In this document: in pieces, positions 1-39,535 of the stretch | Numbering within the stretch: the first letter of the stretch is position 1 | How the letters are laid out: each line of letters begins with the position of its first letter | NCBI GenBank assembly: GCA_025454395.1 | Contig: JALOOM010000037.1 | Coordinates: forward strand, 1 to 39,535 | From: Elainella sp. Prado103 | GTDB lineage: Bacteria; Cyanobacteriota; Cyanobacteriia; Elainellales; Elainellaceae | Direction: 5' to 3' | DNA length: 39,535 bases | Translations under genes and position numbers: made by a program | The notes under the pieces: generated by a model | Database searches by the model: none | The model's input: only the letters and a program-made list of their open reading frames with translations | What the model was told of the DNA's origin: nothing

Positions 1-3000
1 AACATCGTCTGCCCCCGATCGCTCTGCACCATGATCGATCCACCCAGTCGTTCAACCAACTTTTTCACTAGGGCCAACCCTAATCCTGTCCCTCCATGCT
101 TCCAGGGATCAGTTGTAGAGATACGATAGAACTTTTCAAAAATTCGCTCTGCTTCACTGGGAGGAATTTCAACGCCAGAATTGATCACACTCAGGCGCAG
201 GGTCTGGCAAGGCAGAAGTTTCGATCGCAAACGATCTGCTCTATTCATGTCAACTTCCTCTATACAAAGTTTGTTTACATTCGAACCAATATTCGTACTC
301 ACTATTAATCGATCATCTACATTTAATCGATCATCTACATTCACATCAACATCCAGATTTACTGTCAAATCAAAGTTTTCATGATCATCATCAGAAGTAC
401 AGGTCTTGCAGGAATCAGGAGACCGATCAGAACGGTGGAAGTTAGTGGCACCCATCTGAGACTCCGATCGATGATCAGATAGCAGGTTCACCAAGACCAT
501 GATTTTTTCACCCGCAGGTGTGTATTTACAGGCATTATTGAGCAATTCCGTCACAACTCGCTCCAAACCAGCGGCATCTGTGCTGAGGATGGGCAGTTGG
601 GAAGGCAGTTCTAAACTGAATTGCTGTCCCTGGGTCGCCGATCGCTCCATAAAAGGTTGCAGGATCGGGGGTAACCATTGATGCAAATCTAGACGGGTGA
701 TCTCATTGGGTTCCATACCAGCCTCTAGTCGTGAGAGATCCAGCAGGTTATTAATTAAAACGATTTCACGCTGACCTTCAGATTGAAGAATCTGCAAATA
801 ACGTTTTGCTGCATCTAGAATGTCAACCGCAATGTCAACCGCGAATGTATCCTGGCTCGCTTGATTCTGGGTTACTTGATTCTGGCTCGCTTGATTCTGG
901 GTTACTTGATTCTGGGTTACTTGATTCTGGCTCGCTTGATTCTGGCTCGCTTGATTCTGGCTCGCTTGATTCTGGCTCGCTTGATTCTGGGTTACTTGAT
1001 TCTGGTTCAGCTTATTCTGATTCGTTGCTCCATCCTGATTCGATAATTCCTGACTCGATAATTCCTGACTCGATAATTGATGAGACAACCGTTCAAATTG
1101 CATTTCCAACAACTGGGTTGCCATCTTGATATTTGACATGGGGGTGCGCAGCTCGTGGGAAACCGTGCTGAGAAAATCATCCTTGACACGATGAAGCCGC
1201 TCCAACTCTTCCACTTGCGACTGAGCCATTTGGTAAAGCCGAGACTGGCGCAGGGCGATCGCACATTGATTCGCCACCTGCTGAACTAACTGGGTTTCCG
1301 CCACACTGAAGGGAGACTGATGCGGTTTGAACAACCACAGATCACCCAAAACACCCTGATCATCGCAAATGGCGCAGGCCAAACAGGTCGAGTGGGCATT
1401 GACTTGGCGCACCGCTCCAGGTAGGGGTTGAATCCAGCAAAATTGCAGCGGGACTGCTTGCCGCAACTGCTGATAGAGTTCCGGAAAGCTGGCAAAAGCA
1501 ATTGTTTCACCGGGTGGCAAAGAAGGTAAATCACAAAGATGCTCATACAAAATGGTCGCTGTTTGCCGTTGCCCATCATAAAGTGCCACATTACAACCCT
1601 GAACCGCTAGACCGATCGCTAACTCTCGCACCACGGTTTGCAGAATCTGAGCCTCATCCAAGCTATCGCGCACTTTTTGATTGATCCGGCAGAGCAAATC
1701 CGCAAAGGTGAGCGCCTGTTGCAGTTGTAAGGTGCGTTCTTGAATTTGTTTTTCGAGGGCAGCGTTGGTGGCTTCAATCTGCTGAAACGAATGCTCTAGC
1801 CGCGTCGCCATTTGGTTGAACGAACAGGCCGCAATCTGAAGTTCCTGGATCGGCAGTTTCCCAATCAGACCTTGGGGTCGATCGCCCGCAGCCATCGCCT
1901 GACTGGTTTGACTCAACTGTCGGATGGATTTCGCGATCCAATGCGTCACCATCGCTCCTAACGCCAAAGCACTCGTTGCCGCCAGCCCACAGAGCACAAT
2001 GGTATTACGTTGAAAAGGATAGATTTGAGCCACTAAATCAGCATGGGGCACCACGATCACCGTCAGCCAGTCGAGTCCGGCCGCATCCTGATAGGGAACA
2101 ACTCGCACATAGGTCAACTGATTTTGGTGCCAGATTCCCAGTTGGCGCGGTTGTGTGATGGTGTCGAACGATTGGTTGCGGCTGAATTGATCCTGTAAAG
2201 CCATTGCCGCCTGACGAATCACGGGATGATCGCTCTGATTCGCTGCAATTTGAGTGAGCTGGGGTTGCCCGTTTTCTGGGACAGTGTGATAGGCAGGAGT
2301 TTCTACCGAAGTGCCGATCAGCCGACCTTGCCGATCCATCACAAACACAAACCCGGAGGGAGTTACCTCCATTTGATCTAAAAACTGATCGATCACCGAC
2401 AACACCACCCCTGCAGAAGCGACTCCCACCAGTTCACCCGTTTGCGGATCGAGCAGCGGTGCATTGATATTGAGGGATAAATCCCGTTGATCAGGAGTTT
2501 GAAAAATGCTGCTCCAGGAAGTTTTTCCGGTCTGAGCGGCAGCTTGATACCAGGGCGTTTTGCGGAGGGGTTGACGGATGAACGTGTTTAAATAGTGCTG
2601 CATCTGCCCCACAGTATCCAGGCGATACTCATAAACCGATCGGGGATCACCAGGTTCACGTTTCATCAGATGTAACCCACCCCGTCGATTCACAGCCCGC
2701 ATCAGCCCTGATTCTGTGCCAATTAAAACGCCACTTATTGACTCAAACTGTTGCAGTTGCTGGAACAGATGCTGCTCCAGAATAGCTGGATCATTCAGCT
2801 CAATTTGGTTTAACTGCACAGCAGATTGGTTGACTTGTACGATCAGTCGTGGCGTAGCGAGATAACTTTCAATCTGGAGCTGCACCCGATCGCTGATTTC
2901 CTGCTGAAGTTGGGCAGCATATTGCTCGGAAGCCTGTTGCCAATACCACCAGGATAATCCACTGGTGAATGCCATCAGCAATCCGATTTGAATCAGATTG

Positions 3001-3116
3001 GGAACCGCTAACCAGGTGCGAATCGGCAACGGTTTCGACCCGATCGACAGTCGTTTAGACCAGGATCGAACCAAAGCGAATCGTGAACGATCAGCAGGAT
3101 CGGAGGAATGCCACAT
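1..3116 (-). CDS. Membrane sensor histidine kinase (Cache-HAMP-GAF-HisKA-HATPase), 3' end cut by window edge
   Basis: The frame is open from an ATG at 3116 to the window edge (about 1038 residues) and lacks only the last few residues. An in-frame stop lies 13 codons upstream of the ATG. In order: TM1 about residues 36-59; an extracytoplasmic dCache-like domain about 75-330 (TPWYQAA and the GVASAGVVLSVID stretch); TM2 about 370-393; HAMP to about 446; GAF about 475-630; HisKA with the H-box SHELRTP (His654); then HATPase with the N-box NNACKYT (about 858) and G2 box GGTGLGLAL (about 1007). From family knowledge it should sense an external ligand, autophosphorylate His654 and pass phosphate to a response regulator; neither ligand nor partner can be seen. 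Two insertions are odd: a Q/N-rich tandem repeat inside the DHp domain (about 676-765) and about 90 low-complexity residues inside the ATPase (about 877-968). The G1 box reads NSGVEIP, with Asn where Asp is usual. Confidence 0.9.
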   Translation of the reverse strand, partial: MWHSSDPADRSRFALVRSWSKRLSIGSKPLPIRTWLAVPNLIQIGLLMAFTSGLSWWYWQQASEQYAAQLQQEISDRVQLQIESYLATPRLIVQVNQSAVQLNQIELNDPAILEQHLFQQLQQFESISGVLIGTESGLMRAVNRRGGLHLMKREPGDPRSVYEYRLDTVGQMQHYLNTFIRQPLRKTPWYQAAAQTGKTSWSSIFQTPDQRDLSLNINAPLLDPQTGELVGVASAGVVLSVIDQFLDQMEVTPSGFVFVMDRQGRLIGTSVETPAYHTVPENGQPQLTQIAANQSDHPVIRQAAMALQDQFSRNQSFDTITQPRQLGIWHQNQLTYVRVVPYQDAAGLDWLTVIVVPHADLVAQIYPFQRNTIVLCGLAATSALALGAMVTHWIAKSIRQLSQTSQAMAAGDRPQGLIGKLPIQELQIAACSFNQMATRLEHSFQQIEATNAALEKQIQERTLQLQQALTFADLLCRINQKVRDSLDEAQILQTVVRELAIGLAVQGCNVALYDGQRQTATILYEHLCDLPSLPPGETIAFASFPELYQQLRQAVPLQFCWIQPLPGAVRQVNAHSTCLACAICDDQGVLGDLWLFKPHQSPFSVAETQLVQQVANQCAIALRQSRLYQMAQSQVEELERLHRVKDDFLSTVSHELRTPMSNIKMATQLLEMQFERLSHQLSSQELSSQELSNQDGATNQNKLNQNQVTQNQASQNQASQNQASQNQASQNQVTQNQVTQNQASQNQVTQNQASQDTFAVDIAVDILDAAKRYLQILQSEGQREIVLINNLLDLSRLEAGMEPNEITRLDLHQWLPPILQPFMERSATQGQQFSLELPSQLPILSTDAAGLERVVTELLNNACKYTPAGEKIMVLVNLLSDHRSESQMGATNFHRSDRSPDSCKTCTSDDDHENFDLTVNLDVDVNVDDRLNVDDRLIVSTNIGSNVNKLCIEEVDMNRADRLRSKLLPCQTLRLSVINSGVEIPPSEAERIFEKFYRISTTDPWKHGGTGLGLALVKKLVERLGGSIMVQSDRGQTM
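305..340 (-). repeat. 18-bp x2 in-frame duplication in kinase ATPase insert
   Basis: Two perfect copies of ttaatcgatcatctacat lie side by side and encode a doubled NVDDRL-type segment in the low-complexity insert of the kinase ATPase domain. Confidence 0.9.
852..1016 (-). repeat. 15-bp coding tandem repeat, Q/N-rich, inside kinase DHp domain
   Basis: Ten perfect units of two interleaved variants (plus strand ctggctcgcttgatt and ctgggttacttgatt) run from 852 to 1001, followed by a decayed unit to 1016. In the kinase frame they read NQASQ and NQVTQ. A related degenerate stretch (SSQEL-type) continues to about 1080. The array keeps the frame and separates the H-box helix from the second DHp helix. 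Confidence 0.95.
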
Positions 3117-3450
3117 AGGGGCAAAGAAAGAAATCTTAAAAACCTTAAAAATCACAGGCTCCTAACCAGGCGAAAAGCAGTGCAGAGAACCTATATCTTC
3201 CTCACACATCTTCCTCACAACATGAAGCACAATTGCAAGCTCATCGGGGAAATTCATCGGGGAAATTCATCGAGGATGGGATCGAGCCAGAAATGACACA
3301 CCTGAGTCTTTCAATTTCCCAAAGTATGATGGGAAAGTGAAGAACTGGGGCAGGTTGGTTCTATCTCCGCTCGATCGATCGCCGGATGTCATCCCAAATC
3401 TGCGCTCTACATCCCACTCAAAACTCTGCATCAAATCAGCGAGGTGAATC
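3117..3450. other. Intergenic region between divergent kinase and ferredoxin-MBL genes
   Basis: No credible gene is present. It holds two small direct duplications: atcttcctcac twice near 3188-3211, and the 13-bp unit catcggggaaatt twice at 3242-3267. The promoters of both divergent genes must lie here, but I cannot point to convincing -35/-10 pairs. Confidence 0.6.
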
Positions 3451-4317
3451 ATGGCCAGGCTGAAGCAACGCCGCCCAGAAAACATGGCTGGCAATTTTTA
3501 TGTCGATCAAACTTGTATTGATTGCGATACTTGCCGCTGGATGGCTCCTGAAGTTTTCAGCCAAATCGGTGATCAGTCGGCCGTCTATCATCAGCCTGAC
3601 AGCCCAGAAGAAACCCAGCGGGCGATGCAGGCGTTGCTCTCCTGTCCCACCGCTTCGATCGGCACAGTTCAGCCGCCTGATGGCATTCAACAGGTTCATG
3701 CCAGCCTACCCATTCCGATCGCCGAGTCAGTGTATCACTGTGGCTATCATGCCGAGAGTTCCTACGGTGCCGCCAGTTATCTGATTGTGAGATCGGAAGG
3801 CAATATACTGGTGGATTCACCTCGGTTTGTGACACCGCTGGTCAAAAACCTGGAAGCCATGGGCGGCATTCGCTATCTCTATCTCACCCATCGAGATGAT
3901 GTGGCCGATCACCATCAGTTTCACCAGCATTTTGGGTGCGATCGAATTTTGCATCAAGATGACCTCAGCCGCGATACACAAGAGATCGAAATTCCTTTGC
4001 AGGGCACTGCACCGATCGAGTTTGCCCCCGATTTGCTCATTTTGCCGGTGCCAGGTCACACCAAAGGTCATACTGTTTTGCTGTACCACCAACAGTTTCT
4101 GTTTACGGGCGATCATTTAGCCTGGTCGGAGCAGCTTCAGCACCTGTATGCCTTCCGGAACGCCTGCTGGTATTCCTGGGCCGAACTGAAACGATCGATG
4201 GAGAAACTGGCCGCTTATCCATTTGAGTGGGTGTTACCAGGGCATGGCAGACGGTTTCATGCCGATCGAGCCACGATGCAGCAGCAAATGCAGCGATGCC
4301 TAGAGTGGATGGGCTGA
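3451..4317 (+). CDS. Ferredoxin-like domain fused to metallo-beta-lactamase-fold hydrolase
   Basis: The protein has 288 residues. The N-terminal part carries CIDCDTC (Cys22, 25, 28) and a fourth Cys65 followed by Pro, a single 4Fe-4S ferredoxin pattern. The rest is a metallo-beta-lactamase/glyoxalase II-like fold, with His203 in PGHTKGH, Asp221 in FTGDH and His265 in LPGHGRR. The usual HxHxDH metal motif is replaced by HRDDVADH (147-154), so metal binding may differ. GAGG at 3441-3444 lies 6 bases before the ATG; a later ATG at 3484 is possible. Such fusions occur widely in cyanobacteria, but substrate and redox role are unknown to me. It is cytoplasmic, with no signal peptide. Confidence 0.85.
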   Translation: MARLKQRRPENMAGNFYVDQTCIDCDTCRWMAPEVFSQIGDQSAVYHQPDSPEETQRAMQALLSCPTASIGTVQPPDGIQQVHASLPIPIAESVYHCGYHAESSYGAASYLIVRSEGNILVDSPRFVTPLVKNLEAMGGIRYLYLTHRDDVADHHQFHQHFGCDRILHQDDLSRDTQEIEIPLQGTAPIEFAPDLLILPVPGHTKGHTVLLYHQQFLFTGDHLAWSEQLQHLYAFRNACWYSWAELKRSMEKLAAYPFEWVLPGHGRRFHADRATMQQQMQRCLEWMG

Positions 4318-4382
4318 TCTAAGCCCTGAGACTTAAGCACTTAAACTAAATAGAGTAGTTCGCCCTCAAGGAGTCTCGACCT

Positions 4383-4781
4383 GTGAATATCAGCGGCACC
4401 TGGCTCGGCACTTACTGGCAAAAGGGACAACCCACCCGCTTTGAAGCCACTTTTGTGCAGGGCAACAACGCCCTCAGCGGCAGCATCCTCGACGAGAACA
4501 ACTTGGGGGAAGCCCAACTCAGTGGTGAGGTGATCGGGCGCAGCATTCGCTTTACGAAACGCTATCTCACAAGTTCGCCGATCCCGATCGACTATGGTGG
4601 CAGCATCAACGACGAGGAAAATTTCATGTCGGGCACTTGGCAGCTCGAATTACCCGCCAAGGAAGGCGGCCGCCCGCGCAAACTCTCTGGCACCTGGGAA
4701 GCCCATCGATCGGATCAGGATTTGATGGCGGATCTGAAAAATCGACTGACGCAGCAGATCCCGGTTGGTGCTAATAGTTAA
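4383..4781 (+). CDS. Conserved small protein of unknown function, beta-rich
   Basis: 132 residues from a GTG start, supported by AAGGAG nine bases upstream. The sequence has regularly spaced SGTW/SGS elements: SGTWLGTYW at the start, a middle LSGSILDEN-type segment, MSGTWQLE and LSGTWEAH near the end. This suggests a small antiparallel beta barrel or lipocalin-like sheet; that is inference. There is no signal peptide, membrane segment or catalytic motif. It lies 65 bases downstream of the ferredoxin-MBL gene on the same strand and 116 bases before ispD, so shared transcription is possible. I do not recognise a named family. Confidence 0.75.
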   Translation: MNISGTWLGTYWQKGQPTRFEATFVQGNNALSGSILDENNLGEAQLSGEVIGRSIRFTKRYLTSSPIPIDYGGSINDEENFMSGTWQLELPAKEGGRPRKLSGTWEAHRSDQDLMADLKNRLTQQIPVGANS

Positions 4782-4822
4782 GACTGATAGTAAAAACTAA
4801 TAGTTAAGACTAATAGTGCAAA
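4771..4822. repeat. 26-bp imperfect tandem duplication over a stop codon
   Basis: Two copies of a 26-bp unit beginning ctaatagttaagact lie at 4771-4796 and 4797-4822, with a partial third after. The first copy contains the TAA stop of the preceding gene at 4779-4781. Confidence 0.8.
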
Positions 4823-4897
4823 CTAACCGTTAAACCACTTGCTCGATCAGAGCAACATTCAGCCGATCGATCAGCATCAACCCGGAGGGAAGCCATC

Positions 4898-5578
4898 GTG
4901 TATTTGTTAATTCCTGCCGCCGGATCGGGTCGTCGCATGGGCAGCGATCGCAATAAGTTATTGTTGCCGTTGCTGGGAGAACCTGTATTGGCATGGACCC
5001 TAAAGGCCGCTCAGCAAGCCAGCTCGATCGCATGGATCGGCATTGTCGGGCAGCCCTACGACTGGCAAGATTTCAAAGCCATTGTCTCCAATCTGGGTCT
5101 GCTCGATCGGGTGCAGTTTATTCAGGGCGGAGCGACGCGACAGGAATCGGTTTATCGCGGCTTACAGGGCTTGCCGGAGGCGGCCGATCGGGTGCTGATC
5201 CATGATGGAGCCAGATGTTTAGCCACGCCCGCTCTGTTCGATCGCTGTGCCGCTGCCTTGCAAACTTGTGCCGGTCTCATCGCAGCGATTCCGGTGAAAG
5301 ACACGATCAAAGTCGTCGATGCCGCAACGCAGATCATCGCCAGCACGCCCGATCGCAGCAATCTCTGGGCGGCTCAAACCCCCCAAGGCTTCGAGGTAGC
5401 GACGCTGCGCCAGTGCCATGAGATCGGGATCCAGCAGGGCTGGGAAGTGACGGACGATGCCGCCTTGTATGAACAATGTCAGCTCCCGGTGCAGATCGTA
5501 CCTGGTGAAGAAACCAACCTGAAGGTAACCACGCCCGTGGATTTGGCGATCGCAGAATTTATTTTGAAGCAGCGGTAA
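4898..5578 (+). CDS. ispD: 2-C-methyl-D-erythritol 4-phosphate cytidylyltransferase
   Basis: 226 residues, normal for IspD. The enzyme joins CTP and MEP to give CDP-ME in the MEP isoprenoid pathway, which feeds carotenoids, phytol and quinones. The nucleotide-binding N-terminus reads PAAGSGRRMG followed by Lys (NKLLLPL). IHDGARC in the middle, AAQTPQGF, EVTDDAALYE and GEETNLKVTTP near the end are hallmark IspD motifs. The GTG start is preceded by CGGAGGGA. It is the last plus-strand gene of this block and faces the Uma2 gene convergently. Confidence 0.97.
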   Translation: MYLLIPAAGSGRRMGSDRNKLLLPLLGEPVLAWTLKAAQQASSIAWIGIVGQPYDWQDFKAIVSNLGLLDRVQFIQGGATRQESVYRGLQGLPEAADRVLIHDGARCLATPALFDRCAAALQTCAGLIAAIPVKDTIKVVDAATQIIASTPDRSNLWAAQTPQGFEVATLRQCHEIGIQQGWEVTDDAALYEQCQLPVQIVPGEETNLKVTTPVDLAIAEFILKQR

Positions 5579-5643
5579 GCACCCCGGTTCGCAGCAAGCC
5601 TCACAGCAAGCCTCATAGCAATCATGACAACGATGCTGGAAAA

Positions 5644-6216
5644 TTATCGTCCTGCCAGAATTTGGGCTGCGCTGATGGTCAACTCACCCAACTGCGGCGA
5701 AACGATCGGTCGATCGCCGGTATAGCACTGCTCCTCATACAGCCCATCGACCCATTCCAATAGGGTGAGGCACTGTTGCATGGGATCGACAATCCAATAT
5801 TCAGCGATCCCTCTGGCAGCATACTCAGAACGCTTATAGCGATAGTCTCGGTTCTCCTGCCCTGGGCTGACCACCTCAACGACCAGCAAGGGCGGCGGCA
5901 TCTCCATCATCACGGTCGATCGGCTGGCTCCTTCCAATGCCAGTGCCAGTTCCTCCGAAAGTACCAGCAAATCAGGTAGGCGGGCGGTGGCACTGGATCC
6001 CAGCACCACAATCTCAGTGCCAATTCTCAGCCGATAGAAGGGAATGCCCTGCTGGAGGAAAAAGGCAAACAGCAAGGAAGCAATCCGCTGATTGATATCA
6101 CTCTCCGGTGGCATAGGAACTCGCTGTCCATCCACTAGCTCATGAGGCTGCTCACTGCCATCATCATCAGCCAAATAATCTGCTAAGGTCAGCTTTTGCG
6201 TGCCGATCGCTACCAT
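5644..6216 (-). CDS. Uma2-family (DUF820) PD-(D/E)XK protein
   Basis: About 190 residues from the ATG at 6216, which has GAGG five bases before it; an upstream in-frame start at 6246 would add ten residues. The Uma2 pattern is clear: an early LADYLADDDG segment, ELVDGQRVPMPPES, ARLPDLLVL with the conserved Asp, LLVVEVVSPG with the conserved Glu, and EYWIVDP. The family has a restriction-endonuclease-like fold and is greatly expanded in cyanobacteria; its biological role is unsettled. It is convergent with ispD and 157 bases downstream of aspS on the same strand, with a tandem repeat between. A second family member lies at 21193. Confidence 0.9.
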   Translation of the reverse strand: MVAIGTQKLTLADYLADDDGSEQPHELVDGQRVPMPPESDINQRIASLLFAFFLQQGIPFYRLRIGTEIVVLGSSATARLPDLLVLSEELALALEGASRSTVMMEMPPPLLVVEVVSPGQENRDYRYKRSEYAARGIAEYWIVDPMQQCLTLLEWVDGLYEEQCYTGDRPIVSPQLGELTISAAQILAGR

Positions 6217-6306
6217 CCTTGCCTCGCACAACATCACCCTATACAAACATCCCGCCCAGAAACAATTGGTTGAATAACAATTGGTTGGATCCGAGCGACA
6301 CTCTCC

Positions 6307-6381
6307 ATTTTAAGGCAGGCGATTTTAAGGCAGGCGATTTTAAGGCAGACGGTTTTAAGGCAGACGGTTTTAAGGCAGACA
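6307..6381. repeat. 15-bp tandem repeat, 5 units, between aspS and Uma2
   Basis: Five consecutive units of attttaaggcaggcg and close variants (g/a changes at two positions) fill half of the gap downstream of aspS. No hairpin or T-tract is obvious, so it does not look like a classical terminator. Confidence 0.95.
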
Positions 6382-6403
6382 ATTGATGCAGCAGGCACGC
6401 CGG

Positions 6404-8191
6404 TTAAGGCTTCGGCTGATAGGTGGAAGCAATCTGCAACTCTTTCAGTTGCTTGGCATCTACCGTCGAAGGGGCATTCGTCAGCAAACAGCGGGCCTGC
6501 TGGGTTTTGGGGAAGGCGATCGCATCCCGGATCGACTCTTCGCCGGCCAACAGCATCACCAGCCGATCGAGTCCGTAGGCAATACCGCCGTGGGGTGGGG
6601 TGCCATACTCAAACGCTTCCAGCAAAAAGCCAAACTTATTCTGAGCTTCTTCTCTGGAAAGGCCGATCGTTTCAAACACAGTTTGCTGCAAATCGGGCTG
6701 GTAGATCCGCAAACTGCCACCGCCCACTTCAAAGCCGTTCAACACCAAATCATAGGCCTGCGCTCTGGCGGTTTTCAAATCCTGGCTATCTTCCGGATAG
6801 GGGGCGGTGAATGGGTGGTGTAATGCTTCCAGCCGCTTTTCATCGGCATTCCACTCAAACATCGGGAACTCCACCACCCACAGTAAATTGATTTTGCTGG
6901 GATCGATCAAGTTCAGCTCCCGCGCCACCACCTGCCGCAATCGATCCAGCGTTTTGTTCACCGTAGCTGTATCGCCTGCCCCAAACAGCAACAAATGACC
7001 GGGTTGAGCCCCGGTGCGTTCCAGCAGCTCCTGTTTTTGCGCTTCGGAAAGGTTATTTTTGATCGCGCCGATCGTGTCAATTTCGCCGTTGTCGCGCACC
7101 CGAATATAGGCCAGCCCTTTTGCACCCATGCTGGTGGCCTCGTTAAACAGATCGCCCTCCGGCTTAATCCGCACGTTCGAAATCGCCTCATTGCCGCCTG
7201 GGATCGGCAACACCTTCACCACGCCGCCTGATGCCACCGCACCCGAAAATACCTTAAATTCCGAATCTTTAACCAGATCCGACACATTCACCAGCTCTAG
7301 CCCATAGCGCGTGTCCGGCTTATCGCAGCCATAGCGATCCATCGCCTCGGCATAGGTGAGCCGGGGAAACGGCCGAGGAATTTCTAGCCCCTGCACCTGC
7401 TGGAAAATATGGCAAACCAGCTTCTCGTTTAGATCGAGGATTTCCTCCAGCGACATGAAACTCATTTCCATATCGAGCTGGGTGAATTCCGGCTGGCGAT
7501 CGGCCCGCAGATCTTCATCGCGAAAACAGCGAGCGATCTGATAGTAGCGATCGAAGCCCGACACCATCAGCAATTGCTTGAATAGCTGGGGCGATTGGGG
7601 CAGGGCAAAAAACTCACCCGGATTCACCCGGCTGGGCACCAGATAGTCGCGGGCCCCTTCCGGAGTCGATCGGGTCAAGACCGGGGTTTCCACTTCCATA
7701 AAGCCTTCTTGATCTTCCAGAAAGCGGCGGATCGACTTGACGACCTGATGGCGCAACTGCAAATTTCGGCTCATCCGCTCCCGCCGCAAATCGAGATAGC
7801 GATACTTCAGGCGCAGATCTTCCCGCACCGGCTCTGGTTCCGCCGTAGACACCTGAAACGGCAACTGTTTCCGCACCGCATTCAACAATTCAATTTGATC
7901 GGCATAAATTTCGATCTCACCCGTGGGAATGCGCGGGTTCAAAGATTCTGGCGGTCGTTGCGTCACCCGCCCAGTAATCTTCACCACATACTCGTTGCGC
8001 AACCCATCTGCTGCGTCATAGGACTTGGGCGTGCGCTCTGGATCGCTGACAATCTGAGCAATGCCGGTGCGATCCCGCAAATCCACAAAAATCACCCCCC
8101 CATGATCGCGGCGACGATCAACCCATCCAAACAGGGTAACCGTCTCTCCAACATGCTCGGCTCGTAACTGACCGCAATAATGGGTACGCAT
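6404..8191 (-). CDS. aspS: Aspartyl-tRNA synthetase
   Basis: 595 residues, the usual bacterial length. The N-terminal OB-fold anticodon-binding domain (about 1-110, [19 protein letters not shown]) is followed by the class II catalytic core with motif 2 ([20 protein letters not shown]) and motif 3 ([14 protein letters not shown]). The bacterial GAD insert (about 290-420) interrupts the core. It charges tRNA-Asp, and in organisms using the GatCAB route may also mischarge tRNA-Asn; the sequence alone does not settle which. It starts with ATG at 8191 and stands alone. Confidence 0.98.
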
Positions 8192-8494
8192 GGCTTAACT
8201 AAATAACTTAAGAGTGCTAGAGGTAATTTCAACAAAACTTTTCTATTATCTAGCATTCCGGCACCCTTTCGAGGGCAAATTCCCGGTTTTCACCGCAGGA
8301 GGCTCAAGGCAGCCAACTGCATCCAATCCAAAACACAACAAAAACGCAGCAAAAGCACAACAAAAACGCACCACCGAAATCATCGATCGTGCGCTTTTGA
8401 AAATTCATTGCTTGCGATGCTTTTCACCCATTAATCGGGTCATTAATCGGGCTTCGGATCATCAATTGGGCGCTCGATCGGGATCAAATCAGCT
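8192..8494. other. Intergenic region upstream of aspS, downstream of htpX
   Basis: No supported gene. It contains an A/C-rich low-complexity run of repeated CAACAAAAACGC-like words (about 8330-8372) and a 12-bp duplication cattaatcgggt at 8429-8452. An open frame on the plus strand here has low-complexity composition and no homology that I recognise. Confidence 0.6.
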
Positions 8495-9358
8495 CTAGCC
8501 CAACTGCCCCACACCCATGTCCTGCTCAAGCTTCAGCAGATTTTGAATCCGAGCTTCGGTCGAGGGATGGGTCGCAAACAGGTTGCTGAGAAACTGTCCC
8601 GAAAAGGGATTGATGATCAGCAGCGGCTCAAAGGACGGATTCGCCTGCATGGGCATTTGACGTGCTCCGGCTTCTAAGCGCTGTAGGGCACGGGCTAGGG
8701 CACGCGGATTGCCAGTGAGGCGGGCAGCTCCCGCATCGGCTTCAAATTCGCGGGTTCTAGAAATCGCCATCTGAATCACGGTAGCCGCCAACGGAGCCAG
8801 GACAATCGTCAGCAACATGCCGATCGGGTTTCCCCCTTGTCGATCGCGCGACATGCCCCCGAACATCAGACCAAATTGCAGCATTTGGGCCAGATAGGAA
8901 ATGCCCCCTGCCACCGTTGCCGCTACCGCCTGGGTTAAGGTATCGCGATTCCGAATATGGCTCAGCTCATGGGCAATCACCGCTTCCAGCTCATCGGCGG
9001 GCAACAAATTAACGATCCCCTGAGTGACGGCTACCGCTGCATGGTTAGGATCGCGCCCGGTGGCAAAGGCATTTGCGCCTGGACTCGGCACCACAAATAA
9101 TCTGGGCATGGGCAGATCAGCCCGCTGGCAGAGGCGCTCCACCATGGCATAGAGTTCTGGAGCCTGCTGAGGACTCAAGGGCTGAGCCCGGTAGGCAGCC
9201 AGGGCAATTTTGTCAGACGAATACCAGGAAAATAGGTTGGTGACTGCGGCAATGATCAGCCCGATCAAAGCCCCGCCCGAACCCCCAATTCCATAGCCGA
9301 TCGCCACCAGCAACCCGCTAAGCAAACCAAGCAGAGCCACTGTTTTAAACTGATTCAT
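8495..9358 (-). CDS. htpX: HtpX-like M48 membrane metalloprotease
   Basis: 287 residues. The N-terminus is hydrophobic (two membrane segments within about 5-45), then the zinc motif HELSH (His130, Glu131, His134) with the third ligand expected at Glu204 in REFEADAGA. Two further hydrophobic segments (about 143-165 and 178-200) lie between them. PSPGANAFATGRDPNHA is the conserved substrate-groove strand of the family. HtpX proteases take part in membrane protein quality control. The ATG is preceded by AAGGGAG six bases upstream. Cyanobacteria often carry several M48 paralogues, so the symbol marks the family, not strict orthology. Confidence 0.93.
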   Translation of the reverse strand: MNQFKTVALLGLLSGLLVAIGYGIGGSGGALIGLIIAAVTNLFSWYSSDKIALAAYRAQPLSPQQAPELYAMVERLCQRADLPMPRLFVVPSPGANAFATGRDPNHAAVAVTQGIVNLLPADELEAVIAHELSHIRNRDTLTQAVAATVAGGISYLAQMLQFGLMFGGMSRDRQGGNPIGMLLTIVLAPLAATVIQMAISRTREFEADAGAARLTGNPRALARALQRLEAGARQMPMQANPSFEPLLIINPFSGQFLSNLFATHPSTEARIQNLLKLEQDMGVGQLG

Positions 9359-9620
9359 ACTGTACTCCCTTACTCAGGCTGCAAGGCGATCGGACTGCTG
9401 AATCGATTCGCCAATACAACTCGGAATATTATCGATACTCAAAATTCTATCAAGCCTTCAATGCAGCCCGTAACGTGGATTATTCCACCGAAAAGGTAGG
9501 GTTGTCCACATCAGACTCTATCGCTCAGGGCGGTTCATTGTCCGTTGGCAGCATCACACCTGGGAGATCGATCGAGTAACTGACATCATTAGCAGCATGG
9601 CTTCGTGACCCTTCGCCAAC

Positions 9621-9842
9621 CTAAACGGGCTCAATGTATTGGCTATCTAGCAAAAATGCGCCCTTGCTGAATCGCACTCCCCAAAACCCACCCGGACGAC
9701 GATCGAGCACAACCCCTTCTTCACCCACCTGGATCAAACTCGGCGGCCGCAGCATCGGCATGGGTTCAGCCGTCTTTAAATAAGGAGGCAGGGCAATCAC
9801 CCGCACGCGATCGCCTACATTAAACTGCTTGAGGTCAGACAT
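9621..9842 (-). CDS. sipA: SipA/CRR42-like (DUF3148) small SH3-fold protein
   Basis: 73 residues: VGDRVRVIALPPYLKTAEPMPMLRPP, then VGEEGVVLDRRPGGFWGVRFSKGAFLLD. This matches the short cyanobacterial and plastid DUF3148 family. Cyanobacterial SipA binds the histidine kinase NblS/Hik33 and modulates stress and light responses; database records also label the family as NDH assembly (CRR42). Both statements come from memory of the family. The KOW/SH3-like GDRVRV and GVRF strands fit a small beta barrel. It is a single gene with no obvious operon partner. Confidence 0.75.
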   Translation of the reverse strand: MSDLKQFNVGDRVRVIALPPYLKTAEPMPMLRPPSLIQVGEEGVVLDRRPGGFWGVRFSKGAFLLDSQYIEPV

Positions 9843-9996
9843 CGATCAACCCGCCAGAGCAGAATTTACAGTCTTACCTTCATGATCCCATAAAACTTTA
9901 CCGCCTCTGACCCCATCTTCTGACCCGATCCGACCCGATCTGACCCCATCCTCTGCCCCCACAGGCGCAGCGTTTGATCCGTCCCGTTACGGCAAC

Positions 9997-10200
9997 CTAC
10001 ATGCCCCATTTAGCGGGCGATCGCTCAGAAAGCTTCACGGGTGCAGCCGGGCTAACCTGAGTGTGAGGAGTAGGATCAGCCTGATCAGACAGCATTCGTG
10101 CCACCACTGGAACCGCACCAAATAGGGCGATCGTACCCACGGCGGAGACTGAGAACAGGCCAACTGCCAGCAACTTTGCCTTAATCGCTTCAAGACTCAT
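9997..10200 (-). CDS. Small single-pass membrane or secreted protein, unknown
   Basis: 67 residues from the ATG at 10200, chosen because AGGGAGG stands about nine bases upstream; the in-frame extension to 10236 has no such site. One hydrophobic helix (about residues 9-33, LLAVGLFSVSAVGTIALFGAVP) is followed by a short polar tail rich in Pro, Ala and Ser. It could be an anchor or an uncleaved signal. I recognise no family. The neighbours (sipA-like and marC) do not indicate a role. Confidence 0.55.
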   Translation of the reverse strand: MSLEAIKAKLLAVGLFSVSAVGTIALFGAVPVVARMLSDQADPTPHTQVSPAAPVKLSERSPAKWGM

Positions 10201-10492
10201 TGATGCAATCCTCCCTAAAATCTCAATACCTAGCAAGTGTACCTGTTTGTTAAGTTTTTTGTAAAAAGATGTCCGGAATTGATCACATCCTTAAGGTATG
10301 CCCCAGGATGCAGACAGATCCGCTGCAAAAATGTTCCACTGATTGCTAAGTGGGTTGCCAGAATTTGCTAAGTTGGTTGGCACAGTCTTGAACATCCCCC
10401 GATTTATGATTCGGATGATGATTCGGAGCAGCTAGCGATCCGGATTGGTTTTCCGAGTTAAATCTTGCGGGTTAATCTCGCGAGCGCATTTT
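10201..10492. other. Intergenic region between divergent small membrane gene and marC
   Basis: No gene is seen. It holds an imperfect duplication around ttgctaagt-ggttg-ca at about 10344-10381 and short ATGATTCGG repeats near 10405-10426. It leads into the 14-bp array that abuts the marC start codon. Confidence 0.55.
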
Positions 10493-10590
10493 GAGCCAGT
10501 CAATTCGAGCCAGTCAATTTGAGCCAGTCAATTTGAGCCAGTCAATTTGAGCCAGTTAATTTGAGCCAGTTAATTTGAGCCAGTTAATTC
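10493..10590 (+). repeat. 14-bp tandem repeat, 7 units, ending at the marC start codon
   Basis: Seven head-to-tail copies of gagccagtcaattt (last three with gttaatt, ends t/c) occupy 10493-10590. The ATG of the MarC gene starts at 10591, so the whole 5' leader, including any ribosome binding site, is repeat sequence. No Shine-Dalgarno-like AGGAG is present in the unit. Confidence 0.95.
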
Positions 10591-11205
10591 ATGGACACTT
10601 CTTTATTTGTCAGAACGTTTGTCGCCGTGTTTGTTCTGGCAGATGCGCTAGGCAATGCACCAATTTTCCTGGTGCTCACCAAAGGGATGGAGACGACCGA
10701 TCGCAATCGAGTGATTGACCGCGCTGCCCTGATCGCAACTGGGGTGCTGATCACCTTTACCTTTGTTGGGCAGCCTATCTTAAATTATTTGCACATCAGC
10801 ATGGCTTCGCTGGAGGTGGCAGGGGGTTTACTGTTGCTGCTGATCGCGCTGGATATGCTCAATGGCAAGCTGGATACACCGATCGTGGAACAGGATCGGG
10901 ATATTGCCATTACGCCGCTGGCCCTACCGCTGCTGGCGGGCCCAGGCACCCTGACCACCGTCATGTTACTCGTCTCGGATGGATCGCTCGCCTATGTGAG
11001 TGTAGTGGCTGGGATCATTGCCGCGATGGGAGTCACCTGGTTCATCATGCGGCAATCTACCTTCGTCGATCGCTGGATCGGGGCAGAGGGCGCAATTATT
11101 GCCACCAAGCTGTTGGGGTTTCTGTTGGCGGCTCTGGCGATCGAAATTGGCATCGGTGGATTGAAAGAGTTGCTATTGGCTTCCGGCCCGATGGGTTGGG
11201 CTTAA
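10591..11205 (+). CDS. MarC/UPF0056-family integral membrane protein
   Basis: 204 residues with about six hydrophobic segments. The N-terminus LFVRTFVAVFVLADALGNAPIFLVLT matches the conserved first helix of the MarC family, where a D(P/A)xGN(A/V)P signature is typical. A second half repeats the pattern (PLALPLLAGPGTLTTVMLLV), as in family members with two related three-helix halves. The transport substrate is unknown; the original link of MarC to antibiotic resistance is doubtful. The ATG is taken because the first helix begins at once, although the leader is a tandem repeat without a visible ribosome binding site. Confidence 0.9.
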   Translation: MDTSLFVRTFVAVFVLADALGNAPIFLVLTKGMETTDRNRVIDRAALIATGVLITFTFVGQPILNYLHISMASLEVAGGLLLLLIALDMLNGKLDTPIVEQDRDIAITPLALPLLAGPGTLTTVMLLVSDGSLAYVSVVAGIIAAMGVTWFIMRQSTFVDRWIGAEGAIIATKLLGFLLAALAIEIGIGGLKELLLASGPMGWA

Positions 11206-11329
11206 GCGAGGCTCATCTTGCCACGATCAATCCTCCGGAGCTACCTGGCTCAAATGTCGAATCCGGCCAAAACCTGGCACACTGGATCAGGATTGAGATT
11301 GACATTTTAGAAAGTGAGCGGCCAGAGCC

Positions 11330-12421
11330 ATGCTGAGAGCTGGAATTGTGGGATTACCCAATGTCGGAAAATCAACGCTGTTTAATGCTGTGGTGGCGAA
11401 TGCCAAAGCCCAAGCTGCGAATTTCCCCTTCTGCACGATCGAGCCCAATGTGGGAGTCGTGGCAGTTCCGGATGAACGGCTCAAGGCGCTCGCCAACATT
11501 TCTGAATCGGCAGAGATCGTTCCAGCCCGAGTAGAATTTGTCGATATTGCCGGATTGGTGAAGGGAGCCAGCCAGGGAGAAGGGTTGGGCAACCAGTTTC
11601 TCGCGAACATCCGGGAAGTGGATGCGATTCTGCAAGTGGTGCGCTGTTTCGAAAACGATGACATTATCCATGTAGCTGGATCGGTCGATCCAGTCCGCGA
11701 TATCGAAATTATCAATCTAGAGCTGGGATTAGCCGATCTGTCGCAAATTGACAAACGGATCGATCGGGCCCGTAAACAAGCCAAAACCAGCAAAGAATCG
11801 CAGGCTGAAGTGGTCGTGTTGGAAAAATTGCAAGCCGCCTTAAATGAAGGCAAACAAGCCCGTCAAGTCAGCCTCACTGAAGAAGAGGAAGTCTTGGTTA
11901 AACCCTTGGGCTTGCTGACTCGCAAACCAATCATTTATGCCGCCAATGTCTCTGAAGATGATTTAGCTAGCGGCAATGAATGGGTCGAAGCAGTGCGCGG
12001 AGTGGCCGCCCAGGAGAATGCTCAAGTCGTCATTGTGTCGGCCCAAGTCGAGTCGGAGTTAGTCGATCTGTCCGAAGCCGATCGGGCTGAGTTTCTGGAG
12101 TCGCTGGGTGTGGAAGAAGGGGGGCTGAAATCCCTCATTCGCGCTACTTACGAACTGCTGGGGCTGCGCACCTACTTCACGACGGGGCCAAAGGAAACCC
12201 GCGCCTGGACAATCCGAGCTGGAATGCTGGCTCCCCAGGCGGCTGGAGTGATTCACTCTGACTTCGAGCGGGGCTTCATCCGGGCAGAGACGATCGCCTA
12301 TCAGGATCTGGTCACGGCTGGATCGATGAACGCTGCGAAGGAAAAGGGTTTAGTTCGCAGTGAGGGCAAAGATTACACGGTTCAGGAAGGCGACGTGATG
12401 TTGTTCCGGTTCAACGTGTAG
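11330..12421 (+). CDS. ychF: Redox-regulated/ribosome-binding ATPase YchF (Obg-like)
   Basis: 363 residues, the standard YchF length. The P-loop GLPNVGKST (about 8-16) opens the protein, followed by the [22 protein letters not shown]3 region, a coiled-coil/alpha insert (about 125-200) and a C-terminal TGS domain ending [16 protein letters not shown]. YchF prefers ATP over GTP and associates with ribosomes under stress, as known for the family. It ends seven bases before the Rpn-like gene, which suggests cotranscription. Confidence 0.97.
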
Positions 12422-12428
12422 TCCTCAC

Positions 12429-13397
12429 ATGCCTTTTGATAATGTCTGTAAAACGTTGGCAGAAACCTATCCCAGCAACTTTGCTCGCTGGCTATTGGGC
12501 GATCGAGGCGACTGTCCTGGATCTGACCCTATACAGGTACTCAAGACAGAGCTGAGCCTGGAGCCGATCCGGGCCGATGCCGTTACCTTTCTGCAATCAG
12601 GCGATCGAATCTTGCATCTGGAGTTTCAAACGACCCCAGAGTCAAATCCTCCTTTGCCGTTTCGCATTCTCGACTATTGGGTACGGCTACATCGCCAGTA
12701 CCGTTGCCCGATCACACAAGTCATCCTGTTTTTGAAACCGATCGACTCTGAAGCAACCCAGATCGATCGATTCGAAGCAGAAAACACCCAGCATCGGTAC
12801 AAAGTTGTGCGGCTATGGGAACAAGATCCCACCCCCCTACTAGCCGATCCCGGACTTCTCCCCTTGGCTGTTTTAGCCCGCACAGACTCTCCAGAAAAGC
12901 TGCTGACCCAAGTCGCAGAGCAAGTGCAGCAGGTTGGACAGATCGATCAGCAGAATAACCTATTGGCTTATGCTCAACTGCTAGCTGGCGTAAAATTTGA
13001 GAAAGAGCTAATTCGGCAAATTTTCCGTAGGAGTGCTATGCGAGAGTCTGTCATCTATCAAGAGATTTTTCAGGAAGGCAAAGAAAAAGGGCGGCAAGAA
13101 GGGCGGCAAGAAGGGCGGCAAGAAGGGCGGCAAGAAGGACGGCAAGAAGGACGACAAGAAGGACGACAAGAAGGGCGGCAAGAAGGACGACAAGAAGGGC
13201 GGCAAGAAGGCGAGAGATTCTTGATCTTGCGCTGGCTGACTCACCGCTTTGGTGCGCTGGCTGAACAGTTCCAAACTCAAATTCAGACGCTGTCCTTACC
13301 TCAACTGGAAGAATTGGGTGAAGCCCTATTGGATTTTGAAACGATCGCCGATCTCCAAGATTGGCTCCAGTCGAACCCATCGGAGGATCGGAGCTGA
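12429..13397 (+). CDS. Rpn-like PD-(D/E)XK nuclease/putative transposase with DUF4351 tail
   Basis: 322 residues. The N-terminal part (about 1-190) has the PD-(D/E)XK-type strand LHLEFQTTPES, then FRILDYWVRLHRQY and PITQVILFLKP, typical of the Rpn/PDDEXK transposase-like family. Next comes MRESVIYQEIF, a run of ten RQEG repeats (about 222-261) and a DUF4351-like C-terminus with QTLSLPQLEELGEALLDF. Rpn proteins promote recombination in E. coli; whether this one cuts DNA is unknown. No terminal inverted repeats were found, so there is no sign that it is a mobile element itself. It is tightly linked to ychF and convergent with the amidase gene. Confidence 0.88.
   Translation: MPFDNVCKTLAETYPSNFARWLLGDRGDCPGSDPIQVLKTELSLEPIRADAVTFLQSGDRILHLEFQTTPESNPPLPFRILDYWVRLHRQYRCPITQVILFLKPIDSEATQIDRFEAENTQHRYKVVRLWEQDPTPLLADPGLLPLAVLARTDSPEKLLTQVAEQVQQVGQIDQQNNLLAYAQLLAGVKFEKELIRQIFRRSAMRESVIYQEIFQEGKEKGRQEGRQEGRQEGRQEGRQEGRQEGRQEGRQEGRQEGRQEGERFLILRWLTHRFGALAEQFQTQIQTLSLPQLEELGEALLDFETIADLQDWLQSNPSEDRS
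13091..13210 (+). repeat. 12-bp coding tandem repeat, 10 units (RQEG)
   Basis: Ten units of gcggcaagaagg and near-identical forms (a/g changes) encode RQEG. The reverse frame also stays open as a Leu/Pro-rich peptide, a trivial effect of the repeat. Confidence 0.95.
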
Positions 13398-13404
13398 AAT
13401 CGAT

Positions 13405-15456
13405 TTAGTTGCCGGCCATTGCCTGTTGCTGAATGTATTGCAAAATGCCGCGAGCGATCGCGATCGCCATCTGATTCCGGAAGTTGGGATCAGACAGTCG
13501 GGGCGCATCTTCACTGCCGGTCACATAGCCGGTTTCCACCAGCACTGCTGGCATAGAAGTTCTCCGCAGCACATAAAAGCGGGCTTGCCGCACTCCTCGA
13601 TCGTTCGTCCCGACCGCACTGACAATATTGCTCTGGATCACTTCAGCCAATCCTTCACCGCTGGAGTAATAGTAGGTTTCAGTGCCGTTGACTTCCGGTC
13701 GCTCCATCCCAACAGAATTTGCATGAATGCTAACAAACAGATCGGCTTGAGCCTGTTCCGCCATTTGCACCCGTGGTTCTAGATCCACTTCAATATCACT
13801 ACTGCGGGTTAGAATCGCCTGGATACCTTGGCGCTCCAGCAGAGCAGCGACCTGTTGCGCGATCGGAAACACAACATCGGCTTCATGAAGGTTGCCAATG
13901 CCTACAGCACCAGGATCCGCACCACCATGGCCCGGATCGATCGCCACCACCAGACGACCATTGGGGATCAGATTGGGCAGTGAATTGGGCAGTGAACTCG
14001 CAGCAGGCGCAGTCGATCGAGCCGTTGCAGTCGGTCGCTGCATTTCTAGCGCTAGCATCTGAGGCGTAATTAAATTAAGCGATCCGAATTGGATGCCAGT
14101 CGCAGGCTGGATGGAAATTGCCACCGTTTGCTCATCCACCTGACGTAATCTCACACGCCGCAGAGGATCGGCCGGGGTTAACTGTGGCCCTTTCACCTGT
14201 TCAGCTAATCGGGCCGGTGAAAGTGAAACCACATACATGCCACCTTGCCATTGGGCTTGGTGAGCCACAGGACGATCGGTCTGGATGAGAAGTTGATTAC
14301 CGCTCAGATCCAGATCAATTCCTTCTACCGTGGCCAGTTGAATCCGAGGCACCGACTCCGAGAGAGCGGGCAATCGAGCTGGAGAGGGCTGTTCGGCTAC
14401 TGTCGCCGCAGAGCCGGTCGGCGCGGATCCGGTTGGAGCAATCACAGCACTGACTCGCAGATTGGTAGGCGGTTCTGGGTCAGCAGACTTTTCAGAAGCC
14501 ACAGTTGCTGCTTCTGGACGCAGTAACACTTCGCCTCGATCACTCAACTGCACTTGCCAATCTGGACTATGTCGATCAACATCCAGGCTAATTTCGACCG
14601 TATTGTCTTCCTGATCAATCTCCAGATCATCCACACCATGGCGATCGATCTCGCGCTCACGGCGACCGAACCGATCGGCTAATCGGGCATTTGTCAGTTG
14701 TACTGTGATCGATCGACCGCTGCGGCTGCGTTCCAAGCTCACTTCGGGTTTACTGCCAGTCGTTTCGAGCAACAACCCTTCATTGGTGACTTGGAGGCGA
14801 TTGATTTGAGTAGGCGCAGGTTGGGCTGCCGTGGATTGCTCTGCGGATCGATCGGAACGGCGAACTGAGTTTTGCTGAGAACTGGCTAAGCCAGTAGCGG
14901 CAGTTGCAGAGGAAGCAGACGCACGCCTAGCCGAGGTTGAAGGCGGATCTGAAGATTCGGGCTGTGCTGTGCTGCGACTAGGATCCGGTGAATTGACAGC
15001 AGAATTTGTGGCCGAGCTGGTGGTGCGGTCAGTGGTACGTCCCGTCACGCTGGCAGTCGTAGAGTCTGCCGATCGCTGCGGTTGGGGGAGCTGCACCGTC
15101 CATTGAGTGGGCGACAAGCCGCGAAACCTCACCTGCTGCGGATCCAACATATAACCAGGAGCCAGTTCCACCACAATTCGGGTGGTTTGGGCATCAAACT
15201 GCCCAATCCGGATCTGCTGAATTGCCCCGCCAATAAACTGGGTCACCGGCGACTCAGCCACTTGAGTCCCTGGCAGATCAATCACCAGCCTGGTCGGATC
15301 AAAAACCAACTGAGCCCGAGGTTGGACATCTGCATCGGTTGAAAACTCTAGGCGATTTTGGTCGGCATCAAATTTCCAGGTCGCCAGTTGTCCCGCCTTA
15401 GCCGGAGCAGTTAAACAGAGAACAATCAAACTTGAGAAAAGCCAGTGCAGTTTCAA
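13405..15456 (-). CDS. N-acetylmuramoyl-L-alanine amidase with AMIN domain (AmiC-like)
   Basis: 683 residues from a TTG start at 15456. An in-frame TGA lies three codons upstream, and a signal peptide (LFSSLIVLCLTAPAKAG) follows at once, so TTG is well supported. An AMIN domain spans about 24-115, a Ser/Thr/Ala-rich linker about 125-210, and more AMIN-like beta sequence about 225-470. The Amidase_3 catalytic domain covers about 500-680, with zinc and catalytic residues in DPGHGG (about 506), HEAD (about 523), SIHAN (about 576) and VETGY (about 641). It cleaves the amide between MurNAc and L-Ala in the periplasm. In filamentous cyanobacteria AmiC-type enzymes make septal nanopores; that role here is inference. 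Confidence 0.95.
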   Translation of the reverse strand: MKLHWLFSSLIVLCLTAPAKAGQLATWKFDADQNRLEFSTDADVQPRAQLVFDPTRLVIDLPGTQVAESPVTQFIGGAIQQIRIGQFDAQTTRIVVELAPGYMLDPQQVRFRGLSPTQWTVQLPQPQRSADSTTASVTGRTTDRTTSSATNSAVNSPDPSRSTAQPESSDPPSTSARRASASSATAATGLASSQQNSVRRSDRSAEQSTAAQPAPTQINRLQVTNEGLLLETTGSKPEVSLERSRSGRSITVQLTNARLADRFGRREREIDRHGVDDLEIDQEDNTVEISLDVDRHSPDWQVQLSDRGEVLLRPEAATVASEKSADPEPPTNLRVSAVIAPTGSAPTGSAATVAEQPSPARLPALSESVPRIQLATVEGIDLDLSGNQLLIQTDRPVAHQAQWQGGMYVVSLSPARLAEQVKGPQLTPADPLRRVRLRQVDEQTVAISIQPATGIQFGSLNLITPQMLALEMQRPTATARSTAPAASSLPNSLPNLIPNGRLVVAIDPGHGGADPGAVGIGNLHEADVVFPIAQQVAALLERQGIQAILTRSSDIEVDLEPRVQMAEQAQADLFVSIHANSVGMERPEVNGTETYYYSSGEGLAEVIQSNIVSAVGTNDRGVRQARFYVLRRTSMPAVLVETGYVTGSEDAPRLSDPNFRNQMAIAIARGILQYIQQQAMAGN

Positions 15457-16104
15457 AGCGATTCACCCGTGCATTAGACCTGTGCAATTGATTGAGCACC
15501 CCTCCCTAACCCGCTTCGATCGCTGATAACCTGGACAGTCCAGCCATTAGAACCGGATAGGCATTTTTCCTTTCCACACCGAAAAAATTCTAGCCATTAA
15601 CTTTAGCGAAAATTTGCCAACCTGCAACTGCTTTCTGCACTCATTTTCTGCATTCATCTCTTGCATTCATTTTTGTAGGGAGTTTGCCGCTGAAGCTTGT
15701 GCTGAAACCCGGCACTGGAGGCTGAAACCCGACCCTGCAATCCGGCACTGCAATCCGACCCGGCAATCCGACCCGGCAATCCGACCCGGCTCCCAGCTAG
15801 TCATCCCATCCATTTCTCCTCTCTGATTCCCCTCTCTGAGCAGTTACTCTATCAACGTCATAAGATCTCACGCTTCGTTGCAACTCTTAACGTTATTGGC
15901 TTTAAGCCAGTCCCAGAGCTTGGTAGACTAAAAAGCGTAAAATGAGTAAAAGTTCGCGATCGGACTAGGCAAGCTGATCATTTTAAGACCTTAAATCCAG
16001 GTTGATTTGCTTTTACCCCAGTCGCTGAGCTGAGTAAATGTTTTTATCGTTAATTTAAAAATTTGGGGATTCGCCCCATCACTGAAGCGAGAGAAACGGT
16101 ACAC
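15457..16104. other. 648-bp intergenic region between divergent amidase and acsF
   Basis: No credible gene is seen; a 70-residue open frame at 15614-15826 is made of repeats. Contents: repeated CTGCATTCAT-like words at about 15635-15671, a 13-bp array at 15739-15790, and AT-richer sequence near acsF with a TAAAAT box at 15938-15943 that could be a -10 element but lacks a good -35. The long leader is worth transcript mapping. Confidence 0.6.
15739..15790. repeat. 13-bp tandem repeat, 4 units
   Basis: One variant (aatccggcactgc) and three perfect copies of aatccgacccggc are contiguous. They are preceded by a related 18-20-bp duplication beginning gctgaaaccc. Confidence 0.9.
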
Positions 16105-17181
16105 ATGGTAGATTCCCTCAAAAGACCTGACGTTGAAGAACTGCGCCCCGGCATTAAGCGCCCTGCGCAGGACACCATCCTCACTCCTCGGTTCTACACC
16201 ACAGACTTTGAGGAAATGGCGCAGATGGATATCTCTGCCAACGAGGACGAATTGCGGGCTATTCTCGAAGAGTTTCGGGTAGACTACAATCGCCACCACT
16301 TCGTTCGCACCGAGGAGTTCAAGCAATCCTGGGATCACATTGATGGTGAAACTCGGCAATTGTTTGTGGAGTTTCTGGAGCGATCCTGCACGGCTGAGTT
16401 CTCTGGCTTCCTGCTTTATAAAGAACTGTCTCGCAAACTGAAGAATCGTAGCCCAGTCCTGGCCGAATGTTTTGAGTTAATGTCACGGGATGAAGCTCGC
16501 CATGCGGGTTTTCTGAACAAGGCAATGGGCGATTTTGGTCTCCAGCTCGATCTGGGCTTCTTGACTGAAAGCAAGAGCTATACCTTCTTTAAACCCAAAT
16601 TTATCTTTTACGCCACTTATCTATCTGAAAAGATTGGCTACTGGCGCTACATCACGATCTATCGCCATCTGGAAGCTCATCCAGAGCATCGCCTCTATCC
16701 AATCTTCCGGTTCTTCGAAAACTGGTGTCAGGATGAAAACCGTCATGGTGACTTCTTCGACGCGATCATGAAGGCGCAGCCGAGCATCCTTGACGATTGG
16801 AAAGCCCGCCTCTGGAGCCGGTTCTTCCTGCTCTCGGTGTTTGCCACGATGTATCTGAACGACATTCAGCGATCGGGCTTCTATGCCTCTTTAGGACTGG
16901 ATGCTCGCGACTACGACATTCATGTCATCCGCAAAACCAACGAAACCGCCGGTCGGGTCTTCCCATTGATCCTAAATGTCGATCATCCGAAGTTCTTTGA
17001 ATTGATGGATGAGTCAGCCGCAGAGAACCTGAAGGTTAGCGCAATTAGCCGTTCAGAAGCACCCAAGCTGGTCAAAACTCTGAAAAAAGTCCCCCACATC
17101 CTCAAGATTGGGGTCAACATGGTGCGGCTCTATCTGATGAAACCGATCGATACGGCTACTCTGGAAGGATCAGTCCGTTAA
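16105..17181 (+). CDS. acsF: Mg-protoporphyrin IX monomethyl ester oxidative cyclase
   Basis: 358 residues from the ATG at 16105, the usual AcsF/ChlA length; an in-frame TTG 14 codons upstream is discounted. It is the diiron subunit of the aerobic cyclase that forms the fifth ring of chlorophyll. Diiron ligands are visible in the [15 protein letters not shown] helix (about 92-108), DEARH (about 129-133) and QDENRH (about 210-215). The start [20 protein letters not shown] is typical. No heme-oxygenase or hemN neighbour is present, which fits the constitutive rather than the low-oxygen isoform; that is inference from other cyanobacteria. A terminator follows. Confidence 0.97.
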
Positions 17182-17212
17182 TGATCAGTCCATTAATGAT
17201 CAGTCCATAGAT
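17168..17212. repeat. 15-bp tandem repeat, 3 units, over the acsF stop codon
   Basis: gatcagtccgttaat, gatcagtccattaat and gatcagtccatagat are contiguous. The first contains the acsF TAA at 17179-17181. Confidence 0.9.
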
Positions 17213-17242
17213 CCATTCGTTCCTGATTCATTAATTTTCCAG

Positions 17243-17275
17243 GAGGCGGTTTCTGAAGTAACAGAGCCGCCTTTT
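17243..17275 (+). terminator. Rho-independent terminator after acsF
   Basis: AGGCGG (17244-17249) pairs with CCGCCT (17267-17272), with an inner TCTG/CAGA stem, followed by TTTT overlapping the stem base. It lies 60 bases after the acsF stop. Confidence 0.75.
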
Positions 17276-17375
17276 GCATTACGGGTGGATCTTGAGTAGC
17301 GTCTGCTATGGCAGGCAGATTAATTCAGATCTGGATTCGACCATTAGAAAAACGATGCTACACCTTACCCGCCGA

Positions 17376-17612
17376 TCACCAACTCTCACAACCTATTCCG
17401 TCTCGATCGCCATCAAACCGATGGGGATCCGGGGATTGCACGGCAAAGTTACGGTGCGGAACATCTGCACAATCTAAATCGGGCGGGGGCGGCGCAATAC
17501 AAACCGTAGGATAGGCAGGGTGGCAATTACCTTGGGCTTGGCTGGCGGTTAACCAAACTGCTGAGAGGCTGAGCGTGCCAACCAGGGAACCGATCGCGAA
17601 CACATATTTCAT
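17376..17612 (-). CDS. Small secreted protein with excalibur calcium-binding domain
   Basis: 78 residues from the ATG at 17612; an in-frame TTG adds five residues. The signal peptide MKYVFAIGSLVGTLSLSAVW ends near SQAQG. The mature part has a Cys-bearing Pro-rich stretch and then the excalibur signature: DCADV, a conserved Phe, DPHRFD, and DRDGIGCE at the end. The Asp-rich DxDxDG loop resembles an EF-hand calcium site. Location is expected to be the cell surface or periplasm. It is convergent with acsF, with the terminator between. Confidence 0.85.
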   Translation of the reverse strand: MKYVFAIGSLVGTLSLSAVWLTASQAQGNCHPAYPTVCIAPPPPDLDCADVPHRNFAVQSPDPHRFDGDRDGIGCESW

Positions 17613-17732
17613 AAGTGGGCTTAACAACTGGGTTTGATGAGAGGTTCACTGGTAATATCCCATTGCCTCCAGCCGAATCCGCATAATTTCAGCCATCTTG
17701 CCAAAAAGTTTACTGAAAAGGGTTCCTTGGGG

Positions 17733-17762
17733 TTGTCAGTTGAGCGAATTGGTCGCTATACT
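17733..17762 (+). promoter_or_regulatory. Sigma70-type promoter of the initiator tRNA gene
   Basis: TTGTCA at 17733-17738 and TATACT at 17757-17762 each match the consensus in five of six positions, with an 18-bp spacer. Transcription would begin about ten bases before the tRNA. Confidence 0.7.
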
Positions 17763-17779
17763 GAACAAGTCGAAAACAT

Positions 17780-17856
<77 letters not shown>

Positions 17857-17862
17857 AATCTC

Positions 17863-17911
17863 AAAAGAGTCTTGTACTTCAAAATAAGGTGCAAGACTCT
17901 TTTAAGTTTTT
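17863..17911 (+). terminator. Terminator hairpin after tRNA-fMet
   Basis: AAAAGAGTCTTG is followed by its exact complement CAAGACTCTTTT (12 bp, extendable to 15 with one G:T), loop about 11 bases, then AAGTTTTT. Confidence 0.8.
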
Positions 17912-18028
17912 CAGCTTGATACCTGATCGAGCAGCTTCCTGGATCGAAAGACCAAACCGATCCTGAGCTGAGATCTAACCCAGGATCGATCGCCTCACTT
18001 CGCCCCAATTTGTAAATCGTTGGTAGAT

Positions 18029-18256
18029 TTACAGATCTTCTGGATAAACCCACTGAGGTGGAGCCGTCATTTTTTTACGCAGCGCCTCCTCCGCGATCGC
18101 CAGCATTTGATCAAGGGAAGTCTCCTGAATAAACTTTGAGGCCTGCTCCCGGTACTCTTGGTTAGGGCACTGCTCACCCAAAACACAGCCATTCACACAG
18201 GCTTCTGCACAGTTAATCTCAGCAGAATTTCCAGTTGGATTTTCAGCAGCATTCAT
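18029..18256 (-). CDS. Small Cys-rich conserved protein, unknown
   Basis: 75 residues from the ATG at 18256, chosen because AGGAG stands ten bases upstream; the frame is open further to 18343. It has a four-Cys pattern (NCAEACVNGCVLGEQC, about residues 16-31) that could bind a metal or Fe-S cluster, then a helical segment QASKFIQETSLDQMLAIAEE and a C-terminal Trp-containing tail. I recall similar short proteins in other cyanobacteria, but no named family. No operon partner is evident. Confidence 0.65.
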   Translation of the reverse strand: MNAAENPTGNSAEINCAEACVNGCVLGEQCPNQEYREQASKFIQETSLDQMLAIAEEALRKKMTAPPQWVYPEDL

Positions 18257-18449
18257 TGATTGTGTGCTCCTCTTCATTGCAAAGCCACGACAAACCTGGA
18301 TCGGCAAGACTCGTTGGCAAAACTCACGGGGCTCTATCCGCATTAGCCATTGAAAAATCTATGGCCGACGGCAGATCCACCTGGTCTTTGATCACTGTAC
18401 AATTCTTGCGTTAGAAAGCGCTAGTTGAGATCTTCCTCTAGCCACATGC

Positions 18450-18490
18450 TTGCCAAATTGGCTTGCCTAAATTGGCTTGCTTAAATTGGC
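18450..18490. repeat. 13/14-bp tandem repeat, 3 units
   Basis: ttgccaaattggc, ttgcctaaattggc and ttgcttaaattggc are contiguous, upstream of the BON-domain gene. Confidence 0.9.
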
Positions 18491-18583
18491 AGTCTCAAAC
18501 CATTAAATTAACCTTGGCTTCTGTCGAAATTAATGGTTTCCCTTGATAATCTAACTATCTGATTCCGAATGTGGAGATAAATT

Positions 18584-18922
18584 ATGGGTTGGCTCAGTAG
18601 ACTATTCCCCGGTAGCAAAAAGCCAGAAGCATCTGCAAGCACTCCAGCCGCGCCGGCCCCAGCCGATGCCTCCGTTCCCGCTGCGAAGGTAGGGCTAAAT
18701 GGTGAATTTGACGAAAGCGGATTAGCCAAGCGGGTTGCACTCGCTTTTGATGAAGATCCCGATTTAGATGATATTGATACCCTGTGGGTTGCTCAACTGA
18801 GCAGTAAAGTGGTGCTCAAAGGTAAAGTGCCAACCCAAGCAGCACTCGACAAAATGGTATCCGTCGCCATGGGTGTCAACGGAGCGACCGAAGTTGACAC
18901 GAGCGCAGTTACAGTGGGTTAA
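18584..18922 (+). CDS. BON-domain-like small protein
   Basis: 112 residues. An N-terminal MGWLSRLFPGSKK (amphipathic, positively charged) and an Ala/Pro-rich linker precede a BON-like domain (about 45-110): LAKRVALAFDEDPDLDD, VAQLSSKVVLKGKVPTQAALDKM and VNGATEVDTSAV. BON domains bind phospholipids or bridge envelope proteins in several families. There is no cleavable signal peptide, so a cytoplasmic or peripheral membrane place is likely. GGAG precedes the ATG. A hairpin at 19026-19064 may end its transcript. Confidence 0.75.
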   Translation: MGWLSRLFPGSKKPEASASTPAAPAPADASVPAAKVGLNGEFDESGLAKRVALAFDEDPDLDDIDTLWVAQLSSKVVLKGKVPTQAALDKMVSVAMGVNGATEVDTSAVTVG

Positions 18923-19024
18923 CGAATTCATGTCCTCGAACTAGATATCCTGCTACGTTTGAGGAAACCCATGGTCAACGATCAAAAAATCATGATGGAT
19001 CACGTTAATTAGTCATGATTGTGT

Positions 19025-19068
19025 AAAAGACGGGCGATCGGTCGATACGGTTTAACCCGTCTTTATTA
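19025..19068 (+). terminator. Probable terminator after BON-domain gene
   Basis: AAAGACGGG (19026-19034) pairs with CCCGTCTTT (19056-19064), then ATTAAT. The stem is 9 bp with a 21-base loop and only a weak T-tract. Confidence 0.55.
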
Positions 19069-19197
19069 ATACACTTTTTCGGCATCATTTCGATCGCACT
19101 TCGATCGCACTACTCTAACTTTCGTCTAGTCGCTGCGATCATGCTGTTGCTCCTCGTCTAATTCAGCACTCAATTCAAAACCGTTGAAACCAGAAAT

Positions 19198-19749
19198 ATG
19201 GGACTTTTTGAACAAATCCTCAGTGCGGTCAACAATCCCAATCAGCAGTCCAGCCCCGATCAACTCGGTAGCCTTCTGAACACCGTACAGCAGCTTTCTG
19301 GACGATCAGGACTTGATCCCAACACCACCCAAACAGCGATTTCAGTAGTCGGGAGCTATGTGCGATCGGCCTTACAGCAACAGCGAGCCGCCGGTGGAGC
19401 CGCTCAGGCTGAAGCGATCGTTAACCAGTTTGGCGGAGCTAGCCCCAATCCCAACGCTTTATCTTCTCTGTTTAGCCCCAGCCAGCAGCAGCAAGTCGCA
19501 GAAGCTGTGGCGCAACGGACAGGAATTAGCCGCGATCAAATGATGGCGCTTTTGCCGATTTTGGTGCCGATCGTGCTGGGCTTATTAAAGCAAGGATCCA
19601 GTACTCAAAATTCACCTGCAGGCAACACGGCTAATTCCACCGCCAGTTCTAATCCTGTCCTCAACAGCTTCCTAGATGCCGATGGGGATGGCGATGTCGA
19701 TATGGGAGATGCGATGTCGATGGCAGGGCGTTTTCTCAACCAGCGTTAA
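19198..19749 (+). CDS. DUF937-like protein with C-terminal EF-hand-like loop
   Basis: 183 residues. The body reads like the YidB/DUF937 group: an [11 protein letters not shown] start, Gln/Asn-rich helices, [27 protein letters not shown], then a low-complexity Ser/Asn/Thr linker. The C-terminus has [14 protein letters not shown], a DxDxDGxxD calcium-binding loop followed by a helix, as in EF-hand or dockerin motifs. There is no signal peptide. The function is unknown. It overlaps the end of queG by four bases on opposite strands (19746-19749). Confidence 0.8.
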
Positions 19750-20786
19750 GCCAGACGATCTGGGTGATTCAGGTTTGCTTGGGCATTGCGGCGGAGCATT
19801 TCCGGTTTAATTCGCCGCAGGGCTGAGGCCGGAAACCGGCGATCCCAATCTTGATCGGAGAGTGTGGCCAACTCGCCTAAGGTGGGAGCCACATTCCAGG
19901 CATAGGGGTGAAATTCAGTCACATCAGTGGGTTGGGCAAAGCGCTGATTCCAGGGGCAAACATCCTGACAGATATCGCACCCAGCCACCCAACCTTGGAG
20001 ATTGGCGGCGATCTCTGGCGGCAGTTCTGGAGCGCGATTTTCGATCGTGTGGTAAGCAATGCAGCGATTGGCATCCACCACAAACGGTTGGGTAATTGCC
20101 TGAGTGGGACAAGCATCCAAGCAACGGGTGCAGGTGCCGCAATGCTGAGTGTGGGGGCGATCGGGCTCCAGATCCAGGTTGATCAACACCTCACCCAAAA
20201 ATATCCAGGAGCCATATTCACGAGTAATCAAGTTGCTATTTTTGGCAATCCAGCCTAGTCCAGCTCGCTCCGCCCAAACTTTATCCTGAATCGGCCCGGT
20301 ATCGGCATAATAGCGCGTCTCAATCCCAGGTTGCTGTGCTGCCAGCCAGAGGGCAAAAGCCTTGAGTTTTTTGTGCAGGATGCGATGATAGTCCCGTCCC
20401 CAACCATAGCGAGAAATTTTGGCATACTCTGAACCTTCAGGGCGCTGATCGGGTGCGTAGTAATTCAATGCTAAGCAAATCACCGATCGCACCGAGGGCA
20501 TTAGCGATCGAATATCTTGCCGCTTGGGGTTGGCCATCCATGCCATATCAGCCTGATAGCCTTGGGCTAACCAGTTTTGCAAATGCCGAACCGTTGATTG
20601 GGGAGTCAGTGCTGAATTTGATCTGACAGCGGCTGATCGATCGGTGGCAGGATCGGATTGCCAATCAGCTACTCTGGCGATCCCAACTTTGTGAAATCCT
20701 AGCGTGAAGGCCTGCTGCTGAAGGGTTTGACGATCAAGACGATCGATAGGTTGACGATCGATAGGTTGGCGATCCATCGAAGACAT
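19746..20786 (-). CDS. queG: Epoxyqueuosine reductase
   Basis: 346 residues. QueG removes the epoxide oxygen in the last step of queuosine synthesis, using cobalamin and two 4Fe-4S clusters. Visible motifs: DTGP (Asp162, likely catalytic acid), [13 protein letters not shown] (Cys216, 219, 222, 226), Cys242, and [11 protein letters not shown] (Cys270, 273, 277). The N-terminus is stretched by a doubled RQPID motif from a 15-bp duplication, so the true start may be any of several nearby Mets, and residues about 42-66 form an unusual polar insert. It is convergent with the DUF937-like gene. Confidence 0.96.
20738..20767 (-). repeat. 15-bp x2 in-frame duplication at queG N-terminus
   Basis: Two perfect copies of gacgatcgataggtt give a repeated RQPID-like segment; a decayed third copy follows. 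Confidence 0.85.
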
Positions 20787-20823
20787 ACCACACCACCAGA
20801 ACGAAACAAAATTGATCTGATCG

Positions 20824-21030
20824 CTACTCTGAGGACAATATTTTTCCTTTGAGTTGGCTTAGCACCTCTTCTACTTCTTGCTGTGGAGATTGATCAACAT
20901 ATAGCCGCTCGATCACGTAATTCGCGAGTGTCAATTCACGAAGGTTAATAAAGTAGATCTTACCCTTGCTGTTTACATTCAAGTTATTCTCCGTATACCC
21001 ATCATCTTTAAAAGCAACCCCAATCGCCAA
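20824..21030 (-). CDS. Short orphan open frame, unknown, perhaps a gene remnant
   Basis: 68 residues from a TTG start that has TTTGGAGG just before it; a TAG lies five codons upstream. The protein is soluble, with a beta segment [14 protein letters not shown] and a helical tail ending [13 protein letters not shown] recognise no family. Composition is more AT-rich than its neighbours, and it could be the C-terminal remnant of a longer gene. It sits between queG and the second Uma2 gene. Confidence 0.4.
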
Positions 21031-21192
21031 CCTCCAAAGTACCTATCCTGAAACCTGACGAGTACCCTTTAAGCCGCTACTCTACCTGACTAACCGAAGC
21101 AAGATAAAATAAGGTCAATCTGCAATGCTATTGTCACTTCATCTCTCGATCGGATCATCTCGGCCAGATCACCCCTCCATCAGATAGGATCG

Positions 21193-21768
21193 ATGCTGCG
21201 CATCAAACCCCACTTTCAGAATTTCGAGGAGTATCTGTCCTACGACGATGGGACAGACTATCTCTACGAGCTGTTCAATGGAGAGTTGATCGAAGTGCCA
21301 CCCGAATCGGGATTGAATGTGAGTATTGCTGGATTTCTGTTTGTTCAGTTTGCCTTGATGCTAGGACATCAGCGAGTACGCGGCCATGGATTAGAGCTAG
21401 AAGTGCGCGGCGAACCCAGAAACCGCTTTCCCGACCTGACGATCATTCGCGAAACGCATGTTCAGCAACTCAGCCATCGCAACACGATCCGCCTATCCAT
21501 GGAGCCGCCCATCCTGCTTGTTGAGGTGGTCAGTCCGGGTGAAGTGCAGCACCAGCGCGACTATGTAGCCAAACGGCAGCAATATCAAGACGCGGGTGTA
21601 CCTGAATATTGGCTGATCGATCCAGAATTGCAGACGATTACGGTATTAGAACTTCAAAACGATCAATACGTTGAGGTTGGCAGGTTTCGATCGAACGATC
21701 GAATTCTTTCTCCAGGTTTCCCATCTCTCAACTTAACTGCTGAACAAGTGCTGAGTGCCGGAGCTTGA
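21193..21768 (+). CDS. Uma2-family (DUF820) PD-(D/E)XK protein, second copy
   Basis: 191 residues with the same plan as the Uma2 protein at 5644: EEYLSYDDGTDYLYELFNGELIEVPPESG is split over the first 45 residues, then RFPDLTII with the conserved Asp, PILLVEVVSPG with the conserved Glu, and PEYWLIDP. The sequence is clearly diverged from the first copy, so it is not a recent duplicate. ATG with AGGA nearby. The family fold is nuclease-like; role unknown. It is convergent with the TPR gene. Confidence 0.9.
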   Translation: MLRIKPHFQNFEEYLSYDDGTDYLYELFNGELIEVPPESGLNVSIAGFLFVQFALMLGHQRVRGHGLELEVRGEPRNRFPDLTIIRETHVQQLSHRNTIRLSMEPPILLVEVVSPGEVQHQRDYVAKRQQYQDAGVPEYWLIDPELQTITVLELQNDQYVEVGRFRSNDRILSPGFPSLNLTAEQVLSAGA

Positions 21769-21797
21769 ACTGCATGATTAGGCTGGAGACTGCTCAG

Positions 21798-21831
21798 AAG
21801 GATCAACTGAACAAAAGGATCAACTGAACAA
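21798..21831. repeat. 17-bp x2 tandem duplication
   Basis: Two perfect copies of aaggatcaactgaacaa between the convergent Uma2 and TPR genes, four bases from the TPR stop codon. Confidence 0.9.
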
Positions 21832-21835
21832 ATTG

Positions 21836-22960
21836 CTACAGCAAGTCGAGCACCGCCTGCGCTTCCTGATCGCGGTTTTGTTGTCGCAATAGATCTGCCA
21901 ACAATCGATAGTCGTCTGCAATGCTGTTAGTGTAGGCTTGCTGGTCTGCCTGCGGTAAGCCACGCAGGTCAGCGCGAATTGCTTCACGCACTTCTACTGA
22001 TTTTTGCAATTGCTGGATCGCCGACACGGGGCTATTCTGCATCCTATAGAGCCGACCAATATTTGCCAGTAAAAGCCCTTCACTAGCCCGATCGCCCACC
22101 TCGCGTAAGAGCGGCAACGCTTGCTGATAGTAGTCGATCGCTTGCTGATATTGACTCAAGTGACTATAGGCAATGCCGAGATTGGTTAATGCCTTGGCTG
22201 CACCGTTGCGATCACTCAACTGGCGATAGATGGGCAGCGCTTGCTGCTGATAGTTAATCACCTGCTGGTATTGCTCTAAGCCCAAGTAAGCTTCGCCTAA
22301 GTTCATCAACGCCTTGGCTTCACCGTTGCGATCACCGACCTCCCGAAAGATCGGCAAGGCTTGTTCGTAGTAATTGATCGCGTCTCGATCTTGTTTCAAA
22401 CCTCTGTAGGCAATGCCGAGATTGTTCAGTGCTTTGGCCTCCCCCCCCCGATCCTCCATCTCCCGAAAGATGGGGAAAGCTTGCTCGTAATACTCGATCG
22501 CGACTTGAAACTGACCGAGGGCACTGTACGCCAGTCCCAGATTGTTCAGCGCACTCGCCTCACCATCACGAGCACCGACCTCCCGAAACAGGGGTAAGGA
22601 CTGTTCTAGAGCATCGATCGCGGTCTGATATTGACTTAAGGAAAAATAAGCAGTCGCTAAATTGTTGAGCGCCCACGCTTCTCCACCGAGGCTGGCCTGC
22701 GGATAGGCTTGGCGGACATTGGCATCCCGGCAAATCTCCAAAACCTGTTGCCATGACTGGATTGCCTCGCGATAACGACTCATATTAAATTGCTGAATAC
22801 CCTGTTCTAAGAACTGAGCAGCTTCAGCAAGCTGGGCTTGAGCAGACTGAGCGACCGCCCTCGGCAAAAGCGGTTGAGTGGTTGGCACAGCAGGCATCAA
22901 AATCGGCATCAAATTACACCCTAGAACGATCGCCGTGACCCAGCCCAACCGAAATACCAT
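21836..22960 (-). CDS. Secreted TPR-repeat protein lacking the expected CHAT domain
   Basis: 374 residues from the ATG at 22960, preferred over a TTG at 23047 because a signal-like hydrophobic start (FRLGWVTAIVLGCNLMPILM) follows. About seven TPR units span about 55-325 with the cyanobacterial pattern ALNNLGxAYxxLxQ and EYYEQALPIFREVGDR. The ending REAIRADLRGLPQADQQAY, then DDYRLLADLL and AQAVLDLL, normally leads into a CHAT (caspase-like) domain, but the frame stops here. A run of nine C (22441-22449) lies inside the coding strand complement. TPRs bind partner proteins; a periplasmic scaffold is the best guess. Confidence 0.88.
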   Translation of the reverse strand: MVFRLGWVTAIVLGCNLMPILMPAVPTTQPLLPRAVAQSAQAQLAEAAQFLEQGIQQFNMSRYREAIQSWQQVLEICRDANVRQAYPQASLGGEAWALNNLATAYFSLSQYQTAIDALEQSLPLFREVGARDGEASALNNLGLAYSALGQFQVAIEYYEQAFPIFREMEDRGGEAKALNNLGIAYRGLKQDRDAINYYEQALPIFREVGDRNGEAKALMNLGEAYLGLEQYQQVINYQQQALPIYRQLSDRNGAAKALTNLGIAYSHLSQYQQAIDYYQQALPLLREVGDRASEGLLLANIGRLYRMQNSPVSAIQQLQKSVEVREAIRADLRGLPQADQQAYTNSIADDYRLLADLLRQQNRDQEAQAVLDLL

Positions 22961-23085
22961 AGAACTCACCCCAGCCCGACAGAAGATTTTTCCTACTGTT
23001 TCAATTACTGTTTCAATAGCATGGACTGAATGCGACTTATGCCGCAAGTGCGATTGGAAGGCTAGGGAATCTTGTCCAGTCGTGG

Positions 23086-23134
23086 TTTTTCGTAAAAGGT
23101 GATTTTTCGTAAAAGGTGATTTTTCGTAAAAGGT
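23086..23134. repeat. 17-bp tandem repeat, nearly 3 units
   Basis: tttttcgtaaaaggtga occurs at 23086-23102 and 23103-23119, with a third copy nearly complete to 23134. It lies in the 358-bp gap between the divergent TPR and PsiE-like genes. Confidence 0.95.
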
Positions 23135-23318
23135 AGAGAAAAATGTCGATTCTGGCTATTCTATAGGGCAATTCCCTTAGAACTCGCGATGATTCTCCGT
23201 CCTTTCACAAATTTGACAAATAGTGACAAATAGGATTCCCGCTTTGCCTATTTCATTTTCTTTTTCCTGGTGCTGCTTACAATCTTCTGCATCCCCTCTG
23301 CGATCCTAGGATTTTGCC

Positions 23319-23792
23319 ATGGAATCATTGCGACGATTGATCAATCACTGGTTCAGCGCTGAGAGTAACGAACAGTTCTTAGGCAACATCAAATTAGTGG
23401 AAGCTATCGTGGCTAAAGTGCTATCCATCATTATGCTCGGAGTGTTATTGATTGGGTTAGTTGATCTCTGTCTCTTACTCTACCGAGATTTATTTTTATC
23501 TGAGCCTTACGGCTTTTTTTCAACCACCCTGATCGAGATTCTGGGCAATTTTCTCAATATTTTGATCGCCCTAGAAGTTTTGGAGAATATCACCGCTTAT
23601 CTGCGTGGTAGAGGCATTCGCATTGAATTAGTGATCGTTACTGCGCTGACCGCCGTCGCCCGCAAGATTGTCATCTTTGACTTCACTAAGTTGTCAGGAT
23701 TAGAACTGATCGGCTTAGCCGCCGCAATTTTTACCCTTTCGATCAGTTTTTGGCTCGTCCGCCGCACCAATCGTCTCTATAACGAGGTTTGA
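23319..23792 (+). CDS. PsiE-like (phosphate-starvation-inducible E) membrane protein
   Basis: 157 residues with four hydrophobic helices: about 32-58 (VLSIIMLGVLLIGLVDLCLL), 65-88, 100-120 and 125-148. The conserved stretch LEVLENITAYLRGRGIRIE followed by VIVTALTAVARKIVIFD is the PsiE-family signature. The function is unknown; in E. coli psiE is under phosphate and cAMP control, which need not apply here. ATG at 23319 with AGGA upstream. It is 90 bases before speA on the same strand. Confidence 0.85.
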   Translation: MESLRRLINHWFSAESNEQFLGNIKLVEAIVAKVLSIIMLGVLLIGLVDLCLLLYRDLFLSEPYGFFSTTLIEILGNFLNILIALEVLENITAYLRGRGIRIELVIVTALTAVARKIVIFDFTKLSGLELIGLAAAIFTLSISFWLVRRTNRLYNEV

Positions 23793-23882
23793 TTCCGTGA
23801 TCCGGTCTACAGCGCTACCTGCAACTCCATGACGAATGCGATAGACTGTCAATTCATGATTTAAAAGGTGAAGACATCGAGA

Positions 23883-25937
23883 ATGACAAACCAATCGATC
23901 GCGGCTGCAACGGAAACTAACCCATCAGTCGAATCCTCTGCCGGATTGGCTAGCAGTTCACCCTCTAGCGCCCATCTGGCTGAGCCGAAATTGTCAGAGC
24001 CACAGAAGTCGGCTGGGCAAAAACGGCGCTGGACGATCGAAGATAGCGAAGATCTTTATCGCATTAACGGTTGGGGCGAACCCTACTTTTCCATCAACGC
24101 CGCCGGTCACATCACCGTGTCTCCCCAGGGCGATCGGGGTGGATCATTAGATCTCTATGAGTTGGTCAGAGCACTGAAGCTGCGCAACTTAGCCCTCCCG
24201 CTGCTGATCCGGTTCTCCGATATTTTAGAAGATCGGATTGAGCGACTGAATGCCTGTTTTGCCAAAGCGATCGCCCGCTACAACTATCCAGGAGTCTATC
24301 GCGGCGTTTTTCCAACTAAATGTAATCAGCAGCGCCATTTGATCGAAGACCTAGTGCGCTTCGGTAAACCCCACCAATTTGGACTAGAAGCGGGTTCCAA
24401 GCCAGAATTGATGATTGCGCTAGCCACGCTCGATACACCAGGCGCACTACTAATCTGCAACGGCTACAAAGATCGAGAGTACATTGAAACGGCAACGCTA
24501 GCCCAACGGTTGGGACATACCCCCATTGTGGTGGTGGAACAGGCAGAAGAGGTTGATCTGGCGATCGAGGCTTGGAGAAAGCTCGGAGTTAAACCCATCC
24601 TGGGGATTCGGGCCAAATTGAGTGCGAAGGGAATTGGTCGCTGGGGCACTTCGGCGGGCGATCGGGCCAAGTTTGGGCTCACCGTGCCGGAAATGATTCG
24701 GGCTGTCGATCAGCTCCGATCGGCCGACATGCTGGATTGTCTACAACTCTTGCACTATCACATTGGCTCCCAAATTTCAGCCATTAACGTCGTTAAAGAA
24801 GCAATCCGAGAAGCCAGTCAGATTTACGTTGAGCTAGCCCGCTTAGGTGCCAACATGAAGTACCTCGATGTAGGGGGGGGGTTGGGTGTCGATTATGACG
24901 GTTCTAAGACCAATTTCTATGCCTCCAAAAACTACAGTATGCAAAACTACGCCAACGATGTGGTTGCTGAGGTGAAGGAAACTTGCGAAGAGCGGGGGCT
25001 CCCCGTACCCACCCTAGTGAGTGAGAGTGGGCGGGCAATTGCCTCCCATCAGTCGGTTTTGGTGTTTGATGTGTTGGGCACCAGTGATGTGCGGCCCCAT
25101 CTCCCCGAACCCCCTCAGGATAAAGATCCACTGGTCATTCGCAATCTCTACGAAACCTACCAGTCGATTACGGTAGACAACTACCAGGAAGCCTATCACG
25201 ATGCAGCTCAATTTAAGGAAGAGGCCGTTAGCATGTTTGGCTTTGGCTATCTCAGCCTCACCGATCGAGCCAGAGCCGAGCAGTTCTATTGGGCTTGCAA
25301 TGCCAAAATTTTAGAAATTGCCCGCCAGCAAGAATATGTGCCAGATGATCTCGAAGATCTAGAAAAGATCATGGCTTCAATCTACTACGTCAACCTGTCG
25401 GTGTTTCAATCTGCCCCTGATAGTTGGGCGATCGATCAGTTATTTCCGCTGATGCCGATCCATCGCTTAGATGAGGAGCCAACCCAACGGGGCACCTTGG
25501 CGGATTTAACCTGTGATAGCGATGGCAAAATTGATCAGTTCATTGATTTGCGCGATGTGAAATATGTGTTAGAACTGCACTCACTCAAGCGCTCCGAAGG
25601 AGACTCACCCCATAGCCACGAGCCCTACTATCTAGGCATGTTCCTCAACGGAGCCTACCAGGAAATTATGGGCAATTTGCACAACTTGTTTGGCGATACT
25701 AACGCGGTTCACATCAAGCTGACTCCGAAAGGCTATCAGATTGAGCATGTAGTGAAGGGCGACACCATGACGGAAGTGCTGGGATATGTGCAGTATGATT
25801 CTGAGGATCTGATTGAAAATATCCGTCAACGAACCGAGCAAGCCTTGCAGGAGAATCAAATCACCCTCCAGGAAGCGCAGCTATTGCTCGAAAACTATGA
25901 GCGCAGCCTCAGTCGTTATACCTATCTGTCGGCTTAA
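23883..25937 (+). CDS. speA: Biosynthetic arginine decarboxylase
   Basis: 684 residues from the ATG at 23883, with AGGTGA eleven bases upstream; a GTG at 23868 in frame is an alternative. A Ser/Ala-rich tail (about 1-50) precedes the family start WTIEDSEDLYRINGWG. The PLP lysine lies in FPTKCNQ (about 146). LHYHIGSQ, GGGLGVDYDG and the C-terminal FQSAPDSWAIDQLFPLMPIHRL are SpeA motifs. The enzyme converts arginine to agmatine for putrescine and spermidine. The glycine motif is encoded with a run of nine G. It is convergent with the S8 protease gene, sharing an inverted repeat at the ends. Confidence 0.97.
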   Translation: MTNQSIAAATETNPSVESSAGLASSSPSSAHLAEPKLSEPQKSAGQKRRWTIEDSEDLYRINGWGEPYFSINAAGHITVSPQGDRGGSLDLYELVRALKLRNLALPLLIRFSDILEDRIERLNACFAKAIARYNYPGVYRGVFPTKCNQQRHLIEDLVRFGKPHQFGLEAGSKPELMIALATLDTPGALLICNGYKDREYIETATLAQRLGHTPIVVVEQAEEVDLAIEAWRKLGVKPILGIRAKLSAKGIGRWGTSAGDRAKFGLTVPEMIRAVDQLRSADMLDCLQLLHYHIGSQISAINVVKEAIREASQIYVELARLGANMKYLDVGGGLGVDYDGSKTNFYASKNYSMQNYANDVVAEVKETCEERGLPVPTLVSESGRAIASHQSVLVFDVLGTSDVRPHLPEPPQDKDPLVIRNLYETYQSITVDNYQEAYHDAAQFKEEAVSMFGFGYLSLTDRARAEQFYWACNAKILEIARQQEYVPDDLEDLEKIMASIYYVNLSVFQSAPDSWAIDQLFPLMPIHRLDEEPTQRGTLADLTCDSDGKIDQFIDLRDVKYVLELHSLKRSEGDSPHSHEPYYLGMFLNGAYQEIMGNLHNLFGDTNAVHIKLTPKGYQIEHVVKGDTMTEVLGYVQYDSEDLIENIRQRTEQALQENQITLQEAQLLLENYERSLSRYTYLSA

Positions 25938-25959
25938 CCTAGCCCATTCATCTCTGCGG

Positions 25960-25995
25960 ACTCCCTGAACCGGCATCCATCTAGCCTCAGGGAGT
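25960..25995. terminator. Inverted repeat between convergent speA and S8 protease genes
   Basis: ACTCCCTGA (25960-25968) is complementary to TCAGGGAGT (25987-25995). The right arm overlaps the stop codon of the protease. No T-tract on either strand, so a terminator role is only possible. Confidence 0.4.
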
Positions 25996-27528
25996 AACTT
26001 GCACCGTTTGCCGATCCGCCGTTTGGGTTAGAGTGCGATAGATCTGGCTAGGAGTCAAGGTCGGATTGGCACTTAGCATCAGAGCAACCACACCCGCTAC
26101 ATGGGGCGTTGCCATTGAGGTACCATCAAATGTGGCGTACTGGTTGTTGGGAATGGTGGAAAGAATGCTGACACCGGGAGCTACCACAAATCGTCCTGGA
26201 GCACGGCCAGCCGGATTAGAAAACAGCGCCATTTTGCGAGTTCGATCGATCGCACCGACCGCAATCCCCAAATTGTTGAGCATGGCTCGATAGCCCAACT
26301 CAAACGGCTGGATCATACCTTCATCTTGACGACCATTCCCAGAAGCGATCACCACAGTGACACCAGCCTGGTTAGCTCGTTGCAACGCCGCTCCCAACTC
26401 AAAGTCATAGCGTATCCCTTTGCGCAGACTTAAGTTGATCACTTTGGCACCATTTTGCACTGCGTAATCGATCCCCTGCACCAACCTGGCGTTATAAACC
26501 GCATCGGAACTAAAATTATCGATCACTCGAATCGGCATGATTTTAGTATCCGGGGCCACACCTGTGACTCCAACCCCATCTCGGACTGCCGCGATCGTAC
26601 CAGCGACATGAGTGCCATGCCCATCTGACGGTAAATCATTGGGATCATTATCACTATCAACGAAGTCCCAACCTCTAATATCGTCAACATAGCCATTTTG
26701 GTCATCATCAATATTGTTTCCTGGCACCTCTTTAGTATTCACCCAAACATTATTTTGCAAATCGGAGTGAGTATAGTCTACGCCGGTATCAATCACAGCT
26801 ACAGTCACATCTTTGCCTGTCCAACCTTGCGCCCAAACCGTCGGAGCTTTGACCAGATCACGCCCCCATTCTTCGCCCCCTAGTGGCAAACCCTCTGGGA
26901 TCAAGCTCTGACCGATCGCTTCACCCACCGCAGCGGCTGCATCGACTAAGCCGGAACCATAGAAAAAATTAAAACTCTGGGAGGGATTCCGAAAAACCCG
27001 ATACCGGATCGTATACTGCCCTTGCTCGCGAGGTTGGGTGGTGGTAGCCCGCAAAAAGTAGCGAACCTTGGGCTTAACCGTAAAAATCAACCGAGAATTG
27101 GTACTAAATCGTTCTGTCCCATCAGTGAAGCGCGTATCTAGCCCGATCGTCAGAGGTTTGCCCTTCTTAGTGCTTCCGGTCGCCAAATAGAGGTAGGCAT
27201 CAAACTGACGCGCAGTTAAGGTGACTTCAACTAATTGCCCTGGTTTAACCGTTCGCGGCAACTGCCAATCTTCGTAGTAGTAGCGCGATCGGTAGTTCGG
27301 ATCAAACGGATCAGAGCGATCAAGTCGCCCTTGCCCAGTAAATCGATCAAATGTCAAATTGGTCTGACGAGTACGGATCGGTTTTTGAACATCCCCTTTG
27401 TCAGCAGCTCCCCTGAATCGCGGTTGCCCCTGCGAGAACCATCGCTGGGCAGACTCAGCCGCCAGAGGATTAGAAAAATGAGCAGCGATCGTTTGATTGA
27501 CTCGCGAATTGGGATTAGAGTAGCGCAT
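25987..27528 (-). CDS. Subtilisin-like S8 serine protease with N-terminal PPC-like domain
   Basis: 513 residues. Catalytic triad: Asp247 (VIDTGVDYTH), His304 (DGHGTHVAG) and Ser471 (FDGTSMATPHVAG); oxyanion Asn398 (ASGNG). Residues about 85-182 look like a PPC-type beta domain (QLVEVTLTARQFDAYLYL, then YFLRATT and GQYTIRYRV). GSGLVDAAAAV (about 192) links the two, an arrangement I recall in cyanobacterial S8 enzymes. There is no cleavable signal peptide, although Asp-rich loops (NNIDDDQNGYVDD) suggest calcium binding as in secreted enzymes. Substrate unknown. Confidence 0.94.
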   Translation of the reverse strand: MRYSNPNSRVNQTIAAHFSNPLAAESAQRWFSQGQPRFRGAADKGDVQKPIRTRQTNLTFDRFTGQGRLDRSDPFDPNYRSRYYYEDWQLPRTVKPGQLVEVTLTARQFDAYLYLATGSTKKGKPLTIGLDTRFTDGTERFSTNSRLIFTVKPKVRYFLRATTTQPREQGQYTIRYRVFRNPSQSFNFFYGSGLVDAAAAVGEAIGQSLIPEGLPLGGEEWGRDLVKAPTVWAQGWTGKDVTVAVIDTGVDYTHSDLQNNVWVNTKEVPGNNIDDDQNGYVDDIRGWDFVDSDNDPNDLPSDGHGTHVAGTIAAVRDGVGVTGVAPDTKIMPIRVIDNFSSDAVYNARLVQGIDYAVQNGAKVINLSLRKGIRYDFELGAALQRANQAGVTVVIASGNGRQDEGMIQPFELGYRAMLNNLGIAVGAIDRTRKMALFSNPAGRAPGRFVVAPGVSILSTIPNNQYATFDGTSMATPHVAGVVALMLSANPTLTPSQIYRTLTQTADRQTVQVTP

Positions 27529-27802
27529 AACCAGTTACCTGGATCCAACCTTAAAACTGACGAAGTTCAAGTACGTACTTTTACGCTAACAAACTTGATT
27601 TGATAAACACATCCGGAAACCCATCAGAGTTGTTCAGCCTAAGTAATGTTTTAGGAGCGACTCGCATAGGTTATGCGGCGATCCACGCCAATAACAGGGC
27701 CACCCTGAACCCACTACAGCTTGCCATTCTCAAGAATTCCCGATCACGACACCAGAATGTCCTTTATGCTGAGTTTGACCCTCTTCATCCCTGCTGGACG
27801 CT

Positions 27803-28555
27803 GTGCGCTTCGATATCATTACGCTTTTCCCTGATTTTTTTACCTCGCCCCTTCAATCCGGCTTGCTCGGTAAAGCATTAGCCAGGCAGATTGCGGCCGT
27901 TCACTTTACCAATCCGCGCGACTTTACGACGGATAAGCATCACAAGGTCGATGATGAGCCCTATGGGGGAGGGGTGGGCATGTTACTGAAGCCTGAACCG
28001 ATCTTCGCAGCAGTGGAGTCACTGCCAGTGCTCGATCGCCGTGTCGTGTTGATGATGACTCCACAAGGACAACCCATGGATCAGTCCCTTTTTCAACATC
28101 TGGCCACTCAGGTCGAGCAAGTCGCGATCATCTGCGGTCACTATGAAGGAGTCGATGAGCGGGTCTTGAATCTAGTGACTCAAGAAATTTCCTTAGGCGA
28201 TTTTGTCTTGACCTGTGGCGAAATCCCGGCGCTAGCGTTGCTCAATGGGGTGATCCGTTTACTGCCTGGTACCGTTGGCAAGGCAGAATCCCTCAAACTC
28301 GAAAGTTTTGAAGCTGGGTTACTGGACTATCCACAATATACCCGTCCCGCTGAGTTTCGGGGTTGGCAGGTGCCAGAAGTTTTGCTATCTGGCAACCATC
28401 AGGCCATTGCGGCATGGCGCAAACAGCAGCAAATTGAACGGACTCGCCAGCGTCGGCCGGATCTCTGGCAGGCTTGGCTCGATCGACAATCCCTTGCACC
28501 TGAGCCGACAAGACAACCCCTGGTCGATCCAGAGAGTTTTGATAGAACTCACTAA
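27803..28555 (+). CDS. trmD: tRNA (guanine37-N1)-methyltransferase
   Basis: 250 residues. TrmD methylates G37 of tRNAs that read CNN codons, preventing frameshifts. The GTG start gives (M)RFDIITLFPDFF, the canonical N-terminus. The trefoil-knot SAM site is visible as VAIICGHYEGVDERV and LGDFVLTCGEIPALAL, then GVIRLLPGTVG. LLDYPQYTRPAEFRG is the conserved substrate loop. Stop codon lies in a 10-bp tandem repeat. It stands alone on the plus strand, 203 bases before ndhC. Confidence 0.97.
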   Translation: MRFDIITLFPDFFTSPLQSGLLGKALARQIAAVHFTNPRDFTTDKHHKVDDEPYGGGVGMLLKPEPIFAAVESLPVLDRRVVLMMTPQGQPMDQSLFQHLATQVEQVAIICGHYEGVDERVLNLVTQEISLGDFVLTCGEIPALALLNGVIRLLPGTVGKAESLKLESFEAGLLDYPQYTRPAEFRGWQVPEVLLSGNHQAIAAWRKQQQIERTRQRRPDLWQAWLDRQSLAPEPTRQPLVDPESFDRTH

Positions 28556-28575
28556 AACTCACTAAAACTCACTAG
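28546..28575. repeat. 10-bp tandem repeat, 3 units, over the trmD stop codon
   Basis: aactcactaa at 28546-28555 (ending with the trmD TAA) is followed by a second perfect copy and a third with one change. An imperfect AGCCAACTAG-type duplication follows to about 28610. Confidence 0.9.
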
Positions 28576-28678
28576 AACCAAGCGAAAGCCAACTAGAGCC
28601 AGCTAGAGCCGAACCACCGGCATGGGTTTGCACAAGTTTGAACAAAACTGATTTCCTTAATAACGGTTTTCTATCACT

Positions 28679-28706
28679 CTGACCATCGTCCCCGATTCTC
28701 TATAAT
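28679..28706 (+). promoter_or_regulatory. Candidate sigma70-type promoter for ndhCKJ
   Basis: A perfect TATAAT stands at 28701-28706 with CTGACC (four of six to TTGACA) at 28679-28684, spacer 16. The ndhC start is 53 bases after the -10 box. Confidence 0.55.
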
Positions 28707-28758
28707 GTAAAAAACAGGTAACATTGACTGAGTCAACCATTTTTGAGCGGCAGCTATT

Positions 28759-29121
28759 GTGTTTGTTCTCAACGGTTACGAATACTTTCTGGTTTTTCTG
28801 ATTGTCTGTAGCCTGGTCGCTGGAGCAGCCCTGGTTTTATCCACCGTCCTTGCGCCCCGTCGTCAGGGCGTTGAGCGGGGTCTCACCTATGAATCAGGGA
28901 TGGAGCCGATTGGCGGAGCCTGGATTCAATTCAACATCCGCTACTACATGTTTGCTCTGGTTTTCGTCGTTTTTGATGTAGAAACCGTCTTTCTATATCC
29001 CTGGGCGGTGGCATTCCATCAGCTTGGCTTGTTGGCATTCGTCGAAGCCTTGATTTTTGTTGCGATCCTCGTGGTTGCCCTTGTTTACGCATGGCGCAAA
29101 GGAGCCCTTGAATGGTCATGA
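28759..29121 (+). CDS. ndhC: NDH-1 subunit C (NdhC/NuoA-type)
   Basis: 120 residues from GTG at 28759. Three membrane helices: about 6-30, 62-85 and 90-112. The motifs [32 protein letters not shown] are split around residue 50-70 and are nearly invariant in NdhC. It is a membrane subunit of thylakoid NDH-1, which serves respiration, cyclic electron flow and CO2 uptake. It overlaps ndhK by ten bases, the conserved cyanobacterial and plastid ndhC-K-J order. Confidence 0.98.
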
Positions 29122-29837
29122 ATCCTCCCCCTTCAGATTCGATCCAGCAACTGCTGAACCCGATCGGGCGACCAGAAGTTACGAAAGAACTTTCTGAGAA
29201 CGTCATTCTAACCACGGTCGATGATCTCCATAACTGGGCACGCTTATCCAGCCTTTGGCCTTTACTCTACGGTACGGCCTGTTGCTTCATTGAGTTTGCC
29301 GCCTTGATTGGATCCAGATTTGACTTCGATCGGTTTGGCTTACTGCCTCGTTGTAGCCCTCGCCAAGCTGATCTGATCATCACTGCGGGCACAATTACCA
29401 TGAAAATGGCTCCAGCACTGGTTCGCCTCTATGAGCAAATGCCTGATCCTAAATATGTGATCGCCATGGGGGCCTGCACCATTACCGGCGGCATGTTCAG
29501 TATGGATTCTCCTTCCGCCGTTCGAGGAGTGGATAAGTTGATTCCAGTCGATGTCTACATTCCAGGCTGCCCCCCCCGTCCGGAAGCAATCATTGACGCG
29601 ATCGTTAAACTGCGCAAAAAGATTTCCAACGAATCGCTAGTTGAACGGGGTCAAGTCGCGCAGACCCATCGCTACTACACAACAACCCACGCAATGCAAC
29701 CCGTGCCCTTGATCCACGATGGCAAATATCTGCAACTGGCAGAGCGCCAAGCCCCACCGAAGGAGTTAATGGAAGCCATGGGAATGCCGATGACTCCTGC
29801 TCTAGAAGAATCGCAGAAGGAGGAAGTTCGTGGCTGA
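29112..29837 (+). CDS. ndhK: NDH-1 subunit K (NuoB-type Fe-S subunit)
   Basis: 241 residues; ATG at 29112 with AAAGGAG eight bases upstream, inside the end of ndhC. Cys ligands for cluster N2 are in [19 protein letters not shown] and GCPPRPE. The peripheral arm subunit passes electrons to plastoquinone. The C-terminal extension after about residue 190 ([18 protein letters not shown]) is typical of cyanobacterial NdhK. A C-run in the codons for GCPPRP (29571-29578) is one of several homopolymers here. It overlaps ndhJ by eight bases. Confidence 0.98.
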
Positions 29838-30348
29838 AGAAACACAAGCTCCTGAGTCAGGTCAAATTGTTGAAGCAGGCAAAGTCTCCCGCTGGCTGAC
29901 CGAGAATGGGTTTGAGCATGAGAGTATGGAGCCCGATCATCTCAGCGTGGAAGTGGTGAAGGTCGATCGAGAGTTCCTATTGCCTTTTTGCACTGCCCTC
30001 TATGCCTATGGCTTCAACTATCTTCAGTGCCAATGTGCCTATGACACTGGCCCGGGGGGAGATCTGGTCAGCACCTATCATCTCATTAAGGTCAGTGATA
30101 ACGCCGATCGTCCAGAAGAACTACGGGTCAAGGTTTTTCTACCGCGTCATGATGCTCGCGTACCATCGGTTTACTGGATTTGGAAAACCGCAGACTGGCA
30201 AGAGCGAGAAAGCTACGATATGTATGGCATTGTCTATGAAGGACACCCCAATCTGAAACGAATTCTGATGCCGGAAGACTGGGTTGGATATCCGCTACGC
30301 AAAGATTATATTTCGCCAGACTTCTTTGAACTGCAAGATGCTTATTAA
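29830..30348 (+). CDS. ndhJ: NDH-1 subunit J (NuoC-type)
   Basis: 172 residues; GTG at 29830 with AAGGAGG upstream inside ndhK. The core contains [42 protein letters not shown] and the conserved end [20 protein letters not shown]. It is part of the peripheral arm of NDH-1, next to NdhK and NdhH. It is the last gene of the overlapping ndhCKJ operon; a strong hairpin follows at 30437. Confidence 0.98.
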
Positions 30349-30436
30349 GCATTAATCTACAACCTTGTTTGAGTCATTGAGCTTGCTCGACTTCGTTAGG
30401 GTGGTCGAGTTGGTATAGAGGTCAATCGGTTTTTTC

Positions 30437-30481
30437 ATCCCTATCTTTGACTACATTCTGGTGTAGGCTGAAGATAGGGAT
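30437..30481 (+). terminator. Strong hairpin between ndhJ and ycf37
   Basis: ATCCCTATCTT (30437-30447) pairs perfectly with AAGATAGGGAT (30471-30481), with an inner CTACA/TGTAG stem (30451-30455 with 30462-30466). CTTGTTTG follows. It may end ndhCKJ transcripts; its right arm also holds AGGGA, the only ribosome-binding-like sequence near the ycf37 TTG. Confidence 0.6.
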
Positions 30482-30486
30482 CTTGT

Positions 30487-31053
30487 TTGATAGATTGGTT
30501 TGAAAACAGCTTAAACAGTATGAAAGAGATTTGGCTGCCTGGCGTTTACCTGAGCATTCTTGTTGTTTTGCTAGGCGCAGCAGGCTGGTTTATTTTTCGG
30601 CAAATTTTGCGAACTCGTCGTACCGAAACAACCCTTTCACGGCTGCAAAGTAAGCTCAGTCAAGAAAAGGGAACTGCTAAAGAATATTATGAGTTGGGCG
30701 GCATTCTGCTAGATAAGCGACTGTATAGTCAGGCGATCACGCAGTTCCAAAAAGCTCTGAAAGCCAAGGATGAAGAAGCAGAGGAAAATTTAGCCCTGAT
30801 TTACAATGCCTTAGGATTTTCTTATGCTGCCCAAGAGCAATTTGATTTAGCGATCCGACAATACAAAGAAGCGATCGAGCGCCTGCCAGAATACCCGACT
30901 GCTCTCAATAATTTAGGCTTTGCCTATGAGAAGAAGCAGTTGATCACGCAAGCGCTAGAGGCTTATGAGGAGGCTTTACGCCTGGATCCCAAAAACTCGA
31001 CTGCTAAACGCCGCTCAGAGTCATTACGCAAGCGATTCGTGCCCTCCTCCTGA
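30487..31053 (+). CDS. ycf37: Ycf37-like TPR protein, photosystem I assembly
   Basis: 188 residues from a TTG at 30487 (AGGGA six bases upstream), or 177 from an ATG at 30520. One N-terminal membrane helix (PGVYLSILVVLLGAAGWFIF) is followed by RTRRTETTLSRLQSKL and three TPR units: YYELGGILLDKRLYSQAITQ, then IYNALGFSYAAQEQFDLAI and ALNNLGFAYEKKQLITQAL, ending in RRSESLRKR. This matches Ycf37, a thylakoid-anchored factor that helps assemble or stabilise photosystem I in Synechocystis. The start choice is uncertain. Confidence 0.85.
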   Translation: MIDWFENSLNSMKEIWLPGVYLSILVVLLGAAGWFIFRQILRTRRTETTLSRLQSKLSQEKGTAKEYYELGGILLDKRLYSQAITQFQKALKAKDEEAEENLALIYNALGFSYAAQEQFDLAIRQYKEAIERLPEYPTALNNLGFAYEKKQLITQALEAYEEALRLDPKNSTAKRRSESLRKRFVPSS

Positions 31054-31117
31054 AAATGCCTCTCGCCCAATCCTCGCAAGCTGACCGGCTGGAAAGAGAG
31101 GCAGATTCATCGACAGG

Positions 31118-31909
31118 CTAGGGAAGAAAGCTGATCGTCGGCCAATTCAATTCTCGATCGTAATGGGTCATATCCTCGAACTTTCGTAGGTCAGCTCGAT
31201 GAACCCAAATTTCTTGGGCTCCGGCTTCCAGCCACCATTCATTCAGATGCACGAGCTGATGGCCCAATTGCGATCGATCGATCGTAGCAGCCGGTTCACC
31301 AAAATAGCCCAGGGTAATATGGGCGGTGAAATTGTATTGCTGTTCAATGCCCAACGCAATCAGATCAGGGTTTTGATAGAGCACCCGTCGTAGCTCAACC
31401 ACCCGATTATAAGAATCTTCATCTTTGGGCACTAAGCACACCCCGATCGCTCGAGTGCGCAGAAACACCCCAATCACTTGCCAATAAATCGGTTTTTCGA
31501 GCTGAATGCTGGATAGAGCTTTTTGAAAACTTTCAGACACCCGCGTTTGCAACCGTTGCTCAAAGCCAGAGGATTCGATGGCATCTCGATAGGCGCTGGC
31601 CCAAATTAAGTCTGCCAGGGTAAAGTGAAAGCTTTTGGCTGGGACAGGTATCACCAACCCTGGTGCCAGTTGCTCCAAAACCCGCTGCTGATAGCTTTCT
31701 AAATGTTGATAAAAGTCATGATTATTTGAATCATCGATCCAGGGCGGAGAAATGATCGTGTAGCCCGGAAAATTAGCGGGTTGAATCACTCCGTTTGCAT
31801 CAGCCTGATACTTGGGAGAGGGTTGAATGTACTGCACCTGAGAATGATAAGCCTCTGGTAAGGTCATTCTTGCCACTCGATTGATATAAACCTGATATGT
31901 ATCGTCCAA
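31118..31909 (-). CDS. 2H phosphoesterase-like (DUF1868) protein
   Basis: 263 residues from a TTG at 31909, with GAGG eight bases upstream; YQVYINRVARMTLPEAY follows, which I recall as the conserved start of this cyanobacterial family. Two HxT-type motifs, FHFTLADL (about 94) and AHITLGYFG (about 196), are about 100 residues apart, as in LigT/2'-5' RNA-ligase-like 2H phosphoesterases. Such enzymes act on cyclic or 2'-5' phosphodiesters; the substrate here is unknown. It is convergent with ycf37. Confidence 0.8.
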   Translation of the reverse strand: MDDTYQVYINRVARMTLPEAYHSQVQYIQPSPKYQADANGVIQPANFPGYTIISPPWIDDSNNHDFYQHLESYQQRVLEQLAPGLVIPVPAKSFHFTLADLIWASAYRDAIESSGFEQRLQTRVSESFQKALSSIQLEKPIYWQVIGVFLRTRAIGVCLVPKDEDSYNRVVELRRVLYQNPDLIALGIEQQYNFTAHITLGYFGEPAATIDRSQLGHQLVHLNEWWLEAGAQEIWVHRADLRKFEDMTHYDRELNWPTISFLP

Positions 31910-32236
31910 CCTTGCTCGCCTCTTGTTCGTAACGAATCAAATCTCGCCAGAGTTTTACAGTGTATTGCGATCGAACCAGTCGTTATTTACCCAATTGTTC
32001 ATTTACCCAATTGTGCAAATGGTTTGAAGGGATAGTGGATCCCTAGCGGACAATCATCTGCAAAATTCTATTGAGCAACCTCCCCTAATTTAACGGGAAT
32101 CGGAGTCAAAAAGAGATCCCAACCGAGAAAGTTTTGATCATGAGATTACTCAAATTTTAATCGACTTGCACTGGCTGCTTAATTTTTGCTCAAACACTTT
32201 AATCGCAAAGCGATTCATCTTTCACTTCAGGTCAAA
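31910..32236. other. 327-bp intergenic region upstream of the 2H phosphoesterase gene
   Basis: No gene is seen. It contains a 16-bp duplication (atttacccaattgttc at 31985-32000, with a near copy to 32016). The rest is AT-rich, without a clear promoter. Confidence 0.6.
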
Positions 32237-33649
32237 TCAATTGCTAACCCAGTCAGGCCGCTGCTGCCAAGCAATCTTAGTCTCTAATTGCGCTGCCAAT
32301 GCTAGCAGGGTGGCTTCATCGGCCGGACGACCCACCATCTGAATACCGATCGGCAAACCAGCACTCAAGCCGGTCGGTAGGTGAATCGCAGGCTGTCCAC
32401 TGGCATTAAATGGAGGACAGGGGGCAATCCACGCGATAATCCGCTGGAGCGTTTCTGCGGGGGATAAATCAGCCCATTCCCCGATCCGAATTGCTGGGTG
32501 CAGATAGGTCGGCAAAACCAGGGCATCATACTGTTCAAAAAAGCGGACGATCCGTCTTGCTACCTGTTGAACAGCCCAAACCGCCTTCAGATAATCCCCA
32601 CTGGTATCGGATTGTGCTAATAACCATTGGTTAAATGGACTGAGATAGTTCGAGGGCACTTCTACTGTGCCCACTGCAGCTCGCCAGAGTACCACAAAAG
32701 GGTCAACCAGACCTGTACAGTCAGGACAACCGGGTTCGAGCTGATGCCCCAACTCCATGAGGTGCGCCACAACATCCATCACAGCTTGTGCCGCGCTCGG
32801 ATCAGCTTGACCAATAGGCATAATCTCCGTGCTGTAAGCAATCCGGAGGGAACGATTCAAGCCGCGCTGAGCCGTTTCCACAAATGGCAGTTCTGGATCG
32901 GGCAACCAGTAAGGATCGCCAGGGACGTAGCCTGACATCACATCCAGCAAAGCCGCTGCATCAGCAATGGTTCGAGCCAAGACACCATGGGTCGCAATTC
33001 CACTTTGGTGATCTCCGACTGGTGCAAAGGAAATTCGACCCCGCGCTGCCTTTAACCCCACCACACCACAACAAAAGGCTGGTCCCCTGACTGACCCGCC
33101 CCCATCCGAACCATGGGCGATCGGTATCAATCCAGCGGCCACCGCAGCGGCTGACCCACCGCTGGAGCCACCGGGCGTATGGTTTAAGTTCCAGGGATTG
33201 CGAGCTATGGGAAGCTGGCTGGGCTCGGTGTAGGGCAACGATCCAAATTCAGAAACTGACGTTTTACCTAAGATAATGAAACCTGCCTGCCGGATGCGTG
33301 ATACCACGGCATCGTCATCAGGAGGCATATACTCAGCCATGACAGGGCTACCATAGGTGCAACGAACATTCTGCACCGCAGTTAAATCTTTAATGGCGAT
33401 CGGCACGCCCCAGAAGGGAGGCAAATCGGCTGGATCACTCGCCCAACGTCTCACCAAACTTTCTGCTTTCTGCTTCGCTTCTGCCAGTGCTTGCTCTGCC
33501 ATCACCGTGACGTAGCTACCGAGCTGCTGATCGAAATTTTGAATTCGGGATAAGTACAGCTCTACCAGGTCAACTGGAGATAGGGTGCCGTTCCGAATGA
33601 GCTGAGCCTGTTCTAGCACTGAGGTAAAAGCCAGATCGATCGAGTTCAT
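32237..33649 (-). CDS. Amidase-signature family hydrolase (GatA-like)
   Basis: 470 residues from the ATG at 33649 (AGGG six bases upstream); an in-frame extension to 33682 is repeat-derived. The Ser-cisSer-Lys triad is visible: Lys in GVPIAIKDLTAV (about 86), the cis-Ser and nucleophile in TPGGSSGGSAAAVAAG (about 160-175) and SDGGGSVRGPAFCCG. The length and motifs fit a broad-specificity amidase rather than the GatA subunit, because no gatB or gatC is nearby and the C-terminus is short. The substrate is unknown. It lies 72 bases after the Trypco1-like gene on the same strand. Confidence 0.93.
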   Translation of the reverse strand: MNSIDLAFTSVLEQAQLIRNGTLSPVDLVELYLSRIQNFDQQLGSYVTVMAEQALAEAKQKAESLVRRWASDPADLPPFWGVPIAIKDLTAVQNVRCTYGSPVMAEYMPPDDDAVVSRIRQAGFIILGKTSVSEFGSLPYTEPSQLPIARNPWNLNHTPGGSSGGSAAAVAAGLIPIAHGSDGGGSVRGPAFCCGVVGLKAARGRISFAPVGDHQSGIATHGVLARTIADAAALLDVMSGYVPGDPYWLPDPELPFVETAQRGLNRSLRIAYSTEIMPIGQADPSAAQAVMDVVAHLMELGHQLEPGCPDCTGLVDPFVVLWRAAVGTVEVPSNYLSPFNQWLLAQSDTSGDYLKAVWAVQQVARRIVRFFEQYDALVLPTYLHPAIRIGEWADLSPAETLQRIIAWIAPCPPFNASGQPAIHLPTGLSAGLPIGIQMVGRPADEATLLALAAQLETKIAWQQRPDWVSN

Positions 33650-33659
33650 ACATGACCCT

Positions 33660-33727
33660 ATATGACACTGGTAATATGACACTGGTATAGAGCAAGCGCG
33701 GTAGAAGTTTTAGCCGAAGTTTTAGCC
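33660..33727. repeat. Two small tandem duplications between amidase and Trypco1-like genes
   Basis: 14-bp atatgacactggta twice at 33660-33687, and 12-bp gaagttttagcc twice at 33704-33727. The second covers the stop codon of the Trypco1-like gene at 33722. Confidence 0.9.
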
Positions 33728-34246
33728 GATCGGTTGTCCAACAGGGCGGGGATTAGTAGGCTGAGCAGGTTGAGGCGGCCGCTGGGGCATTCCTTGCGGG
33801 ACTCTAGATTGGGAAGCAGCAGGGTGCATCGCCTGTTGAGGGACGGATTGACTATTTTCGCAAGGGCGTTTCGGGAATGCACATTCTACCGTTACCTTAA
33901 TGTTACACTGCATCGTTCCGGCGGCGATATAGGGTACCCCACCGGAGCCACTCACATTCACTCCGAATTCTAAAGAAACTTTTTCAACTTCTGCTAAGGC
34001 AGCATCCTTAAAGGCATTCAGCGTATATTTAGTATAGGTTTTAATGGTATTTTCGATCGCTCGAAAGCTTTGCGTGACTTGAGTTTCTACCACCTGGGAT
34101 GTTTGTTCCCATCCCTTAGAACCGCTTCGTCGGGTCTCTTCACCAGTTTCCACTGTCGCTGTGGCTACGGGCACCAGCGTATTTTCTGTCGCCTCTACAT
34201 AAATAGTAGTATTTTCGTCAATCTGGATAGCTTGCAGCTTGCTCAT
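33722..34246 (-). CDS. CU044_2847/Trypco1-like domain protein with Pro/Gln-rich tail
   Basis: 174 residues from the ATG at 34246, with AAGGG ten bases upstream. The domain (about 1-115) has an N-terminal strand IQIDENTTIYVEA, a central helix FRAIENTIKTYTKYTLNAF, and then VEKVSLEFGVNVSGSGGVPYIAAGT with a final strand NIKVTVEC. The helix plus LEFGV pattern is that of trypsin-co-occurring domain 1, described in counter-invader conflict systems of complex bacteria. The tail (about 130-174) is rich in Pro, Gln and Met. No trypsin, MoxR-ATPase or vWA partner is adjacent. Confidence 0.75.
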   Translation of the reverse strand: MSKLQAIQIDENTTIYVEATENTLVPVATATVETGEETRRSGSKGWEQTSQVVETQVTQSFRAIENTIKTYTKYTLNAFKDAALAEVEKVSLEFGVNVSGSGGVPYIAAGTMQCNIKVTVECAFPKRPCENSQSVPQQAMHPAASQSRVPQGMPQRPPQPAQPTNPRPVGQPIG

Positions 34247-34380
34247 CGTGAAACACCCTTGCTTAATATTCAATCCATGCGCTTTATAGGGACAACAAAT
34301 TTACCAGTATATAAAGGCACTTTTCGAAGATAAGCGAGTCTCTGATGAAGCGAATACGGAGTCTGACCCCCTAGCAGCTT

Positions 34381-34947
34381 CTAACGGCGACTAAACCACT
34401 CTCGCAGCCTGACCCGACTCGCGATGTAAATGGGCAATTGATAATGTTCCGCCAATAACCAACCCACCATCAGCAGATGGATGCCCAAAGTGCAACCTAA
34501 CCACACTCCCGGAAACCATGCCCATATGCTTCCTGGCAATGGAGGAAAAATGTAAGCCATTAACCAAACCAGTCCAGCGGGTAATAGAACCAAAACAAGG
34601 CTGGCAATCCAGATAATTGCACTGAGACTGGGATCGTCTTGATGGGTTGATCGCCAACCGCGTCCATTCCAACGCCAAGTCAGGGGTTGCGCACTATCAA
34701 CCACTTGCACTGTTTGAGCCTGCAAATTAGCTGCAAAAATATGTCGGCAGAAATTGCAGGCAAAGGCATCTGTCAAAATTAATTCAGTGATTTGCCCATG
34801 CCGACACACAGGGCAAAGATAAGAGTCCTGCAAGCTTAAGCTGCGTGTTCGCGGATCCGAACGCTGGCTGACCGCCGGATCCGGATGCTCTGGCTTGGCA
34901 GGAGGGGCATTCATCAGACGATCGGAGTCTGGGATAGGTTGGGTCAT
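34381..34947 (-). CDS. Zinc-ribbon membrane protein, unknown
   Basis: 188 residues. A Pro-rich N-terminus leads to a zinc-ribbon pair, CPVCRHG (about 45) and CNFCRHIF (about 64), then a WRWNGRGWR motif and two membrane helices (about 110-135 and 140-165). The C-terminus is basic and cytoplasmic. ATG with AGGGAG upstream. I recognise no named family; the layout suggests a cytoplasmic zinc-finger head on a two-helix anchor. It lies between the Trypco1-like gene and the lipoprotein gene, on the same strand with short gaps. Confidence 0.75.
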   Translation of the reverse strand: MTQPIPDSDRLMNAPPAKPEHPDPAVSQRSDPRTRSLSLQDSYLCPVCRHGQITELILTDAFACNFCRHIFAANLQAQTVQVVDSAQPLTWRWNGRGWRSTHQDDPSLSAIIWIASLVLVLLPAGLVWLMAYIFPPLPGSIWAWFPGVWLGCTLGIHLLMVGWLLAEHYQLPIYIASRVRLREWFSRR

Positions 34948-35041
34948 AGTACTCCCTATTGCAAGCCGTAATTGCCAGCCATATTACAAGCTGTGATTAG
35001 TATCACCTGTCAAACAGCTTAACCGACCTGCCATCGAACAG

Positions 35042-35842
35042 CTAGAGGACTCCGCCAAATCCACTCCTCGAACCAATCGATCGAACAATCTCACGACCGG
35101 ATTGCTCTAAAATCACAGTTGGTTCCATCCCCATTTCAACCCGCTTGACTAATACTTGACTATTTCCCAACCGTTCTCCAACCGTCACATATCGGCTTGT
35201 CGCCTCCTCAGGCAGCTTCACAATCACGTTCGTCTCGCCTGCAATTTGAATCACGCCACTGATTTCAATCCTCTCTGCTAGAGGTAGTGGATTGACTTTC
35301 GCAGGTGCAGGCACGGGATTCACAGGCACAGGAGCAAGAACAGGTGGAACGGCTACGGAGGGCATTACCGTCGGCAAGGGAGGGGGTTGAACTGGCTCGG
35401 CAGAGAGCACCACAGGAGGTGCCACTGTGACTGGCAGTGCAGATGTGACTGGCTGTGCAGATGTGACTGGCTGTGCAGATGTGACTGGCTGTGCAGATGT
35501 GACTGGCTTAGCTTGCACCCTGGGAACCATACTGAGGGTGGCAAAAGGATCAGATCTGCCAGTTTCTACTTGGGGTATCCGCTCAGAGGAAGTTGTCGGC
35601 GGAATTAAATGCGGCACCGGCACTGGCGCTAGTTGAACGGCACTAGAAACGATCGTCGGCTTTGGGAAAAAATCTTGTGAGGTTAATGGCTGCCCAGGTC
35701 GTTGATTTGCGATTTTTTCAGGTACATCAACTATCGCAGACTGAACTGGCTCAGACTGGGGCGGATGAGTCGAAACTTGATGGCTACAGCCAACGAGAGA
35801 GAGGATGATAGCGCTACCGATCCACCACAGCTTTTGGATCAT
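35042..35842 (-). CDS. Lipoprotein with Pro/Val/Ser repeats and PilP-like C-terminus
   Basis: 266 residues from the ATG at 35842, preferred because AGGAG lies six bases upstream and a lipoprotein signal with the lipobox LVGC (Cys19) follows at once; the frame is open further up to 35941. A long Pro/Val/Ser/Ala-rich region (about 25-195) contains four PVTSAQ-type repeats. SDPFA (about 100) and the C-terminal beta domain (about 195-260: IEISGVIQIAGETNVIVKL, YVTVGERLG, VKRVEMG) resemble PilP-like pilus or secretin-associated lipoproteins; that is a structural guess. It lies 99 bases after the DUF4912 giant gene. Confidence 0.8.
   Translation of the reverse strand: MIQKLWWIGSAIILSLVGCSHQVSTHPPQSEPVQSAIVDVPEKIANQRPGQPLTSQDFFPKPTIVSSAVQLAPVPVPHLIPPTTSSERIPQVETGRSDPFATLSMVPRVQAKPVTSAQPVTSAQPVTSAQPVTSALPVTVAPPVVLSAEPVQPPPLPTVMPSVAVPPVLAPVPVNPVPAPAKVNPLPLAERIEISGVIQIAGETNVIVKLPEEATSRYVTVGERLGNSQVLVKRVEMGMEPTVILEQSGREIVRSIGSRSGFGGVL
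35427..35498 (-). repeat. 18-bp coding tandem repeat, 4 units (PVTSAQ)
   Basis: gtgactggcagtgcagat followed by three copies of gtgactggctgtgcagat, then a partial fifth. In the lipoprotein frame it reads PVTSAQ/PVTSAL. Confidence 0.95.
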
Positions 35843-35941
35843 CGTTTTCTCCTCGAATTTTCTTCCCTCACTTAATAATAGTGACTCCAGTTCAAAGTGA
35901 ATCATTATTTTTGAGAAGAAAATTATTCTTCGCCGGCTCAA

Positions 35942-38900
35942 TTAAAATAACTCATCCCTCGCTTCATCTTTCGGGTTGGTATGACGGCTGGGGGTTTCTC
36001 GATTGAATCGCAGATGTACCGATCGGGATTGCTCTCCATCTTCTGCAATTGCCAAGATGGGGAAGTCAAGCATTCCATCTTGGAAGGACAGGTGTAATCG
36101 AAAGGTTCCATCCGGATTGAGTTGAACTGGGTATCCAGCGATCGTCACCTTGGCTCCGGGTTCAGTGGCACCATAGACAATCAGTTCGGCATCAGCAAGC
36201 AACCAAAACTGGCGCGATCGAAGTGGTGGCATAGAAGCAGCCAACCCAATGCCAGACATAGAATACATGCCGACACCAGACATTCCTAACATTCCAACCC
36301 CGGACATTGAGTACATTCCGACACCGGACATCATCCCCATCCCAGAGCCCAAGCCGATTCCTGAGAAGGTGGGTACTGCTGGGACGGTCATACCCACTCC
36401 TGACATCGAGTACAGTCCTACACCCGACATTCCTGAGATACCCACTCCTGACATCGAGTACAACCCCACACCCGACATTCCTGAAATACCCACTCCTGAC
36501 ATCATGCCAATTCCTGACATTATGCCCACACCAGACTCAGTACGAGTGACCAGTCCAGCTCCCGATCCCAGTCCAAAAGAACTGAGGCTTGCGGACGGAA
36601 TTTGATGTTGCGACCCAAATAAAGATCCTGCCAGATGAGCCAATTGAGTTGAGTTAGACAGATCCAATATTCGCTCAGCCAGCCTATCTGCTGACTGCTG
36701 ACCCAGTGGTGTCAGTTCCACTAAGCTGTCATGAGTCAACTCTTTGTCCCAGCTAACGGTCAGAAATTGCGCTTCAGACCAATCAGAGGGTTGAAGCGGT
36801 GGTGTGCAGATGGCATTGGAACGAGCTAGCATTAACCAGTGTCCGTCACTCGTCACATAGCCAATTTCGACGATATAGTCCCGATCGCTCACTGGAATTG
36901 GGAGATACCAGTCGCGGGCGATTTCGTCGCATTCATACTGCTGCAAGCTGTGGGGGTTCTGCTCTTTCAGATCGATCGCCGTGACATCATAAAAGCGCAA
37001 CGCAAGTCGCTGTCCCCCATGTTGACGTAGTCTCTGTTTATCCGCTTCGGGCGTATTCCAATATGTATAGGCCCAGTATGGATCTCTGGCAAGCAGTGTG
37101 ATCCAGCTTCCATCGTAGCCACTCGGCAGTTCAGCCAGTCCTTCATCAATGGCTGCTAGAGCAAGATCTTCATCGGTAGAACCTAGATCAAAACGGCTTG
37201 CTTCCACCGCTGCTTGGATCGCTTCTCCAACAGGTGGGTTTTGTAAAGCCTCTGTGAGAGCCCCTGTACTAGCAATGAGTGACGTACCACCCATCAACAG
37301 AGCCCTGCTATCACTATCGCCACCTGAAACATCCGACGACAGGAGATTCGATGCAACATCTGGACTATTGCTAGGTTGTCGCTCAGGAGCTTCTAGGTCA
37401 GGCGTAGACAGCTCAGAATGCAGTTCGGCGGTGGATGCTGCGGGTGAAACTTGCAATGCAGAATCACTTGCTTCAGGCAATTGATCTGATAAAGGAGCAC
37501 TATCACCTGGACTGTCAACTGAAGCTGATCGAGCTGGCTGATTCCTGTCAAGCGGCTCCGGTAAGCCAGCCACATATACTGGAGTTGATCGAGCCAATAA
37601 TAGCCATTGCTGATTTGCAGTCAGATAGCCCAGTTCAGCTACATATTCACGGTTGGCGATCGGCAATGCGACAAATGCATCCCGATCAGGTTCAGCACAG
37701 GGATATTGTTGGCTATAGGGAGGCTGGTCGGTAGATAGATCAATGTCCGTCGTGTCTAGAATTCTCAGGGTGAGCTGTTCACCCCCTTGCTGTTTCAATC
37801 TTGCCCTTTCAGCTTCCGGCACTTCCCAGTAAGCATAGCCTTGCGTAGAAGTTCTCGGGGTTAGAATAATCTGACTCCTATGTCCAGCTTCAGAGGTGGC
37901 GAGTCTTGCTCCAATTCCGCCTGCCAATGCCGCAGCACCCACCCCCACTGACATAGCACGACCTGCATCGATCGCAGAGGTTGGGGTCACAGAAGCTGAA
38001 GGTTCAACTGAAGGTTCAACAGTTGAGCGATCGGCACTGATCGCTGATTCTGGTAATGGCTCTTCTGGTAATGGCTCCTCTGGTAATGGCTCTATTGAAA
38101 CCGATGCAGTCTGATCCATCGAATTTGCAGAACGTTCCAGTGAGGTGGATTGATCACCGGTAATCACCGTTCCTGATCGTTCCGCCAAGCTAGATGTCGC
38201 AGTAGCCGTAGCAACAGATGAGTCACTGCCAGATAAAGGAATCGTAGATTCTCTACGTCGATTTAATCCCCATAAAAGCAAACCACCCACACCCGCCAGA
38301 GGTAAGAGCAACCAGGGGAGCCAACCCACATCTTGTCTGCTAGGTTGCGCAGCGGGGGTGATTGAGGTAGCTGGAGTTGGAGAAAGTGTTGACCCTTCGG
38401 GAGCAATCGGGGTAGCCAGCGTCTCAGAAATTGGGCTAGGAGAAACAGGCGTAGGAGAAACAGGTTGAACAGCCGTAGCTTCTGCCTGTCTTGCTTCAGC
38501 AATGGCCTGTTGCCCGATCGGGGAAGCTATCAATCCTAAGAACGATCGAACTGCTGGGTTCGTTTCCCGGTAAACATAGTTGCGCGGCTGTGAGTAAGGA
38601 TAACGGGGATCATCGGGCAATGTATCGTGCATCGGCAGAATGCGGATATCACTGCGATTCAGAACTTGACTAACAATGCCATAACTAATTCCATCTTGTC
38701 CTAGCTGCGAAACGATAGCCGCTGTATCATCGCTCGGCAACTGCACTGCACTTGCACCGACCTGAAAAGGAGCCGATTGGAATACACTGTAGCGACTGAG
38801 CGACTGACGGGTATCACTGGTTTCTGGTCGATCAATAAACCGAATGGGGGCTGCTGCCCCACCTAATTCAGCCCAGTTAACAATTTCTCCCCGAAAAATT

Positions 38901-39370
38901 CCGGCAAACTGTTCAAATGTTAGATTTTCCTGAAACGGATTGTCAGCACCCACGAAAATAGCAATCTTTTCTCGACTCACTGGGGCTTCAACTAAACCTT
39001 GCGCTCGTTCAGCTTCCGTTAATGGACGACCAATCGCAGCCAGATCGATCGAACCAGCCAAAACAGCTTGGATGGCTACATCTGTGCCCCGAGTCGCCAG
39101 CTCAACTATTGAGCCTTCATACTGCTGTTCAAATCGTTGTTTGAGGGACTGATTAATCCCTACCATGCTTTCAGAACCATCTACTCGAACAATTGTTCCA
39201 GGAGAAACAGATGGTATTAATGGGAATCCGTCTTGCGTAGCCGGTTGAGCTTTAGCGGGATAAACCTGAAGAAATAGTGGTCTCGAGACAGTCGAGAGCA
39301 GTACTGCTAACAAAAGAACAAGAATTGAAGGCTTTTTTTCGCGTCGCATCATGTCAACCGTAAATCCCAT
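35942..39370 (-). CDS. Giant PstS-like substrate-binding protein with two DUF4912 domains and MSGVG repeats
   Basis: 1142 residues from the ATG at 39370; a second ATG at 39352 or a TTG at 39397 are alternatives. A signal or anchor (SILVLLLAVLLSTVS) precedes a phosphate-binding-type periplasmic domain (about 43-290: RVDGSESMVGINQSLKQRFE, LATRGTDVAIQAVLAG, WAELGG). A Pro/Thr-rich linker and a membrane helix follow (about 346-368, WLPWLLLPLAGVGGLLLWG). Two DUF4912-type domains lie at about 500-600 (YAYWEVPEAE) and 753-857 (YWAYTYWNTPEADK). Ten MSG(V/I)G repeats fill about 943-1041, and a beta domain ends the protein. If the single central helix spans the membrane, the DUF4912 part would be cytoplasmic. 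Function unknown. Confidence 0.88.
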   Translation of the reverse strand: MGFTVDMMRREKKPSILVLLLAVLLSTVSRPLFLQVYPAKAQPATQDGFPLIPSVSPGTIVRVDGSESMVGINQSLKQRFEQQYEGSIVELATRGTDVAIQAVLAGSIDLAAIGRPLTEAERAQGLVEAPVSREKIAIFVGADNPFQENLTFEQFAGIFRGEIVNWAELGGAAAPIRFIDRPETSDTRQSLSRYSVFQSAPFQVGASAVQLPSDDTAAIVSQLGQDGISYGIVSQVLNRSDIRILPMHDTLPDDPRYPYSQPRNYVYRETNPAVRSFLGLIASPIGQQAIAEARQAEATAVQPVSPTPVSPSPISETLATPIAPEGSTLSPTPATSITPAAQPSRQDVGWLPWLLLPLAGVGGLLLWGLNRRRESTIPLSGSDSSVATATATSSLAERSGTVITGDQSTSLERSANSMDQTASVSIEPLPEEPLPEEPLPESAISADRSTVEPSVEPSASVTPTSAIDAGRAMSVGVGAAALAGGIGARLATSEAGHRSQIILTPRTSTQGYAYWEVPEAERARLKQQGGEQLTLRILDTTDIDLSTDQPPYSQQYPCAEPDRDAFVALPIANREYVAELGYLTANQQWLLLARSTPVYVAGLPEPLDRNQPARSASVDSPGDSAPLSDQLPEASDSALQVSPAASTAELHSELSTPDLEAPERQPSNSPDVASNLLSSDVSGGDSDSRALLMGGTSLIASTGALTEALQNPPVGEAIQAAVEASRFDLGSTDEDLALAAIDEGLAELPSGYDGSWITLLARDPYWAYTYWNTPEADKQRLRQHGGQRLALRFYDVTAIDLKEQNPHSLQQYECDEIARDWYLPIPVSDRDYIVEIGYVTSDGHWLMLARSNAICTPPLQPSDWSEAQFLTVSWDKELTHDSLVELTPLGQQSADRLAERILDLSNSTQLAHLAGSLFGSQHQIPSASLSSFGLGSGAGLVTRTESGVGIMSGIGMMSGVGISGMSGVGLYSMSGVGISGMSGVGLYSMSGVGMTVPAVPTFSGIGLGSGMGMMSGVGMYSMSGVGMLGMSGVGMYSMSGIGLAASMPPLRSRQFWLLADAELIVYGATEPGAKVTIAGYPVQLNPDGTFRLHLSFQDGMLDFPILAIAEDGEQSRSVHLRFNRETPSRHTNPKDEARDELF
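36246..36540 (-). repeat. MSGVG-repeat coding region in the DUF4912 protein
   Basis: Ten MSG(V/I)G motifs alternate with short spacers (ISG, LYS, MYS, MLG). The DNA units are diverged, so the repeat is older than the perfect arrays elsewhere in the window. Confidence 0.9.
38049..38093 (-). repeat. 15-bp coding tandem repeat, 3 units (EPLPE)
   Basis: tctggtaatggctct and two near copies encode EPLPE in the linker of the DUF4912 protein. A 12-bp duplication (ctgaaggttcaa twice) lies just before, at 37996-38019. Confidence 0.9.
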
Positions 39371-39468
39371 TAACCCAGGCAAGGTTAATTTTTGCAAAAG
39401 ACTAGCAAATTATATAGCCCCTCTCTAGATAGACTTTAATTCATCACAAATTTTTATTTCAGAATCAA

Positions 39469-39501
39469 GAAGCTCCTGAGGGATTGTACCTCAAGAGCTT
39501 C
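39469..39501 (-). terminator. Hairpin upstream of the DUF4912 gene, probably ending an off-window gene
   Basis: GAAGCTCCTGAGG (39469-39481) pairs with CCTCAAGAGCTTC (39489-39501) with one mismatch and a 7-base loop. On the minus strand it is followed by TTGATTCT. The rest of 39371-39535 holds no gene. Confidence 0.5.
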
Positions 39502-39535
39502 GAGAATATAGACCTGGCACTGAGCTATTTTTGCG

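Follow-up and report, generated by a model that had tools for sequence, protein, structure and literature searches.

PstS-like binding domains (SBP), joined through a membrane helix (TM) to exchangeable cytosolic parts, form a family of fusion proteins, one of which is encoded in the DNA analyzed here, a stretch of 39,535 nucleotides from Elainella sp. Prado103 (the window). On the basis of its sequence, the window gene product is predicted to be a long membrane-spanning cyanobacterial protein with the PstS-like domain outside and the remaining modules inside. Relatives occur widely among cyanobacteria. It is best explained as a single-pass membrane receptor or anchor presenting cytosolic interaction modules, a tentative reading to which we give slightly less than an even chance. 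It is not part of a transporter.

Architecture, topology and neighbors of the window protein

Listed below are the features of the window gene and of the gene downstream from it.

35942-39397 (-): open reading frame of the SBP-TM-DUF4912x2-MSGVG-beta gene; ATG 39352 is the preferred start, TTG 39397 a possible one
39248-39352 (-): predicted signal peptide, residues 1-35, ending in AKA (hydrophobic segment 10-28 and sequence reading)
38489-39199 (-): PstS-like PBP domain, residues 52-288 (PBP_like_2; PDB 9l8j)
38807-38833 (-): binding-loop signature, IDRPETSDTR region (residues 174-182, DRPETSDTR; alignment of SBP domains)
38261-38329 (-): membrane helix, residues 342-364, followed by RRR (hydropathy and charge)
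37565-37876 (-): first DUF4912, residues 493-596 (Pfam; grouped in the tree with internal DUF4912s of SBP fusions)
36779-37108 (-): second DUF4912, residues 749-858 (Pfam; Rho_N protein type in the tree; AlphaFold2)
36233-36535 (-): MSGVG tract, residues 940-1040, predicted disordered (TRF, composition, model)
35990-36214 (-): C-terminal beta domain (Cb), residues 1047-1121 (model; no Pfam match at E<=1)
35042-35842 (-): downstream lipoprotein-like open reading frame with a lipobox, LVGC, by eye and an AQPVTS repeat

The frame of the window gene extends for 1151 residues from TTG 39397, with in-frame ATG codons at 39370, 39352 and 39349; initiation at ATG 39352 yields a protein of 1136 residues (P0001). 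In a Pfam scan, DUF4912 (PF16258) was matched in two stretches with an E-value of 2.2e-65 (218.7 bits against a cut-off of 29.4), and PBP_like_2 with an E-value of 7.1e-28 (98.5 bits against a cut-off of 27), identifying a type-2 domain of the PBP superfamily. The linker between the two DUF4912 domains is rich in Ser, Pro and Glu, and a helical stretch connects the second of these to the MSGVG tract. The same scan of the window protein revealed neither a kinase nor another known output domain, and no Rho_N at E<=1. An earlier note on this DNA had proposed a single chain with this order of domains. Indeed, the signal peptide, the PstS-like domain, the helix, the two DUF4912 domains, the MSGVG tract and the beta domain lie within one frame, which confirms the fusion.

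The membrane helix that the note had proposed is borne out by the hydrophobic segment and the arginines that follow it, and also by relatives. Of 95 distinct fused proteins, 92 have a helix after the SBP domain and three lack a clear one. In those 92 proteins the mean number of lysines and arginines within 15 residues is 0.87 before the helix versus 2.90 after it; the excess lies after the helix in 77, the counts are equal in nine, and there are fewer after it in six. This bias, together with the cytosolic-type enzyme domains found at the same place in relatives, supports the suggested outside-in arrangement. The DUF4912 domains are likely to reside inside the cell, a placement that is not certain because one or more further TM-like segments occur in 42 of the 92 (there is none in the other 50), and the window protein itself has a weaker one at residues 466-484 (KD 1.36).

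The lipoprotein-like reading frame contains an 18-base unit repeated 4.6 times at 35426-35508 (TRF). A second, small neighbor displays by eye a CxxC..CxxC pattern and hydrophobic stretches; its DUF2396 score of 19.4 bits lies below the cut-off of 21. Both had been put forward as partners of the fusion, an idea that finds no general support. The lipoprotein family occurs within three genes of an SBP-DUF4912 gene in only 3 of 64 loci (the window, L039 and L040), and thus the partner idea applies at most to a few close relatives. A weaker lipoprotein relative is present at L074 (E 8e-17). The CxxC protein recurs in the same 3 of 64 loci, and Trypco1 lies within three genes in the window, L040 and L041 and slightly further away at L039. 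The commonest neighbors of SBP-DUF4912 genes are a 159-residue membrane protein and a MerR-like regulator (named by eye), at 10 loci each. The note's statement that no pst transport genes are nearby stands as far as this DNA extends: none was seen in the window, which is the whole of contig C155, with 17 reading frames inspected by Pfam and the rest by eye. Matches to the PstC-family permease lie on other contigs of the genome (C154, C134 and others), with 2 of 11 above the cut-off.

A common chassis with exchangeable parts and an altered pocket

Four DUF4912 genes are present in this genome, three of which encode the SBP domain and the helix (on C155, C116 and C19). The fourth, on C59, encodes a Rho_N-DUF4912-MSGVG-Cb protein without either. 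Of 35 genomes sampled from the same family, 26 encode SBP and DUF4912 within a single frame, which includes Cb in 21 of them; in the remaining nine the frame was truncated, split or missing from the loci retrieved. Across a phylum sample the SBP domain was matched at E<=1e-40 in 71 of 292 genomes, both in long frames and in frames of ∼300-340 residues. DUF4912 is found in 36 of 40 long-frame loci (G102 and G204 left out) and Cb in 27, with four lacking DUF4912. Other moieties carried by the SBP-TM chassis include WD40 with TPR (L172), a coiled coil with HHH_5 (L178), TPR (L067) and an acetyl-CoA synthetase (L065); the tails at L140, L174 and in one L065 frame match no Pfam family. DUF4912 itself is present in 103 of 194 phylum genomes, and among the 20 listed of the 91 misses one belongs to the same class. 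The 80 loci examined of 434 confirmed DUF4912 loci are all cyanobacterial; DUF4912 matches also occur in Bacillus subtilis and Thermotoga maritima. Viral contigs searched with P0001 and plasmids searched for DUF4912 by tblastn gave no match, and a PHROGs search gave weak Rho_N-like matches only.

In 10 of the 36 genomes of the family, PF00343 was matched in a frame longer than 1200 residues, and in all ten the frame contains the SBP domain (L074, L076, L085, L086 and six more). These proteins have the SBP-TM chassis in common with the window protein, with the phosphorylase-like domain replacing DUF4912. The lysine of the SGTxNMK motif, which we take to be the PLP-binding lysine, is replaced in all ten by Ile (eight), Ala (one) or Met (one). 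Two cut phosphorylase frames agree with this replacement, whereas three ordinary phosphorylases retain the lysine and also possess a stretch that the fused domains lack. The loss of this residue in 10 of 10 domains is consistent with at least one moiety of the family acting by binding rather than by catalysis. Literature on phosphorylase pseudoenzymes, judged by title and abstract, held nothing on such fused domains. A 131-residue protein, D131, for which Pfam, NCBIfam and PHROGs gave no family, adjoins eight of the ten SBP-phosphorylase genes, and in four of the ten loci the SBP-phosphorylase, D131 and SBP-DUF4912-D131 genes follow one another on the same strand. Locus L280 additionally contains phosphoglucose isomerase, a 2-hydroxyacid dehydrogenase and an intact glycogen phosphorylase. 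The Elainella genome has no fused phosphorylase; D131 occurs there next to the C116 gene and also within it.

The SBP domain of the window protein matches Sll0540 from Synechocystis (PDB 9l8j) with an E-value of 1e-52 over residues 49-287, and PstS-type proteins are among its PDB matches. Two reports annotate Sll0540 as a PstS homologue (PMC3610870, PMC3564720); no literature on structure 9L8J was found. Proteins of the Sll0540 type share the PBP domain of the window protein, but are unfused. The two classes differ in the pocket, as can be seen in an alignment of 118 SBP domains. The residue following the loop serine in 68 distinct SBP-DUF4912 domains is Asp (60), Glu (5), Gly (2) or Leu (1), such that an acidic residue occurs in 65 of 68, including the window protein, whose loop reads SDT rather than SGT. 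The corresponding counts are Asp 4 and Glu 1 in five SBP-phosphorylase proteins, Asp 7 and Glu 1 in eight other fusions, and Asp 9 and Glu 1 in ten frames cut by the fetched stretch. In 27 frames without a long tail they are Gly 22, Asp 2, Ser 2 and Asn 1, the two Asp cases (L035 and L131) probably representing broken or split fusions. The arginines of the GR motif and of SDTR are each retained in 91 of 91 fused or cut-off fused domains. Likewise, the residue before the arginine is Asp in 91 of 91, in contrast to Asn in 23 of the 27 unfused frames.

The SGT loop of PstS is, we assume, its phosphate-binding loop. Phosphate is therefore not a safe choice of ligand, because the loop of the fused domains reads S[D/E]TR whereas that of the unfused Sll0540 type is mostly SGT[HY] (SGT[HYQ] overall). 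Nor did the window protein match the PstS family model TIGR02136 over its full length, its score of 73.3 bits being below the cut-off of 206.6. Using a Pho-box consensus and a set that excludes the window gene, Pho-box-like sites were observed upstream of 1 of 68 SBP-DUF4912 and 0 of 9 SBP-phosphorylase genes versus 28 of 832 other reading frames, and membership in the Pho regulon was rejected given this lack of enrichment. The phosphate-type binding domain of the earlier note thus holds as a PstS-like fold, with phosphate as its ligand weakened. The acidic loop residue and the Asp before the arginine are kept in the fused domains, which therefore have a conserved pocket of their own. Its retention almost without exception suggests a ligand.

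DUF4912, the MSGVG tract and the Rho_N protein

The second DUF4912 domain was modeled with AlphaFold2 (pLDDT 86.5) as seven strands and one helix. Its best Foldseek match to FN3 has an E-value of 5.2e-4, with seven rows at E<=0.001 and 6-18% identity in the rows shown, and by VIA 94 residues align with a Z-score of 9.4 and an rmsd of 3.4. As modeled, DUF4912 looks like an FN3-type sandwich, the likeness being one of fold and not of function. The model of Cb is a confident beta domain (mean pLDDT 87-96 for blocks 191-260) with weak Foldseek matches (best E 6.5e-3). The only literature mention of DUF4912 found was in a cotton expression table, and thus its function appears open.

A tree of 107 DUF4912 domains, built on only 104 columns, places the first domain of the window protein in a 23-row set of internal domains (99/89). 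The second lies in a 48-row set (99/95) that comprises the last domains before Cb and those of the Rho_N proteins. A third set (34 rows, 100/99) holds the domain that precedes Cb in the Nodularia-type family, where the tract is missing and Cb follows DUF4912 directly. The Rho_N-DUF4912 protein of this genome (662 residues) contains DUF4912, the MSGVG tract and Cb in the order of the window protein, but has Rho_N (PF07498, E 1e-12) in place of the signal peptide, SBP domain and helix; this type of protein is widespread, and each of the 21 loci selected as examples of it contained Rho_N-DUF4912-Cb. Because its second DUF4912, tract and Cb resemble the C-terminal half of this protein, the window gene looks chimeric, consisting of an SBP-TM-DUF4912 part joined to a module that the Rho_N protein also contains. 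According to one report, cyanobacteria lack Rho, with seven low-confidence RHON1-like matches (PMC13289151).

The MSGVG tract contains 30 Gly, 20 Ser and 17 Met among 101 residues, and its DNA has 24- and 48-base periods (TRF). The window protein contains 14 copies of the motif SG[VIMAL]G, compared with a mean of 0.34 and a maximum of 4 in 2000 whole-protein shuffles. The corresponding block of the model, with pLDDT values of 34-48, is disordered or unresolved. The tract, whose composition the earlier note had called unusual, is not private to this gene, being also present in the Rho_N-DUF4912 protein. It may resemble the condensate-forming low-complexity domains of eukaryotes; literature on RNA-binding low-complexity proteins in cyanobacteria, judged by title and abstract, held nothing relevant.

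When tract sizes are classed as large or small, the membrane and Rho_N proteins agree in 26 of 26 genomes (14 and 12; Spearman 0.84), those with only one gene measured (8 and 4) having been dropped. Contrasts give an r of 0.73 (p 2.6e-5). These two strong figures depend on just two inferred changes for each trait, the same two in both proteins; within the low group rho is 0.72 (p 0.008, n=12). The joint expansion is thus suggestive, but not proof. It is quite possible, if on balance doubtful, that the tract expanded by neutral slippage and has no function: copy number in complete relatives ranges between 2 and 57, the tract is absent from the family holding Nodularia, and within the expanded genomes the sizes in the two proteins are uncorrelated (rho 0.15, p 0.60, n=14). 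The coincidence of the expansion in both proteins argues against this. Gene conversion was rejected, in that the genome's own Rho_N copy is the best match for the Cb of the membrane protein in 4 of 26 cases and for its DUF4912 in 2 of 26, and the longest shared tract DNA has a median of 16 bases within genomes versus 14 between them. General local repeat content as the cause of the joint expansion was likewise rejected (partial Spearman 0.84 after control).

Receptor, anchor and other possible roles

According to the reading that we favor, the PstS-like domain would lie in the periplasm (or thylakoid lumen) and close on a small ligand, probably an anion, within its changed pocket. The chain would cross the membrane by way of the helix, and an interaction platform in the cytosol would be formed by the FN3-like DUF4912s, the MSGVG tract and the beta domain. 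This platform ends in what looks like a copy of the Rho_N-DUF4912 protein's C-terminal half, and so a natural guess is that it binds the partners of that protein, or the protein itself, and may hold them at the membrane. In sensor kinases of the BvgS kind, a periplasmic PBP domain is joined via a helix to a cytosolic part. The window protein has this layout in common with them but not the kinase domain.

Should the SBP domain bind no ligand, its role would simply be to hold cytosolic scaffolds at the membrane or on a partner in the envelope. The wide choice of C-terminal moieties and the changed loop agree with such a purely structural anchor, which is nonetheless rather unlikely given the nearly invariant pocket residues. 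Also unlikely is a phosphate sensor tied to glycogen breakdown, whereby external phosphate would tune glycogen phosphorolysis through tethered glucan-related modules. The phosphorylase-like sisters, their same-strand rows with D131 and SBP-DUF4912-D131 genes and the enzymes at L280 speak for it. The missing PLP lysine, the pocket unlike that of Sll0540 and PstS, the Pho-box counts and the lack of a fused phosphorylase in this genome speak against it. Were the protein a transport-associated substrate-binding protein whose tail is only decorative, the PstS-like fold and the signal peptide would be accounted for, but this is very improbable: the helix and large cytosolic part are kept across many genomes, permeases were seen elsewhere in the genome rather than in the window, and the loop is unlike the unfused type. 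The earlier preference for sensing over import is thus upheld with respect to import, and sensing itself is plausible, with its link to phosphate weakened.

A further, decidedly improbable version makes the window protein a ligand-gated membrane dock for the soluble Rho_N-DUF4912 protein. DUF4912, a low-complexity tract of Gly, Ser, Met and Tyr, and the beta domain are common to both proteins, and like-with-like contact via the tract and the beta domain would pull the nucleic-acid-binding Rho_N protein to the membrane upon periplasmic ligand binding. If true, a single protein would link an external signal to the handling of RNA or DNA in cyanobacteria.

The present analysis offers a fold and a genomic context for DUF4912. 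If the PstS-like domain does function as a membrane sensor or anchor onto which many cytosolic moieties can be plugged, it would represent a new receptor layout for cyanobacteria, offering a testable ligand pocket as well as, in sister genes, a phosphorylase-like domain without its cofactor lysine.

Fusions built on the SBP-TM chassis

An exported PstS-like domain followed by one membrane helix (the SBP-TM chassis) also carries moieties other than DUF4912 in the fetched loci, as listed below.

Proteins that join the SBP-TM chassis to other moieties (locus: coordinates)
L074: 1236-6089, phosphorylase
L076: 9262-13737, phosphorylase
L085: 7433-12088, phosphorylase
L086: 3994-8445, phosphorylase
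L071: 3136-7521, phosphorylase
L279, L280, L281, L282 and L283, phosphorylase
L065: 9299-13090, acetyl-CoA synthetase
L172: 6591-10199, WD40 and TPR
L178: 3731-8812, coiled coil and HHH_5
L067: 268-2898, TPR

The PLP lysine is replaced in all ten of the fused phosphorylase domains, and in eight of the ten loci the fusion gene is adjoined by that for D131, a family of 131-residue proteins. The region L280:1600-15572 unites a 2-hydroxyacid dehydrogenase, the SBP-phosphorylase-like protein, D131, an SBP-D131 protein, phosphoglucose isomerase and an intact phosphorylase.

Neighboring genes

A Pfam scan identified a Trypco1 (trypsin-co-occurring domain 1) gene at 33722-34273 of the window (E 1.6e-19), and Trypco1 likewise lies close to the SBP-DUF4912 loci of relatives L039-L041. 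An amidase gene adjoins it in the window. Among the ten loci between L143 and L170, a MerR-like regulator, so named by eye, is positioned immediately 5' of the SBP-DUF4912 gene on the same strand in eight; in the remaining two its distance from that gene is two or three genes.

The MSGVG-type tract

An open frame of 118 residues with TPDIEY-type repeats, at 36249-36605 of the window on the forward strand, runs antisense to the MSGVG tract; most likely it is a side effect of the repetitive sequence. The Rho_N-DUF4912 protein of the window's own genome (contig C59, L001:1225-3213) contains a Gly/Ser/Met/Tyr tract of 37 copies; the maximum for this protein, 57, is observed in Okeania (L231).
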